Source: Cytophagaceae bacterium
Lineage (GTDB): Bacteria > Bacteroidota > Bacteroidia > Cytophagales > Cytophagaceae
DNA length: 64,000 bases
Direction: 5' to 3'
NCBI GenBank assembly: GCA_029237685.1
Contig: JAQZBV010000003.1
Span: forward strand, 1-64,000
The position numbers and the translations under genes are program-made. The notes under the pieces were generated by a model. The model saw only the letters and a program-made list of their open reading frames with translations, was not told where the DNA came from and did no database searches. Positions 1 through 64,000 of the stretch are shown piece after piece (position 1 is the stretch's first letter; each line of letters starts with the position of its first letter).

Positions 1-1308
1 ATGCCAATCAATCCTGTGGATGCCGGATTGCATACCAGACCGAGCAGTATTCCACTTGTATTGAATACACCATTTTCTATTCTAATTACTGCCTTTCAAC
101 AAAAGCAAGATCCGGTTTATTATTTTACGCCGGAAGAGGCCGTACGTCACTTCTCTGTAGATTACGAAGTCAAACCGTATCAGCGTTCTTTCAAAGGAAG
201 AAATGTGGTGGTGTTGATCTTAGAAAGTTTTGGTCAGGAGTATGTGGGTTATTACAGCAAAAGGCCGGGTTATACACCTTTTCTGGATTCTTTATTGAAG
301 GAGTCGTATGTATTTGTCAATGCTTTTTCAAACGGTAAACAATCAGTGGATGCCGTACCTGCTATACTCTCCGGTATTCCGGCTTTGTTGACCAGGCCGT
401 TTACTGAATCTAATTATGTAGGCAATCGCATTCCTTCTTTGGCTACTTATTTTGATCAACAAGGCTATCACACACAGTTCTTTCACGGCGGAGAGAATGG
501 TACGATGGGCTTTGAAGCATTTTCACAATCTGCCGGCATAGAACATTATTATGGTAAAAAGCAATATCCTACAGTCGAAAAAGACTACGATGGCAATTGG
601 GGGATTTTTGATGAACCTTATTTAAAGTATTTTGCGAATGAATTGACGAAGAACGACAAGCCGTTTTTCTCTGTTTTGTTTACTTTATCTTCTCATCATC
701 CTTACACGATTCCAAAGCCCTACACAGGCAAGTTCCCTAAGGGAATCTATGAGATTCACGAAAGCATCGGATACAGTGATTATGCCTTGAAGCAATTCTT
801 TGCGGAAGCCCAGAAGCAACCTTGGTACAACAATACCTTATTTGTCATCACGGCCGATCACACGTCTCATAGTGAGAGGAAGTTCTACCAGCACGGTCAG
901 GGTATGGGGATGTATGCGGTGCCCATCGCTTTTTACGATCCGTCCACTCATTGGAAGGGTGTTGATTCAACTCTCATTCAACACATCGATCTGTTTCCAA
1001 CGATTGTCTCGTTAACCGGCGGTCATATCAAAGGAAAGTTTTTCGGACGCAATGCCTTTGATCTATCGGCCACGCACGATGTATTGAATTATAATTATGG
1101 TGGTACGTTCAATTACCTGCTCGATAGTACGCAGGTCGCTTTCAATGAAAACCGTGCGACCGGTGTTTATCGTTTTCCGCTAGACAGCAACATGAATGAA
1201 AACTTATTACAAGATTCTACTGTAAAATTCAAAAAGGAAGAAGACATCATCAAAGCGAAGATCCAAACGTACTTTCAGAGTATGGAGGGGAATAGTTTGT
1301 GGAAATAA
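1..1308 (+). CDS. LTA synthase-like / sulfatase-family phosphoglycerol transferase (5' end probably cut by window edge)
   Basis: Motifs VVVLILESFGQEYVG, SLATYFDQQGYHTQFFHGG, FVITADHTSH typical of LtaS-type sulfatase fold; ORF open at position 1. Confidence 0.85.
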   Translation: MPINPVDAGLHTRPSSIPLVLNTPFSILITAFQQKQDPVYYFTPEEAVRHFSVDYEVKPYQRSFKGRNVVVLILESFGQEYVGYYSKRPGYTPFLDSLLKESYVFVNAFSNGKQSVDAVPAILSGIPALLTRPFTESNYVGNRIPSLATYFDQQGYHTQFFHGGENGTMGFEAFSQSAGIEHYYGKKQYPTVEKDYDGNWGIFDEPYLKYFANELTKNDKPFFSVLFTLSSHHPYTIPKPYTGKFPKGIYEIHESIGYSDYALKQFFAEAQKQPWYNNTLFVITADHTSHSERKFYQHGQGMGMYAVPIAFYDPSTHWKGVDSTLIQHIDLFPTIVSLTGGHIKGKFFGRNAFDLSATHDVLNYNYGGTFNYLLDSTQVAFNENRATGVYRFPLDSNMNENLLQDSTVKFKKEEDIIKAKIQTYFQSMEGNSLWK

Positions 1309-1390
1309 ATAAAGAAGTGGTCAGTTGTCAGTGATCAGTAAAGAAAAAGGTTTTGAGAATAGACACTGCTGGACAGTAGTATAATGTTTG

Positions 1391-1537
1391 GTTAATCATG
1401 CTGTCTAACCCCTAAATCCCCTGAAGGGGACTTGCTCAGTTTAGAGCAAGAGTATATAGCAACAGAACAAGTTCTTTGCTGTTGCAATATACTCAATACT
1501 GTTATGTCCCCTTCAAGGGATTTAGGGGCCAGATGGT
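1391..1537. repeat. Large interrupted inverted repeat (taacccctaaatcccctgaagggga... / ...tccccttcaagggatttagggg)
   Basis: Arms pair with a few mismatches; a second internal stem gagtatat.gcaacag / ctgttgc.atatactc. Confidence 0.85.
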
Positions 1538-1543
1538 TAAATC

Positions 1544-1578
1544 AAAAAAGGTTTCGCATATCATGCGAAACCTTTTTT
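1544..1578. terminator. Bidirectional intrinsic terminator between convergent genes
   Basis: aaaaaaggtttcgcatatcatgcgaaacctttttt. Confidence 0.85.
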
Positions 1579-1612
1579 ACTGATCACTGACAACCGACCA
1601 CTGACCACTTTT

Positions 1613-4378
1613 TTATAACACCAAGTTCACAATCTTATTCGGAACTATAATGATCTTCTTCGGTGTCTTGCCTTCCAGCCATTTCACAACGGCTTCATTC
1701 GCCATCACCTGATCTTCGATTTGCTGTGGAGTAAGCGTCACAGGTAAATTGATTTTTACGCGCACTTTACCGTTGATGGATACGGGATATTCGAAATCGT
1801 TTTCCTGCACGTGTGCGGCGTGGTACACAGGGAAGGTAGCGTTCAATACCGTTTCTTTATGTCCCAATAAATTCCAAAGCTCTTCCGTCAAATGCGGAGC
1901 GAAAGGAGAGAGGAGCACGACCAACGGCTCCAAAATTTCTTTCTTGTGGCATTTCAAAGCCGACAATTCATTCACGCAAATCATGAAAGTACTCACCGGT
2001 GTGTTGAAAGAGTAACGTTCGATGTCTTCTTCAATACGCTTGATGGTTTTGTGCAAGACTTTCAGTTCTTCTTTGGTTGCCGCCTCATTGCTGATGGTCA
2101 ACTTGCCTTCGGTATCGTGGAAGAGTCTCCATACTTTTTGAAGGAATTTATATACGCCTTCAATACCGTTGGTGTTCCAGGGTTTGAACTGCTCCAATGG
2201 TCCCAGGAACATCTCATACATACGCAAGGTATCCGCGCCGTATTCGTTCACAATGTCATCCGGGTTGACCACGTTGTGCTTGGACTTGGACATTTTTTCT
2301 ACTTCATGTCCGCAGATGTATTTGCCGTCTTCCAAAATAAACTCGGCATTGCTCAGATCCGGTCTCCACTTTTTGAAAGCTTCTGTATCCAGCACATCAT
2401 TGTGTACGATGTTGACATCCACATGCAAAGGCGTGGTATCGTATTGCTTGCGCAAACCATGAGAGACGTATTGATTGGTACCGCTCACTCTGTACACAAA
2501 GTTCGAGCGACCTTGAATCATACCCTGGTTGATGAGTTTTTTAAAGGGCTCTTCGTTGTGTACGTAACCGGTATCTTTCAAGAATTTATTCCAGAACCGA
2601 GAGTACAACAAGTGACCTGTCGCATGTTCCGAACCGCCGATGTATAAATCTACCTGACCCCAATACTGTTCTGCTTCCTTGCTCACTAAACGTTGCGTGT
2701 TCTTAGGATCCATGTAACGCAGGAAGTACCAGCTCGATCCGGCCCATCCCGGCATCGTGCTTAATTCTAAATTGCGCGCAACGAAGTCCGCGTTGCGACC
2801 CAATGGAGGCGCACCGTCCGGTGTAGGTTTGTATTCGTCAATAGGAGGCAGCTCTAATGGCAATTCACTTTCCTTAAAGAGTTTTGGCGTATCACCGTCA
2901 AAACTTACCGGAATAGGTTCGCCCCAATAACGCTGACGTCCGAAAATGGAGTCGCGCATTTTGAAATTGATTTTCGCTTTACCGAATCCTTTTTCTTCCG
3001 CATAAGCCACGGCTTTGGGAATGGCTTCCCTTACCGTTAAGCCGTTCAAGAAACCGGAGTTCACCATCGTTCCGGCTTTCGGATCGAAGTCTTCTTTGGT
3101 GATGTCGGTCCGTTCGCCTTCTTGTACCGCAATGATCGGCAGGTTGAAGTGTGTAGCGAATGCATAATCACGGGTATCGGAGGAGGGAACAGCCATCACC
3201 ACGCCTGTGCCGTAACCGGCCAATACGTAGTCTGCGATCCACAACGGAATTTGTTCGTTGGTAAAAGGATTCGTTACATAGCTTCCGGTAAAGCAACCGC
3301 TCACGGTCTTTACGTCGCTCATGCGGTCTCTTTCACTTCGGTTCTTGGCTTTGTCTACGTAGGCTTCTACCGCTGTCTTTTGCTCGGGTGTAGTTAATTG
3401 AGGGATCAATTCATGCTCCGGTGCAATGGACACGTAAGTCACGCCGAAGGTTGTGTCTACACGCGTTGTGAATACAGTCAAGGTAATGTCTTGTCCCGTT
3501 ACTTTGAAATCCAATTCCGCGCCCAAAGATTTTCCGATCCAGTTGCGCTGCATGTCTTTCATCGGCTCCGGCCAGTCGATGCTGTCCAGGCCCTGCAATA
3601 AGCGATCTGCGTAAGCTGTGATACGCATGATCCATTGTTTCATTTTCATGCGAACAACAGGATAACCGCCGCGCTCTGACAAACCGTCTTTCACTTCTTC
3701 GTTGGCCAACACAGTTCCCAACTCAGGACACCAGTTCACCATCGTTTCAGACAGGTAAGTCAGTCGGTATTTTTGAAGCAAAGCTTCTTTTTGTTTTTCG
3801 TCAAGGGCTTTCCAAGCTGCCGCATCAAACGATTCGGTATGTTCATCACAAGCCGCGTTGATGCCGGCATTGCCTGATTTCTCAAAAGCTGCGATCAAGG
3901 TATCGATCGATTCGGCTTTGTTACTTGTTTTGTTGAACCAATGATTGAACAATTGCACAAAGATCCACTGTGTCCATTTGTAATAGTCAGGATTCGACGT
4001 ACGTACTTCTCTCGACCAGTCAAAAGAGAATCCGATTTTATCCAATTGTTCTTTGTAACGCGCAATGTTTTTCTCTGTGGTGATGGCCGGATGCTGGCCT
4101 GTTTGCACGGCGTATTGCTCTGCCGGTAAACCGAAGGAGTCGAAACCCATCGGATGCAACACATTAAAACCTTTGATGCGTTTGTAACGCGCAATGATAT
4201 CGGTAGCGATATAGCCCAGCGGATGACCTACGTGCAAGCCTGCTCCGGAAGGGTAAGGGAACATGTCGAGTACGTAGTACTTGGGTTTGGAAGTGTTTTC
4301 AGCAACTTTGAAAATGTTGTTTTCTTTCCAGTAAGCTTGCCATTTTTTCTCGTTGGAGACGAAGTTGTATTCGGACAT
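1613..4378 (-). CDS. leuS: Leucyl-tRNA synthetase
   Basis: DMFPYPSGAGLHVGHPLGY and KMSKSKHNVVNPDDIV signature motifs, 921 aa. Confidence 0.98.
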   Translation of the reverse strand: MSEYNFVSNEKKWQAYWKENNIFKVAENTSKPKYYVLDMFPYPSGAGLHVGHPLGYIATDIIARYKRIKGFNVLHPMGFDSFGLPAEQYAVQTGQHPAITTEKNIARYKEQLDKIGFSFDWSREVRTSNPDYYKWTQWIFVQLFNHWFNKTSNKAESIDTLIAAFEKSGNAGINAACDEHTESFDAAAWKALDEKQKEALLQKYRLTYLSETMVNWCPELGTVLANEEVKDGLSERGGYPVVRMKMKQWIMRITAYADRLLQGLDSIDWPEPMKDMQRNWIGKSLGAELDFKVTGQDITLTVFTTRVDTTFGVTYVSIAPEHELIPQLTTPEQKTAVEAYVDKAKNRSERDRMSDVKTVSGCFTGSYVTNPFTNEQIPLWIADYVLAGYGTGVVMAVPSSDTRDYAFATHFNLPIIAVQEGERTDITKEDFDPKAGTMVNSGFLNGLTVREAIPKAVAYAEEKGFGKAKINFKMRDSIFGRQRYWGEPIPVSFDGDTPKLFKESELPLELPPIDEYKPTPDGAPPLGRNADFVARNLELSTMPGWAGSSWYFLRYMDPKNTQRLVSKEAEQYWGQVDLYIGGSEHATGHLLYSRFWNKFLKDTGYVHNEEPFKKLINQGMIQGRSNFVYRVSGTNQYVSHGLRKQYDTTPLHVDVNIVHNDVLDTEAFKKWRPDLSNAEFILEDGKYICGHEVEKMSKSKHNVVNPDDIVNEYGADTLRMYEMFLGPLEQFKPWNTNGIEGVYKFLQKVWRLFHDTEGKLTISNEAATKEELKVLHKTIKRIEEDIERYSFNTPVSTFMICVNELSALKCHKKEILEPLVVLLSPFAPHLTEELWNLLGHKETVLNATFPVYHAAHVQENDFEYPVSINGKVRVKINLPVTLTPQQIEDQVMANEAVVKWLEGKTPKKIIIVPNKIVNLVL

Positions 4379-4469
4379 GGGTGTTAAGTATTGATAAGAT
4401 GAATAAGTGTTTTTATTGAGAAGATGTTTGGTCTTTGTCTATTGGTCATGTAAAGTTAGGCTTTTTCTT

Positions 4470-4590
4470 GGGCGTTTCCCTTCGGGCCGGGCTTTCGCCA
4501 CTCGCTTTTTTCTTTGAATCAGACTTGGATGTATAGGCCATCGGTAGAATCAAAGAAAAAGAGCTCAGACAATGGCTCAATCCCTAACGC
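4470..4590 (-). repeat. Dispersed structured element, family A copy 1
   Basis: gggcgtttcccttcgggccgggctttcgcc...gagctcagacaatggctcaatccctaacgc; reverse complement matches copies at 7268 and 12503. Confidence 0.8.
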
Positions 4591-4757
4591 GAAGACGTTG
4601 TGAAACTACTCCATGGCTTATCCCCTGGCAAGCCATCGCTTCTATTCCCAATGGTTTAAGTAACCTTCCTTCTACCTGTCGGGGGATAGGCGGGGGAGCG
4701 CATTTAGCAACAGCAACGAATAATCTCTTGCTAAATACTCAAACTGTTGCTGTATTT

Positions 4758-4838
4758 GCGTTAGGGATCGAGAGGAAAGCCCGAAGCGTGTGGGCCTTTG
4801 CGCGTGAGACGGACTTGGAGCGAGAGCCCGACCCCGCC
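4758..4838 (+). repeat. Dispersed structured element, family A copy 2 (variant)
   Basis: gcgttagggatcgagaggaaagcccgaagcg...ggacttggagcgagagcccgaccccgcc. Confidence 0.75.
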
Positions 4839-5101
4839 ATCGACGTTCTATTCTCCTCGATGTTACTTGTGCGGGGGAACGACCACATCTGTTCCGAATC
4901 TTGAGATGAATCCTAATTGCATCATCAATCCTCTTCTTACTCTTCCACATTAGTGGCTAATCTCTATCCCTCAAAACCCACTTCCCCGCTAAATTAAGCA
5001 TTTTTACCTCCCTTTGGGCACTCCAATCCACAATTTACTGCATCCTTCAAACTTTTTTTATAACTTAAGCGTTAATGAACCTGAACCCTAACTCAAAAAC
5101 T

Positions 5102-5317
5102 ATGAAAAATATCGCTCTAGGTCTTGTTTTCGCCTTCTCATTGGCTCTTTCTGCCAGCTCTTTTGCTGCTATTACAAACAATGAAGCTTCTGTATGCTGC
5201 TCAATCAGCGATAAAGATAAGGACAAGAAGAAAAAGAAATGCTGCGCTACGAAAGAAGGCAAAGAGAAAAAATGTTGCTCTTCTAAAGAGGAGACTAAAA
5301 CTGAAGAAGCAAAATAA
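5102..5317 (+). CDS. Small secreted Lys/Cys-rich protein with three CC pairs
   Basis: MKNIALGLVFAFSLALSASSFA signal peptide followed by VCCSISDKDKDKKKKKCCATKEGKEKKCCSSKEE; start placed at internal ATG 5102. Confidence 0.75.
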   Translation: MKNIALGLVFAFSLALSASSFAAITNNEASVCCSISDKDKDKKKKKCCATKEGKEKKCCSSKEETKTEEAK

Positions 5318-5362
5318 TTGCAAGCATACAGACTTATTCACGGTGTTGATAAGTTCAAAGAG

Positions 5363-5395
5363 AAAGCCTTCCTCTAACGGGAAGGCTTTTTTATT
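5363..5395 (+). terminator. Intrinsic terminator
   Basis: aagccttcctctaacgggaaggctttttt. Confidence 0.85.
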
Positions 5396-5425
5396 TTAGT
5401 AGCTCTAAATCATTCCCCCCTTTCC

Positions 5426-6220
5426 ATGAAGCAATACCACGACCTGATGCGCCATATTTTAGACCATGGTGTCACCAAAACGGATCGCACCGGTACCGGT
5501 ACCATCAGTGTATTTGGTTACCAGATGCGTTTTAATTTACAAGAAGGTTTTCCGCTGTTGACGACAAAGAAAGTCCACGTGCGTTCGATCTTCCATGAGT
5601 TGTTGTGGTTTCTGAAAGGAGAAACAAACATTCACTACCTGAAAGAAAACGGTGTCAGCATCTGGGACGAATGGGCCGACGACAAAGGCGAACTCGGTCC
5701 GGTATACGGCTACCAGTGGCGCTCCTGGCCCACAGCCAGCGGTGAACACATTGATCAGATCACGAATGTGATCAACATGATCAAAAAGACCCCTGATTCC
5801 CGTCGATTGATTGTCAGCGCATGGAACGTGGCGGATGTCGATAAAATGAAATTGCCTCCTTGCCATGCCTTCTTCCAATTCTATGTAGCAGACGGTAAAT
5901 TGTCTTGCCAGTTGTACCAACGCAGCGCGGATGTATTCTTAGGTGTGCCGTTCAATATCGCTTCTTATGCTTTGTTGACCATGATGGTCGCGCAGGTATG
6001 CGGCTTGCAGCCCGGGGACTTTGTTCATACATTAGGCGATGCGCATTTGTATTCCAACCACATCGAACAAACGAAATTGCAATTGAGCCGTGACTTTCGT
6101 CCATTGCCTCAGTTGGTGATCAATCCGAATGTAAAAAGCATCTTCGATTTTAAATACGAGGATTTTGAAATAAAGAATTATGATCCTCATCCGCACATCA
6201 AGGCGGATGTAGCGGTTTAG
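5426..6220 (+). CDS. thyA: Thymidylate synthase
   Basis: [48 protein letters not shown] catalytic Cys; 264 aa. Confidence 0.98.
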
Positions 6221-6231
6221 TTTTTCATACC

Positions 6232-6392
6232 ATCCTTTTTCTTTTCTTTTGCTCACCCAAAAGAAAAGAAACAAAAGAAAAGGGGCCACCAAAAGAAATG
6301 AGAGAAGAAATTGTGGCTCTAGATACTTTACGAAGTTAATTCCTAACGATTTCTTCTCTCATTCGCTCTTTTCCTGGACGCCAACCGCACCA
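6232..6392. repeat. Dispersed structured element, family B copy 1
   Basis: cccaaaagaaaagaaacaaaagaaaaggggccaccaaaa, perfect stem aatgagagaagaaat/atttcttctctcatt, then cgctcttttcctggacgccaaccgcacca. Confidence 0.85.
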
Positions 6393-6421
6393 GGCTGTAC
6401 GTTAATATTATTTTATTTATC

Positions 6422-6883
6422 ATGGAAAAATTAGATTCCCTTCGCCAAGTAGCAGACTTTCATACGACCTTCGGTCATCCCATTTTGCCTGAACCAACGG
6501 TGCCTGCCGCAGAGCGCAGTGCTTTGCGTATTTCTTTACTGCAAGAAGAGCTAGACGAATTGAAAGAAGCAGTAGAAGCCAATGACATCGTAGGCATAGC
6601 GGATGCTTTGTGTGATTTGCAATATGTATTGTCTGGCGCGGTGTTGGAATTTGGTTTGGGACAAAAGTTCAAAACTTTGTTTGACGAAGTGCAGCGCTCC
6701 AACATGAGCAAAGCCTGCAAGACAAAGGAAGAAGCAGAACAAACCATTGCGCATTATCAAACCAAAGGCACCAACAGTTTTTACGAAGAGAAAGACGGCT
6801 TGTTCTTGGTCTACCGTGAAGGCGATCGCAAGACCTTGAAGTCTGTATTTTATTCGGAAGCGGATTTGAAGGGGTTGTTGTGA
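6422..6883 (+). CDS. MazG-like nucleotide pyrophosphohydrolase family protein
   Basis: RISLLQEELDELKEAVEANDIVGIADALCDLQYVLSG: EEx..E...E...AD..D motif. Confidence 0.8.
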   Translation: MEKLDSLRQVADFHTTFGHPILPEPTVPAAERSALRISLLQEELDELKEAVEANDIVGIADALCDLQYVLSGAVLEFGLGQKFKTLFDEVQRSNMSKACKTKEEAEQTIAHYQTKGTNSFYEEKDGLFLVYREGDRKTLKSVFYSEADLKGLL

Positions 6884-6902
6884 TAAGGATACGCTCAAAG
6901 TC

Positions 6903-7268
6903 AAAATTACTTTTCTGAAAAGATTAACAGTTACTTTATTAACTGTTTTTTTGTTTGTTGAATGTGCCAAGAAAGTTGATCCTAATACTGATTCTTTCGA
7001 CGTTATTAATTATTATGATTCTATTCAAGTAAATGATAGAAGATTAAGTGAAGATAGTATAGGGGAAGTTATCGAGCCAAAGCGAAACAATAGATTTTAT
7101 AATGAAGGTGATATTGTCAATTTAGAATGCGAGTATTGCGGAGAAGTAGATGAATGCTCCGAAGATTGTAATTGCGAAGGAAATTGTAATTTAGATTGTT
7201 CTTCCTGTGCTGATAGATTTGAAAAGCATAATAATGATGATGAGTCAGATTACGAAGATGATAATTAG
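6903..7268 (+). CDS. Putative Cys-rich acidic lipoprotein; start codon unclear
   Basis: Frame reads KITFLKRLTVTLLTVFLFVECAKKVD.. (lipobox-like VEC) but no ATG/GTG in frame upstream; ORF track uses TTG 6951; C-terminus ECEYCGEVDECSEDCNCEGNCNLDCSSC. Confidence 0.5.
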   Translation, partial: KITFLKRLTVTLLTVFLFVECAKKVDPNTDSFDVINYYDSIQVNDRRLSEDSIGEVIEPKRNNRFYNEGDIVNLECEYCGEVDECSEDCNCEGNCNLDCSSCADRFEKHNNDDESDYEDDN

Positions 7269-7355
7269 CGTTAGGGATTGAGCCATTGTCTGAGCTCTTC
7301 CCGCTTTTTCAGCGGGAAAGCGAGTGGCGAAAGCCCGGCCCGCAGGGAACGCCCC
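7268..7355 (+). repeat. Dispersed structured element, family A copy 3
   Basis: gcgttagggattgagccattgtctgagctcttcccgctttttcagcgggaaagcgagtggcgaaagcccggcccgcagggaacgcccc; first G is last base of the preceding TAG. Confidence 0.85.
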
Positions 7356-7451
7356 AATAAAAAAGATTCGAATTATTCTCTGGATTATATTAACTCTACT
7401 CATTAATCACTAATTTATCATCCATATTCCTTCGATCCATAAAATTTATCC

Positions 7452-7808
7452 ATGCGCGCCGAACTCAAACACCTCCACAGCCCCGACATCGACAACCTCA
7501 AGGAATACAACCCTCAGGTCACGGATGACTTTGGCTTTCTGTTGCAAGTGATGGCAGGTCCGAAAGGAGAGAAGGGCGAAGAGAGTTTTGACATGATGGT
7601 GGTGACTCCCAAATGGCTCATGAACAAATACGGACATTCGGAAGTGATTATGGGCAAGCATTATGTGATCGTGTTTGAATACAACTATCAAAACCTCTAC
7701 AACCGGTTGCAATACGAAATAGAGGCCTTTGAAGAAAAGAACTGGGAGAAGATCGCGCTGAAATTGGCGCGTCTTGGACATTGGGAGTTTGACAACTACA
7801 AGGATTAG
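7452..7808 (+). CDS. Imm8-family immunity-like protein
   Basis: LKHLHSPDIDNLKEYNPQVTDDFGFLLQVMAGPKGEKGEESFDMMVVTPKWL resembles the Imm8 pattern. Confidence 0.7.
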   Translation: MRAELKHLHSPDIDNLKEYNPQVTDDFGFLLQVMAGPKGEKGEESFDMMVVTPKWLMNKYGHSEVIMGKHYVIVFEYNYQNLYNRLQYEIEAFEEKNWEKIALKLARLGHWEFDNYKD

Positions 7809-7810
7809 TT

Positions 7811-8185
7811 ATGAAGAGTACATTACATAAGAATTATAAGACTGCCTCTAACCTCATCATCGCTACGCTCATTTTAGATCCGATTGAGTTTTTCTATTCC
7901 AAATATTTGGGAATGACAAAAGATGAAATCGTATTTGAAGGCTTAGGTATATTGTTTATCGCTTTGACCGCTTATGCCATTCGTAAGGGAGTAACCTGGG
8001 TGAAATATATTTTATTGGTTTTTACCTTGCTGGGTATTCTGGCTATTGCGATGTCTGTAGGGAAAGTTAACGTAGTTTCAGTATCCATCACCGTTCTGCA
8101 AGTCATGCTGATGGCCTGGGCATTGGTGCTGCTCTTCAAGATTCCGGGGCCAACGGAGCAGGACGCCTTAGACAGTGATATTTAA
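7811..8185 (+). CDS. Small membrane protein of unknown function
   Basis: 124 aa, several hydrophobic segments. Confidence 0.65.
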   Translation: MKSTLHKNYKTASNLIIATLILDPIEFFYSKYLGMTKDEIVFEGLGILFIALTAYAIRKGVTWVKYILLVFTLLGILAIAMSVGKVNVVSVSITVLQVMLMAWALVLLFKIPGPTEQDALDSDI

Positions 8186-8199
8186 ACCAACCCTTAACG

Positions 8200-10080
8200 A
8201 TGGAATCCCTTATGATTTTTTTTAAACAACTTTTTGCCAAGCTACAACCTGATCAGTTTTTCTTTGTTTGCGCGACCTTGTTTGGTTTGATTTTTTTGGT
8301 GCTGACACCTCCGTTTCAGGCGCCGGATGAAATCAATCATTTTTACAGAGCGTATCAAATCGCGGACAGGCATTTGATTGCAGAACAACGGGACCAAAGG
8401 GTGGGAGGAGAAATTCCGCAAAGTCTGGTTTCCCTGGCTTCTGATTTTAGATGGTTAACCTGGACCGCCAGTCAAGGAACAAGCGCTTCTTATATTTGGC
8501 ATAAGTTTGAAACTCCTTTGGATGCGGGCAACAGACAATTTGTCGACTTTCCCAATACCGCCATGTATTCGCCGGTTTCTTATGCGCCACAGGCCGCTGT
8601 GTTATGGTATTTGAAGCCCTTTCAATTGTCTCCGTTGAGTTTGTTTTACTGGACACGATTGGCCACTTTAATATTTTGGGTCTTTGCACTGTACTTCACG
8701 ATACAAATTCTTCCTGTTTATAAATGGGCATTTACACTGCTGGCTATGCTGCCCACGTCTGTATTCATCAACATGTCGATCAGTGCGGATGTGGTGACCA
8801 ATGCCTTGGCTTTCTTCTCCATAGCTTATGCGCTGAAACTCGCTTACGAAGAACCGGTTGTTTCGCGCAAACAGTTTATGGTGTTGTGTCTGCTCACCTT
8901 CTTGTTGGCTTCAGTGAAGATCGTTTATACGCCTGTATTATTGGTTGTATTACTTATTCCTAAAGTAAAATTTGGAACTAAGCGGCAGTATTATTCTAAA
9001 GTAGTTGCTTTGGCTGCGATTGGCTTGGCGACGGCTGTGTTTTGGTCGATGATCATGAAAGGATTGTATCTTCCCTACCATCAGTATAACCCTGCCTTCA
9101 GAGGAGATGCTTCGCTGATGGATTGCGCGGACATGTATCAACAGACGAACAATATGCTATCTCATGGTTTCTACCTTGTAAAGGTATTTGTTCATTCTTT
9201 GATTGAATCCAGTGATAGGTATTACCGTGGATTCATCGGTACATTCGATTGGCAGGATACTTATTTACCTTCCATTTTTATTCCATTGGCTTACGGCGTG
9301 ATCGTGTTGATTTTTCTTATTGATGGAAAAAAAGAAATCAAAGTTACCGCTGCTCAGAAGGGTATCCTTTTAGCGGGTTTCTTCAGCATCGTTTTTCTTG
9401 TTCTTCTTACACAGCATTTAATCAGGGATTGTGTCGGTGGAGATTTAATTTATAGCATTCAGGGCAGGTATTTTATTCCTGCCGCTCCTTTATTGCTGTT
9501 TGCTTTTTACAATACAAAATTCAGTTATGAAAAATGGGTGGCACCCGTTGTGACAGTGTTTACCGTTGTGGCTTTCATCGTGTCTTTTGTTGTATTGTAT
9601 CAGCGCTATTATACAGAAGAAGTAGTTTTAGAAGTCACCGATGTGACGTGTGATGCGGAACAATTGGCAGAAGGAAATTTGTTTAGAAGCGATATGGTCA
9701 ACGCTTTCTTTGAGAACGGAAATACGCAAAGCAAAGAGCAGGCGAGGTCAGGTGTGCATGCTGCTAAGGTAGATGTTAACAACGCCTTTACTTTTACCTA
9801 CCGGATGCGTGATTGCGCGGCAGGCGATTTCATCACGGTAGAAGTATGGAGATTAGGTACAACAGGACGGGTAACTATCGTTAATGATACCTACCATTTG
9901 TACGCGGAGACCATAGAGTCCATTGAAAAAGATAGCAAAGGGTGGGAAAAATTGGTGTTAAAGTATAAAGTACCCAGAGACCTGAGGGGAGATGTACTAA
10001 CAGTATATTTGTTCTTTAATGAATCAAAGACTCCAACTTACTTTGATGATATACATATTACTCATGCTAAGTTCAAATAG
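8200..10080 (+). CDS. DUF2142-like multi-pass membrane protein with C-terminal beta-rich domain
   Basis: FGLIFLVLTPPFQAPDEINHFYRAYQIAD; paralog of 10621-12486 ORF. Confidence 0.8.
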   Translation: MESLMIFFKQLFAKLQPDQFFFVCATLFGLIFLVLTPPFQAPDEINHFYRAYQIADRHLIAEQRDQRVGGEIPQSLVSLASDFRWLTWTASQGTSASYIWHKFETPLDAGNRQFVDFPNTAMYSPVSYAPQAAVLWYLKPFQLSPLSLFYWTRLATLIFWVFALYFTIQILPVYKWAFTLLAMLPTSVFINMSISADVVTNALAFFSIAYALKLAYEEPVVSRKQFMVLCLLTFLLASVKIVYTPVLLVVLLIPKVKFGTKRQYYSKVVALAAIGLATAVFWSMIMKGLYLPYHQYNPAFRGDASLMDCADMYQQTNNMLSHGFYLVKVFVHSLIESSDRYYRGFIGTFDWQDTYLPSIFIPLAYGVIVLIFLIDGKKEIKVTAAQKGILLAGFFSIVFLVLLTQHLIRDCVGGDLIYSIQGRYFIPAAPLLLFAFYNTKFSYEKWVAPVVTVFTVVAFIVSFVVLYQRYYTEEVVLEVTDVTCDAEQLAEGNLFRSDMVNAFFENGNTQSKEQARSGVHAAKVDVNNAFTFTYRMRDCAAGDFITVEVWRLGTTGRVTIVNDTYHLYAETIESIEKDSKGWEKLVLKYKVPRDLRGDVLTVYLFFNESKTPTYFDDIHITHAKFK

Positions 10081-10106
10081 AAAGAAACATTTAACGAAAA
10101 CCTGCC

Positions 10107-10613
10107 ATGTATCCTGAACGCTTCGACAGTTCTACGCTTACTACGGAAGACAATACTTTATTGGCAGAGTTCGCTGCGCGTCGTGCCCTTATAGGGCGTT
10201 ACATCCATCAATTGAAAATGCATTTGTTTACTTGTCCTTCCTGTGGATTTCCCAGTTTACATCAACCGGGTACTTTTGAATTGTGCGCCGTATGTGATTG
10301 GGAAGACGACGGGCAGGACGATGAAGATGCCGATGATATAGTAGGCGGTCCGAACGGTAAATTGTCACTGACAGAGTACCGTGTTGCGACGGGGTATTCC
10401 TTGCGTGCTCTCGCTCATGAGCTCAAAGGAGAGCTGCTCAGCGATCCATTAGAGGTCTTAAAGGTGATTCAGCAACACGAAGAACGAATGGATGTTTTTC
10501 AGGAAGAACACTCTATGAATGTAGAAGAGGATCATCCGGTATGGGAAGCCTGGAAAAAAGAAAAATCAAAGCTTCGGGTGGACTTGATTAAAAAAGGAAA
10601 TTATTTGTCATAA
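10107..10613 (+). CDS. CPCC-type cysteine-rich protein
   Basis: FTCPSCGFPSLHQPGTFELCAVCDWEDDGQDDEDADDIVGGPNGKLSLTEYR. Confidence 0.8.
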   Translation: MYPERFDSSTLTTEDNTLLAEFAARRALIGRYIHQLKMHLFTCPSCGFPSLHQPGTFELCAVCDWEDDGQDDEDADDIVGGPNGKLSLTEYRVATGYSLRALAHELKGELLSDPLEVLKVIQQHEERMDVFQEEHSMNVEEDHPVWEAWKKEKSKLRVDLIKKGNYLS

Positions 10614-10620
10614 GGTAGCG

Positions 10621-12486
10621 ATGAACTTGTTTTATAAACTGAAACCGGATCTTTTTTTCTTGTGCTGCTCGGCTGTATTTGGATTGATTTTATTGATCGT
10701 TACCCCGCCGTTTCAAACGCCTGACGAGTTCAACCATTTTTACAGGGCTTACCAGATTTCGGAAGGAAATTTTGTAGCGATTAAAAAAGACAATAGAGTT
10801 GGTGGAGAGTTGCCAGAGAGTCTTGTTCGTCTTACGCAATCTTTCCGTAACATGCCCAGGAGAGAATACATAACCACTACCTGGACAGACATTTCAGATC
10901 AATTTGATATTCCATTAGTGCAGGATCGTAAGGTCTTTGTCGACTTTCCTAACACCGGCATGTATTCGTTCGTATCCTATGCCCCACAAGCGATGGGTAT
11001 TTTCGTGCTGCGTGTGTTTGATTTGCCTCCCTTGTATCTTTTTTATGGCGCACGTTTGGCAAGCTTGATTTTCTGGATTTTTAGCATTGCCTTTGCTATT
11101 CGCAGACTTCCATTTTATCAATGGCTTTTTGTGTTATTGGCTTTACTGCCGATGTCCGTTTCTACCAATATGTCTGTCAGTGCAGATGTAGTGACGAACG
11201 TGCTCGCTTTTGTCGTTATCGCTTATAGTTTGGATTTGGCCTATAAGCAACCCGTTGTTTCATTGCGCCATGTACTGGTGTATATCGTGTGGGGTATATT
11301 ACTTGCCTTAGCGAAGGTTGTTTATATCCCTTTGATTTTACTTTTCCTATTGATACCGCATCGCAAATTCGCCAGCACGCGCGCACATTACTTCACGATC
11401 GTTTTGGTGTTTGCCGGTTCTGCCATTGCTGCGATCAGCTGGTCCGTTGTGATGGGTAATTTATATGTTCCTTACAGTCTCTATAATCCTGCCTTTCGTG
11501 ACGGTCCGATCATGGCAACCTGTTTGGTACCTTGCGCCAATATGCAGGATCAATTGCACTACATCATGAGCGATTGGACTTATGTACCTGTTGTGTTTAT
11601 TCATTCGATCAAAGCCTCTTTTGATATGTATTTTGAAGGCTACATCGGTACCTTCGGATGGCTTGAAACGACTTTGTCTATTGGCTTTATTTACTTTTCT
11701 TACGGGATTATTTTTTTGGTCGCTTTATGGGATGGATCTTCTTCTTTCCAAACAGGGAGGTACTTTAAACCTATGTTGATCGGGAGTTTTACGGTAGTAA
11801 TTGTTCTTCTCTTACTCACTCAGCTGTTGACCTGGGTATGTGTTGGAGGAGACTGGATCTATATCATTCAGGGACGTTATATCATTCCCGTAATGCCTTT
11901 GCTGTTTATGCTGTGTTACAATGTCAAGTGGAGCCGGCCTCAAGTGGTAATAAAAGTGGTGAGTGTATTTTCTGTACTGAGTTTGAGTTATACAAGCGCC
12001 TTCGTTTACCAGCGTTATTTCGACCAGGATGAAGTAGAGATCATTCGTTTTTCTACAGATGTAGAAAAGGTACATGAAACGTATTATTTGACTACCGATC
12101 GAGCCGATGTGTATTTGGAAAACGGCAACACACAAAGTGATGAAAAAGCCCGTTCCGGTAAGTATTCGGTAAAGGTAAGTTTTAAACAACCTTATAGTTT
12201 GACCTACCGTCTGCGCGAGTGTAAAGCCGGAGACAGCCTCTTGGTAGATGTGTATCGTTACGGCAGCAAAGGAGGAATCATGATCAGTGGTGGAGAGAAT
12301 AGTTTTTATACCTATACCGATGATCCGATAGAAAAAGATAGTTTAGGCTGGGATCATTTGCAGAAGAAATTTCTTGTGCCGCACAACATGGGGGAAAAGC
12401 AACTCAGTATTTTTGCTTATTACAAGGAAGGGGATGATTCCTCTTATTTTGATGACCTGCGCTTTACCTATAGAAAATTGAAATAA
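10621..12486 (+). CDS. DUF2142-like multi-pass membrane protein, paralog of 8200-10080
   Basis: FGLILLIVTPPFQTPDEFNHFYRAYQISEG; same domain layout including YFDD(I/L)(H/R) end. Confidence 0.8.
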   Translation: MNLFYKLKPDLFFLCCSAVFGLILLIVTPPFQTPDEFNHFYRAYQISEGNFVAIKKDNRVGGELPESLVRLTQSFRNMPRREYITTTWTDISDQFDIPLVQDRKVFVDFPNTGMYSFVSYAPQAMGIFVLRVFDLPPLYLFYGARLASLIFWIFSIAFAIRRLPFYQWLFVLLALLPMSVSTNMSVSADVVTNVLAFVVIAYSLDLAYKQPVVSLRHVLVYIVWGILLALAKVVYIPLILLFLLIPHRKFASTRAHYFTIVLVFAGSAIAAISWSVVMGNLYVPYSLYNPAFRDGPIMATCLVPCANMQDQLHYIMSDWTYVPVVFIHSIKASFDMYFEGYIGTFGWLETTLSIGFIYFSYGIIFLVALWDGSSSFQTGRYFKPMLIGSFTVVIVLLLLTQLLTWVCVGGDWIYIIQGRYIIPVMPLLFMLCYNVKWSRPQVVIKVVSVFSVLSLSYTSAFVYQRYFDQDEVEIIRFSTDVEKVHETYYLTTDRADVYLENGNTQSDEKARSGKYSVKVSFKQPYSLTYRLRECKAGDSLLVDVYRYGSKGGIMISGGENSFYTYTDDPIEKDSLGWDHLQKKFLVPHNMGEKQLSIFAYYKEGDDSSYFDDLRFTYRKLK

Positions 12487-12502
12487 AGTAGAATGGTGAT
12501 TT

Positions 12503-12578
12503 GCGTTAGGGATTGAGCCATTGTTTGATCCCGCTATTTAGCGGGAGAGTAGCGAAAGCCCGGCCCGAAGGGAACGCC
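12503..12578 (+). repeat. Dispersed structured element, family A copy 4
   Basis: gcgttagggattgagccattgtttgatcccgctatttagcgggagagtagcgaaagcccggcccgaagggaacgcc; a detached inverted end (atccctaacgcg) lies at 12671-12682. Confidence 0.85.
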
Positions 12579-12707
12579 ATGATTATAATAAAGCTCTATA
12601 TCTAAAGGCGATATCTTAAAATGGAAAATCAGATTTAAGGAAATACAATATTCGTAAAGAAATAATTTTAATCCCTAACGCGAATCATTTAAAAATTAGA
12701 ATTCTTA

Positions 12708-13943
12708 TTATTTCTTCTTCTTTTTCTTCTTAGGATCTTCATCGTGCTTTTGAATTTCTTTCATCAGCGTTTTCCAATCGGTATGTTTCTCGTTGGTGAG
12801 ATCAATTGTTTGAGAATAATCGCCTTTGTGAATTTCCAGTACTTTGATGGTCTGCTCCAGGAAGCTTTCTATTTCATGCAGCATGTCTTTCTCTTCTTCG
12901 CTGCAAAAAGAAATGGCTTGTCCTTTTTGTACGCCTCTACCGGTACGACCGACACGGTGTACATAGTTTTCTGATACGTCAGGCAAATCGTAGTTGACTA
13001 CATAATCCACGTTGGCAATGTCGATCCCTCTGGCACTGATGTCCGTAGCGATCAGTATCTTCACTTCACCGCTTCTGAATCGTCGCATCACATCGAGGCG
13101 ATCTTGCTGTTCTTTGTCGCTGTGAATGGTCATGCTGTGGATGCCCATTCTTTCCAATGCCGACATGACCCGTTCGGCCCGTACTTTGGTACGTACAAAC
13201 ACTAATATTTTCTTATCCGCATTTTCATTGATGACACGCTCCAGAAAGAAACGTTTGTCTTCCATTTCAACAAAAGCGACCGAGTGGTGAATGTTTTTAG
13301 AGACCGGATCTTTAGGCGAAATCTGTATGCGGATCGCATTGCGTACTAAAGAGTAGGCTATCTTTTTTATCTTATCGTTGATGGTTGCTGAGAAGAACAA
13401 GGTTTGTCTGTTCTTCGGCAGGCGTTTGATGACATCCTGAATATCTTTAATAAAGCCCAGGTCCATCATGTGATCGGCTTCATCCAATACCAATACTTCC
13501 ACACGATCCAATTTGATATGACCCTGACTCATCAAGTCAAACATACGGCCGGGTGTAGTCACGAGGATGTCTACACCTTCTTCAAATTGTTTGATCTGCG
13601 GTGCCTGATCTACTCCCCCATACAAGGAGAATGTTTTAACGCCGGTATATTGACCAATGGTATTGAATACTTCCGTGATTTGTATCGCCAGTTCATGAGT
13701 AGGAACCATCACTACAGCTTTGATGCCGTCATGTGTACGTCCTTTTTGTTCGTGTACGATGTGGATGATGGGAATGGCAAAAGCGGCTGTTTTACCCGTT
13801 CCTGTTTGCGCAATCGCCAGTACATCTTCTCCTTTTAAAATAGGAGGAATGGACTTGAATTGAATGTCTGTTGGTTTTTTGAACCCTAGTTCTTCTAAAC
13901 TTTTTTTGATTTCTGGGGTAATGTCAAACTCTTCAAACTTCAT
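12708..13943 (-). CDS. DEAD-box ATP-dependent RNA helicase
   Basis: AQTGTGKTAAFAIP, VLDEADHMMD, SATIN, HRVGRTGR motifs. Confidence 0.97.
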   Translation of the reverse strand: MKFEEFDITPEIKKSLEELGFKKPTDIQFKSIPPILKGEDVLAIAQTGTGKTAAFAIPIIHIVHEQKGRTHDGIKAVVMVPTHELAIQITEVFNTIGQYTGVKTFSLYGGVDQAPQIKQFEEGVDILVTTPGRMFDLMSQGHIKLDRVEVLVLDEADHMMDLGFIKDIQDVIKRLPKNRQTLFFSATINDKIKKIAYSLVRNAIRIQISPKDPVSKNIHHSVAFVEMEDKRFFLERVINENADKKILVFVRTKVRAERVMSALERMGIHSMTIHSDKEQQDRLDVMRRFRSGEVKILIATDISARGIDIANVDYVVNYDLPDVSENYVHRVGRTGRGVQKGQAISFCSEEEKDMLHEIESFLEQTIKVLEIHKGDYSQTIDLTNEKHTDWKTLMKEIQKHDEDPKKKKKKK

Positions 13944-13987
13944 ATGATGTCATGATTTTGTTGCAAAGATACATAAGCCTGGGCTTA

Positions 13988-15196
13988 TTATTGGCGTTTC
14001 TTCTCAATACTTGGCAAAAACACCGTCAGTATGCCGATCAAAGGGAGAAAAGAGCAGATCTGGTACACATAGGCAATGCTGGTCTGATCGGCTACCTTTC
14101 CAAGTATGGCCGAACCCATGCCGGCAACACCAAAGGCAAAACCAAAAAACAATCCTGCAATGGTTCCTACTTTTCCGGGAATGAGTTCTTGTGCATAGAC
14201 TAAAATAGCAGAGAATGCAGATGCTAGTATAACTCCTATCGGAACAATCAAAATACCGGTCCAAAAGAGATTAGCATAAGGTAGCAAGATCGTAAACGGA
14301 GCTGCCCCTAAGATGGAAATCCAGATCACGTATTTCCGTCCAAAGCGATCTCCAAGAGGACCTCCCAGAAATGTTCCGGCTGCAATCGAGATTAGAAAAA
14401 CAAATAAATAATATTGGGAAACTTGTACCGATAAATCGAATTTGTCGATCAGGTAAAAGGTAAAGTAACTCGTCATGCTGGCGATGTACACATTTTTAGA
14501 GAAGATCAGCACCAATAATATGCCAATGGAGAAGATGATTTTTTTACGTGGTAAAGCGGGCCTTGCTTCTTGAGCGGATTTCTTTTTCTCTAGGGAGCGA
14601 AGCATGTGCTGCGCATACCAGGAGCCGACCCATCTAAGGATGACAAGCGCCAACAGAGCTACTCCGGTAAACCAGATGATGCTGGATTTACCAAAAGGAA
14701 CAATGATCAGGGCTGCCAATAAAGGACCCAGTGAACTGCCGGTATTACCGCCCAGTTGGAAAATGGATTGTGCCAATCCTCGTTTACCTCCGGAAGCCAA
14801 ATGGGCGATGCGTGATGCTTCAGGATGAAAGATCGAAGAACCTATTCCGATAAGCGCTACAGAAAGCAGGAGCATTGGGAAGCTTTCCGTTTGTGAGATA
14901 ACGACCAGTCCAAGAAAAGAAAATCCCATGCCGATAGCCAATGAATAAGGTTGAGGTTTGCGGTCGGTATACAATCCTACTACGGGTTGTAAAATGGAAG
15001 CAGAAAGTTGAAACGTTAGCGTAATCAAACCGATCTGAGTAAAATTTAACTGCAACGATTCCTTGACAATCGGATAGATAGCCGGTATAATCGATTGAAT
15101 GGTATCGTTGAGCAAATGTGAAAAACTAATCGCAAATAAAATGGAGAAGATGGTCTTTTCTGCTCCGGATGTAAGGGTGGTGTCGGAAGTTTTCAT
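13988..15196 (-). CDS. MFS transporter, fosmidomycin-resistance (Fsr)-like
   Basis: SFSHLLNDTIQSIIPAIYPIVKESLQLNFTQIGLITLTFQLSASILQP and 12-TM pattern. Confidence 0.85.
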   Translation of the reverse strand: MKTSDTTLTSGAEKTIFSILFAISFSHLLNDTIQSIIPAIYPIVKESLQLNFTQIGLITLTFQLSASILQPVVGLYTDRKPQPYSLAIGMGFSFLGLVVISQTESFPMLLLSVALIGIGSSIFHPEASRIAHLASGGKRGLAQSIFQLGGNTGSSLGPLLAALIIVPFGKSSIIWFTGVALLALVILRWVGSWYAQHMLRSLEKKKSAQEARPALPRKKIIFSIGILLVLIFSKNVYIASMTSYFTFYLIDKFDLSVQVSQYYLFVFLISIAAGTFLGGPLGDRFGRKYVIWISILGAAPFTILLPYANLFWTGILIVPIGVILASAFSAILVYAQELIPGKVGTIAGLFFGFAFGVAGMGSAILGKVADQTSIAYVYQICSFLPLIGILTVFLPSIEKKRQ

Positions 15197-15361
15197 GTTA
15201 TTCCAAGGGATTGGACAAAGATACTTCGAATACTTAAGAGGCTATAAAAAATCAAGTGCTAAATCGCTTCAATAGAGGATAAAAACTTACAGCTTTATGT
15301 CGGCCAGGTGACAGTAAGGGAGAGTATTTTATGGTTACTTGCATTATAAAAATAGGAGCTC

Positions 15362-15829
15362 ATGAAAACGTTTTTAATGGTGATGATTAGTTTGTTAGCG
15401 TCTGATTTATGTGCACAAACGAGTGAAGTAAGGCTGAAACAATTTAACCTGGAAGGCCAAGTAGCGTTGCAGGGCTATGATCCGGTAGCTTATTTTACAG
15501 TGAAAAAAGCATTGAAAGGCCGCAAGGAATTTACTTGTATACATAAGGGACTGAGCTACTACTTCTTTTCGCAGGATAATAAAAACCTGTTTCTGAAGAA
15601 TCCGGATCACTATGAACCTCAATACGGCGGATGGTGTGCTTATGCGATGGGAGATAGCGGTGAAAAAGTAGCCATCGATCCTAAAACATTTAAACTTACA
15701 GGTGGAAAGTTGTACCTCTTCTATAATTTTTACTTCAATAATACACTCACGGATTGGAATAAAAATGAAGACTTGTTAAAAGGTAAAGCGGATAAGAATT
15801 GGTCGAAGATTCTGATGACTAACAATTAG
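15362..15829 (+). CDS. YHS domain-containing secreted protein
   Basis: Signal peptide; VALQGYDPVAYFTVKKALKGRKEF...YGGWCAYAMGDSGEKVAIDPKTF. Confidence 0.9.
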   Translation: MKTFLMVMISLLASDLCAQTSEVRLKQFNLEGQVALQGYDPVAYFTVKKALKGRKEFTCIHKGLSYYFFSQDNKNLFLKNPDHYEPQYGGWCAYAMGDSGEKVAIDPKTFKLTGGKLYLFYNFYFNNTLTDWNKNEDLLKGKADKNWSKILMTNN

Positions 15830-15834
15830 TTTTT

Positions 15835-15914
15835 GCGTTAGGGATCGAGAGGAAAGCCCGAAGAGCGGGGGAGTGTGCGGCTGGCGGACTTGGAGCGAGA
15901 GCCCGACCGCCAAC
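15835..15914 (+). repeat. Dispersed structured element, family A copy 5 (variant)
   Basis: gcgttagggatcgagaggaaagcccgaagagcgggg...ggacttggagcgagagcccgaccgcc. Confidence 0.75.
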
Positions 15915-16088
15915 GTACTGTCGGATTAAGCGCTAAGAATGAATTGGCGGTAACGTCCTCATGACGATAAACCTTTCCTTTTTATAACTTAGGATGGATC
16001 TCCAATAATTCTTATTCTTGTTGCTATCTACAAACAAAAAGAATCTCCCTTTCGAAAGATCCTTTTGCTCGCATTTTCTAACCTAAGT

Positions 16089-16265
16089 TTATCTATAAGT
16101 CTCATCGATTATACCATGAGGCTTGTGCATTTTATGCGCTTTGTGATGCTTTTGATGTTTAGCATACGTTCTGTGACCATGAGGGCCTGGAGTGGCTGTA
16201 GCGGCTAGCGTTTGGAACAATAAAATACCGGCTGCTAATAGTGAAAATACAATTGACTTTTTCAT
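16089..16265 (-). CDS. Small His/Lys-rich secreted protein (58 aa, not in supplied ORF track)
   Basis: Manual translation: MKKSIVFSLLAAGILLFQTLAATATPGPHGHRTYAKHQKHHKAHKMHKPHGIIDETYR*. Confidence 0.75.
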   Translation of the reverse strand: MKKSIVFSLLAAGILLFQTLAATATPGPHGHRTYAKHQKHHKAHKMHKPHGIIDETYR

Positions 16266-16370
16266 AGTGGTACTGTTTAAATGTCCGTGTTAATTTTATA
16301 ATACAAACATAGTGTTGGATTCTGTAGTGATTTGGGAGGAAATCTGAGGAGATTCTGTAGATGGGAAAAA

Positions 16371-16437
16371 GTGGTCAGTGATCAGTTGTCAGTGGTCAGG
16401 ATCCATAGTACATGATTCCAGACCACTGATAACCCAA
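16371..16437. repeat. GTGGTCA-type heptad palindrome next to stop codon
   Basis: Left gtggtca gtgatca gttgtca gtggtca gg; right ccagaccactgataac. Confidence 0.85.
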
Positions 16438-16438
16438 T

Positions 16439-19400
16439 TTATAGCTTAATGAATTTCTTCGTAAGAACTTTACCGGATGTCGTTACTTCCGCTATGTAGG
16501 TTCCGGCCGCAAGTTCTTTGATGCTGACCGAAGCGATGTGTTCGGTGAAGTTTTTTCTCAATACTTCTTTTCCTGTAAGATCCCGAACGATTAAAATCTG
16601 ATCTTGATTGACGGATAAGTCAACACTGATCATGATATTTAATACTTCCTGAGCAGGTACCGGCCAGAGGGTGAATTCATATTGTTGTGTGAGGTCAACG
16701 GCGATAATTTTAGAGGCAGACATTGTTCCGTCTTTGTCATAGGCTCTGAGTCTGTAATAATTAATCCCTTGCGAAGGATGTGGATCGTAGCATACATAAT
16801 TCGTTAAGCTCCCATCAAATCCCTTCGCTTTGAGATCATCTACATAGGTCCAGTTAGAAGATTCTGCGGTACTTTTTTCAATCACAAAATAACTCAAGTC
16901 TTTTTCATGTGCGGTGATCCATTGCAGTTTCACCGCAGGATTTTCTAATGTCGCGTAAAAAGATAAGAGATCAACAGGCGTTGGTGAAAGGTCTTTGATC
17001 AAGATGGCGTAATCTTCTATTTCATTGTATACATTGTCGATGCAAGGATTGGTCGTTTTGGCTTTCCAGTTGTCATAACCTGCCACCCGCATCCGAACAG
17101 GTGTGTTGAGCACGGTAGTGTTGGGAATGGTAACATTGGCATTGTGCGTATAGGCTCCTACCGGTCCATTGTAGACCCGTTCGCCGGCATCGTTAAAATC
17201 ACCGTCGTTGTTGTAATCGATCCATACCACGATATTATCCCCGTCATAATGGGTTCCCCCTTTTACGATTAAAGGATAAGTAGACCCCTGGTATACGACC
17301 GCCGTTTTGGTACAGGTGTAATCTACATAAGAGGAAGTGAGTCCGCTATTGTTGTTGATGTCTGAGAATTGCACGCCTGAAATCCCCAGGCCATATGCTC
17401 CACCATAAGTACCTGTTACAATAGGCGTGCAGGCTGCATTTACGTTCAGTTTAAAATAGCGGATGCTGTTGGTTGTTGTACTCGCACCTTGTGCATTGGT
17501 CACTGTAAGGGATACCGTATACTCTCCCGATTGGGTGATTTGCAACATCGGGTTTTGTGAAGTAGAAGAGGTTTGATTGACATAGGTATAACCGGCAGCC
17601 GGCGTAATGCTCCAGCTCCAGGACGTTGGTTGTCCCGTAGACAAGTCATGCAGCGCATAATAGGCATTGCAGGGATCTTTAGGCGCTTGATTGCCGCCGA
17701 CTGTTTGTTGTGTACTATAAATTACAAAATCAGCAAGGGGAGGTTGTGGTGTAGCTTTGTACAGTTCCGCTTGCCAGATTCCGCGGCCATACGTAGATAC
17801 GCGGATGACGCTGTTGGCCGTTCCATCGTTGAACATGTCCATGTCTGTGATATCTGCCACGGTAGGCATGCCTCTGGAAAATACAATCCAGTCAGCCATG
17901 CTGTTGTCTCTGTAGTATACGCCCGATGCCATCGCTACATATACCGCATCGTTGGTACTGAACCGATCGTGCATGATTTTTTTAATACCAACATTGGGTA
18001 ATGACCCGGTGATGTTGGTCCAGGCGGCTCCCTTGTTTGTAGACTTGTATACTCTGTTTCCCAGGGTTACCCATACAATATTGGTATTGGTATGGTGGGC
18101 TTCCATACAGGCGTCATTGTTGGATGATGCACCGGCAGGAAAAGGTAAGGTGGTAAATGCAGGCGTCGCGGCGGTGGCGTTATCACTTCTGAAGATGCTG
18201 TTGTCTCTTCTTACCATGTATAAAAGATTGGCATCGACTCTGGATGCCGCGCCGTGTTTGTACTCCGAATTGCCTGCATTCGTTAAAGGCATTTCTTTCC
18301 ATACGGTTGTACCTTTTAAGGTTTGAGTGATCCAGACTTTGTTTTTATACGCATAAGCAAGGTTGGTATTCCCCGGGCTGATAAGGTATCGAGGAGAGTT
18401 GCCTGTATTATTTGTAGGAGTAGTAAGGTCATTACCGAGATTGTCCTTTGTGGCCCAATTGCCTTGACCTGTAGTGGATCTTCCTCCTGTCATGTCAAAG
18501 GTGTATTTATCATATTGCCTGTCCGCATACATGAACGTCTGATTGAATTCGTCCGATTCAAAATCTTCGTAATAGTCACCGCCTCCTATGGTCGTGATGT
18601 CTTTGTTCCAATACATTTGTAACCCGTTGTCCTGGGTACCACCTAAGTATAGTTCTTTGTATAAATGGTTTTGGCCATAAGAAGCATATTCTGTTGCGGC
18701 GAGACCATCACTACATGATTCCCAGTTGTTGTCGTTATTGTCCCAGGTGCGGGCCATGCCTCCATCTCCTGCAATGTATAATTTATAGGGAGCGGAGTAA
18801 TGCGGTGAAAACATCAGGTAATGCAAATCGGTGTGCAGTCCATTGCTACCTCCGCAATACCAGCAAGAGCGATTGACCCATGTGACGCCGGCATCCGTAC
18901 TTTTCCATACACTGTGGCTGCCGATGTAAACAGTATTGGCATTGTTGGGATGTACGGTAATGCATAGGTTATAACCTCCCTGACTACCGGATTCGGCGCC
19001 GTCTGGAGCGTAAGCAAGAATATTGGGTTGACCGGTGGTAGGAGGGTCGGAAGCCATCGAATTGCGAGTGAAGGTATTTCCACTGTTGGCAGAACGGAAC
19101 AATCCCGCGTAGGTGCGGGTATTGCCTTGATGAGCCAATACATACACAATGTTGTCGTTGGCTTTGGAAACGCCTATTCGTAACGATCCAAAGGCGGCTC
19201 CGTCTGATGCTACAAGTCCCTCCGCTGCGGCTCTCGCTGTCCAGGTATTGCCCATGTCGTTGGAGACCCAAAATCGTTGGTCTGAACAAGCATATACCGT
19301 GTTTGATCCACCGGCTGTAGGTTTCAATACCACATCCCGCATGCCTTCTGGACTTGCAATGTTCAAGGTTTGTATCCAGGTAGCACCGGCATCGGTGGAT

Positions 19401-19909
19401 TTCCATATCCCATTGAAGGTAGCGGCGAGTAACGTGTTGGTGTTAAAAGGGCTCATGACCATGCGATTAACCAGCATACCGCTGATGGCATTGGTTAATT
19501 GCGACCAGGTCGCTCCGCCGTTGGTGGATTTCCATACGCCTCTGCCGCCGACCCACCAGTAGTGGTAATCGGTATCGCCTGTGCCGATGTATAAAATATT
19601 CGGGTTGTTGTAGTCTACTACAATACAAGACATTTTAGTGCTCCAGGGAAAGAAGTCGGTGTTCAACTGGAACCAGTATTCTCCTTCTGTGGTGGTTTTC
19701 CATAAACCTCCGGAGGCAGAGGTTGCCCACATGGTCTTGGGGTTCGTCGGGTGATAGGCAAAGTGAGTGACTCTTCCTATACCGGTAGGTTGCCCTACAC
19801 CGTTGAGCGGGTATTTGATGATGCTGCTTTGTGTCCAGGTGGTGTAGGTCTGTGCCTGACCAACAAGAGAAACCAACAGCAGGGTAAGGATAAGTAAAAA
19901 TGCTTTCAT
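16439..19909 (-). CDS. Large secreted protein: BNR/sortilin-type beta-propeller repeats, PKD-like and GEVED-like domains, C-terminal T9SS sorting domain
   Basis: Repeated WKSTDAGATW motifs; QFSDINN..IWIDYNNDGDFNDAGERVY; C-terminus GTYIAEVTTSGKVLTKKFIKL. Confidence 0.85.
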   Translation of the reverse strand: MKAFLLILTLLLVSLVGQAQTYTTWTQSSIIKYPLNGVGQPTGIGRVTHFAYHPTNPKTMWATSASGGLWKTTTEGEYWFQLNTDFFPWSTKMSCIVVDYNNPNILYIGTGDTDYHYWWVGGRGVWKSTNGGATWSQLTNAISGMLVNRMVMSPFNTNTLLAATFNGIWKSTDAGATWIQTLNIASPEGMRDVVLKPTAGGSNTVYACSDQRFWVSNDMGNTWTARAAAEGLVASDGAAFGSLRIGVSKANDNIVYVLAHQGNTRTYAGLFRSANSGNTFTRNSMASDPPTTGQPNILAYAPDGAESGSQGGYNLCITVHPNNANTVYIGSHSVWKSTDAGVTWVNRSCWYCGGSNGLHTDLHYLMFSPHYSAPYKLYIAGDGGMARTWDNNDNNWESCSDGLAATEYASYGQNHLYKELYLGGTQDNGLQMYWNKDITTIGGGDYYEDFESDEFNQTFMYADRQYDKYTFDMTGGRSTTGQGNWATKDNLGNDLTTPTNNTGNSPRYLISPGNTNLAYAYKNKVWITQTLKGTTVWKEMPLTNAGNSEYKHGAASRVDANLLYMVRRDNSIFRSDNATAATPAFTTLPFPAGASSNNDACMEAHHTNTNIVWVTLGNRVYKSTNKGAAWTNITGSLPNVGIKKIMHDRFSTNDAVYVAMASGVYYRDNSMADWIVFSRGMPTVADITDMDMFNDGTANSVIRVSTYGRGIWQAELYKATPQPPLADFVIYSTQQTVGGNQAPKDPCNAYYALHDLSTGQPTSWSWSITPAAGYTYVNQTSSTSQNPMLQITQSGEYTVSLTVTNAQGASTTTNSIRYFKLNVNAACTPIVTGTYGGAYGLGISGVQFSDINNNSGLTSSYVDYTCTKTAVVYQGSTYPLIVKGGTHYDGDNIVVWIDYNNDGDFNDAGERVYNGPVGAYTHNANVTIPNTTVLNTPVRMRVAGYDNWKAKTTNPCIDNVYNEIEDYAILIKDLSPTPVDLLSFYATLENPAVKLQWITAHEKDLSYFVIEKSTAESSNWTYVDDLKAKGFDGSLTNYVCYDPHPSQGINYYRLRAYDKDGTMSASKIIAVDLTQQYEFTLWPVPAQEVLNIMISVDLSVNQDQILIVRDLTGKEVLRKNFTEHIASVSIKELAAGTYIAEVTTSGKVLTKKFIKL

Positions 19910-19927
19910 GTAGGAGTTGTAAGAGTC

Positions 19928-20443
19928 TTATTCAACAATGTGGGTATTGACACCTTGAGTTTGGCTTCTCCAAATGGCATCCTGTTCTTCTGTCGTAAGT
20001 ATGCGACCGGTCTGTGGATCGACTCTATTCTTCATCACTCGACGCCAGTTGATGAATTGTTTGTATTCATAAATCAGGGTGTAAGAATGCGGACCTTGAA
20101 AATGCAAACCTTCCACGTCTTCGTGTTCTTCTTTTTTGTACGAGTCTTTCTTTTGTTCTCGTTCGCTCTTATTGTCTTTTTCTCTGGTATCGTAAAGTTT
20201 ATTGGCTTCACCTTCGGCTTCAGCAGGAATTTCACGGCCGGTCCAATACATTTCAAAAGCGGTACAGGCCTCAAAATAATTGACATTGGGATCTGACATC
20301 ATCGCGATCCAAACAGGCTGGGTATGGTAGGCTTGAAAGAGTTTCTGTTCAGAAGAGGAATCAATGGACTGCCCCCATGAGGAGAAACAGGACAAGAACA
20401 ATAAAGGAAGAAGGAGATGCTTGAGTTTCATGTTGGAGTCCAA
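19928..20443 (-). CDS. Secreted protein of unknown function
   Basis: Signal peptide MKLKHLLLPLLFLSCFSSWG; adjacent to the T9SS gene on same strand. Confidence 0.7.
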   Translation of the reverse strand: MDSNMKLKHLLLPLLFLSCFSSWGQSIDSSSEQKLFQAYHTQPVWIAMMSDPNVNYFEACTAFEMYWTGREIPAEAEGEANKLYDTREKDNKSEREQKKDSYKKEEHEDVEGLHFQGPHSYTLIYEYKQFINWRRVMKNRVDPQTGRILTTEEQDAIWRSQTQGVNTHIVE

Positions 20444-20650
20444 GGTAAGGTATTTAAAATTAATGATTTAAAGCCATTTTTTCAAGCGATCGAGTCGTTT
20501 TCATTTTTGTGTTTTCATCTGTTACTTACACCTCTTTTGTAGAAAAAAAAGAAAGAATGGGCTCAAAAAGTGTAAGAAATGAAAATTGAATGTGTAGTAG
20601 ATTCTTAATATGGATTTTATATTACCTATATTTTTGTTTAGTATTATCTA

Positions 20651-21178
20651 TTGAAAAAGGGACTTATCATATCATTGTTTATTCTATTGGTTCTTCCTTT
20701 TTACTTTTCATGTGCTTTTCTATTGTATAAAAAACAGGAAATAAAATCAGAGGTAAAAGAACGTATACTTAGAGGGATAGATAGGAAAGATTTAGTGTAC
20801 TTCAATTTTTCATCCCAAACTTTTAACGAGGTGGTTTCTTCTTCCGACGAATTCTATTACCAGGGTAACATGTATGATCTGGTGGAATGGAATAAGACGG
20901 GTGATACCTACCATTGTTGGTGTTGGCTTGACAGTGAGGAGTCTAACTTGGGGCGTAAACTTTCTCTGTTGGTGACCCAGGCCATGGGCAGAGATACTGA
21001 AAATCAAGACGAGAAAAAAGCATTGACGGATTGGTTTAAACTCCTATATTTTCATGAAGCGTTTGAATGGAGTATTACGCCGATAGATTCGATAAAGAAA
21101 CAGCAGTCATTATATTTATTGAATGGTTTATTTTTTTATAAGTCACGCCTTCTGCTGCCGCCAGAGTTTCAGTGCTAA
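20651..21178 (+). CDS. Hypothetical protein with N-terminal membrane segment
   Basis: 175-aa ORF, hydrophobic N-terminus. Confidence 0.6.
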   Translation: MKKGLIISLFILLVLPFYFSCAFLLYKKQEIKSEVKERILRGIDRKDLVYFNFSSQTFNEVVSSSDEFYYQGNMYDLVEWNKTGDTYHCWCWLDSEESNLGRKLSLLVTQAMGRDTENQDEKKALTDWFKLLYFHEAFEWSITPIDSIKKQQSLYLLNGLFFYKSRLLLPPEFQC

Positions 21179-21247
21179 TATTTTATGCCGTATGCTTCAT
21201 TTTATAATGGAGTGGCTTTTCTTATTTCTTATTTAAACTTATTTCAT

Positions 21248-23668
21248 ATGAAAAATATTATTTTTCTTATGATGTGGCTATGCGCTTCACAAGCTATGGC
21301 GCAGACTCTCATTATAAAAGATAAAACAAACTTACTCCCTTTGGAAGGCGCGTACGTTAGGGGGGATGGATCTGGCTCTTATTTATTAACGGATCAAAAG
21401 GGTGAAGTAGACATTTCTGCTTATGCGCAGTCGGATAGCATAGAGGTACAATTTATCGGTTACCGCAAGGAAGTATACAGTTATGCTGCTTTACAAGCCA
21501 TGGGTTTCAATCTTTCACTCAGCGAATCAACCACAGGATCTGATGAGGTCATTGTGTCCGCCAGTAAATTTGAGGAACAAAAGAAAGATGTCGCTCAACA
21601 GGTGCAAGTGATAAAATCCAGTGAACTGGCTTTTATGAATCAGCAAACGACAGCTGAGGTTTTGCAGCAATCTGGTCATGTGTTGGTGCAAAAAAGTCAA
21701 TTAGGCGGCGGAAGTCCTATCATCAGAGGTTTCGAAGCCAATAAGGTGTTGATTGTTGTGGATGGCGTTCGGATGAACAATGCTATTTTCAGAGGAGGGC
21801 ACTTACAAAATGTATTGAGCTTGGACAACACGATTTTAGATCGCACGGAAATTTTGTTTGGTCCTGGTTCTGTTGTCTATGGCAGCGATGCATTAGGCGG
21901 AGTGATGCATTTTTATACCAAGAATCCAAGTCTGGCATCTGATCAACAAAAAGTGAATTTTCATACCAATGCATTTGCTCGTTATGCAACGGCCTACGAT
22001 GAAAAGACCGGACATATTGATTTTAACATCGGTTTGAAAAAGGTTGCCTTTCTAAGCAGTATCACGGTTTCAGACTTTGGTGATTTACGACAAGGAGCAA
22101 ACCGCAAGGCTTCTTATGGAGATTGGGGAAAACGCAGCTTCTATGTAGAGCGCATCAACGGCAAAGACAGTATGGTAACGAATAGCGACGATGCAGTTCA
22201 AAAACAAACCGGATACAGGCAATATGATTTCTTGCAAAAAATCCTCTTTAAGCAAAATGAAACGATCAGTCATGTTCTTAACGTTCAATATTCTACTACC
22301 AGTGATGTCTATCGTTACGATCGTCTGACAGAAGTCAACGGCAGCGGCATTGCACGAAGTGCGCAATGGTATTATGGACCTCAGGCTCGTTTTTTAGGTT
22401 CCTATAGATTAAATCTCAAAGGGGATAATGTATTCTATAATAAAGCGAGCGTAGTGTTAGCTTACCAGGATGTGAGAGAAAGCCGCCACAACAGAAACTT
22501 TAATAACAATAATTTAGCGCACCGCAAGGAGAAGGTCAATGTATACAGTGTGAATATAGATCTAGAAAAAAAGATCAAGGAAAAACACGAGTTGCGTTAT
22601 GGTGCTGAATTTGTTTACAACACCGTAGACTCCAAAGCAGAGCGTGAAAACATTGTAACAGGCGCTACTCAGCCTCTTGATACGCGTTATCCGGATGGCG
22701 GTTCAACAATGCAAACGCTGGCTTTCTACGCTACGCACGCCTGGCACATCAATAAAAAATTGGTATTGAACGATGGTCTTCGTTACAGTAATATTAATTT
22801 ACATTCCTCATTCAGAGATAAAACTTTTTTTCCATTTCCATTTGATGAGGTCAACCAACAATCCCATGCGCTCAATGGTAACCTAGGGCTGGTGTACATG
22901 CCTGGATCTGATTGGAGGTTTACCGTGCTCGGATCTTCCGGATTTCGGGCTCCGAACGTAGACGACATGGCTAAAGTATTCGAAAGTACAGGTGGCCGAT
23001 TGGTAGTTCCTAATCCTAATCTGAAACCGGAGTATACTTATAATGCGGAGCTGGGAATATCTAAAACCCTTGCACAACGTGTTCGTGTGGAGGCAACAGG
23101 TTTCTATACTTGGTACATCAATGCCTTAACCTCTCGTAAAACACAATTTAACGGAGCAGACAGTATCGTGTACAATGGAGTGACCAGCGCTGTATACCAT
23201 ACGACGAATGCCAATGAAGCGTATATCTATGGCTTGAATGTGGGTTTGTATGCCGATATTACTTCTTCATTGAGTTTTTCTTCTACCTTAACTTACACTT
23301 ACGGACGAATCAAGACGGATAGCACGGATTATCCTTTAGATCACGTTGCTCCTGTATTTGGAAAGATCGGTTTGATGTATAAAATGAAGAAGCTAAAAGT
23401 AGAGGCTTTTGCTTTGTATAATGGAGATAAACTGAGCAAAGATTTTAACTTACAAGGTGAAGATAATCAGCAATATTCTCTGGATGTTGTCAACGGTAAA
23501 GTACCGGGTTGGTATACGCTTAATCTTCGAACGGCTTATCAATTGAATGATTATTTGCAGCTGCAGTTTGCGGTTGAAAATATTATGGATACTTATTACA
23601 GAGTCTTTGCTTCAGGTATCAGCGCTCCGGGCCGTAACTTCGTATTTACGGTACGCGGGAGGTTTTAA
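21248..23668 (+). CDS. TonB-dependent receptor with carboxypeptidase-like N-terminal domain
   Basis: MKNIIFLMMWLCASQAMA signal; VLVQKSQLGGGSPIIRGFEANKVLIVVDGVRMNNAIFRGGHLQNVLSLDN plug; C-terminal FVFTVRGRF. Confidence 0.9.
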   Translation: MKNIIFLMMWLCASQAMAQTLIIKDKTNLLPLEGAYVRGDGSGSYLLTDQKGEVDISAYAQSDSIEVQFIGYRKEVYSYAALQAMGFNLSLSESTTGSDEVIVSASKFEEQKKDVAQQVQVIKSSELAFMNQQTTAEVLQQSGHVLVQKSQLGGGSPIIRGFEANKVLIVVDGVRMNNAIFRGGHLQNVLSLDNTILDRTEILFGPGSVVYGSDALGGVMHFYTKNPSLASDQQKVNFHTNAFARYATAYDEKTGHIDFNIGLKKVAFLSSITVSDFGDLRQGANRKASYGDWGKRSFYVERINGKDSMVTNSDDAVQKQTGYRQYDFLQKILFKQNETISHVLNVQYSTTSDVYRYDRLTEVNGSGIARSAQWYYGPQARFLGSYRLNLKGDNVFYNKASVVLAYQDVRESRHNRNFNNNNLAHRKEKVNVYSVNIDLEKKIKEKHELRYGAEFVYNTVDSKAERENIVTGATQPLDTRYPDGGSTMQTLAFYATHAWHINKKLVLNDGLRYSNINLHSSFRDKTFFPFPFDEVNQQSHALNGNLGLVYMPGSDWRFTVLGSSGFRAPNVDDMAKVFESTGGRLVVPNPNLKPEYTYNAELGISKTLAQRVRVEATGFYTWYINALTSRKTQFNGADSIVYNGVTSAVYHTTNANEAYIYGLNVGLYADITSSLSFSSTLTYTYGRIKTDSTDYPLDHVAPVFGKIGLMYKMKKLKVEAFALYNGDKLSKDFNLQGEDNQQYSLDVVNGKVPGWYTLNLRTAYQLNDYLQLQFAVENIMDTYYRVFASGISAPGRNFVFTVRGRF

Positions 23669-23699
23669 CAAGATTTGATGGCTTATTTTTTGTATATTG

Positions 23700-23732
23700 A
23701 GAGGAGATTGTTTATTCAGTCTCCTCTTTTTT
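23700..23732 (+). terminator. Intrinsic terminator ending 6 nt before the next ATG
   Basis: agaggagattgtttattcagtctcctctttttt. Confidence 0.8.
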
Positions 23733-23738
23733 ATTAGC

Positions 23739-24860
23739 ATGATTCGGATTACGGTTTTAAAAATCATTGTACTGCTTCTTACGATCCAAAGCCAGGTTAT
23801 GGCACAGGATGGGGAAGGCATATCCGTTTTTCTTCATCCAAAAAAATTCTATAAAAAGTATTTGCCTAATCTGAAGATCAAGAGGCCGGATATCGATTCT
23901 TCTTATATCAAAACATATCCTAATTACCTGACAGTAGGAAGTCGCCTAATCGTTCCTACCATTTACATGGATCTGCATTCTGATAATTCCCGAGGGAATG
24001 CTAACCATGCCTCTTCAAACTTTAGAACCAACGTTGGAAATATATTGGCTTTTTCTGCCAGTTACAGATTCATCACGGCTGGTTTTGCAGTCGTGGTCAA
24101 TTCTAATCGAAAGGATAAAGAGGATTATGCTCCTTCTTCTTACCGCACAGCTACCATCAAGTATAATAGTGCTGCTTATAGTCTTCAGTTTAAATATATC
24201 CGGTTAAGGGGATTTACGGATGTAAATCAAAACAATAGCGATACCTTAGTCCGTTATACAAAGCGGGAAGATATCTTGATGAAAGAATACCAGTTTGAAG
24301 GAGTTTATAATTTCAGCTGGAGAAAGTATTCGTATTACGCTCCTATAGATTATACCTTCCGTCAATTGAAAACGCGGATTGGTTTTTTAATGAAAGCGGG
24401 TGTCTATTACAATCAACTGGCTGCTGATTCAAATCTGCTGACGATGAAACAACGGGCTTTCTTTAATGATTTTAATGATATCCGTTTGATCCGTACTACT
24501 TCCTTCAAACTTGCTCCTGGTATCGGATTGAATTTGATCTTCTTAAAACGTTTTTATGTTTCTTTAGCTGTTTTTACTCCTTATAATTTCTATGTATACA
24601 ATTACTTTACAAAGGACGAGAACCTTGTGCATAAAGGCACTAGCCTGGCTTTCGTATGGGATGGGAATATAAGTTTGGGTTATCAGTCAGAGCGATTTTA
24701 TGCCGGTATACGTTACCAGGCAGATAGCAAAAGCGTTACGTTCAATACCGTAATTTTGAATAGCTTGTTCAGTTATGTGGGCTTCGATCTGGGATACCGA
24801 TTTGTGGCTCCAAAAATTGTCAAAAAAGTGTATAAGCAAACCATGCCACCGGGCATGTAG
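23739..24860 (+). CDS. DUF4421-like outer-membrane-associated protein
   Basis: MIRITVLKIIVLLLTIQSQVMAQ signal; YPNYLTVGSRLIVPTIYMDL; start moved downstream of the terminator. Confidence 0.7.
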   Translation: MIRITVLKIIVLLLTIQSQVMAQDGEGISVFLHPKKFYKKYLPNLKIKRPDIDSSYIKTYPNYLTVGSRLIVPTIYMDLHSDNSRGNANHASSNFRTNVGNILAFSASYRFITAGFAVVVNSNRKDKEDYAPSSYRTATIKYNSAAYSLQFKYIRLRGFTDVNQNNSDTLVRYTKREDILMKEYQFEGVYNFSWRKYSYYAPIDYTFRQLKTRIGFLMKAGVYYNQLAADSNLLTMKQRAFFNDFNDIRLIRTTSFKLAPGIGLNLIFLKRFYVSLAVFTPYNFYVYNYFTKDENLVHKGTSLAFVWDGNISLGYQSERFYAGIRYQADSKSVTFNTVILNSLFSYVGFDLGYRFVAPKIVKKVYKQTMPPGM

Positions 24861-24940
24861 ATTCCACCGCTACCGGATTGGAATGTGGCGTGAGCTTTGT
24901 TTACATGAGAAGTACCTAAAAAACAAGTTCAGTCTTTTCT

Positions 24941-25960
24941 ATGAAAGTTTTATATAGTGTGTTGTGTTGTGCGTTGTTTTTTACGCAAACTTTTGGTCAA
25001 AAAAAGAAAGAAGAGCAGAAAGATACACTGACACATGAGAAGTTCATCACTATGGTCAACTTCAACCGTGATCAGAGTTATATAACATTTGGCCAGGGCA
25101 TTGGAACTCTTGAACCATTAATTTTTGAGGGAAAGCTTAGTCCCAGTTATTTCTTATCCAATAAAAGCAGACGTTGGGCGCTGTTGGCCAATCCTCAGGT
25201 GCAGATTCGTATGTTGAATAAAGAATCCTATCCGATTCGTGTACCGAGCTACCGTATTCATTTGACGTATTACCGAGGTATAGATTTTTGGAACAGAGGT
25301 TTTTTGAAAGATGTATTTTATGACGATGCATTGTGGTTTGTAACCATGGGGCATCATTCCAATGGACAAGAGGGGAGAACTTACGACACAACGGGGACGA
25401 TCGACCTGGAAGGGGGAAATTTCGCCACAAATTATATTCAGTTTGGATTGGCTTCTTATACTTCTTTACCCATGGGGCCATCTTATTATTCCCTGAGACA
25501 AATAAGACTTCATGCTGAAATTCATCCCACCTCATTGCCGATCGATTGGTACGTGGAAGAGTTGAAAGGTCAATATGGTTTTTATCGTTTGTTCGTTACC
25601 TATAGTCTTTTAGGGATACGAAGAAAAGAGAAGACAGATTGGTTTTCTGAAGTGTTGAGACGGTCTAGTTTTGAAATACAAACAGGGTGGATTTTTGATG
25701 AGTTGAGGTCTTATAATGCTGTAGACATAGAACACCGTTTAATCCTCGATATCAATTATAAATACTATCCGCAATGGATGGCTGAATTTGCTTTTTTTGT
25801 GCGCTATTATTATGGTCAGGATTACTACAACATCCATTACCAAAAGCAATTGAGCGTGTTGAGTTTTGGGGTAACTTCCAATATTGTAAAAATGAACGAC
25901 GCCATTAAATACATCGGGCGTAAGAAAAAAACGAACCCAAGCATTAACACGGCTCCTTGA
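24941..25960 (+). CDS. Outer membrane phospholipase A (OMPLA)-like protein
   Basis: WFVTMGHHSNGQEGRTYD resembles the OMPLA H-x-S-N-G active-site motif; signal peptide; beta-rich. Confidence 0.75.
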   Translation: MKVLYSVLCCALFFTQTFGQKKKEEQKDTLTHEKFITMVNFNRDQSYITFGQGIGTLEPLIFEGKLSPSYFLSNKSRRWALLANPQVQIRMLNKESYPIRVPSYRIHLTYYRGIDFWNRGFLKDVFYDDALWFVTMGHHSNGQEGRTYDTTGTIDLEGGNFATNYIQFGLASYTSLPMGPSYYSLRQIRLHAEIHPTSLPIDWYVEELKGQYGFYRLFVTYSLLGIRRKEKTDWFSEVLRRSSFEIQTGWIFDELRSYNAVDIEHRLILDINYKYYPQWMAEFAFFVRYYYGQDYYNIHYQKQLSVLSFGVTSNIVKMNDAIKYIGRKKKTNPSINTAP

Positions 25961-28030
25961 TCAGAAGGTTGCTTTGACACCTCCGTAATAATTTCTTAGT
26001 GGTGCTGCATTGTAATACCTTCCTCCAAGTGCGTTCAGGTCATTGCCTAGACTATACTTGCTGTTCAGTACATTGTCTACACCCGCAAAGAGCTCCAGTG
26101 TCATCGATTGTCGCAATGAAAATTTGGTTCCTGCTTTGAATTGCAGGAGATGGTAGTCGTTTGCATACATGCTATTCCCATCGTTTAATGGTATGCGACC
26201 GGTATAATAGTGTTGTGCAAAAAAATAGAACTGTTTGGGCAGTTGAAGTTCGATACCAGTAACCACAGTAGCAGGCGGAACGCCTGTTAATTTGTTGTCG
26301 GAATAATTTTCAGTGGCGATCTGGTAATTTGCAAAGCGGAAGTCGTAATAAGTAAAGCCATTCCTTAGTTGCAATCCTCTTACAACATGAATGTCATTAC
26401 GTGGAATCAGCTGGACTGTCAATTGAACCTCTATTCCTTTTTGATTCGTACTACCTGCATTGACAAAATAATCTGCTCCGCTGGCATTTACTCTTCGCAC
26501 AATGGCTTGGTCCAATTGGAAATAGAAGAAAACGATATCCGCTTGAATACGCTGTGTTAAACTTTGAATTCGAATTCCGGATTCATAGTTCCATCCGGAT
26601 TCAGGCTGCAAATCGGAGTAAATACTGTTCGTGGACGGTCGAACTTCAGCTAATGTAGGTGGCGAATAGCCTTTGCTTGCTGAAGCGCGCCAAACAAGAA
26701 AAGGATTAACTTTGTAAGACACCGCGATTCTAGGCAACAATTGCGGTTGGAAATTAATGGAATGCGTTTCGGTTTCTGCTAAAGGATAACGGTTTTGATA
26801 ACGGTAGTTGTAATGATTAAAACTTAGTGCCGCTTCTACAATTAGTCTTTTTCCAATGTCTGTCGAAAGTTGTGTGAAGAAGAAATATTGTTGAGCCCGC
26901 AATTTGTCTGCTGCCTGTAAGGTATCCTGTTCTCCTAGATTGTTGCCATAGTTATGAATGTCTGTATGGGTTTGCTGGGCTTCTAAACCAACATTCCATT
27001 TCCAATGAAAATTGTCGCTGAGTTTATTTCTCCATTCCAGGTAGGTACGTAATCCTCCTGTCTTTTCTTTTCTGACTTCGTAATTGGTAATGAATGGATT
27101 TTTAAAATCTGTCAGGCTTCCAAATAAGGCGATAACATGTCTTAGATGATCGTTAATTAAAACTTCATGAGAAAGACCGGCATACGCTGTCTTATTGTAT
27201 ATGGCAGCCTTTTGGTCTATGGCACTATTGAAAGGCCCACCTGCAGGTCTTGATGCACGGGGATTGGTATCGTATTGATTTTGTGTTAAGCCTCCTGGAG
27301 TCCTGTATAAGAGGTCAGAATAGAGGATCAGTAGTTTAATATTGCTTGAAGAAGTATAATTGAATTGTTGTATGGTTTGAAGGTATAAGCGTTGTAAGGC
27401 ACTGTTTTCTCTATAGCCGTCTGACCTTTGATAAGCTTGATACATGTTGAACCGGTATTTTTTCCACTGCTGATCGAGTGATGCTTTTTCATGAAACAAA
27501 CCGAATGAGCCCCCACTTAAGGAGATGGATGCTTGGGTAGAATCTGGTGTATGACTTAATGGATTCAATAGGATTACACCTCCTGTATTGGCGCCGAACA
27601 GACTTCCTTCAGGGCCTTTCAAAATTTCGATATTCCGAATACTTCCTGCATCTAGTGAATTGAGATACGTATTTCCTCCGGCATCTGTTAAAGGAAAATC
27701 GTCCAGGTAAAGTTTTATGTTTCTAATACCAAAGGGAGAGCGTAGTACACTTCCTCTGATCGATAGCCTGTAGCTCCCAGGAGATCGTTCTTCCATGCGT
27801 ACACCGGAAACAGTATTGAATGACGGAACCAAAGAATGACCAGGTTGTTGATGGAGTTGTTTTTCACTAATCATTCCTATAGAAGAAGGAGAGCGAAACA
27901 TGGATATCTTAGTAGGGTATATGGTAACTAGAACTTCAGGTAAAGCATAAGTGGAGTCAGAATTGATCTGAGCAAAAGACTGCAAACTTGAAAGTACATA
28001 AATCAGAAAAAAAGATTGAATCCAATTCAT
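25961..28030 (-). CDS. TonB-dependent receptor
   Basis: YALPEVLVTIYPTK plug entry, GSYRLSIRGSVLRSPFGIRNIKLYLDDFPLTDAGGNTYLNSLD. Confidence 0.9.
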   Translation of the reverse strand: MNWIQSFFLIYVLSSLQSFAQINSDSTYALPEVLVTIYPTKISMFRSPSSIGMISEKQLHQQPGHSLVPSFNTVSGVRMEERSPGSYRLSIRGSVLRSPFGIRNIKLYLDDFPLTDAGGNTYLNSLDAGSIRNIEILKGPEGSLFGANTGGVILLNPLSHTPDSTQASISLSGGSFGLFHEKASLDQQWKKYRFNMYQAYQRSDGYRENSALQRLYLQTIQQFNYTSSSNIKLLILYSDLLYRTPGGLTQNQYDTNPRASRPAGGPFNSAIDQKAAIYNKTAYAGLSHEVLINDHLRHVIALFGSLTDFKNPFITNYEVRKEKTGGLRTYLEWRNKLSDNFHWKWNVGLEAQQTHTDIHNYGNNLGEQDTLQAADKLRAQQYFFFTQLSTDIGKRLIVEAALSFNHYNYRYQNRYPLAETETHSINFQPQLLPRIAVSYKVNPFLVWRASASKGYSPPTLAEVRPSTNSIYSDLQPESGWNYESGIRIQSLTQRIQADIVFFYFQLDQAIVRRVNASGADYFVNAGSTNQKGIEVQLTVQLIPRNDIHVVRGLQLRNGFTYYDFRFANYQIATENYSDNKLTGVPPATVVTGIELQLPKQFYFFAQHYYTGRIPLNDGNSMYANDYHLLQFKAGTKFSLRQSMTLELFAGVDNVLNSKYSLGNDLNALGGRYYNAAPLRNYYGGVKATF

Positions 28031-28107
28031 TAGAGGAAAGATTAAAACAGGAAGAGAGACACTACAACTTGTTGTGTCTCTCTTCCTAATGAATACCTTT
28101 AACTTAA

Positions 28108-28419
28108 TTAATCATCGTGGTTATCGCCACCGAGGCTGTAATAATTGTTTTCTTCGTCTTCTTCTCCGATCTTCTCGTTCTCATCATCCAGCTCTGAACC
28201 CGGCACGTCTAGGTCTTCACCCGTATAAGATTCATCGATTCCTTTTTCATTCCATTTTGCTGTTCTTACATCAGACTCTGTTTCTTCCTCTTCGCCCGGA
28301 TGTACATTCGGATCTTTCACCGCTTGGTTATAGATGTCTTCGTTGGCAGGATACTTAGGGTAACCAGGGAATTCTTTTTCCTCATCACCTTTTTTAGTTT
28401 TTACAGGTTGCTTTTTCAT
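28108..28419 (-). CDS. Acidic hypothetical protein
   Basis: 103 aa, highly charged, isolated ORF after PQQ-type dehydrogenase. Confidence 0.6.
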   Translation of the reverse strand: MKKQPVKTKKGDEEKEFPGYPKYPANEDIYNQAVKDPNVHPGEEEETESDVRTAKWNEKGIDESYTGEDLDVPGSELDDENEKIGEEDEENNYYSLGGDNHDD

Positions 28420-28440
28420 AGCTAGACGATTTAAGGTTGA

Positions 28441-29745
28441 TCATTTTTTTGAAGCAGCACTTACTTTCCATATAGTATTGCTTACATCATCAGTGACAAG
28501 AATCGATCCATCCGGAGTAACAACTACTGCTACCGGTCTTCCTCGTACTTCACTTTTCTCAAGATCGACAATAAAGCCTGTTAAGAAGTCTTCAGGTATA
28601 CCATCCGGCTTACCGTTTTTAAACGGCACAAAAACTACTTTATAACCTGACAGGGTAGAACGGTTCCATGATCCATGTTGTCCTATGAATGCCCCATTAT
28701 GGTATTTTGTTGGGAAAGCTTTTTTAGTGTAGAAGGCCAATCCTAAGGAAGCAGTATGAGAACCTAAATCCACTTCAGGGGCAATGGCTTTTTTTACGAG
28801 TTCAGGTTTCTTATCTTCCTCTTTGATTCGTGGATCTTCATATTGACCGAAGTAAGAATAAGGCCATCCATAGAAACCGCCTTGTTGCACGCTCGTTAAA
28901 TAATCAGGTACCAGATCATCTCCAAGTCCATCGCGTTCATTCACGGCTGTCCAGAGTGTAGTTGTTCCCGGTGCCCAGCCCATTCCCACAGGGTTGCGCA
29001 ATCCATTGGCATATGTTTTTTTATGCTGCCCGTCAGGACTAATTTCGATGATACAAGCTTTCCCGTTTTCTTCTTCCATGCCGTTTTCTCCAACATTACT
29101 ACCGGAACCAACGGCTATGTATATTTTTGTACCTTTTGCGTTAGCGATAATATTTCTTGTCCAATGCTGATTATTCTTGCCTGCTGCCAGATCTGTTATC
29201 TTTTCTCCTTTGCCTGTGATTTTTGTTTGTCCTGGTTTGTATGGGAAACGCAGCAATTCATCTGTATTCGCTACATAAAACCAGTTGCCTATGACCAGCA
29301 TCCCAAACGGTTGATTCAGATTTTCTAAGAATGTTTCTCTCACCTCAGGAACACCGTCTTTGTTTGCATCACGCAGTAAGGTAATTCTATTGGCGCTGTT
29401 GCTCAAATCATTTGACTTGTTTGCGCCTATGATCACGCCACCTACTTTTTTAATAGTAGAATAATTGGAATTACTTTCAGCTACCAATACATCTCCATTC
29501 GGAAGGATATATAACCAGCGTGGATTTTGAAACCCATCGGCATATTTGCTGACTTCAAACCCTTCCGGTGCTGTTGGTTTTTCATTCTCTTTCCATCCGA
29601 TTACATTACTGAAGTTTGTTACGGACTTCGTGCTATTGGGTAAAGATAAGGTATCGCTCTGCGCTTCCTTATTTTTTGGTGCTTGTGCGGAGGCTTGAAA
29701 AAATTGTAGAATAAAGGTGGCAAGGATTAGATACTTCATCTTCAT
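28441..29745 (-). CDS. PQQ-dependent sugar dehydrogenase / sorbosone dehydrogenase family protein
   Basis: NGDVLVAESNSN, YANGLRNPVGMGWAPGTTTLWTAVNERDGLGDDLVPDYLTSV, FIGQHGSWNRSTLSGYKVVFVPF. Confidence 0.9.
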   Translation of the reverse strand: MKMKYLILATFILQFFQASAQAPKNKEAQSDTLSLPNSTKSVTNFSNVIGWKENEKPTAPEGFEVSKYADGFQNPRWLYILPNGDVLVAESNSNYSTIKKVGGVIIGANKSNDLSNSANRITLLRDANKDGVPEVRETFLENLNQPFGMLVIGNWFYVANTDELLRFPYKPGQTKITGKGEKITDLAAGKNNQHWTRNIIANAKGTKIYIAVGSGSNVGENGMEEENGKACIIEISPDGQHKKTYANGLRNPVGMGWAPGTTTLWTAVNERDGLGDDLVPDYLTSVQQGGFYGWPYSYFGQYEDPRIKEEDKKPELVKKAIAPEVDLGSHTASLGLAFYTKKAFPTKYHNGAFIGQHGSWNRSTLSGYKVVFVPFKNGKPDGIPEDFLTGFIVDLEKSEVRGRPVAVVVTPDGSILVTDDVSNTIWKVSAASKK

Positions 29746-29926
29746 AGCTGTATGGTTTAGGAATAAATTCTGTTTAGATCTTCTCTTACTAGTTTCCCCT
29801 TATTGTTTTAACAAGTAAACTCATACTGTATGATAGATCTATGATCTTGTCATGCAATATGAGTTCCAAATTGTTAAAAACTAATTTTTATTAAATAGTT
29901 TGAGGACTAAATCATGTAGTGATTAT

Positions 29927-31945
29927 TTACTTCGCAAGAATTTTAAATTCTACTCGTCTATTCAATTGTCTTCCTTTGGCAGTGCTGTTTGTGCTGGCAG
30001 GAGCATTCTCACCATAATGTTTTACTGAAATGCGTGAGGCATCAGTCGCTGATTTGGTGGTCAAATAGGAAGCGACTGCTTCCGCTCTTTTTTGGGACAA
30101 CTTATCATTGTATGCCTTGGTACCTACGCTGTCTGTATAACCTGAAATTTCAACTTTTAAGTTAGGGTTATTGGCCAGCAGTTTTGCAAGACGATTCAAT
30201 TCTAAATTAGATTCTTTGCGCAACACAGCTTTATTGAAATCAAAGAATATATTTTTGATGGTGATCGATTCTCCTACTTCAATCGGTGTAAGGTATAGAT
30301 CTCTTGTGATTTGTTGGTATTCATTCTGGTAAGTCAAATCGATGTTGTCGTTTACAGAAATAAAACCTTCTTTCTCGGCTAAGTAGCCATAACGGTTTTT
30401 GGAAGGCAATACAATTTGGTAAGTGCCATTGCGAGGATCGGATGAAGCGATTCCGACTTCAGCTCCTGTCACGAGGTTTTCAAAGAATATTTTAACGCCT
30501 GGTATGGTTTCATTGGTTTTGCTGTTCAATACGCGACCACTGATCATGGTTACCGCATTTGGTTTCAATGACTTTACTAGCTGCAAGACCAGGATGTCGT
30601 CATCACCATCTTTGGCACCTTCAGAGGTAAAATAAATGCGTTCTCCGGAAGCAGGAATACTTAAGTAAGATTCATCACGGGATGAGTTGACAATAGGCCC
30701 TAAGTTTTCAGGCGTAGACCAGTTTGTCCAGGTATCGTCCAGTCTTCTTGTGACGTAAATATCAGAACCTCCATACCCGTTCATGCCATCAGAAGCGAAG
30801 TATAATGTTCTGTCGTCAGAGGCCAGGAATGGAGCTTGTTCTATGCCGGTTGTATTCAATGTATTCCCCAAATTCGTTGGTTTTGTCCATGTTCCGTCAT
30901 CAGAACGGAAGCTGACATATAAATCACGGTTTCCTACATTGTCTTTTTTATGCTCAATAGACATCAGTAATATTTTCTGACTGTTGGACATAAAGAAGTT
31001 TGCTCTGGCATTGATGTTAACGTCTTTGTCTATGATCAAACGCTCCGGGAAAGACCAGCCGTCTTTTGTGCGGTGACTGACAGAAACTCCATCTTCCATG
31101 GTGCCATCTTCGAAATAGGAATTACCTAACAATAGGGTATTACCGTCTGGAGATATAGAATTGATGAAGTTTGGACCATCATTATTCAAGGGCGCACCTA
31201 TATTTTTTGCTTCTCCCCAGCTTTGCGTAGTAGCATTCCATTCAGAATAAAAGATGTCTTCCAAATCTTCTTTGCCTCCCTGAGCTTGCGGATCACCTCT
31301 TCTGCTGAAGTATAATGTTTTACCATCCGGTGATACCAAGGGACCCATTTCCGGGTAAGGACTGTTGATGTTATTGCTGAGCTTTGTAGCGACCATGTTG
31401 GCTTTTACCAACTCATTCGGTTTTTGCTTATTGATTTTTGGAACTTTAGCGGATTCTGAAATACCAATGGCATCAATGCCTGCTATCGTGCTGTTTGATT
31501 TTAATACAATTTTCACAGCCAATACATAAAACTTTACATCGTTGGGCTTGATGGAAAGCAAACGATTGCCGTCAGAAGTAGTCGTGTTCCGGTAATTTGT
31601 TATTTCGAATTCTTTGCCTTCTGCATCGTATACAAACACTTTTTCAATCGATCCGGGATGGTTTGTTTCTACAATAAGAATTTGCTTCGGTATGATCGGT
31701 GTTCGGTAACCAACTTTAATAAATTGTTGTGTTGACTTATCTTTAGGCTGCCACGCATTTCTGTTTTCACCCTGCGCCGGATATACATTCGGTCTTCCTA
31801 AGATTTGTCGGGATGAAAAATCAACATCACCTTGTTGGGAGGAATATTCTAATACTCTGTAAGCCCATTGAATGTCTTGGGCATAAGTGGAAACGGTTAA
31901 AATCGATAACAGTAAGAATGAAATTATTCTTTTGGTCATAATCAA
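29927..31945 (-). CDS. OmpA-family protein with PD40/WD40-like propeller
   Basis: SPDGKTLYFSRRGD repeats; NIFFDFNKAVLRKESNLELNRLAKLL...ISGYTDSVGTKAYNDKLSQKRAEAVASYL. Confidence 0.93.
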   Translation of the reverse strand: MIMTKRIISFLLLSILTVSTYAQDIQWAYRVLEYSSQQGDVDFSSRQILGRPNVYPAQGENRNAWQPKDKSTQQFIKVGYRTPIIPKQILIVETNHPGSIEKVFVYDAEGKEFEITNYRNTTTSDGNRLLSIKPNDVKFYVLAVKIVLKSNSTIAGIDAIGISESAKVPKINKQKPNELVKANMVATKLSNNINSPYPEMGPLVSPDGKTLYFSRRGDPQAQGGKEDLEDIFYSEWNATTQSWGEAKNIGAPLNNDGPNFINSISPDGNTLLLGNSYFEDGTMEDGVSVSHRTKDGWSFPERLIIDKDVNINARANFFMSNSQKILLMSIEHKKDNVGNRDLYVSFRSDDGTWTKPTNLGNTLNTTGIEQAPFLASDDRTLYFASDGMNGYGGSDIYVTRRLDDTWTNWSTPENLGPIVNSSRDESYLSIPASGERIYFTSEGAKDGDDDILVLQLVKSLKPNAVTMISGRVLNSKTNETIPGVKIFFENLVTGAEVGIASSDPRNGTYQIVLPSKNRYGYLAEKEGFISVNDNIDLTYQNEYQQITRDLYLTPIEVGESITIKNIFFDFNKAVLRKESNLELNRLAKLLANNPNLKVEISGYTDSVGTKAYNDKLSQKRAEAVASYLTTKSATDASRISVKHYGENAPASTNSTAKGRQLNRRVEFKILAK

Positions 31946-32236
31946 TGAATTTGTTTTGATAGGTTAATCTTCTTTCATTGTTCAAAGTGAGAGCCAAAGA
32001 ATCTTTTGAGGAAAATACGGTACATTAGTTGTACGCTGTAAGCGTACAATACTCAGTTATAGTTGCGATTGTAAGAGGACTAAGAGAAGAATAATAGAGG
32101 TATTGTTCTTCGCAATTGAATCAAAGAAAAACTTCAGTGAAAATAAGTTTGAGGAATTAATTTCCCATACTGTTGTTTTGATTGCTGATTGAGTAAAAAA
32201 TGTTTAACTTTTAACTGATTATATAAAAACTGATTT

Positions 32237-32431
32237 ATGAACATTAAAGTGATTTTCGGATCGTTGTTAACCGGCCTTGGTATTATTGGATTGTTGTACG
32301 CAGGCTTCGTTTTTACACAGCATGGTGTGAAAGAAGGTAGAGTATTATTTACCACTCTGATTATTGGTTTTATCTTTTTTAGTGCTGGCATTGGCCTGGT
32401 GAAAAGCAGCAGCGGCAGCGATAATGTTTAG
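32237..32431 (+). CDS. Small two-TM membrane protein
   Basis: 64 aa MNIKVIFGSLLTGLGIIGLLYAGFVF...LIIGFIFFSAGIGLV. Confidence 0.65.
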   Translation: MNIKVIFGSLLTGLGIIGLLYAGFVFTQHGVKEGRVLFTTLIIGFIFFSAGIGLVKSSSGSDNV

Positions 32432-33634
32432 CTATCTTCCAAAACGGAAGTAATGACTTAACACATTAGGTTGATTCTTGATCAGATCAACGATCAGTTT
32501 CATACCTATTGCAGAAAAGGCAATTCCATTTCCCCCAAAGCCTAACACAAAATAACTGTTAGGAAATTTTGGATGTTCACCTATATATGGAAGAGAATCT
32601 TTAGTCTCTCCAAATGTGCCTGCCCATACAAAGTCTGTATCAAAGCAACGGTCCGGCATTACCTGTTGAAAGGTCTCTTTTAGTTTGCGTTCCTTGCGAT
32701 CTAATAGAAGATCGCGCTTAACAGCATTCTTGAAATTTTCATCTTCTCCTCCGATCAGTATTCGACCTTCATCTGTTGCCCGTAAATACAAATAGGGTTT
32801 ATTGGTGTTCCAAAACAAGGTATGCTTTAGAGCATCTCCTATATTGTTTTGTACTTCGCTAATGGATGCGTAGGTGCTTTTTAGTTTGACGATCTTCTCG
32901 GGTAAAAAGTGCTGTGTTTCATAGCCGGTGCAATAAATGACTTTACTTGCTGTGATCGCATATCCTGTTTGTGTTTTAAGGAATACTTTGTCTTTTTGAT
33001 AACTAGTTTTTATGGACTCTGTTTTATCAAATACTTTCAATCCTTTATTGGTATTGTAATGCAATAGATCATGTGTGAGCTTGAAAGCATCTATACTGGC
33101 ACCGTCTTTCGAAAGAATAGCTCCTTTAGATACCAGGCCGTATGTAGCTTTAAGGTCTTCTTCTCCAAGCCAATCTACTTCAAATCCATAAAATTTTCGT
33201 GTTTCGTATTCTTTCTGCAAGTCTTTTAAATCTTTTGAATTGGCGCAGAAATACAAAGACTTTTTTAATTCAAATCCAGAAGTGGATTTTATTTCTTTCA
33301 CTACTTGCTGCAGTTCGTAAATAGCGTCTCTACAACTTTTATAACTGGCTACCGCAGCTTCTTCTCCTATTTGATCGATGAGTTCATGCAAAGGAGTATC
33401 AAGCTCGTATTGCAACATGGAAGTAGTAGCGGATGTACTTCCGTTGGCTATTTCTCTTTTATCTATTAATACCGTTTGATAACCTGCTTTAACGCAGGCA
33501 TGTGCCATAAGAGCTCCTGTAACGCCGCCTCCAATGATCAGTATGTCGCAATGAATATCCTGTTGCAAAGATGGGTAAGTGTGCAGCAACCCGTTTTGCA
33601 CCAGCCAAAAAGGCTCATTGGAACGTACGTTCAT
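32432..33634 (-). CDS. FAD-dependent oxidoreductase (DAO family)
   Basis: CDILIIGGGVTGALMAHACVKAGYQTVLIDKREIANGSTSATT. Confidence 0.9.
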   Translation of the reverse strand: MNVRSNEPFWLVQNGLLHTYPSLQQDIHCDILIIGGGVTGALMAHACVKAGYQTVLIDKREIANGSTSATTSMLQYELDTPLHELIDQIGEEAAVASYKSCRDAIYELQQVVKEIKSTSGFELKKSLYFCANSKDLKDLQKEYETRKFYGFEVDWLGEEDLKATYGLVSKGAILSKDGASIDAFKLTHDLLHYNTNKGLKVFDKTESIKTSYQKDKVFLKTQTGYAITASKVIYCTGYETQHFLPEKIVKLKSTYASISEVQNNIGDALKHTLFWNTNKPYLYLRATDEGRILIGGEDENFKNAVKRDLLLDRKERKLKETFQQVMPDRCFDTDFVWAGTFGETKDSLPYIGEHPKFPNSYFVLGFGGNGIAFSAIGMKLIVDLIKNQPNVLSHYFRFGR

Positions 33635-33637
33635 GTA

Positions 33638-34291
33638 TTAATGGTTTAGGAGTTTGTGGATGTCTTGAATCATCCGGTCAACTTCTACAGAATCTGTGCC
33701 ATCATAATAACCACGGATGTATTGGTCTTGATCGACTAGTACAAATCGCTCTGTATGTATGAAATCTTCTTCACCGCCGTCTCCTTCTTCATTAACAATG
33801 GCGTATTGCTTGCGTGCCGTTTCATACAAGGCATGTTTGTCTCCTGTCAGGAAAATCCATTTGTTGTGATCTTTTACCCCGTATTGAATCGCATAATTCA
33901 TCAACGCCTCTACCGTATCTTCATCCGGTTTAGAAGTATAAGATACAATTTTAACCGTAGGTTCTTTTTCGAATGTGCGGTATACGCGCTGCAACTGGCT
34001 CGACATCTCCTTGCAAATACCAGGACAGGTTACAAAAAAATAATCGGCTACATAAATGCTATGGCCTATTTCTTTAGGTGTAATTTTTTTTCCTTCTTGA
34101 TTAATGAAAGAAAAATAACCTACAGGTTTATCCGGTTTATTAGACTGATACACTTTATGTGTAGTCGGATTAGTTACATAGAAGGGCAGCGTTTGCTTTA
34201 ATTTTTCATACTTATTGTAAGCGTAGGCACCCACTACTATAATCAGTACAAGAATACCTGCGGTGATAAATTTTTTATTGTTGTTTTCCAT
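33638..34291 (-). CDS. SCO1/SenC family protein
   Basis: YFFVTCPGICKEMSSQLQRVYRTFEKEPTVKIVSYTSKPDED; CPGIC motif. Confidence 0.88.
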   Translation of the reverse strand: MENNNKKFITAGILVLIIVVGAYAYNKYEKLKQTLPFYVTNPTTHKVYQSNKPDKPVGYFSFINQEGKKITPKEIGHSIYVADYFFVTCPGICKEMSSQLQRVYRTFEKEPTVKIVSYTSKPDEDTVEALMNYAIQYGVKDHNKWIFLTGDKHALYETARKQYAIVNEEGDGGEEDFIHTERFVLVDQDQYIRGYYDGTDSVEVDRMIQDIHKLLNH

Positions 34292-34460
34292 GAAGAGTAT
34301 TTTTATAAATTAAAGATAGGGAAAAACAGGATTCTATACCTCTAAAACAAGCTGCTTTTGAATCATATTTTTAAAAGTTGCAGAGGATGGGGAGTATTAG
34401 TATGAATATTGCAGGGTAATGAAAAAGATACCTATTAAGTGTTCATCAAAATCTATCATC

Positions 34461-36200
34461 ATGTCAAAGACCGTTTCCGATAAAATTGTAGAAATGCTTG
34501 TAAATGCAGGAGTAAAAAGAATCTATGCCATCACGGGCGATAGCCTTAATCCTATAAATGATGCAGTTAGAAGAGATGGCCGTCTGCAATGGGTGCATGT
34601 GAGGCATGAAGAAGTGGCCGCCTACGCTGCTTCCATGGAAGCAGAACTCACAGGTATTGGTTGTTGTATGGGCAGCAGTGGACCCGGTCATGTGCATTTG
34701 ATCAACGGCTTGTACGATGCCAACCGTTCTGGAAATCCTGTGATCGCCATCGCATCTACGGTAGCGTCTACTCAGTTGGGTACAGATTATTTTCAAGAGA
34801 CCAATGTGACCAAATTATTTGATGATTGCAGTAAGTATTGCTTTATGGCTAATACTCCCACTCAAGCACTTCGTGCCTTGCAAACAGGTATTCAAACGGC
34901 TATCGTACAAAAAGGAGTAGCGGTAATAGGCCTGCCCGGTGATGTGGCAGACGCAGATGCCGAAGATTTTTTTAGTTCTGAGATGAATTATAAAACAGAC
35001 TTTGTACTGAAGCCCACTTCAGGGCAATTGGAACAATTGGCTTCTTTAATTAACGGTCATAAGAAAATCATGCTTTTTTGCGGTTACGGAAGCAAAGATG
35101 CTGTGGACGAAGTCATGGCACTCGCTCAGAAAATTCAAGCGCCGGTTGGATATAGCTTCAGAGGCAAAATATTTTTTGATAAAACAGAAAATGAATATGC
35201 CGTTGGCTTAAATGGTTTGTTAGGAACCAAGGCGGGTTTTCAATCCATGCACGATGCCGACGTCGTCATCATGCTCGGCAGTGATTTTCCTTATTCTAAT
35301 TTTCTGCCGGAGAAGAATGTATTAATTCAAATTGATCATCAACCGGAGCGTATTGGGAGAAGAGGTAAAATAGATTATGGCTATTGCGGAAAGATCAAGG
35401 ATACAGTACAAGCTCTATTGCCCTTACTAGAGGCTAAATCGGATGATGCTTTTTTAAAGGAAATGCGTGCCTTGCATGAAAAGCAAGAAGAGGTATACGA
35501 AAGTTATGTGGAAGCCAAAGGCTCAGAAGATAAAATTCATCCGGAATATGTAGCTTCTTTGATTAATGATTTAGCATCTGATGATGCCATCTTTACAGTC
35601 GATACGGGTATGTCTGCTGTTTGGGCCGCTAAATACATCAAGGGCAAACGCAATCGTTACCTAACCGGTTCTTTTAATCACGGCTCCATGGCAAATGCGA
35701 TGCCGATGGCTATAGGCTCTGCTTTTGCTGCGCCTGAACGTCAATCCATCGCTTTATGCGGCGATGGAGGGATCAGTATGTTGCTTGGTGATCTAATGAC
35801 CATCAGCCAATACAAGTTGCCGGTTAAAGTGATTGTCTTTAATAACAGAACGCTGGGTATGGTGAAATTGGAAATGGAAGTTGCCGGTATGCCAGCCTGG
35901 CAGACAGATATGGATAATCCGGATTTTGCAAAAATAGCGGAAGCCATGCGCATCAAAGCATGGACAGTGGAAAGTCCTCATGAAGTAGAATCAGCATTAA
36001 AGCAAGCTTTTGAATACAATGGACCGGTTTTGGTCAATATCATGACAGATCCGAATGCCTTAGCAATGCCTCCTAAAATGGAATTCGCTCAGGTCAAAGG
36101 CTATGCCACCACATTAGGTAAATTGATGATCAACGGGCAAACCGCGGAAGTAGTGGATATGGCAAAGTCAAGTATGAAGTATTTGAAAGAGATTATGTAA
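34461..36200 (+). CDS. poxB: Thiamine-PP-dependent pyruvate oxidase / dehydrogenase (PoxB-like)
   Basis: VKRIYAITGDSLNPINDAVRRDGRLQWVHVRHEEVAAYAAS; GDGGISMLLGDLMTISQYKLPVKVIVFNNRTLGMVKLE. Confidence 0.88.
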   Translation: MSKTVSDKIVEMLVNAGVKRIYAITGDSLNPINDAVRRDGRLQWVHVRHEEVAAYAASMEAELTGIGCCMGSSGPGHVHLINGLYDANRSGNPVIAIASTVASTQLGTDYFQETNVTKLFDDCSKYCFMANTPTQALRALQTGIQTAIVQKGVAVIGLPGDVADADAEDFFSSEMNYKTDFVLKPTSGQLEQLASLINGHKKIMLFCGYGSKDAVDEVMALAQKIQAPVGYSFRGKIFFDKTENEYAVGLNGLLGTKAGFQSMHDADVVIMLGSDFPYSNFLPEKNVLIQIDHQPERIGRRGKIDYGYCGKIKDTVQALLPLLEAKSDDAFLKEMRALHEKQEEVYESYVEAKGSEDKIHPEYVASLINDLASDDAIFTVDTGMSAVWAAKYIKGKRNRYLTGSFNHGSMANAMPMAIGSAFAAPERQSIALCGDGGISMLLGDLMTISQYKLPVKVIVFNNRTLGMVKLEMEVAGMPAWQTDMDNPDFAKIAEAMRIKAWTVESPHEVESALKQAFEYNGPVLVNIMTDPNALAMPPKMEFAQVKGYATTLGKLMINGQTAEVVDMAKSSMKYLKEIM

Positions 36201-36217
36201 AAAAAGTTCTCTGTTTT

Positions 36218-36263
36218 AAAAGAGTAAAAGCATACTGAAATACAGTAGGGCTTTTACTCTTTT
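36218..36263 (+). terminator. Intrinsic terminator
   Basis: aaaagagtaaaagcatactgaaatacagtagggcttttactcttttta. Confidence 0.75.
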
Positions 36264-36390
36264 TATTTTAATTGTACAGACACAATTGTGAACGGCTGAT
36301 TTTTTTTAGCGAGGAATCAAATAGGCATGATCCGTTTCAACCTTCACATGGAATGTCTATCTTGGTTTAGATTCTGTAAAACGATTTCTT

Positions 36391-37239
36391 ATGATGGATA
36401 GAAGAATTGCCTGCTTTATTTTAGTGCTATGGAATTGCTTGGCTTACTGTACTTTTGCACAAAGCAATCAAGTCATGATCATTGCTTCTGCTGGTCCTTC
36501 CAACAGTACGTTATTATCAGATTATTACAATGGCAAGCAAACAGGACTCAGTTTATTATTGAGAAATGATAGCAGGCAACCTCTTGTGCAAGGATACCTC
36601 AGAATTAATATAGAAGGGCAGGGTGTAAAGCTACAAACGGGATCTTACGCTATATTCCCATCTATAGATATCATGGAAGGAAGTACAGTTAATTTAGGTC
36701 CTCAAGAATTGGCTGTTTATTTTAAACCTCAGTACTTACAAGGCAGTATAGGTTTTGGTGTGAATCAACCGAATGTTTTTCCGGAAGGGTTTTATCAATT
36801 TTGCTTTGAGTTTTTGGAGAAAAATACCAATCGTGTGATCGGAAGTTTGGAATGTGTGCAAGCTAATCTTGCTTATAGCGAGCCGGTGGATTTGATTTTA
36901 CCTGAGCAAGGAAAGACAATCGCTTTTTCATCTGCTCAGTCCTTGACGTTTCAATGGAATCCACGCCATGTCAATATTGAAAATTCAGAATATATAGTTA
37001 CCCTGGTAGAATTAAATACTTCTGATAAAGTAACAGAAAGTGCTTTCGCAAAAGCGAAACAGGTATATATAGCGAAGATGAATGAAGTGAAGTTTGTTTA
37101 TAACAGGGATAAACCCGCTTTGCTAAAAGGTAAAAAGTATGCCTGGAGAGTACAGGCAAGTGCAGCTACAAGCAATGCTGAAAAGGAACCCATGAATCAC
37201 GAGGGCTACTCTGAAATCCATTGGTTTTTGCTGGATTAA
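36391..37239 (+). CDS. Stand-alone TANFOR-like N-terminal domain protein
   Basis: PSNSTLLSDYYNGKQTGLSLLLRNDSRQPLVQGYLRINIEGQGVKLQT; ends at 282 aa. Confidence 0.6.
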   Translation: MMDRRIACFILVLWNCLAYCTFAQSNQVMIIASAGPSNSTLLSDYYNGKQTGLSLLLRNDSRQPLVQGYLRINIEGQGVKLQTGSYAIFPSIDIMEGSTVNLGPQELAVYFKPQYLQGSIGFGVNQPNVFPEGFYQFCFEFLEKNTNRVIGSLECVQANLAYSEPVDLILPEQGKTIAFSSAQSLTFQWNPRHVNIENSEYIVTLVELNTSDKVTESAFAKAKQVYIAKMNEVKFVYNRDKPALLKGKKYAWRVQASAATSNAEKEPMNHEGYSEIHWFLLD

Positions 37240-37286
37240 CGGATGCCTGTCTTTAAAGGAGACAAGTGAACAATCACACTAAACAT

Positions 37287-37321
37287 AAAAAAACTCTTCA
37301 TGGAACGTGAAGAGTTTTTTA
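37287..37321. terminator. Bidirectional terminator between convergent genes
   Basis: aaaaaactcttcatggaacgtgaagagttttttat. Confidence 0.85.
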
Positions 37322-37332
37322 TCAGGTAGAGA

Positions 37333-38442
37333 TTATTTTTTCCACCATTCTTTTTCAGGATAAATACTATCGAGAACAACTACTTGTCCTATCATAGGAG
37401 TGGTAAGTTTTACGTTTTGTTTATGAGCTTCCTGTACTACACGATTGATGGGCTCATCCCAGTTGTGAAGGGCTAATGCGAATTTACCCCAGTGTACAGG
37501 CATTAAAACTTTGGCGCTTAAATCTTTTGCAGCAATGATCGTTTCTTCTGGCATCATGTGAATGTAGGGCCAGTTGACTCCATATTGGCCGGCTTCCAAC
37601 ATCGCGATGTCAAAGGGTCCGTATTTTTCTCCAATGGTTTTAAAGTGTGTATCATAACCGGAATCTCCGCCAATGAATATTTTGTATCCATCAATGCTCA
37701 ATACAAAGGCTGACCATAATGTTTTTCCACGCTTAAAACTTCTTCCGGAAAAATGTCTTGCTGGTACAGCTGTCAATTCTACTGAGTCTGATATCTTTTG
37801 ATTTTCCCACCAGTCGAATTCTACGATTTTATCAGCAGGAATTCCCCAATGTTCCAAGTGTGCGCCGACTCCAAGAGAAGTATAGAATTTCCTTACTTTC
37901 GGGTGTAAGGAAAGGATGGTTTCATAATCCAAATGATCGTAGTGATCATGTGTAATCACTAGCACGTCTATGGCCGGCATGTCTTTGACTCCGTAAACGT
38001 TTGTTCCTTTGAAGGCTTTAGCAAAAAAAGAAACAGGAGATGAATTTCCGCTGAAAACCGGATCGACCAATACCGTTTTGTTTTTTGATGTAATGAGGTA
38101 AGAAGAGTGACCAAACCACACAATGCTAGGCTTGTCATCCTGCACTGTGGTGAGATCGGTTTGTACGGAGGGAAGTGATTCCAGTGGCTCTGATCGTTCT
38201 GGTTTATTGAAAAAAAAGTTTCCCATTAGTTTAACCATGGAAACCCCTTCTTTGGAGACCGACGTAGGACTAAGGTTTTGGAAAGAACCGTCTCTATAGT
38301 TTGAAGAGTGTTGAATGCGTTCTAATCGTTTGCCAGAAGGATCTGTTCCAAAAACTGCTGTTTGCATAAATAAAAAAACACCCAGCACAAGGATGCCTAT
38401 AATGGAAAGGGTGATGAGCATGATTTTTTTGAATTTTTTCAT
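37333..38442 (-). CDS. MBL-fold metal-dependent hydrolase (NAPE-PLD/UlaG-like)
   Basis: VLVITHDHYDHLDYETI, GGDSGYDTHFKTIGEKYGPFDIAMLEAGQY, MPVHWGKFALALHNWDEP. Confidence 0.92.
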   Translation of the reverse strand: MKKFKKIMLITLSIIGILVLGVFLFMQTAVFGTDPSGKRLERIQHSSNYRDGSFQNLSPTSVSKEGVSMVKLMGNFFFNKPERSEPLESLPSVQTDLTTVQDDKPSIVWFGHSSYLITSKNKTVLVDPVFSGNSSPVSFFAKAFKGTNVYGVKDMPAIDVLVITHDHYDHLDYETILSLHPKVRKFYTSLGVGAHLEHWGIPADKIVEFDWWENQKISDSVELTAVPARHFSGRSFKRGKTLWSAFVLSIDGYKIFIGGDSGYDTHFKTIGEKYGPFDIAMLEAGQYGVNWPYIHMMPEETIIAAKDLSAKVLMPVHWGKFALALHNWDEPINRVVQEAHKQNVKLTTPMIGQVVVLDSIYPEKEWWKK

Positions 38443-38517
38443 GTAAAGGAGACTGTAATACTTATTTTGTCTGTAGACGGATAGAATTGATTCTTATTTT
38501 AAATGAGAGAAAAAATA

Positions 38518-38597
38518 GTGGTCAGTGGTCAGTTGTCAGGTGTCAGGTGATGTATCATAAAAATAATACTGATCACCGACAACTGACCACTGACCAC
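38518..38597. repeat. GTGGTCA-type heptad palindrome 5 nt from a stop codon
   Basis: Left gtggtca gtggtca gttgtca ggtgtca ggtgatg; right, reverse complement gtggtca gtggtca gttgtcg gtgatca g. Confidence 0.9.
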
Positions 38598-38601
38598 TTA
38601 T

Positions 38602-39372
38602 TTACTCAAATATCATATGTTTCACAGATTCGCCTGATTTGGCCAATTCCAACAGAGAATCGATACCAATGTTCAAGTGCTGAGCCACGAAGAACTGAGT
38701 GACTTTAGAATCGCTTTCTGCAGTCTTTACGCCATCCGGTTCCATGGGATTGTCGGATACCAGCAGCAAAGCGCCGTGCGGAATACTGTTCGCAAAGCCG
38801 ACAACAAAAATGGTGGCTGTCTCCATATCAATAGCCATGGTTTTAATGTTGCGCAAGTATTCTTTAAATTTCTCATCGTGTTCCCACACTCTCCGGTTGG
38901 TAGTATAAACCGTACCTGTCCAATAATCACGTTCATGTTTTTTGATGCAGGCAGATACCGCTTGTTGCAGACGAAAAGAAGGCAATGCCGGAATTTCTTT
39001 GGGTAAATAATCGTTACTTGTTCCATCACCGCGTATCGCTGCAATAGGCAGTATTAAATCACCTACTTTTGTTTTCTTAAGTCCACCGCATTTACCGAGA
39101 AACAAGGCCGCTTTGGGTTTGATGGCCGACAGCAAGTCCATGGCTGTTGCAGCAACGGCTGATCCCATACCGAAGTTTAAGATCGTGATATTACCGTGTG
39201 TGGCCGTTTGCATAGGTTTATCTTCGCCTAATACCGGCACATTGAATTTCTCAGCGAAAAGGTCAACGTAATTTCTAAAATTAACCAGGATGATGTATTC
39301 TCCGAATTTATCCAACGGCGTTCCCGTATAACGGGGTAACCAATTGTTGACAATTTCTTCTTTGGTTTTCAT
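38602..39372 (-). CDS. AMP nucleosidase-like phosphorylase-superfamily protein
   Basis: ALFLGKCGGLKKTKVGDLILPIAAIRGDGTSNDYLP; AIDMETATIFVVGFANSIPHGALLLVSDNP. Confidence 0.85.
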   Translation of the reverse strand: MKTKEEIVNNWLPRYTGTPLDKFGEYIILVNFRNYVDLFAEKFNVPVLGEDKPMQTATHGNITILNFGMGSAVAATAMDLLSAIKPKAALFLGKCGGLKKTKVGDLILPIAAIRGDGTSNDYLPKEIPALPSFRLQQAVSACIKKHERDYWTGTVYTTNRRVWEHDEKFKEYLRNIKTMAIDMETATIFVVGFANSIPHGALLLVSDNPMEPDGVKTAESDSKVTQFFVAQHLNIGIDSLLELAKSGESVKHMIFE

Positions 39373-39395
39373 GTTCAGCGCATTAAATTTAACTC

Positions 39396-39869
39396 TTGAT
39401 GATACCTCTTAATTTGCCGCCGTATGAATCTCGCATAGTCGATCAGGAAGATGGGAAGTATATCTTTGACATAATACGTAAAAAATACATTAAGTTGTTG
39501 CCTGAAGAATGGGTTAGGCAAAATTTTATCCACTTTTTAATTCATCACCGCCATTATCCTTCAGGTCTTTTTCGCATAGAACGCGGTGCTGTCAAGGCAT
39601 ACAGAAAGGGAAGGACGGATATTCAGGTTTGGAACAACGAAGGAAAACCTTTACTCATGGTAGAGTGTAAATCCTTCGAACTCGACTTAAATAAAAAAGC
39701 CATTTTACAGGCATCCGTATACAACCACGATTTAAGAGCTCGTTTTTTGGTGTTGACCAATGGGTTGAAGCATTTTGCGTTTGAGTTCTTTGAAGTAGAT
39801 GGTGTTTTAAGTTACAAGCCTTTAGCCGATATCCCTTTTTACGGGAGAGATCTAAAATCTGAAATCTGA
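39396..39869 (+). CDS. HsdR N-terminal-domain protein (PD-(D/E)XK-like)
   Basis: WVRQNFIHFLIHHRHYPSGLFRIERG...RTDIQVWNNEGKPLLMVECKSFE. Confidence 0.85.
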   Translation: MMIPLNLPPYESRIVDQEDGKYIFDIIRKKYIKLLPEEWVRQNFIHFLIHHRHYPSGLFRIERGAVKAYRKGRTDIQVWNNEGKPLLMVECKSFELDLNKKAILQASVYNHDLRARFLVLTNGLKHFAFEFFEVDGVLSYKPLADIPFYGRDLKSEI

Positions 39870-39932
39870 AATCTGAAATCAGATTAATCAAGGTGACTTA
39901 TTTTTCTGATCTCAGATTTCAGATCTCTGATA
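39855..39932. repeat. AAATCTG-type heptad palindrome filling a convergent junction and overlapping a stop codon
   Basis: aaatctg x3, aaatcag ... ctgatctcagatttcagatctctgatat. Confidence 0.9.
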
Positions 39933-39933
39933 T

Positions 39934-41019
39934 CTATATTCCAAACGCCTTCGCCACCGCCTCATACACCACTTTTCCTTTCACTACATTCAATCCTTTA
40001 GCGAGTTCAGGATTGGCTTTCGTTGCTTCTTCCCAGCCCTTATCTGCGATTTGTTTGATGTAAGGAAGGGTAACGGCGGAGAGTGCCATCGTAGAGGTGC
40101 GCGGTACGGCTCCTGGCATATTAGGGACGCAATAATGCAACACGCCGTTGACTTCGTATACCGGTTCTTTATGACTTGTTGCGCGTGTGGTTTCAATGCA
40201 ACCGCCCTGATCGATGGCTACGTCTACAACAACGGTACCGGGTGCCAAGGTTTTAATTTGTTCTGCCGATACGATCACCGGTGCCTTATCTCCGGGAACC
40301 AATACGGCACCGATGATTAAGTCTGCGTTCTGTAAAGCCAGTTCTATATGCGCCTGATTAGAAACAATGGTTTGCACGTTCTTGGGCATCACTTCATCGA
40401 GGTACCGAAGTCTGGTGAAGTTGACATCCAGTATGGATACCTGAGCCCCCATACCGGCTGCGATGCGCGCCGCTTGTGTGCCTACTGTTCCTCCGCCGAG
40501 CACCACGACTTTTGCTGCAGGAATGCCGGGAACTCCACCCAATAAGACTCCTTTGCCGCCGTTTTGTTTTTCCAAAAACCAGGCGCCTTGTTGCGTAGCC
40601 ATACGTCCTGCCACCTCTGACATTGGGGCTAGGAGAGGCAAGCAGCGATCATTTTTCTCTACTGTTTCATAAGCAATGCAGGTGGAGCCGCTTTTCATCA
40701 AAGCTTGTGTCAGCGACAAGGAAGAGGCGAGGTGTAAATAGGTAAATAAGATATGTTGTTCTTTGAGCAGCGGATATTCTGTTGCTAAGGGTTCTTTTAC
40801 TTTTACGATCAGGATGTTGTTGGCATATATTTCTTCCGCTGTATCGACAATGGATGCACCGGCCTTGCGATAGTCTTCATCTGTAAAGCCGGAGCCAGCT
40901 CCCGCATGCTTTTCAACCTGAACTTGATGTCCGAGCTGAGACAATTCTTTTACGCCTCCGGGAGTAGTAGATACACGGTACTCACCTTGTTTGATTTCTT
41001 TTGGAATTCCAATTTTCAT
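39934..41019 (-). CDS. ald: Alanine dehydrogenase
   Basis: MKIGIPKEIKQGEYRVSTTPGGVKEL; VVLGGGTVGTQAARIAAGMGAQVSILD; 361 aa. Confidence 0.95.
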   Translation of the reverse strand: MKIGIPKEIKQGEYRVSTTPGGVKELSQLGHQVQVEKHAGAGSGFTDEDYRKAGASIVDTAEEIYANNILIVKVKEPLATEYPLLKEQHILFTYLHLASSLSLTQALMKSGSTCIAYETVEKNDRCLPLLAPMSEVAGRMATQQGAWFLEKQNGGKGVLLGGVPGIPAAKVVVLGGGTVGTQAARIAAGMGAQVSILDVNFTRLRYLDEVMPKNVQTIVSNQAHIELALQNADLIIGAVLVPGDKAPVIVSAEQIKTLAPGTVVVDVAIDQGGCIETTRATSHKEPVYEVNGVLHYCVPNMPGAVPRTSTMALSAVTLPYIKQIADKGWEEATKANPELAKGLNVVKGKVVYEAVAKAFGI

Positions 41020-41029
41020 ATGCCTAAAC

Positions 41030-41067
41030 TAAAAAAAGCCATCGTTCATTCAAACGATGGCTTTTTA
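41030..41067 (-). terminator. Intrinsic terminator ending ~10 nt before ald start
   Basis: aaaaaagccatcgttcattcaaacgatggctttttaa. Confidence 0.85.
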
Positions 41068-41089
41068 ATAAAGTTTTTAAAAGGGAATA

Positions 41090-41926
41090 TTATTTGCCGA
41101 AAGGCACATTGCTTTTGTCTTCGATCAACGGTGATTTTTGCTGAAGTGATTCTACCACGTTCGCAGAAAGTGTCAATGTTGTATATGGATTAGAAGCATC
41201 GTTTGTAACCAAGATCAATTTGTCTGTGTTGTCTCCGTCGTTGAAAGGACCGTAAGTCACTTCCAAAATAGCGGATTTACCAGGTTCTAATTTTTCGATC
41301 GCTACACCGCCTTTTTTGTCATATAATTTGTAAAATACACAGTTACAACCTGATTGGCCTCTGAAAACTTCCAATGTAGATTTCCCTGTATTTTTCACTT
41401 TGAAGTCGTAAGCAATTTTTTGATTGCGTTCGATTTTGCCGTATTGGTGTTCCGGTTTACCATCGATGGTTAAATGAGCTGATTTGTCAATGGCTAGTTT
41501 AGCATTCTTTTCTTTTGTAGCAGCATCTACCTTGCTGGTATCTGGCGCTTCTTTAGGGAATACGACTCCTTTGATCTGAACCACTTTCATCACATTGCCC
41601 TTGTTCATGACAGTCACTGTTTTAGTGAATGCACCAGGACGGCCTTGTGTGTTGTATAGGGCTTTGATGGTACCTTTTTGACCTGGCAGTATAGGCGTTT
41701 TGGTCCAATCAGGTGTTGTACATCCGCAAGAGGCACGTACATCGCTTGCTTCCAATACGATAGTGTCTTTTCCAATGTTTGTAAACTCAAAAGCATGACT
41801 TGCCGCATCTCCTTCTATTAAGGCCCCAAAGTCATATTTGTCGCTGCTAAATTGGAAGTCTTCGGCCTTTTGGGCGAAACTTGAAAAGCTCAATAAGCTG
41901 ATCGATAAAAAGATAGATAATTTTTT
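41090..41926 (-). CDS. DUF1573-family secreted protein
   Basis: FDFGALIEGDAASHAFEFTNIGKDTIVLEASDVRASCGCTTPDWTKTPILPGQKGTI type repeats, two copies. Confidence 0.88.
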   Translation of the reverse strand, partial: KKLSIFLSISLLSFSSFAQKAEDFQFSSDKYDFGALIEGDAASHAFEFTNIGKDTIVLEASDVRASCGCTTPDWTKTPILPGQKGTIKALYNTQGRPGAFTKTVTVMNKGNVMKVVQIKGVVFPKEAPDTSKVDAATKEKNAKLAIDKSAHLTIDGKPEHQYGKIERNQKIAYDFKVKNTGKSTLEVFRGQSGCNCVFYKLYDKKGGVAIEKLEPGKSAILEVTYGPFNDGDNTDKLILVTNDASNPYTTLTLSANVVESLQQKSPLIEDKSNVPFGK

Positions 41927-42198
41927 CATGTGATTTTTGTTTTTTGTCACTAATGGAGCCTAAATATAAAATTTACGGTGGTCGAATACAAGAATCATGC
42001 TATTAATGATCAAACATTTTGAATAGGCGTATAATATACATTATTTTGTTACTTAAAGTTCAATAACGCTTTAGACCATAAGTATCATGTAAGTCATTCG
42101 AATCATTCATTTAATGAGTATCAAAGACTATTAAATGAATCGTATAGCATGAATGGATAATCAATGTTAAAGTTCAACGAAACCAGAGGAGGAACATT

Positions 42199-44607
42199 GT
42201 GGGAAACCCTTCAGATACAGGAGAACTGTCTTTGACCAAAGAAGAAATACTGACCGACTACCGGGTGGCCTGTGAAAGTCGTCAAGCCAGCATTCTTGCT
42301 CGTAAAGAAGTTTACATGGGCAAGGCTAAGTTTGGTATTTTCGGAACAGGAAAAGAACTGGCTCAGATTGCCATGGCTAAGTATTTTAAAGCCGGTGATT
42401 TCAGAGCCGGTTATTACAGAGATCAAACGTTTGTCATGGCTACCGGCGAATTGACAATCGAACAATATTTTGCGCAACTCTACGCGCATGCGGATGTAGA
42501 AGCGGACCCGCATTCGGGAGGCCGGATGATGATCGGGCATTATGCCACAAGAAGTCTGGATGAAAACGGTTTGTTTAAAGATCTGACAAAGATCAAGAAC
42601 TCTACGCCTGATATCTCTCCAACCGGCGCTCAAATGGCGCGTTTGGTGGGTTTGGCTTACGCTTCCAAATTGTACCGCAACAATCCCGAACTGTCGTATT
42701 TGGATAAGTTTTCTGTCAACGGAAATGAAGTGGCTTTCGGAACTATTGGTAACGGAGCGACAGCGGAAGGTATCTTTTTCGAAGCCATTAATGCTGCCGG
42801 TGTATTGCAGATTCCAATGCTCGTTTCTATATGGGACGATGCTTACGCCATTTCTGTTACACAAGAGTTTCAAACGACAAAACTAGACATCTCTAAATTG
42901 TTTGAAGGTTTCCGCAGGGAGCCGGAAGAACGAGGGATCGAAATATTCAAAGCCAAAGGCTGGGATTACGAAGAGCTCTGCTACGCTTACCGTGAGGGAT
43001 CAAGGCTGTGCAGAGAAGAACATATACCGGTGCTGATGCATGTGCATGAAATCACACAACCGTTCGGTCATTCCACATCAGGTTCTCATGAACGGTATAA
43101 ACCGAGTGAGCGTTTAACCTGGGAAGAGGCGTACGATTGTAACCGTAAGTTCAAAGAATGGATTTTATCCAATGGCATTGCCTCGGAAGAAGATTTGGAT
43201 CACATCGAAAAAGAAGCGACAGAAAAAGTACGTCAGGCCCGTCAACGTGCCTGGGATGCTTATACCGCTTCCATGAAAGGTGATTTCGATGAAGCATTAC
43301 AAGGCTTAACTGCGGTAGCTCAAGAGAGCAGAAACACGGAGGTCATTACCGGCATTTATGAGCAGCTCAAGAAAACATTAAATCCATACCGCACGGATGC
43401 CATCAAGGCGGTGAAAAAAGCATTAAGACTGGTTCACGATGAAAATCTAGCTTCCAAAGCGGCGCTTCAGCAATGGATCAAGCGCACCGCTGCCGAGAAT
43501 GAAGTACGTTACAGTTCTCATTTGTACAGTCAATCTGCCGAGTCAGCTTTGAATGTTCCGTTCGTACCTCCGGTATACAACGACGACAGCCCCATGGTGG
43601 ATGGCAGGGAAGTGGTACAACATAATTTTGAAGCCTTGTTCCGCAAGGACCCTAGATTAGTGGCCTTCGGCGAAGATGTAGGACAGATTGGTGATGTGAA
43701 CCAAGGCTTTGCCGGACTTCAGGAAAAATTTGGAACGAATCGTATCATTGATACCGGTATTCGTGAAACGACTATTATTGGACAAGCTTTGGGTATGGCC
43801 ATGCGTGGTTTGCGACCGATTGCGGAAGTACAGTATTTGGATTACCTGTTATTCTGTATCCAGACGTTGTCTGATGATGTAGCGACATTACAATACCGTA
43901 CAGCGGGAGGACAAAAAGCTCCGTTAATTGTTCGAACACGCGGGCATCGCTTAGAGGGCATGTTTCATGCAGGTTCCCCGATGAGCATGATTTTGGGTGC
44001 AGTAAGGGGAATGTATGTTTTGGTGCCACGAGATCTCACGCAAGCAGCCGGCATGTACAATACGATGTTGAAATCTGACGATCCGGCATTGATCATTGAA
44101 TCACTTAACGCCTACCGTTTAAAAGAACGTTTGCCTGCTAACCTGGCGGAGTATACCATTCCATTGGGCGTACCTGAAACCCTTCGTCAGGGTAGCGATG
44201 TCACCATTGTAACCTATGGTTCCATGTGTAGAATTGTATTGGAAGCGGCAGAGGAATTGCAAGCCTTAGGAATCAGTTGCGAAGTGATCGATGCACAAAC
44301 CTTACTGCCTTTTGATCGCTACCATTTGATTGTTGAGAGCATCAAAAAGACCAATAGGGTAATCTTTGCGGATGAAGACGTTTCCGGCGGGGCTTCTGCT
44401 TACATGATGCAAAAAGTATTGGATGAGCAAGATGCGTACAAATGGTTAGATACTTCTCCTCGCTGCATCTCTGCGCAGGATCATCGCACCGCTTATTCAA
44501 CGGATGGTGATTACTTTTCGAAGTCAAATCCTGAAGATGTGATCGATGAAGTATATAAGATGATGCAAGAGGGCGCCCCTCAGCGTTTCCCTGATATCTA
44601 TAAATAA
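42199..44607 (+). CDS. Fused E1 alpha/beta branched-chain 2-oxoacid dehydrogenase component
   Basis: N-terminal TPP-binding alpha-like half plus C-terminal beta-like half (FGEDVGQIGDVNQGFAGLQEKFGTNRIIDTGIRETTIIGQALGMAMRGLRPIAEVQY). Confidence 0.92.
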   Translation: MGNPSDTGELSLTKEEILTDYRVACESRQASILARKEVYMGKAKFGIFGTGKELAQIAMAKYFKAGDFRAGYYRDQTFVMATGELTIEQYFAQLYAHADVEADPHSGGRMMIGHYATRSLDENGLFKDLTKIKNSTPDISPTGAQMARLVGLAYASKLYRNNPELSYLDKFSVNGNEVAFGTIGNGATAEGIFFEAINAAGVLQIPMLVSIWDDAYAISVTQEFQTTKLDISKLFEGFRREPEERGIEIFKAKGWDYEELCYAYREGSRLCREEHIPVLMHVHEITQPFGHSTSGSHERYKPSERLTWEEAYDCNRKFKEWILSNGIASEEDLDHIEKEATEKVRQARQRAWDAYTASMKGDFDEALQGLTAVAQESRNTEVITGIYEQLKKTLNPYRTDAIKAVKKALRLVHDENLASKAALQQWIKRTAAENEVRYSSHLYSQSAESALNVPFVPPVYNDDSPMVDGREVVQHNFEALFRKDPRLVAFGEDVGQIGDVNQGFAGLQEKFGTNRIIDTGIRETTIIGQALGMAMRGLRPIAEVQYLDYLLFCIQTLSDDVATLQYRTAGGQKAPLIVRTRGHRLEGMFHAGSPMSMILGAVRGMYVLVPRDLTQAAGMYNTMLKSDDPALIIESLNAYRLKERLPANLAEYTIPLGVPETLRQGSDVTIVTYGSMCRIVLEAAEELQALGISCEVIDAQTLLPFDRYHLIVESIKKTNRVIFADEDVSGGASAYMMQKVLDEQDAYKWLDTSPRCISAQDHRTAYSTDGDYFSKSNPEDVIDEVYKMMQEGAPQRFPDIYK

Positions 44608-44649
44608 GGGACAAAGGAAGAATCTTTAACCTTAAGTCAATATAACTGG

Positions 44650-44671
44650 AAGGCCCTTCGGGGCCTTTTTT
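44650..44671 (+). terminator. UUCG-loop intrinsic terminator directly abutting the next ATG
   Basis: aaggcccttcggggcctttttt. Confidence 0.85.
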
Positions 44672-45667
44672 ATGGAAGAGAGCAAAAGAAATAATTTGGG
44701 TATCGTCAGGTTTATTCTGGCACTTGTCGTTTTTGTCGCTCACTTTTTAGAATTGGGACAAATAACGGATCTGGCATTTTTACGTCCTTGGGCTAAGAGT
44801 TTTTTAGCGGTACAATTGTTTTTTATGCTAAGCGGGTATTTTTCTGTAAGCAGTTTTGAAAAAAGTAAGGGTACTACAGCCTTCTACATGAAAAGGTTCT
44901 TTAGGATTTACCCTGCCTATTTTTTTGTTGTCTTCATTTCCTTTTTATTGCTCTCTCTTATTTCTACTCTTGACCTGACCAGTTATTTTAGTTCGTCGGC
45001 GACCTGGAAATATTTAGGAGCCAATTTGCTCTTTGCAAACTTTCTGGCTCCGGTTTTACCGGGTGTTTTCGACCATAATCATTTACCCTATATCAATGGC
45101 TCTTTGTGGACACTCAAAATAGAAGTGGCTTATTTTTTATTCGTTCCGGTAATTTTCTTTGCTAGAAAACACATCGGTAAATGGCCGGTTAGTGTTGGAT
45201 TAATCGTGATTTCTCTGCTCTATGCCTTCCTCCTGGAAAAAGTATTTTTGGGACATGGTATTTGGATCAAACAACTGCCCGGTCAACTGCATTGGTTTGC
45301 TTTCGGATTGATGGCATTTGATCTGCGCGATAAAATTTTTCGTATCAACAGTTGGGTATACTTTGCTGCTTTAATAGCCTTGTGTGTGCTGCACTATTGG
45401 TGGACACCCCTCTTATTTGTCATCGCTATAGCACTCGTCTTTGGAATAGGATTGAAATTACCTTCTTATAAGATCAGTAATTGGATGGGTAATGTTTCTT
45501 ATAGTTTTTATTTAATCCACTTTCCTGTTATTCAGGTTGGCGTTGCCTTGGGTTTAATTGTAAATAATAATGGCTTGTCATTCCTAGGGTGTCTTATTGT
45601 AATCTTAGCATTGTCCTCCTTTATTTATCGATGCGTAGAGCGTCCTCTGATGATTAAAAAACAGTAG
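44672..45667 (+). CDS. Acyltransferase family 3 membrane protein
   Basis: NNLGIVRFILALVVFVAHFLEL; QLFFMLSGYFSVSSFEKSKGTTAFYMKRFFRIYPAYF. Confidence 0.9.
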   Translation: MEESKRNNLGIVRFILALVVFVAHFLELGQITDLAFLRPWAKSFLAVQLFFMLSGYFSVSSFEKSKGTTAFYMKRFFRIYPAYFFVVFISFLLLSLISTLDLTSYFSSSATWKYLGANLLFANFLAPVLPGVFDHNHLPYINGSLWTLKIEVAYFLFVPVIFFARKHIGKWPVSVGLIVISLLYAFLLEKVFLGHGIWIKQLPGQLHWFAFGLMAFDLRDKIFRINSWVYFAALIALCVLHYWWTPLLFVIAIALVFGIGLKLPSYKISNWMGNVSYSFYLIHFPVIQVGVALGLIVNNNGLSFLGCLIVILALSSFIYRCVERPLMIKKQ

Positions 45668-45737
45668 TCTTAGTTCCGCAGGATACCTTTCTGGAGACCC
45701 TGCGGGAACTTATAAGGCGCAGTGGATTTTAAAGAAA

Positions 45738-45770
45738 AAAAATCCCGTTCACTCAAGGCAACGGGATTTC
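45738..45770. terminator. Intrinsic terminator
   Basis: aaaaaaatcccgttcactcaaggcaacgggattt. Confidence 0.8.
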
Positions 45771-45820
45771 CTAATAGACTTAACTTTCATGACGATCAAG
45801 CCGGATAACCGGTCTTAACC

Positions 45821-45976
45821 TTATTTTATTTTTTCATAATCAATATCCTGAACATCTCCTGTTCTGCGCAAGGGATGCACACGCTGAGGAGCAGGTTTAA
45901 GTTGTTTGGTTTGAAATACATTCAATGCTCTCAAAACCAAAAGCATGGAAAGAACAATAGAAAGGAATAGTAACAT
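45821..45976 (-). CDS. Small membrane protein (51 aa, not in supplied ORF track)
   Basis: Manual translation: MLLFLSIVLSMLLVLRALNVFQTKQLKPAPQRVHPLRRTGDVQDIDYEKIK*; resembles small DUF4834-type proteins. Confidence 0.65.
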   Translation of the reverse strand: MLLFLSIVLSMLLVLRALNVFQTKQLKPAPQRVHPLRRTGDVQDIDYEKIK

Positions 45977-46110
45977 CTGTTTTAATTTTAGAGTATACCT
46001 TTAAGACGAAAAGTCTCACCTTTTATTTTACCAATCTATATTTTTTACTAGAATTAGTGATTTAGTTCTCCTATCTGCTAGGATACTGATAAGTTTTCTT
46101 TCCAATCCGT

Positions 46111-46272
46111 CCTCTTTCTTTTCTTTTGATCGCCCAAAAGAAAAGAAACAAAAGAAAAGGGCGCCACCAAAACCAATTAAAGAAGAGCCTTTGGGATCCT
46201 TTAAACGGCACGTAGTTAATTCCAAACAGGCTCTTCTTTAATTCGCTCTTTTCGTGGACGCCCACCGCACCA
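46111..46272. repeat. Dispersed structured element, family B copy 2
   Basis: cccaaaagaaaagaaacaaaagaaaagggcgccaccaaaa, stem aattaaagaagagcct/aggctcttctttaatt, cgctcttttcgtggacgcccaccgcacca. Confidence 0.85.
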
Positions 46273-46363
46273 TACCTTTGTTATAATAATATTCATTAGC
46301 CTAATTAATTCCAAGTAGACTAATAAGGCTGTGTGAACTAAAGAACTAATTATAATTTATTTA

Positions 46364-46405
46364 AACAACTAACAACTAACAACTAACAACTAACAACTAA
46401 CAACT
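46364..46405. repeat. Tandem heptad array, six perfect copies of aacaact, 6 nt from a stop codon
   Basis: aacaact x6; no opposing arm visible. Confidence 0.95.
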
Positions 46406-46411
46406 ATTTTC

Positions 46412-47032
46412 TTACCAGTTCATCCTTGTTTTCAGGCTTGTGATATGAGCCAGGTGATGGTTGCCGTGCCAGGCATAAACACCGATGTTTTCATCCAATC
46501 TAAACCGTTTCCCATGCTCCGGGTGAATGAATGTTTTCTGTAGGTCTTCGTTGCTCAAAGAGCGCAATAAGATCGTCCAGCGCTGATGAAGTCCTTCCAG
46601 CAAAAGCAAAGCGGGAGCAATGGGTATTGTTTTGCTGTCTGCCAATTCTGCCCAACGTTCTTCGTAATAAGGTTTGATGGTAGGTTCATCTTCCGTCAAG
46701 GCTAGTTTAAAGCGGATCATGCTGTTCATGTGACTGTCCGAACAATGATGAACGACCTGACGGATGGTCCAGCCATCTGGTCTGTAAGGTGTATCCAGTT
46801 GTGCATCATTCAATCCGTTTACAGCCTGTTTGAGTCTTGCGGGCAAAGTTTCAATGTCTTTGATATAGCCATCCATCAATTCCTGGGTTAGAATTTGTGG
46901 CGCTTCGAATTTCCCGATGGGAAATCTAAGAGAATCAAGGGGAGTGTTCATTTGCATTTTATTTAGAGTAAAAAAGAATAAACAGGTAATGCGCAAGCAT
47001 GAGTGAATCAGCTTACCTGTACTGTTACTCAA
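46412..47032 (-). CDS. DinB/YfiT-like metal-dependent transferase family protein (start perhaps at internal ATG)
   Basis: FPIGKFEAPQ...RPDGWTIRQVVHHCSDSHMNSMIRFKLALTEDEPTIKPYYEERWAEL; YAWHGNHHLAHI. Confidence 0.88.
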   Translation of the reverse strand: MSNSTGKLIHSCLRITCLFFFTLNKMQMNTPLDSLRFPIGKFEAPQILTQELMDGYIKDIETLPARLKQAVNGLNDAQLDTPYRPDGWTIRQVVHHCSDSHMNSMIRFKLALTEDEPTIKPYYEERWAELADSKTIPIAPALLLLEGLHQRWTILLRSLSNEDLQKTFIHPEHGKRFRLDENIGVYAWHGNHHLAHITSLKTRMNW

Positions 47033-47042
47033 ACTCGCTTAA

Positions 47043-47573
47043 TTAAGGGGTCTTTCGGATAACAATAGGATCAGATTCTACAGAGTTGCTGTAATTGCCT
47101 TTTCTGTCCTTGATGTGGACGACAAACTTTAGCGTATCGTCTGTCGGTTGATCCGTACTGTAGTTAAAAATCATGTTGTAAAAAATATCACCTTCTAATG
47201 GTCCCGGCGTACTTACAGGAGCCAACAAAGGCATATGCCCATCAAAGGTAACACCACTAGGGAAGGTGAGTTGGTTGAATACACCATTAGTTTGTCTGTA
47301 GACATCTACAAAATAATCCAGGTTGTCTTCGCCACGCTGATCTTCCGGAAAACCAAGGTCTCCGTCTCCGTCTTCAAAATGAATACCGAGTATAATGGAA
47401 TCCGCATCAATCAACTGATCGGCATTGAAGAAAGTAACTTTGCGTATATCCTTGTATTCGATCTTCGGTGTTTCAGAAAATTTGGGTATCTTTCTGCATC
47501 CTGTAAACACAGCTATACCAACTGCTACAAGCAGTACAGATAAAAAGTAGGTGGTGGATTTGGAGAACAGCAT
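47043..47573 (-). CDS. Putative lipoprotein
   Basis: LSVLLVAVGIAVFTGCRK lipobox-like; 176 aa. Confidence 0.7.
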   Translation of the reverse strand: MLFSKSTTYFLSVLLVAVGIAVFTGCRKIPKFSETPKIEYKDIRKVTFFNADQLIDADSIILGIHFEDGDGDLGFPEDQRGEDNLDYFVDVYRQTNGVFNQLTFPSGVTFDGHMPLLAPVSTPGPLEGDIFYNMIFNYSTDQPTDDTLKFVVHIKDRKGNYSNSVESDPIVIRKTP

Positions 47574-47603
47574 CTAAAGGTTTAATACCTAAAGATAACG
47601 ATA

Positions 47604-48620
47604 ATGACGGATAGGGAAAGCATTCAAAAGAAAATTTTATCGATTGATTCCGATGCATCTTTCAATGCGCTGGCTTTGGCGCTTTTTCGTGAGCAATCAA
47701 AAAACAATCCGGTTTATAGACAATATTTGGATTTGATCGGCAAAGATCCTTCCTCGGTGCTGCACTATACTGCTATTCCTTGTTTACCGGTCTCTTTTTT
47801 TAAAACACAACAAGTGATTTCCGTTTCGTTGTCTGATTTGAAACTGGCCACACAATCCGTTCAATTCAAAAGCAGCGGCACCACACAGCAGGAGCGAAGT
47901 ACACACTGGGTGTACGATGCCGGCTGGTATGAAAAAATAACGGCAGAAGGTTTCCAACGGTTTTTTGGAAAGATCGAGGACTATGTCATCATCGCTTGTT
48001 TGCCTTCTTACTATGAAAACAAAGAGTCTTCTTTGTTGTATATGGTTAATCATTTCATCGCATTGAGTAAACACCCTTTGTCTGGCTATTATGATTTTGC
48101 AGGGCAGGAGCTGGCTCAAGTAATTAAAAAATGCCAATCGGAAGGCAAAAAAACATGGATCATAGGTGTAACCTATGCTTTATTGGATTGGGCAGAAAGT
48201 AACATAAAAATAACATTGGACGATTCTTCCGTCATTTTGGAAACCGGAGGCATGAAAGGCCGTAGAAGAGAATTAGTGCGTTCAGAACTCCATGAACGGT
48301 TGAAAAAAGGACTGGGTGTCAAAAAAATATATTCAGAATATGGCATGTGTGAAATGTTATCGCAAGCCTATTGTTTTGAAAAAGAGGAATTTGAGGCTGT
48401 TCCCTGGTTAAGGTTCGGATTGAGGGAACTCAACGACCCCTTCAGCAGTTTTGAAACAGGAAGTGGAGTAATTCGGGTCTTTGATTTGGCCAATATGGAC
48501 AGTTGCTGTTTCCTGGAAACCCAGGATATTGGTCAGCGGGAGGCTGGTGGAAAGCTAAAAATCATAGGAAGATTGGATAATTCCGATATCCGTGGATGTA
48601 ATTTATTGTATCAAAACTAG
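47604..48620 (+). CDS. LuxE-like acyl-protein synthetase
   Basis: IPCLPVSFFKTQQVIS; FKSSGTTQQERSTHWV; YSEYGMCEMLSQAYC. Confidence 0.82.
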   Translation: MTDRESIQKKILSIDSDASFNALALALFREQSKNNPVYRQYLDLIGKDPSSVLHYTAIPCLPVSFFKTQQVISVSLSDLKLATQSVQFKSSGTTQQERSTHWVYDAGWYEKITAEGFQRFFGKIEDYVIIACLPSYYENKESSLLYMVNHFIALSKHPLSGYYDFAGQELAQVIKKCQSEGKKTWIIGVTYALLDWAESNIKITLDDSSVILETGGMKGRRRELVRSELHERLKKGLGVKKIYSEYGMCEMLSQAYCFEKEEFEAVPWLRFGLRELNDPFSSFETGSGVIRVFDLANMDSCCFLETQDIGQREAGGKLKIIGRLDNSDIRGCNLLYQN

Positions 48621-48649
48621 ATTGATTTTTGGTTTTAGATAGAATTCCT

Positions 48650-48657
48650 TATATTTG
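48650..48657 (+). promoter_or_regulatory. Candidate Bacteroidetes -7 box (TATATTTG)
   Basis: TAnnTTTG consensus about 30 nt upstream of small lipoprotein ATG. Confidence 0.5.
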
Positions 48658-48688
48658 TTATAATAAATTAACCCAAATACGAGATCTA

Positions 48689-48817
48689 ATGAAAACAAGA
48701 TTAGTTGCTTTGATCGTTCTAGTTGCCTTAGGAGTTATCTCTGCCTGTTCACCGCACAGAACTTGCCCTACCTATATGAAAAATAATGCAACAGAAGTAA
48801 AAGAGGCTAAAGTTTAG
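48689..48817 (+). CDS. Small lipoprotein (42 aa)
   Basis: MKTRLVALIVLVALGVISACSPHRTCPTYMKNNATEVKEAKV; start at internal ATG. Confidence 0.7.
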   Translation: MKTRLVALIVLVALGVISACSPHRTCPTYMKNNATEVKEAKV

Positions 48818-48852
48818 TCCTGTTTTAAACTATTGCATCAATATATATAGAA

Positions 48853-48881
48853 AGAGTCCCTCAAAAGAGGGGCTCTTTTAA
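48853..48881. terminator. Terminator between convergent genes
   Basis: aaagagtccctcaaaagaggggctctttta. Confidence 0.75.
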
Positions 48882-50035
48882 TTTTTTACATACAATTTGG
48901 CATCATCAAGTGTGATCTTTTTATCACTCATGATAACCAAGCGCTCGACCACGTTTTTCAATTCTCTGATATTTCCTGTCCAGGCTTGTTGCTGCAGGTA
49001 CTCCATCGCTTTGGCATCGATGTTCTTTTTAGGAGAACCATATTCATCTGCAATCTGATTCAGAAAATGTTCAACTAATAAAGGAATATCATCTTTACGC
49101 TCTTTTAAAGAAGGCACTTGAATGACAATGACTGAAAGTCTGTGGTACAAGTCTTCTCGGAATCTGTTTTGTTTGATCTCTTCCTGAATGTCTTTATTGG
49201 TAGCAGCGATGATACGAACGTTGACTTTGATGTCTTTCTCTCCACCGACACGTGTGATTTTATTTTCCTGCAAGGCGCGTAATACCTTGGCTTGAGCGGC
49301 GAGACTCATGTCGCCGATTTCATCTAAGAACAACGTACCTTCATTGGCTTGTTCAAATTTTCCGATGCGTTGTTTGATGGCAGAAGTAAAGGCGCCTTTT
49401 TCATGACCAAATAATTCGCTTTCGATCAACTCTGCCGGAATCGCGGCGCAGTTGACCTCTACAAAGGGACCGTTGGACCTGTTGCTCTTGGCGTGCAACC
49501 AGCGTGCTACCAGCTCTTTGCCCGATCCATTGGGGCCGGTAACGAATACACGTGCTTCGGTGGGAGCTACTTTATCAATGGTTTTATGAATGAGTTGTAT
49601 CGGTGCCGATTGACCGACGATATCAAACGTTTTGCTGATTTTTTTCTTCAGTACTTTGGTCTCCGTCACCAGATTTCCCTTGTCCATCGCGTTGCGAATG
49701 GTGATCAGCAAACGATTTAAATCCGGAGGTTTAGGAACGAAATCATAAGCTCCTTTTTTTGTCGCTTCTACCGCATTTTCAATCGTCCCATGCGCTGAGA
49801 TCATGATGAAAGGAGTATCCACTCCCGCTTCCATGGCTTTCTCCAGCACTTCGATGCCATCCATTTTTGGCATCTTGATGTCGCATAGCACCACATCGTA
49901 ATTGTTTTCCAATACCATTTTCAATCCTTCTTCTCCGTCTTTCGCTTCGTGAATTTCGAACTTTTCGTATTCTAAAATTTCACGAAGGGTAGCGCGTATG
50001 CTTTTTTCATCGTCGATAATAAGTAGTGATGGCAT
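48878..50035 (-). CDS. Sigma-54-dependent NtrC-type response regulator
   Basis: Receiver domain LLIIDDEKSIRATLREIL; AAA+ GPNGSGKELVARWLH, ESELFGHEKGAFTSA. Confidence 0.95.
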   Translation of the reverse strand: MPSLLIIDDEKSIRATLREILEYEKFEIHEAKDGEEGLKMVLENNYDVVLCDIKMPKMDGIEVLEKAMEAGVDTPFIMISAHGTIENAVEATKKGAYDFVPKPPDLNRLLITIRNAMDKGNLVTETKVLKKKISKTFDIVGQSAPIQLIHKTIDKVAPTEARVFVTGPNGSGKELVARWLHAKSNRSNGPFVEVNCAAIPAELIESELFGHEKGAFTSAIKQRIGKFEQANEGTLFLDEIGDMSLAAQAKVLRALQENKITRVGGEKDIKVNVRIIAATNKDIQEEIKQNRFREDLYHRLSVIVIQVPSLKERKDDIPLLVEHFLNQIADEYGSPKKNIDAKAMEYLQQQAWTGNIRELKNVVERLVIMSDKKITLDDAKLYVKN

Positions 50036-50131
50036 AGATATTTTATTTTTAATAGGTATAGTTTTAATATTGATGTATTGAAATTAAAGATAAGAATGTT
50101 CTTGTTAATAGAATCACTTTGGTGAAAATTT

Positions 50132-50244
50132 GGGCGTGCCCCTTCGGGTCGGGCTATCCGCTGCAAGTCCTCGCTCGGAACAATCTGTAGTGATAGTATT
50201 AAGTAGAGGCTCGCTGTGGGCTTTACGCTACTATCCCTCACGCA
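50132..50244 (-). repeat. Dispersed structured element, family A copy 6 (divergent)
   Basis: gggcgtgccccttcgggtcgggctatccgctgcaagtcctcgctcgga...ctatccctcacgcaa. Confidence 0.65.
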
Positions 50245-50266
50245 ACTTTTTATCCATTCTAAAAAA

Positions 50267-50657
50267 GCAGTGCATACCTGTAAGCCGGGTTCTGTCGAGT
50301 CTTATCATTTATCTGCGAGTCCTGTTGCCAGTACTCTTTAACGACCTACCCATTCAGCCTTCCGCCTTGCGGCGGATATTCAGCGAGCCGCTTTATATCA
50401 TAAAGACAGCTGAACCTATTTGGCCTTTCAACCCGTAAGGGTTACCCCAATGCCGGCTCTCACCGACACGAGTGAGCTCTTACCTCACTTTTTCACCCTT
50501 ACCATCCCGATAGCTATCGGGATGGCGGTTATTTTCTGTGGCCCTGTCTGTATAACGCCGAGGCGTCACCCTTCCCGTTAGGAAGTACGGCGCCCTGTGT
50601 TGCCCGGACTTTCCTCTGCCTCTGTATCGGAGACAGCGATAAGACAGTATGCACTGC
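50267..50657 (-). ncRNA. rnpB: Bacterial RNase P RNA (class A)
   Basis: Minus strand: gaggcagaggaaagtccgggcaacacagggc, ccacagaaaataaccgcc, aagggtgaaaaagtgaggtaagagctcac, agaacccggcttacaggtatgcactgc; P1 gcagtgcatac/gtatgcactgc. Confidence 0.97.
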
Positions 50658-50661
50658 GTGA

Positions 50662-50669
50662 CAAAGTTA
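50662..50669 (-). promoter_or_regulatory. Candidate -7 box for rnpB (TAACTTTG on minus strand)
   Basis: caaagtta on plus strand immediately upstream of the RNA 5' end. Confidence 0.55.
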
Positions 50670-50676
50670 GTAAAAA

Positions 50677-50780
50677 AGTTGTTAGTTGTTAGTTACTAGT
50701 TATTTGAAATAATAAGTTGTTTTCTTAAACTAATAACTAACAACTAACAACTAACAACTAACAACTAACAACTAACAACT
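50677..50780. repeat. AGTTGTT/AACTAAC heptad palindrome
   Basis: Left agttgtt agttgtt agttact agttatt; right aactaat then six aactaac plus aact. Confidence 0.95.
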
Positions 50781-50783
50781 TGT

Positions 50784-51716
50784 TTACTTTAGAGAAACCA
50801 ACGTCGCACCGTACCCAAACTTTTCCTTCTTCGCATCGCTAAAAGAAGCCACCTGTTTGTTGCGGCCGAGTCGCTTATGTAGTTCGGATTTCAAAATACC
50901 GTTTCCAATGCCATGAATGAAGGTGATTTCAGAACGCCCATGTGCAACGGCAAGATCCAAGTGTTTTTCAAAGGTATCTAATTGCAAACGCAGCATCTCC
51001 GCGGCATTCAAGGTACTGTGTTCGGGTATTAACTTTTCAATGTGAAGATCCACTTCTGATTGGGCCGCTGTAATGTGAAGTGTTTGATCTGCATCAGGGC
51101 GTAAAGCGGGAGCATTGGCTGGATTTTCTTTTTTAGCTGCAACTGCAGATTCAACAGGAAAGAGGTAACCTTTTTTATCCAGCAAAGGAATGTTTTGATT
51201 GGAACGCAAGACTTGTATTCCCGTAATCTTAAATCGAAACTCTATCGGAGCAGGAATGTTTTCGGGGGCGTTTTCATAAAAGCAAAGTTGAAGGATGCCA
51301 TGCGCTTCTTCTTGCAATTGCTGCCAGCTCAATCGGGTCAGGCTTTCTGCTGTGAAAGGATTGATGACACCATGTCCAATCCCTTTGATCGAACCGGTGC
51401 TTTTGCTGGTTTCAAACAGGGTATAGTGACAGGTACTTTTGCTGTCGTTGACAAAGTATAGATCAAAAGCTTGATCGTTAAAAGCAACAACCGCCAATTG
51501 ACGGCCTGTCGCTTTTTTTATTTTATCGAGTGGTTGTTCTTCTTCTAAAGCGGGTTCGGGATTGGCGACTTTTACAATTTCAGAAGCCATGACAGGAATG
51601 CGGAAACCATCCGTCGTTTCTACTTCCCATTCATTGGGGCCGAATGCTCGTACGATCTTTCCTTCTTCTTTGGCGTGAATGAAGCGAACGTAATCTCCTG
51701 GTTTGAATGTAGACAT
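50784..51716 (-). CDS. Smr domain / DUF2027-like protein
   Basis: VDLHIEKLIPEHSTLNAAEMLRLQLDTFEKHLDLAVAHGRSEITFIHGIGNGILKSELHKRL. Confidence 0.88.
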   Translation of the reverse strand: MSTFKPGDYVRFIHAKEEGKIVRAFGPNEWEVETTDGFRIPVMASEIVKVANPEPALEEEQPLDKIKKATGRQLAVVAFNDQAFDLYFVNDSKSTCHYTLFETSKSTGSIKGIGHGVINPFTAESLTRLSWQQLQEEAHGILQLCFYENAPENIPAPIEFRFKITGIQVLRSNQNIPLLDKKGYLFPVESAVAAKKENPANAPALRPDADQTLHITAAQSEVDLHIEKLIPEHSTLNAAEMLRLQLDTFEKHLDLAVAHGRSEITFIHGIGNGILKSELHKRLGRNKQVASFSDAKKEKFGYGATLVSLK

Positions 51717-51721
51717 ATCGA

Positions 51722-52618
51722 TTAGAAATAAAGAGGATGAAATTGAAATCCGTTTCTTCCGTTGTATTCTAACGCAGGGAAAGGAACATGAAGCATATTA
51801 AGCCCCCGGAATAATCCCCGAAGGAAAGCGTGTTTAGTTTTTATTCGATTGAAATCTACATCAAGAGAAAGAAATCCTCTGGCATAAGAGTGGTAACCGT
51901 TCTCACTGTTTTGTGAAGGTAAGGCATACAACATCTCTTCGGCGCCATAACCAATACTTACATTGAGCCATTTAGGAAATTTTTCCAGATGCGTGAGCGA
52001 AGCAATATTGAAAGATAACCAATAGGTTTGACCATTGTAATCTTTAAGGAAACGCTCCATGGTTGTTGCTCCCAGTGTATTGGGACGCATGGTGGCATAA
52101 CTTGTTTCATGATAGGAGAACTTTGGTGTAATGCGTATCTCATCCCATAACAGATGTTGTGTCACGACTAAAACACTTCCCGCTGTATTCGCTGTCAAAT
52201 CGCCCCAAGAGGCTCCATACTCATCTGAAAAGCCATCTAATACTTCAATGGGAATCATCAAGGCTGCTCCTGTAAAGCCGCCGAATAGAATGCTTTTTTT
52301 TCGGGAACTGCCTGTCCATTTCAATACACGTACGGCCGCATTGCTGACATGAAAAGAAGTGTATAGATGACCTATCTTATCTACACCTCTCCATTCATCG
52401 TTGTCATCAAAGAACTTAAACTCACTGCTGAGTTGATCTTTATACCAAATGCTTCCTAACAAGACCATGCCACCGGTATAGGTCACGCCTGAGGCCGTGG
52501 TTAGTAACGTAAAACGTTTTTTATTGAAGATCTCTGTGCTATCTGTTGTTTGCGCATGCAGCATGGCAACACCGCACGAAAAGAGCAATAGGCAACAGAA
52601 CCAAAGACGTCTTATCAT
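51722..52618 (-). CDS. DUF2279-like periplasmic protein
   Basis: EFKFFDDNDEWRGVDKIGHLYTSFHVSNAAVRVLKWTG. Confidence 0.8.
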   Translation of the reverse strand: MIRRLWFCCLLLFSCGVAMLHAQTTDSTEIFNKKRFTLLTTASGVTYTGGMVLLGSIWYKDQLSSEFKFFDDNDEWRGVDKIGHLYTSFHVSNAAVRVLKWTGSSRKKSILFGGFTGAALMIPIEVLDGFSDEYGASWGDLTANTAGSVLVVTQHLLWDEIRITPKFSYHETSYATMRPNTLGATTMERFLKDYNGQTYWLSFNIASLTHLEKFPKWLNVSIGYGAEEMLYALPSQNSENGYHSYARGFLSLDVDFNRIKTKHAFLRGLFRGLNMLHVPFPALEYNGRNGFQFHPLYF

Positions 52619-52757
52619 GTTATAGATAGTGTCTGAACAATATGAAAGGTAAACGGCGAACAGAGCAGTGATTTATGGAAATTTGTAGCTTATAACTCTA
52701 TAAAAATACAATTATTCAATAACTTTGACGGACTTTTAGTTTAAATCTTAAAAAGAA

Positions 52758-53741
52758 ATGAAAAAATCAGCTATCGTACAGTACTTCTGCTTGCTCTTCC
52801 TCTTGTTTCCTTTGGTTGCTTCTGCACAGAATGAAGGAATGACAGATGAACATAAAGCCTTCCTGAAAGCACAGGAAGAAATGAAAAAACAACAAACTCC
52901 GGACTCTTTGAGGTTTTGGAGAAGAGGAATTACTCCTGCGATCAATTTTTCACAAGTGAATTTATCAAACTGGAGTGGTGGGGGACAAAACTCCGTTTCT
53001 TTTACAGCACTGGTGTCTGCCTTTTTGAATTATGAGAAGAACAAGTGGTCCTGGTACAATAACCTTGATCTGGGTTACGGTCTTTCACGCATCGGTACCA
53101 GTTCTTCTCCTTGGATCAAGAACGAAGATAAAATCATCTATGTAGAAAAACTGTCTTACCGTATCGGTGAGCACAGTAAAATAAGCTGGTTGAATGATTT
53201 CAGAACACAGTTCGCAGAAGGCCGCAGGTATTTTAAAAGCGAGACGACGGGTTTAGATACTTCTCAGTATGTATCGAACTTTATGGCTCCGGCTTACCTT
53301 ACATCGGCACTTGGTTACGAATACAATCCCAATAAAAATTTCTTCTTATTCGTTTCTCCGGTAACGGCTAAGTTTACTTGTGTAAACGATTCTGAACTCT
53401 CTGCTGCCGGCGCATACGGAGTGAAGCCATACAATACTTTCCGCGCAGAATTTGGAGCCTTGGCGAACGCCAAACTGCAGTTTGCCATTGCGGAGAACAT
53501 TACCTTCTCCAGTACATTGACCGCATTTGCTAATTATGAAACATTAGACCGCATCGATATTTTCTCCGACAACTCTGTGTTGTTCAAAGTCAATAAATAT
53601 GTGACCGCTTCTTTCACGGCGAACATGATTTATGACGATGACATCAATATCACAAGGGGAGACGGCACCATCGGTCCGGATCTGCAATACAAACATGTAT
53701 TGTCTGTAGGTATCACTACAGTCATCGGAGATAAGCAATAA
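52758..53741 (+). CDS. DUF3078-like secreted beta-barrel protein
   Basis: Signal peptide; LRFWRRGITPAINFSQVNLSNWSGGGQNSVSFTALVSAFLNYEKNKWSWYNNLDLGYG. Confidence 0.85.
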   Translation: MKKSAIVQYFCLLFLLFPLVASAQNEGMTDEHKAFLKAQEEMKKQQTPDSLRFWRRGITPAINFSQVNLSNWSGGGQNSVSFTALVSAFLNYEKNKWSWYNNLDLGYGLSRIGTSSSPWIKNEDKIIYVEKLSYRIGEHSKISWLNDFRTQFAEGRRYFKSETTGLDTSQYVSNFMAPAYLTSALGYEYNPNKNFFLFVSPVTAKFTCVNDSELSAAGAYGVKPYNTFRAEFGALANAKLQFAIAENITFSSTLTAFANYETLDRIDIFSDNSVLFKVNKYVTASFTANMIYDDDINITRGDGTIGPDLQYKHVLSVGITTVIGDKQ

Positions 53742-53757
53742 TACAGCGGTTAGACGT

Positions 53758-53802
53758 AAAAAAGAAAAGGGATGATATCACTATCATCCCTTTTCTTTTT
53801 TA
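53758..53802. terminator. Bidirectional terminator between convergent genes
   Basis: aaaaaagaaaagggatgatatcactatcatcccttttcttttttac. Confidence 0.85.
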
Positions 53803-53815
53803 CTAATTTTTTTAT

Positions 53816-53836
53816 AACTAACAACTAACAACTAAT
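53816..53836. repeat. Short heptad array (aactaac x2, aactaat) directly abutting a stop codon
   Basis: aactaac aactaac aactaat; last base is part of minus-strand stop TAA. Confidence 0.85.
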
Positions 53837-56800
53837 TATGGCGTTTTCTTTGGAAGAAGCTGAGGAGGATCTTCCGGCATAATCAATGGTGGTTCTACTA
53901 TCACAGTATCTACTGGTAAAGCATCATCGTCTTTCTTGATGATCATCTGATTCTTTAAGTTTTGTTTCTTTTCTTTCTTGTTACTTCTTCCAAACAATTC
54001 ACCAAGGTTATCAAACTCCTGTGTATGCGTGACACTGAAGCCTGTAGAGTTGGACACATTGCTGCTGGTACTGGAAATCACACTGTTCTGATTGGCTCTG
54101 TTAAAGAGTTTAAGTCTAAGTTTGCCGTCTTGTGTCAGAAAGTATTCCAGTGTCCATTCACCGATGACATTGGAGTTGGAACTGTTCTGACTTCCTGTAT
54201 TCTTGTTGTTTTGGCTTCCGGCTACCAATCCGTCCATAGATACTCGTAATCGTCCATCCAATAGAGTATAGGAGAAGCGCATGTTGAAGTTATTGTTTCC
54301 TCCGCTGGCTTGTGAAAGTTGCGTCAGATCTACTTGAATTTGCAAGTTAGGGTCTACCTGTGACAACCACATGCTCAATTGATTGGAAAGCAGTTCGTTT
54401 AAGTTTTGTGTAGCTCCTCCAACACCCGTGAATTCATTGGGAGGGGAGAACTGTCTGAATAATAATAAAGAGAATACCTGTCTGTTTAACTCACTTGGAT
54501 TGGTTTGTAATTGGTTCTCAAAGGCGGTGACGTAGCTACTCAGTGAGGATGGATATTTGTTCAAGATGTGAATGCCTAGTTCCACCTCAGGATGCAGCAA
54601 TTGTCCTGTGAGTTTCATGTCCAGGTCCACAGGTGTTCTTCGCTTGGCGTCTGCTGAATTTCTAACCAGTGTATCGCTGGAGGTAATGATAGGAGCAAGC
54701 GGAACATATTGCTGGTAGGCGGCATCAATATTCAATATCCCATCGTATGGATTACCTGTCCAGCTGATGCGGCTTCCATTCACAATCTTAAATTCTTTAT
54801 TGATGATATTGGCCAATGTAAAGTTATAGGATCCTTTTTCGATGATGTAATTGCCATACATGGAGAAGTCACCGCGCGTATCTACATTGAACTTCAATGA
54901 TCCTCTGCCGTAACTTTTTATGATATCTCCTGCCTGCTTGTCAAAAATAATTTCCGTGTAAGTGCCGGGTTCTATATTGACATTGAGATCCATGAGGATA
55001 CCGGAAAGGTTGATTTTCTTTTCCTGCAGCTTGTCTTTATCCTCATGTTTTACAAAGGTGATGTAGTCTTTTTCTTCTACGTCTTCGTAGCTGTTCATTG
55101 GAATATAGATTTTGCTGCTACGAAGCAAGGTCGCATCAGCTGTGATGCGGATATCATTTTCCGATCCTAGAAACTCCCAACTGCCTGTTCCGAATGCGCG
55201 ACCATAGAAAATGGAATTGTCTTTTTCTGTCGTATTCAATACAAAGAAGTTGTTCATTTCTCCTTTGAGGTTGAAGACGAAGTTTTGAAACAAATCATGG
55301 TATATACCTCCATTCAACACACAGGTTTCGCCAAACTGATCTTTGAGGTTGACGTTTTTAAAACCGATCAGGTTATCATTGAATATGATTTTATCATTCA
55401 GGGAATAGGTAGTGCCAAGGTATGGTATTTTGAAACGACCTTTCTCTACATAAGTCTCTCCATTGATATCCGGATCATTGTAAGGACCTGTAATTTTTAC
55501 GACGCCACTGGCTTCGCCTTGTATGTTTTCCAGAATACCTTCCAGCAAAGGATTTAAGAAAGTAAGATCTGTTTTGGTCATGTCTACCGTAAGGTCAATG
55601 TCATCTCCTGTATCGCTGATTCCTGGATTGAGGAGACCCGTAACCGTAGCAATGGTGCTGTAATCTTTGTAGAGGTCGAAGTCTATTTCTATTTTTTTCT
55701 TTTGCGTGTTGTAAAAGGAATTGCCTTCCATGTCTCCAACGGCTACACTGTCGATCTCCAGATCGTAGACTTCAATGTCACTGTAAAAATCAGGGGAGTC
55801 AAGAATGTTACTCAGTATAATGTCCCCATTGATCAAACCATTGATAGGAATAGTTGTTAAGAAGGTCAGGATGGTGTTAATGTTAAAGTTGTTGATGTTG
55901 ATGTTCAATTTCTGATCTTTATTGTCACTGATCCAGCCGTCTATGTTGAGGTGCTGGTTCAGGTATTGCATGTTCAATTCGTTCAGAAGGATAGAGCCAT
56001 CCGGCATGAGACTGATTTTTGCTTTTGGGTTAATGTCCCATTGCTCATCATCAATTTGTACGTAGGAATTTTCAGAGGTGATTTCAGTCTTATCCTTTAA
56101 GAAAAGGGCCTTGTTATTCAATACAATTTTATTGTTCATTCCGTCTTGTTCGAGAGAACTACTGATGAACAAAGAATCATTTTCGGTATGCCCTTTAATG
56201 GAAAGATTTTTGGTAGGCACCATGCGTTTGAATTTCTGACTGGCAGAAGCCAAATCATACGTGGTGGTCAAATGCGGACTGTAGGGACGCTTTGAAATAG
56301 TGCCGCTGACATTATTGCCCCGGAATTCGTAGAAGTTGTAGAACAGTGTATCAGAGATGAAATTCAAAGACAAATTATTCTGTTCTTCAGTCGAAGTATA
56401 CTTGCCTTGAAGCGTGGAGTTCGGAGACATAAATGTTCCTGGCAGGTAAATATCAAAGATTTGGTTCAGGTCTTTGATTTCGAAGTGGAAGTCAGCCTGC
56501 TGTTGTTTGCCAATGCTTGTTTTATTAGCATAATAACGGTTGGTTTCCGCTTCGTCGTTGTTGATTTTTAATAAGGCTTCTTCTCCCAGCATAACGAGCG
56601 ATTGTTCCAATCCAATAAAATCAAAATCTCCTTTGATGTTTCCATCAATCAAGTCTGATTGCAGGGTGAAAACGCGTTCGTTGTTATCCTGTTTGTAAAC
56701 TTCAGCGTGTATACTGTCTATGAATACTTCTTTGTTATTGGGGTAAAGCAAATAGGTTTGACCGGTATGGAGATTGCCTTCCAGTTCATTGATGTTGAGC

Positions 56801-58470
56801 ACACGCGCATTTAAAAATGCACTGGTACGGAGAGAGGGGAACTTGGAAGCCGATCCCAGATTCATGTTGTGCAGGTTGGCTTTGTCGCAAATCAGTTTGA
56901 AGTTAAATATTTTCCATTCTTCTCTAAAGTCAATGGTGCCATCCACGGAGGCTACTAAGTTCGAATCTTTAATAGCCGCGAATCCTTTAAAGAGCCTGTT
57001 GCTGAGGTCTGCTTTGGTGGTAATGTTTTTGTAATTATACACGGCATACACGATATTCACAGATGCACTCAGAATATTTTTACCCTCGCCAATCATTTCT
57101 CCTTTGATCGAGATACTTTCTGCCGCAGGATGTCCTATGAGTTCTCCGATTCTGAAATGATAGGTTTCTAATCTCCCCGACAGTTTAATGATTGGATTGC
57201 GTTCACCGATCTCCGGCCTGTTTAAGAAAAGATCGGCTTCGATTTTACCAAGACCTGTTTGATAGATTCCCTGTGTAGTAAAGTCATGAAAGAAACCGAC
57301 AAACTTTCCTTTACCTTCAAAGTAACGAAGCTTGATGATGTCATTGTAAATGTCGGTCTCTACATATTGTTTGAGATCAGGAATGTCAATCAGCACCGCT
57401 TTAGCGGAGCAGTCGAGAAACAAATCATCTATAGAAGGAAGATTTTTAAGATTAGCGGTTCCTCTGAAAAAAGAATTTTTCCCAAAACACAATTCCAGAT
57501 TTTTACCTTTGAGCCGATTGACCGTACCGCTGATATCGCCGCTGATGATGTAATTGTCATGGTAAGCATAAAGCATAGGAGAGAAGATGGCCAGGTCTTG
57601 TACCTTGAGGTGGCAATTATCTAAGGATCCTTTCATTTGTACTTGTGTATTGAACTCTGTCAATACAGAAATGGAATCGTAAGCAAAATGCACATCGGCG
57701 TTGATCGTAGAATTGCCTACGTGTGCATAAGCATGTTCAAAGTGCATGCCTGTTTCATGGAAACGAAAAAAGGTATTTAGCTCATGAATGTGCATCTTAG
57801 ATCGAAACTCTACTGCACGCAATTTATGCGTCGTTAATTGAATGGTATCAGAACGGATTTCAAATTGCTCAACGTAGGAATACACACTGTCGAATCCAAA
57901 ATGCATTTCATCAAAACCCGGTTTAACGACCAGTTCTGTTTCATCCATGAAACGAAATGACATATTCTTTAATTTCGCGTAGGGAATAGTAAATACAAAA
58001 GGTGCAGCCGTGGAAGTATCTAGAGGATCACCAAATTTGGCTTGCAAGGTGTTCATAAATTCGTTGATGTTGACGATAGTGTCTTGTTCAAACACATACA
58101 GGTTGACACCGCCATCTCTTACCACACAGTCTTCTATTTGAAACGTGCCACGCATCAGTTTATAAAAACTGAAATCAATGACGCCTTCGCCCAGGAAAAT
58201 CATGTCATTTTGTTCCCGGTCTTTCAACACGACATTTTGAAGAATGATGTGATCGTACCAGTCTATTTCAATATTGCCAATGGTGACGGGATAACCGATG
58301 AGTTCGGAGGTATAGGTCGTTGCTTCCCGGGTAGCGTAGTTTTTGACGGAAGGAATACGCAAAAGGAAAACTGCGATGACAGGGATGAGCAGGGCAATAA
58401 GGATAGCGCCCACTGCTATTTTAACAGTGATTTTTAAAAATCTGTTTATTTGAGTTAACTTTGGATTCAA
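53836..58470 (-). CDS. TamB-like translocation/assembly module protein
   Basis: 1544 aa, N-terminal anchor, AsmA-like repeats, C-terminal YGNYIIEKGSYNFTLANIINKEFKIVNGSRISWTGNPYDGILNIDAAY. Confidence 0.9.
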   Translation of the reverse strand: MNPKLTQINRFLKITVKIAVGAILIALLIPVIAVFLLRIPSVKNYATREATTYTSELIGYPVTIGNIEIDWYDHIILQNVVLKDREQNDMIFLGEGVIDFSFYKLMRGTFQIEDCVVRDGGVNLYVFEQDTIVNINEFMNTLQAKFGDPLDTSTAAPFVFTIPYAKLKNMSFRFMDETELVVKPGFDEMHFGFDSVYSYVEQFEIRSDTIQLTTHKLRAVEFRSKMHIHELNTFFRFHETGMHFEHAYAHVGNSTINADVHFAYDSISVLTEFNTQVQMKGSLDNCHLKVQDLAIFSPMLYAYHDNYIISGDISGTVNRLKGKNLELCFGKNSFFRGTANLKNLPSIDDLFLDCSAKAVLIDIPDLKQYVETDIYNDIIKLRYFEGKGKFVGFFHDFTTQGIYQTGLGKIEADLFLNRPEIGERNPIIKLSGRLETYHFRIGELIGHPAAESISIKGEMIGEGKNILSASVNIVYAVYNYKNITTKADLSNRLFKGFAAIKDSNLVASVDGTIDFREEWKIFNFKLICDKANLHNMNLGSASKFPSLRTSAFLNARVLNINELEGNLHTGQTYLLYPNNKEVFIDSIHAEVYKQDNNERVFTLQSDLIDGNIKGDFDFIGLEQSLVMLGEEALLKINNDEAETNRYYANKTSIGKQQQADFHFEIKDLNQIFDIYLPGTFMSPNSTLQGKYTSTEEQNNLSLNFISDTLFYNFYEFRGNNVSGTISKRPYSPHLTTTYDLASASQKFKRMVPTKNLSIKGHTENDSLFISSSLEQDGMNNKIVLNNKALFLKDKTEITSENSYVQIDDEQWDINPKAKISLMPDGSILLNELNMQYLNQHLNIDGWISDNKDQKLNININNFNINTILTFLTTIPINGLINGDIILSNILDSPDFYSDIEVYDLEIDSVAVGDMEGNSFYNTQKKKIEIDFDLYKDYSTIATVTGLLNPGISDTGDDIDLTVDMTKTDLTFLNPLLEGILENIQGEASGVVKITGPYNDPDINGETYVEKGRFKIPYLGTTYSLNDKIIFNDNLIGFKNVNLKDQFGETCVLNGGIYHDLFQNFVFNLKGEMNNFFVLNTTEKDNSIFYGRAFGTGSWEFLGSENDIRITADATLLRSSKIYIPMNSYEDVEEKDYITFVKHEDKDKLQEKKINLSGILMDLNVNIEPGTYTEIIFDKQAGDIIKSYGRGSLKFNVDTRGDFSMYGNYIIEKGSYNFTLANIINKEFKIVNGSRISWTGNPYDGILNIDAAYQQYVPLAPIITSSDTLVRNSADAKRRTPVDLDMKLTGQLLHPEVELGIHILNKYPSSLSSYVTAFENQLQTNPSELNRQVFSLLLFRQFSPPNEFTGVGGATQNLNELLSNQLSMWLSQVDPNLQIQVDLTQLSQASGGNNNFNMRFSYTLLDGRLRVSMDGLVAGSQNNKNTGSQNSSNSNVIGEWTLEYFLTQDGKLRLKLFNRANQNSVISSTSSNVSNSTGFSVTHTQEFDNLGELFGRSNKKEKKQNLKNQMIIKKDDDALPVDTVIVEPPLIMPEDPPQLLPKKTP

Positions 58471-59478
58471 ATGTCAGATATTACGTTATTAGCCATCGAG
58501 TCATCTTGTGATGAAACCTCTGCTGCTGTTATTCACAACGGTATTATTTTGTCCAATATTGTGGCCGGACAAGAAGTACACAGCAAGTATGGTGGTATAG
58601 TTCCCGAGCTGGCATCACGTGCACACCAACAGCACATTGTACCTGTTGTGCACGAGGCACTCGCTCAGGCAAAGATAGTAAAAAAACAGCTGAATGCAGT
58701 TGCTTTTACAGGCGGCCCCGGATTACTTGGATCTTTGTTGGTGGGGGTGAGTTATGCCAAGGCTTTTGCTAAAGGATTGGGGATACCGATCATTCGGGTA
58801 AATCACATGCAAGCACACATTCTTGCTCACTTCATCGATGATCCCAAGCCGGCCTTTCCCTTCTTGTGCCTTACGGTGAGCGGAGGTCATACACAGATTG
58901 TCATGGTCCGTGGATACCTGGACATGGAAGTGATCGGTGAAACACAGGACGATGCGGTGGGGGAAGCGTTCGATAAAGCAGCGAAGATGCTGGGCTTACC
59001 TTATCCGGGTGGACCTTTGATCGATAAATATGCGGCCTTGGGAAATCCATTGGCTTATGAATTTCCGCATGTAGATATGCCGGGATTAACCTATTCGTTC
59101 AGTGGTATCAAAACAGCTTTCCTCTATTTTATCCAGAAGCAAACGAAACTCAATACGGATTTCGTGAAGCAGCATTTACCGGATATTTGTGCTTCGATAC
59201 AACATACACTGATACGGATATTATTTAGTAAATTACGCAAGGCGGTAAAAGAAACCGGTGTGCAGCGCATTGCCATCGCGGGAGGCGTATCCGCCAATAA
59301 AGGCTTGCGGAAAACATTGGAAGAAGCGGCGGCTGAACATCAATGGGAGATCTTCATCCCTTCTTTTGAATACTGCACGGACAATGCCGCTATGATTGCC
59401 ATGGCCGGGCATTATATGTATGAGAAAGGCCTGTTTGAAGAATGGACCTTCAGTCCTGAACCACGATTGAAATTATGA
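58471..59478 (+). CDS. tsaD: tRNA N6-adenosine threonylcarbamoyltransferase
   Basis: LLAIESSCDETSAAVI; VPELASRAHQQHIVP; AIAGGVSANKGLR. Confidence 0.98.
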   Translation: MSDITLLAIESSCDETSAAVIHNGIILSNIVAGQEVHSKYGGIVPELASRAHQQHIVPVVHEALAQAKIVKKQLNAVAFTGGPGLLGSLLVGVSYAKAFAKGLGIPIIRVNHMQAHILAHFIDDPKPAFPFLCLTVSGGHTQIVMVRGYLDMEVIGETQDDAVGEAFDKAAKMLGLPYPGGPLIDKYAALGNPLAYEFPHVDMPGLTYSFSGIKTAFLYFIQKQTKLNTDFVKQHLPDICASIQHTLIRILFSKLRKAVKETGVQRIAIAGGVSANKGLRKTLEEAAAEHQWEIFIPSFEYCTDNAAMIAMAGHYMYEKGLFEEWTFSPEPRLKL

Positions 59479-59936
59479 GTAAGTTAGATATAGCTAAAAA
59501 CGTTAACATAAAAAACAAGAAAGCCTCCTTTGAGTATGCTTTACTGGATACGTATGTGGCTGGTATGGTGCTGAAAGGCACAGAAATAAAGGCAATTCGC
59601 ATGGCGAAAGTGCAGATGGGAGATGCTTATTGTTATTTTGATAAAGGAGAATTATACATTACCCATTTACATATCTCAGAATATGAAAAGGGAAGTATTT
59701 ATAACCATGAGCCAGGAAGGACAAGAAAACTATTGCTTAAAAAGCGGGAGTTAGTTAAATTAGAAGGTAAACTGACCGATAAAGGATTGACCATTATTCC
59801 GGTCAGGCTCTTTGTAAGCGATAGAGGCTTTGCCAAATTGGAAATCGCTTTGGCAAAAGGTAAAAAACTCTACGACAAACGGGAAGGTATTAAGGATAAG
59901 GACATTAAGAGAGAACTTTCTCGCATCATCCGCTAA
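59475..59936 (+). CDS. smpB: SsrA-binding protein
   Basis: NKKASFEYALLDTYVAGMVLKGTEIKAIRMAKV; overlaps tsaD by 4 nt. Confidence 0.97.
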   Translation: MSKLDIAKNVNIKNKKASFEYALLDTYVAGMVLKGTEIKAIRMAKVQMGDAYCYFDKGELYITHLHISEYEKGSIYNHEPGRTRKLLLKKRELVKLEGKLTDKGLTIIPVRLFVSDRGFAKLEIALAKGKKLYDKREGIKDKDIKRELSRIIR

Positions 59937-59938
59937 TT

Positions 59939-60724
59939 ATGAGCAAAATAGAATATGGAGTGTGTCAGTTGAGTGTTGTTCCTGTAAGGAGAGAACCGGC
60001 TGATGTTTCAGAAATTGTCACACAACTCATATTCGGAGATTTTATTCAAATCCTGGAAACATCCGAAAACGGCAAGTGGAAAAGAATTCGTGGCGCTTTT
60101 GACGGTTATGAGGGCTGGATCGACAAACGTCAGTTTGTACCGGTAGAAAAATCAACCTATGATCGAGCCTCCTCTCAGGTCATGCCGTTTTGTTCTTCCT
60201 TTTTCGGTCTGATTAAAAGTGAAACCATGGTTTACCCGGTATTCATGGGAAGCCGGCTGCCTTTTCTGCGCAACAACATCATTGAACTCGGCGATCAATA
60301 CTATATTTTTGAAGGAGAATATGCTTTGCCGATGCCTTACGATCCCATCAAAATGGAAGTGGCGGCGCGCATGTACATGAATACACCCTACTTATGGGGC
60401 GGTAAATCGCATTTTGGCATTGATTGTTCCGGCTTTGTACAACAGATCTTCCGCAATTTTTACATCAACCTTCCAAGAGATGCCTGGCAGCAGGAGTTGA
60501 TCGGAGAACCAGTACCTTTTGGCTTTCATGGTACCGGGGATTTAGCCTTTTTTAGCAATTCGGCAGGGAAGGTGACCCATGTAGGTATTGTTTTGGCCGG
60601 AGATACCATCATTCATGCTTCCGGTTATGTGAGAATCGATCATCTTACTCAAGAGGGGATTATCGTAGCTGCAACAGGTGAAAATACCCACCAATTAACC
60701 AGTATAAAACGACTGGTAAACTAG
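59939..60724 (+). CDS. NlpC/P60 peptidase with N-terminal SH3-like region
   Basis: PYLWGGKSHFGIDCSGFVQQIFRNFYINLPRDAWQQ; GDLAFFSNSAGKVTHVGIVL. Confidence 0.93.
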   Translation: MSKIEYGVCQLSVVPVRREPADVSEIVTQLIFGDFIQILETSENGKWKRIRGAFDGYEGWIDKRQFVPVEKSTYDRASSQVMPFCSSFFGLIKSETMVYPVFMGSRLPFLRNNIIELGDQYYIFEGEYALPMPYDPIKMEVAARMYMNTPYLWGGKSHFGIDCSGFVQQIFRNFYINLPRDAWQQELIGEPVPFGFHGTGDLAFFSNSAGKVTHVGIVLAGDTIIHASGYVRIDHLTQEGIIVAATGENTHQLTSIKRLVN

Positions 60725-60744
60725 TACAAATCAATCTTTTCTCC

Positions 60745-60752
60745 TATCTTTG
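60745..60752 (+). promoter_or_regulatory. Candidate -7 box for rpsA (TATCTTTG)
   Basis: TAnnTTTG consensus, ~110 nt upstream of rpsA ATG. Confidence 0.6.
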
Positions 60753-60810
60753 CAATCCCTTCAAAATGGAGGGGCTTTGTGCGTATGTACAAAAGGACGT
60801 TAAACTAATT

Positions 60811-60837
60811 TCATGTACTGTTACCCTGAGTACATGA
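60811..60837 (+). promoter_or_regulatory. Hairpin in rpsA leader
   Basis: tcatgtact gttaccctg agtacatga, perfect 9-bp stem. Confidence 0.55.
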
Positions 60838-60861
60838 TGCAAACTAAGGGAAATTAATTTT

Positions 60862-62652
60862 ATGGCAGAACCAAAAGAATTCAACTGGGACGCGTTTGAA
60901 ACCAAAGGTTTCGGAAGCGGTTACAACAAATCGGAAATCGCCGAGATGGAGAAAATGTATGAATCTACGCTTTCTCAAGTTGAAGAAAAACAAGTATTGA
61001 ATGGAGTGGTAGTAGGTATCACTGACAAAGATGTAATCATCAACGTAGGATTTAAATCTGACGGGTTGGTTTCTTTGTCTGAATTCCGTGATGTAGAAAA
61101 CTTGAAAGTTGGACAGGAATTCGAAGTGTATGTTGAAAACAGAGAAGATGCATCTGGTCAACTGGTCCTTTCTCGTCGTAAGGCGAAAATTGTTAAAGCA
61201 TGGGAGAATATCCAAGGTGCTTTGGACAAAGATTTAGTATTGGAAGCTCTTGTAAAGAGACGTACAAAAGGTGGTTTGATCGTAGATTTGTATGGTGTAG
61301 AAGCTTTCTTACCAGGTTCTCAAATCGATGTGAAACCTATCCGTGACTTCGATGTATTCGTTGGTAAGAAAATGGAAGTGAAAGTTGTGAAAATCAACTA
61401 CACGAACGATAACGTAGTCGTATCTCACAAAGTATTGATCGAAAAAGACATCGAAAAACAAAAAGCCGAAATTCTAAACAATTTAGAAAAAGGTCAAGTG
61501 TTGGAAGGTGTGATCAAAAACATGACCAACTTCGGTGTATTCATCGATCTTGGAGGTGTAGACGGTCTATTGCACATCACAGATATTTCTTGGGGTCGCA
61601 TCAGCCATCCGCAAGAAGTGCTTAAACTGGACGATAAAGTTCAGGTGGTGGTATTGGATTTTGACGATGAGAAGAAACGTATCTCTTTAGGTATGAAACA
61701 ACTTACGTCTCATCCTTGGGATTCATTGTCTGGAGACCTGCAAGTAGGTTCAAAAGTAAAAGGTAAAATCGTAAACGTTGCAGATTACGGTGCATTCCTT
61801 GAGCTTCTTCCAGGTGTTGAAGGCTTGATCCACGTATCTGAAATGTCTTGGTCCCAGCACTTGAGAAACCCACAGGATTTCATCTCTGTAGGTGACGAAC
61901 TAGAAGCTGTAGTATTGACATTGGATCGTGACGAACGCAAAATGTCTCTTGGCATCAAGCAATTGACTGAAGATCCTTGGACTAAACAAGATGTGCTTGT
62001 GAAGTATGGTATAGAAACGAAACACAAAGGTGTGGTTCGTAACTTGACTAACTTCGGTTTGTTCATCGAACTAGAAGAAGGTATTGACGGATTGGTTCAC
62101 GTATCTGATTTGTCTTGGACCAAGAAAGTAAAACACCCATCTGAATTCATCAAAGTAGGTGAGTCATTGGACGTAGTGGTGTTGGAATTGGATGTTGAAA
62201 ACAGAAGATTGGCACTAGGTCACAAACAATTGGAAGAAAATCCTTGGAACACTTTCGAAACTATTTTCAGCCCAGGATCAGTACACCGTAGCACAATTCT
62301 TTCTAAAAACGACAAAGGAGCAGTATTAGAGCTTCCTTACGGATTGGAAGGATTTGCCGCTGTGAAACACTTAGTGAAACAAGACGGTTCTATAGCGGAA
62401 GCTGGTGAAGCATTGGATTTCAAAGTAGTGGAGTTCCACAAAGAAGAAAAAAGAATCATATTGTCTCACACGAAGACATTCTCTGAAGTAGAAGAGGATG
62501 CTGCAGTTGCAGGTGCTGACAAGAAGAAAAAAGCTCCTGCTGCTAAAGGCGCGAAAGCTGCTGCTCCTGCTAAAGACGTTGAGAAATCAACCCTTGGTGA
62601 CATCGAAGCACTTTCTAACCTGAAAGAGCAAATGGACGGAGACAAGAAGTAG
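60862..62652 (+). CDS. rpsA: 30S ribosomal protein S1
   Basis: Repeated S1 motifs (GVVRNLTNFGLFIELEEGIDGLVHVSDLSW); Ala/Lys-rich tail. Confidence 0.97.
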   Translation: MAEPKEFNWDAFETKGFGSGYNKSEIAEMEKMYESTLSQVEEKQVLNGVVVGITDKDVIINVGFKSDGLVSLSEFRDVENLKVGQEFEVYVENREDASGQLVLSRRKAKIVKAWENIQGALDKDLVLEALVKRRTKGGLIVDLYGVEAFLPGSQIDVKPIRDFDVFVGKKMEVKVVKINYTNDNVVVSHKVLIEKDIEKQKAEILNNLEKGQVLEGVIKNMTNFGVFIDLGGVDGLLHITDISWGRISHPQEVLKLDDKVQVVVLDFDDEKKRISLGMKQLTSHPWDSLSGDLQVGSKVKGKIVNVADYGAFLELLPGVEGLIHVSEMSWSQHLRNPQDFISVGDELEAVVLTLDRDERKMSLGIKQLTEDPWTKQDVLVKYGIETKHKGVVRNLTNFGLFIELEEGIDGLVHVSDLSWTKKVKHPSEFIKVGESLDVVVLELDVENRRLALGHKQLEENPWNTFETIFSPGSVHRSTILSKNDKGAVLELPYGLEGFAAVKHLVKQDGSIAEAGEALDFKVVEFHKEEKRIILSHTKTFSEVEEDAAVAGADKKKKAPAAKGAKAAAPAKDVEKSTLGDIEALSNLKEQMDGDKK

Positions 62653-62679
62653 TACTTTAGTCGCCTTATAGTTATAAAA

Positions 62680-62708
62680 GAGTCCCGCTATTGCGGGACT
62701 CTTTTTTT
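62680..62708 (+). terminator. Intrinsic terminator of rpsA
   Basis: aaaagagtcccgctattgcgggactctttttt. Confidence 0.9.
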
Positions 62709-62718
62709 ATTCATACAA

Positions 62719-62783
62719 GGGACGAGCTAGGAGCTAGGAGGGACGACATCGTTAATCGTACCTCCTAGCTCCTAGCTCGTCCC
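62719..62783. repeat. GAGCTAG-type heptad palindrome
   Basis: gggacgagctaggagctaggagg ... cctcctagctcctagctcgtccc, perfect 23-bp arms. Confidence 0.95.
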
Positions 62784-62832
62784 TCTTCTACTATTTTTTC
62801 ACTAAAACATTTTATCTAACCATCTAAATATG

Positions 62833-62840
62833 TACTTTTG
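62833..62840 (+). promoter_or_regulatory. Candidate -7 box for tRNA-Cys (TACTTTTG)
   Basis: TAnnTTTG immediately upstream of tRNA. Confidence 0.55.
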
Positions 62841-62846
62841 ACAAAT

Positions 62847-62917
62847 GGTCCTGTGGCCGAGTGGCTAGGCTCAGCTCTGCAAAAGCTGCTACACCAGTTC
62901 GAATCTGGTCGGGACCT
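62847..62917 (+). tRNA. tRNA-Cys (anticodon GCA)
   Basis: ggtcctg/cgggacc acceptor, cagct-ctgcaaa-agctg anticodon arm, accag-ttcgaat-ctggt T arm; CCA not encoded. Confidence 0.95.
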
Positions 62918-62972
62918 CTAATACAATAAGGGTGTAGAGCAAGTTAAGATCTTGTACTACACCCTTGTTTTT

Positions 62973-63986
62973 TTACAACCTCTGACTGTTACGGTAACTG
63001 TTGTTGTCAAGAATGGGTATAAAGACATTAAATATAGCCCCTTTGCCCTCTTCACTTTGTGCATTGATATAGCCCAAATGATTTTCTGCTATTTTTTTAC
63101 ATAAGGCCAAACCAATTCCCGTTCCCGAATAATCCTGTTTGCCGTGTAAGCGCTGAAATAAGGAAAAAATGACTTTGTTGTATTGTTCTTCAAATCCAAT
63201 TCCATTATCCTCAAAGGTAATATGATGGTAGCGGTCGTGGATGAGATTTTGAGGGGGATCAAGAAGTTGTTCTTTGTTTACGATTTTAGAACTAATTTTT
63301 ATAACAGGTTTTTTACAACAGAATTTTAACGAATTACTGATCAGATTTGAAAACAGCTGTCCTATTTGAATAGAATTACCAGATACAAGCGGTAAGGGAT
63401 CATTGCTGATGTCAGCTTGTTTTTCTTCAATGAGCAACTCAAAATCTTCTTTCACATCTTTGAGAATGTCATTTAGATTGACAGTAGTGTAAACTTCTTT
63501 TTCCTTGGACAGTCGACTGTAGTTTAGTAATGATTTCACCAAGTCTGACATGCGTTTGGCAGAAGCGTCTAGCTTGTTAAAATATTTTTTTACAAACTCT
63601 TTATCGTGAAAGTTGCTTTGTATCAACTCCGTGAAAGTTTGGATTTTCCGAAGGGGTTCTTGTAAGTCATGTGAAGCCACATAAGCGAATTGCTCGAGTT
63701 CGCTATTTTGTATTTCAAGTTCTGCTGTGTAAGCAGCCAATTTTTCTTCCACCACTTTTTGTGCCGTGAGGTCCCGTGTTACTTTTGAAAAGCCAATCAC
63801 ATCACCTTCCTTATTGTGTAAAGCCGTAATAACAATTGTCCCCCAAAACTTCATTCCTCCTTTTCTAAGTCGCCAACCTTCCTGAACAGCCTTTCCTTTT
63901 TCTTTTGCTTCCGCTAATAATTTATAAGGCAGGTTGCTTTTACGGTCTTGTTCTGTATAAAATAGTTCAAATTTTTTCCCGACCAC
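62973..63986 (-). CDS. PAS-domain sensor histidine kinase (N-terminus beyond window)
   Basis: FAYVASHDLQEPLRKIQTFTELI H-box; DNGIGFEEQYNKVIFSLFQRLH; GTGIGLALCKKIAE. Confidence 0.93.
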   Translation of the reverse strand: MVGKKFELFYTEQDRKSNLPYKLLAEAKEKGKAVQEGWRLRKGGMKFWGTIVITALHNKEGDVIGFSKVTRDLTAQKVVEEKLAAYTAELEIQNSELEQFAYVASHDLQEPLRKIQTFTELIQSNFHDKEFVKKYFNKLDASAKRMSDLVKSLLNYSRLSKEKEVYTTVNLNDILKDVKEDFELLIEEKQADISNDPLPLVSGNSIQIGQLFSNLISNSLKFCCKKPVIKISSKIVNKEQLLDPPQNLIHDRYHHITFEDNGIGFEEQYNKVIFSLFQRLHGKQDYSGTGIGLALCKKIAENHLGYINAQSEEGKGAIFNVFIPILDNNSYRNSQRL

Positions 63987-64000
63987 TTCCGAAGCGGTAT

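Follow-up and report, generated by a model that had tools for sequence, protein, structure and literature searches.

Exchange of heptad families at conserved gene-end addresses: inverted arrays of seven-base units at stop codons in a Cytophagaceae bacterium and its congeners

REP, REPIN and BIME sequences are extragenic palindromes, often situated at 3' ends. Among intergenic tandem repeats of prokaryotes, heptamers are the most abundant, and their function has no clear clue (PMC6344855). Direct repeats of the heptamer TAACTGA are found in Beggiatoaceae, Cyanobacteria and some Bacteroidetes; they are intergenic, some of them lie over stop codons, and the stops that they provide in all three frames at the ends of ORFs have been remarked on, while larger mixed heptamer arrays occur in some Bacteroidetes (MacGregor 2015, PMC4679880). 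In the P6b stem-loop of the Nostoc tRNA-Leu intron, one class of heptads has repeatedly been replaced by another (Kaasalainen 2015, PMC4476775). GGGAATC and GGGGAYT heptamer repeats were described in Xanthomonas and Nostoc; in Xanthomonas, two species retain the heptads between the same genes, with variable length and sequence, and some are inverted (Rehm 2015, PMC4692102). Precedents exist both for heptamers that lie at stop codons and for the replacement of heptad classes, the latter in a single Nostoc intron stem. In the literature searched, which lay largely outside subscription journals, no description was found of family replacement at gene ends with conservation of the address.

We analysed a window of 64,000 nucleotides of a Cytophagaceae bacterium (the whole stretch from position 1 to 64,000 of contig JAQZBV010000003.1, assembly GCA_029237685.1). 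The element examined most closely lies between an HsdR_N-domain gene and its convergent partner ald, and is laid out as follows.

39399-39869, plus strand: HsdR_N-domain gene (HSDR_N_2, PF13588), 157 aa when read from the TTG listed at 39396
39850-39883, plus strand: left heptad arm of ATCTGAA units that point inward, in the same sense as HsdR_N
39884-39902, no strand: loop between the two arms
39903-39935, minus strand: right heptad arm, TTCAGAT on the plus strand (ATCTGAA on the minus strand), overlapping the ald stop
39934-41019, minus strand: alanine dehydrogenase gene (ald), convergent with HsdR_N

The HsdR_N ORF ends ...gat cta aaa tct gaa atc TGA. Its stop, at 39867-39869, lies within the left period-7 array, and the final residues LKSEI are read from the heptads of the left arm, which confirms the sequence-only reading that the heptads supply the stop codon and last residues of this gene. 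The array located by that reading is real, but it starts a few bases earlier, at 39850. The other arm had been thought to end a few nucleotides from the ald stop; instead it reaches into this codon (CTA on the plus strand at 39934-39936, TAG on the minus strand). The two arms bear out that the ATCTGAA palindrome takes up the whole convergent junction. Folded as single-stranded DNA, the junction gives −18.8 kcal/mol (z = −3.85), and none of 200 dinucleotide shuffles was as good. The 14-mer AATCTGAAATCTGA, with one mismatch allowed, was found at 42 places in the 4.02 Mb genome (199 contigs), against one place for the reversed control. In the sampled window and sibling stretches, 57 of 92 period-7 arrays were palindromic, and palindromic arrays of periods 4-6 and 8-12 numbered none in about 100 in the same sample. 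A chance repeat is ruled out by the fold z-score, by the count of AATCTGAAATCTGA against its control and by the restriction of the palindromes to period 7. Tested as a short tandem heptanucleotide repeat, the element shows tandem units of seven bases, an intergenic location and many copies; no Rfam family matched it.

With the TAACTGA repeats the present elements share seven-base units, intergenic location and, in some copies, overlap with stop codons. However, the TAACTGA repeats are mostly direct, in one orientation and before start codons, and the element at HsdR_N/ald, with unit ATCTGAA, inverted and at stop codons, is not one of them; the related TCAGTNN units are present elsewhere in this genome. 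What sets the elements here apart is that their arms are inverted and lie at the 3' ends of genes, that there are several families, and that one family replaces another between species. The Nostoc P6b stem resembles them in its degenerate heptads paired as a stem and in class replacement at the same address, but it is one intron stem, whereas many gene-end junctions across one genus are concerned here. The repeats described by Rehm are likewise intergenic heptads between the same genes, some inverted, but they form one G-quadruplex-forming unit family without family replacement. REP, REPIN and BIME sequences, also extragenic palindromes often at 3' ends, are without period-7 units, and the elements here are without a fixed body.

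The sequence-only reading held further that the element had rewritten the C-terminus of a protein. This holds for a dispensable tail, but not for the loss of a longer conserved C-terminus. In the 157-residue protein the HSDR_N_2 domain stops at residue 147, ahead of the heptad-written tail. In 109 HsdR_N loci from Bacteroidota, a tail of 0-15 residues with no conserved sequence follows IPxY, and the idea that repeat-free orthologs are longer is not supported. Because the tails vary in this way, it is a non-conserved tail that was rewritten and no domain was truncated; truncation of a longer conserved C-terminus is ruled out. This genome (G000) was compared with three congeners (G001, G002 and G003), all four being MAGs. 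The KSEI tail is absent from all three congeners: after the conserved IPFY the protein ends GRDLKSEI* here, and NVVKGEE*, NISEE* and SSGQLSVDSDQK* in the congeners, each tail being largely written by the heptads of its own junction. As judged from these sequences, the dispensable tail is rewritten, and differently in several sister lineages, which provides a route for the repeated rewriting of protein C-termini.

The heptads of the HsdR_N/ald junction are GTGAAGR in G001 and G003 and AGTGGTC in G002. One junction in four species carries three unrelated heptad families, with inverted arms in all. The RNA folds of this junction in the four species lie between −24 and −37 kcal/mol, whereas mononucleotide shuffles average −7.5 to −16.8. 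In G001, ald ends AFNL*, the same as in G003, and its stop TGA lies within a heptad arm.

Eight unit families could be described in 596 kb of the four species, by hand-made models fitted to the same data that they describe. Written inward, they are:

A, AGTNNTC; B, AGNNGTT; H, AAGTNNT (A, B and H differ little)
C, GARATCW (the HsdR_N/ald element); D, GARAACT; E, GARATGW (C, D and E differ little)
F, GTGAANR; G, GAGSKAS

Further elements of this kind lie in the window.

1316-1609, no strand: AGTGGTC arms around an ordinary terminator-like hairpin (1544-1578)
16370-16433, no strand: element of the AGTGGTC family
38517-38598, no strand: element of the AGTGGTC family that follows immediately on the stop of the PNP_UDP_1 gene
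38602-39372, minus strand: PNP_UDP_1 (phosphorylase superfamily) gene
46364-46406, minus strand: single arm, AACAACT (TTAGTTG family)
50677-50780, no strand: element of the AGTTGTT family; the same site has AGTGGTC in G001 and ATCWGAR in G002
53816-53835, minus strand: single arm of the TTAGTTG family, beside an ordinary hairpin (53756-53803)
62724-62778, no strand: element of the GAGCTAG family; this site has GAGGTAC in G002

The site of the element at 38517-38598 has a different heptad family in two congeners, and that of 53816-53835 has the same TTAGTTG family in G001 and G003. In locus L186 (G047), at 1486-1581, TTAGTTG, TTCGTTG and TCAGTTG units are mixed and may be intermediates between families.

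Conservation of the address was examined by mapping the junctions of five G000 stretches to the congeners, that is, in sampled stretches with approximate gene calls. When the G000 junction was occupied by an array, the sibling junction was occupied in 35 of 52 species-pairs, against 5 of 105 when it was empty; these pairs are not independent, four of the five stretches had been picked for ATCTGAA-type sites, but the contrast is conditioned on G000. With loci as the unit of counting, and for 3' junctions of 60 nt or more, a sibling was occupied in 16 of 20 and 4 of 27 cases respectively (p = 1.4e-5). Some sibling junctions are without any detected array. In 11 of the 35 occupied pairs both junctions had one and the same dominant family, with 7.1 expected from shuffling within genomes (p = 0.036); with families merged into four superfamilies this was so in 22 of 35, with 16.0 expected (p = 0.017). 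More than one family was present at 15 of 18 loci, and more than one superfamily at 9 of 18. On these counts some inheritance is visible, together with much replacement. An address conserved at the stop codon with an exchanged family separates position and structure from sequence, and the four species offer natural comparisons for testing the function and mechanism of heptads.

The families themselves are genome-wide traits. Sites with three TTAGTNG units number 293 in G000, 219 in G003, 41 in G001 and 0 in G002; elsewhere, a single further genus of the family has 11 and the remaining 14 genomes have 0. Sites with three GTGAAGR units number 21 in G001 and 20 in G003, with none in G000 and G002. 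The ATCWGAR pattern is found in all four species and in no other searched genus of the family. TCAGTNN was found in 88 of 346 Bacteroidota genomes, the reversed control, itself a heptad pattern, being also found in good number. Some sister-MAG contigs break within heptad arrays, at the end of G003:C159 (L064 18360-18424) and in G003:C42 (L066 3395-3473); because of such breaks, the heptad counts are likely to be underestimates. The Y1 transposase (PF01797) was considered as a distinguishing agent and rejected: it matched in 10 of 10 genomes tested, with or without the TTAGTNG, ATCWGAR and GTGAAGR patterns, and its counts do not discriminate heptad-bearing genomes.

Arrays were found at 31 of 74 convergent junctions, 37 of 179 tandem junctions with a gap of at least 25 nt, 10 of 74 divergent junctions and none of 64 closely spaced tandem junctions, counts that are approximate because they rest on a home-made gene caller. 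Relative to the stop codon, 56 of 62 inward arms after a gene begin at −36 to +16 nt, the majority no more than 5 nt away, and at heptad-free gene ends terminator-like stems start at a median of 23 nt, with 34% within 16 nt. The orientation was inward in 66 of 70 gene-end arrays, and the stop codon was contained in 24 of the 70. Stops in at least two frames were present in 110 of 133 arrays read inward, against 83 of 133 read outward. Because seven is not a multiple of three and most families contain an inward stop triplet, an array that runs into a reading frame closes it within about three units; the HsdR_N tail would be a by-product of the array ending the frame.

Opposed neighbouring arms had the same family in 28 of 29 pairs. 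The arm-to-arm match of unit variants averaged 18.3, against 17.7 with the right arms shuffled within the family (72 of 300 shuffles as good), and an exact mirror between arms was seen only in the GAG family. Both arms belong to one family, yet their unit variants are ordered differently; it follows that neither arm is just a recent copy of its partner. Maintenance of the stem by compensatory change is not supported, there being no pair-by-pair covariation past the shared family, the GAG family excepted. A hairpin with a T-tract was present at 73-82% of heptad-free gene ends and at 68-75% of those with heptads, and in some cases an ordinary terminator, separate from the heptads, lies between or next to the arms. 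It follows that the heptads are not simply the terminator. Identification of the element as a terminator by exclusion is not supported, since heptad-free ends carry the hairpin and T-tract as often.

Composition, placement, inward polarity, conservation of the address and the swap of family between sister species are all observed directly. To account for them we favour, at about an even chance, the reading that the element is a gene-end stem-loop whose family is replaceable within genomes, what matters being the position and the inverted stem and not how the unit is spelled. Its two arms, built of degenerate seven-base units, are inverted round a short loop, each starting at or in a stop codon, and one family would give way to another that spreads in the genome concerned. 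If stem position matters and letters do not, one family can stand in for another. A bidirectional 3'-end stem is the simplest reading because of the placement, the polarity, the inverted arms and the indifference to letters, and the role most likely suggested by the sequences would be that of a bidirectional 3'-end, terminator-like or mRNA-end structure. Replacement may possibly have proceeded by ectopic copying, by mobile elements or by trans-acting rewriting.

Small non-autonomous mobile elements (MITE- or REPIN-like), one per family, that insert by preference at gene ends or into hairpins already present could also give such a pattern, different families having landed at the same junction in different species. 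The genome-specific copy numbers of the families, the different families taken by one address and the sibling junctions without a detected array are consistent with this, as is the common starting phase of 17 of 19 A-family arms. We consider it unlikely, however: no target duplication or conserved body was noticed in the junctions read; loops differ, and arms vary in the number and order of units; PF01797 is found equally in family members without TTAGTNG, ATCWGAR or GTGAAGR matches; and a start so near the stop codon would be unusual for random insertion. It seems improbable that the arrays grew neutrally, like microsatellites, by slippage and template switching at hairpins, without function and with selection only purging heptads inside genes. 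Such growth does not predict strong conservation of the address with loss of the family, nor arms that start at the stop codon, nor a whole family missing from one of four sister genomes, although mixed-family arrays exist, no intergenic tandem repeat of prokaryotes is commoner than heptads (PMC6344855), and slippage through polymerase contacts has been proposed in work cited by PMC4692102.

That a trans-acting agent, either a copying system or an enzyme that carries its own template, sets the heptad spelling genome-wide and writes or rewrites inverted arms at stop codons, so that a change of agent would respell conserved addresses, we regard as decidedly improbable. The omega repressor of plasmid pSM19035 reads WATCACW heptads, one unit per seven base pairs. 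By analogy, the arrays might bind a putative protein that reads one unit per 7 bp, and units with fixed and free positions, such as TCAGTNN, would suit such binding, as would the lack of a match between arms at the free positions. Yet a large number of proteins would be required, given how many unrelated families share the same addresses, and the arrays are placed at gene ends, not promoters; this explanation is highly improbable.

In more distant Bacteroidota, TTAATGG heptad palindromes lie at the HsdR_N stop in loci L136 and L158, and in L053 (G138, 1937-2066) a palindrome of the eight-base unit GGTGARRT is found at this stop. Palindromes at the HsdR_N stop are thus sometimes seen independently in other lineages. 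The eight-base palindrome of L053 suggests that the unit length is not always seven.

In the window, the RNase P RNA gene (class A, minus strand) occupies 50265-50655, and a heptad arm at 50669-50713 lies before its 5' end. Unlike most elements, this arm is identical over about 45 nt in G000 and G003, non-heptad bases included. Two dispersed repeats were also observed, each with dozens of copies in the sister genomes: one of about 170 bp, with core CCCAAAAGAAAAGAAACAAAAGAAAAGGGCGCC, at 46099-46272 with a second copy at 6222-6392, and one of about 115 bp (GGGCGTGCCCCTTCGGGTCGGGCTATCC...) at 50130-50246, beside the RNase P RNA gene.
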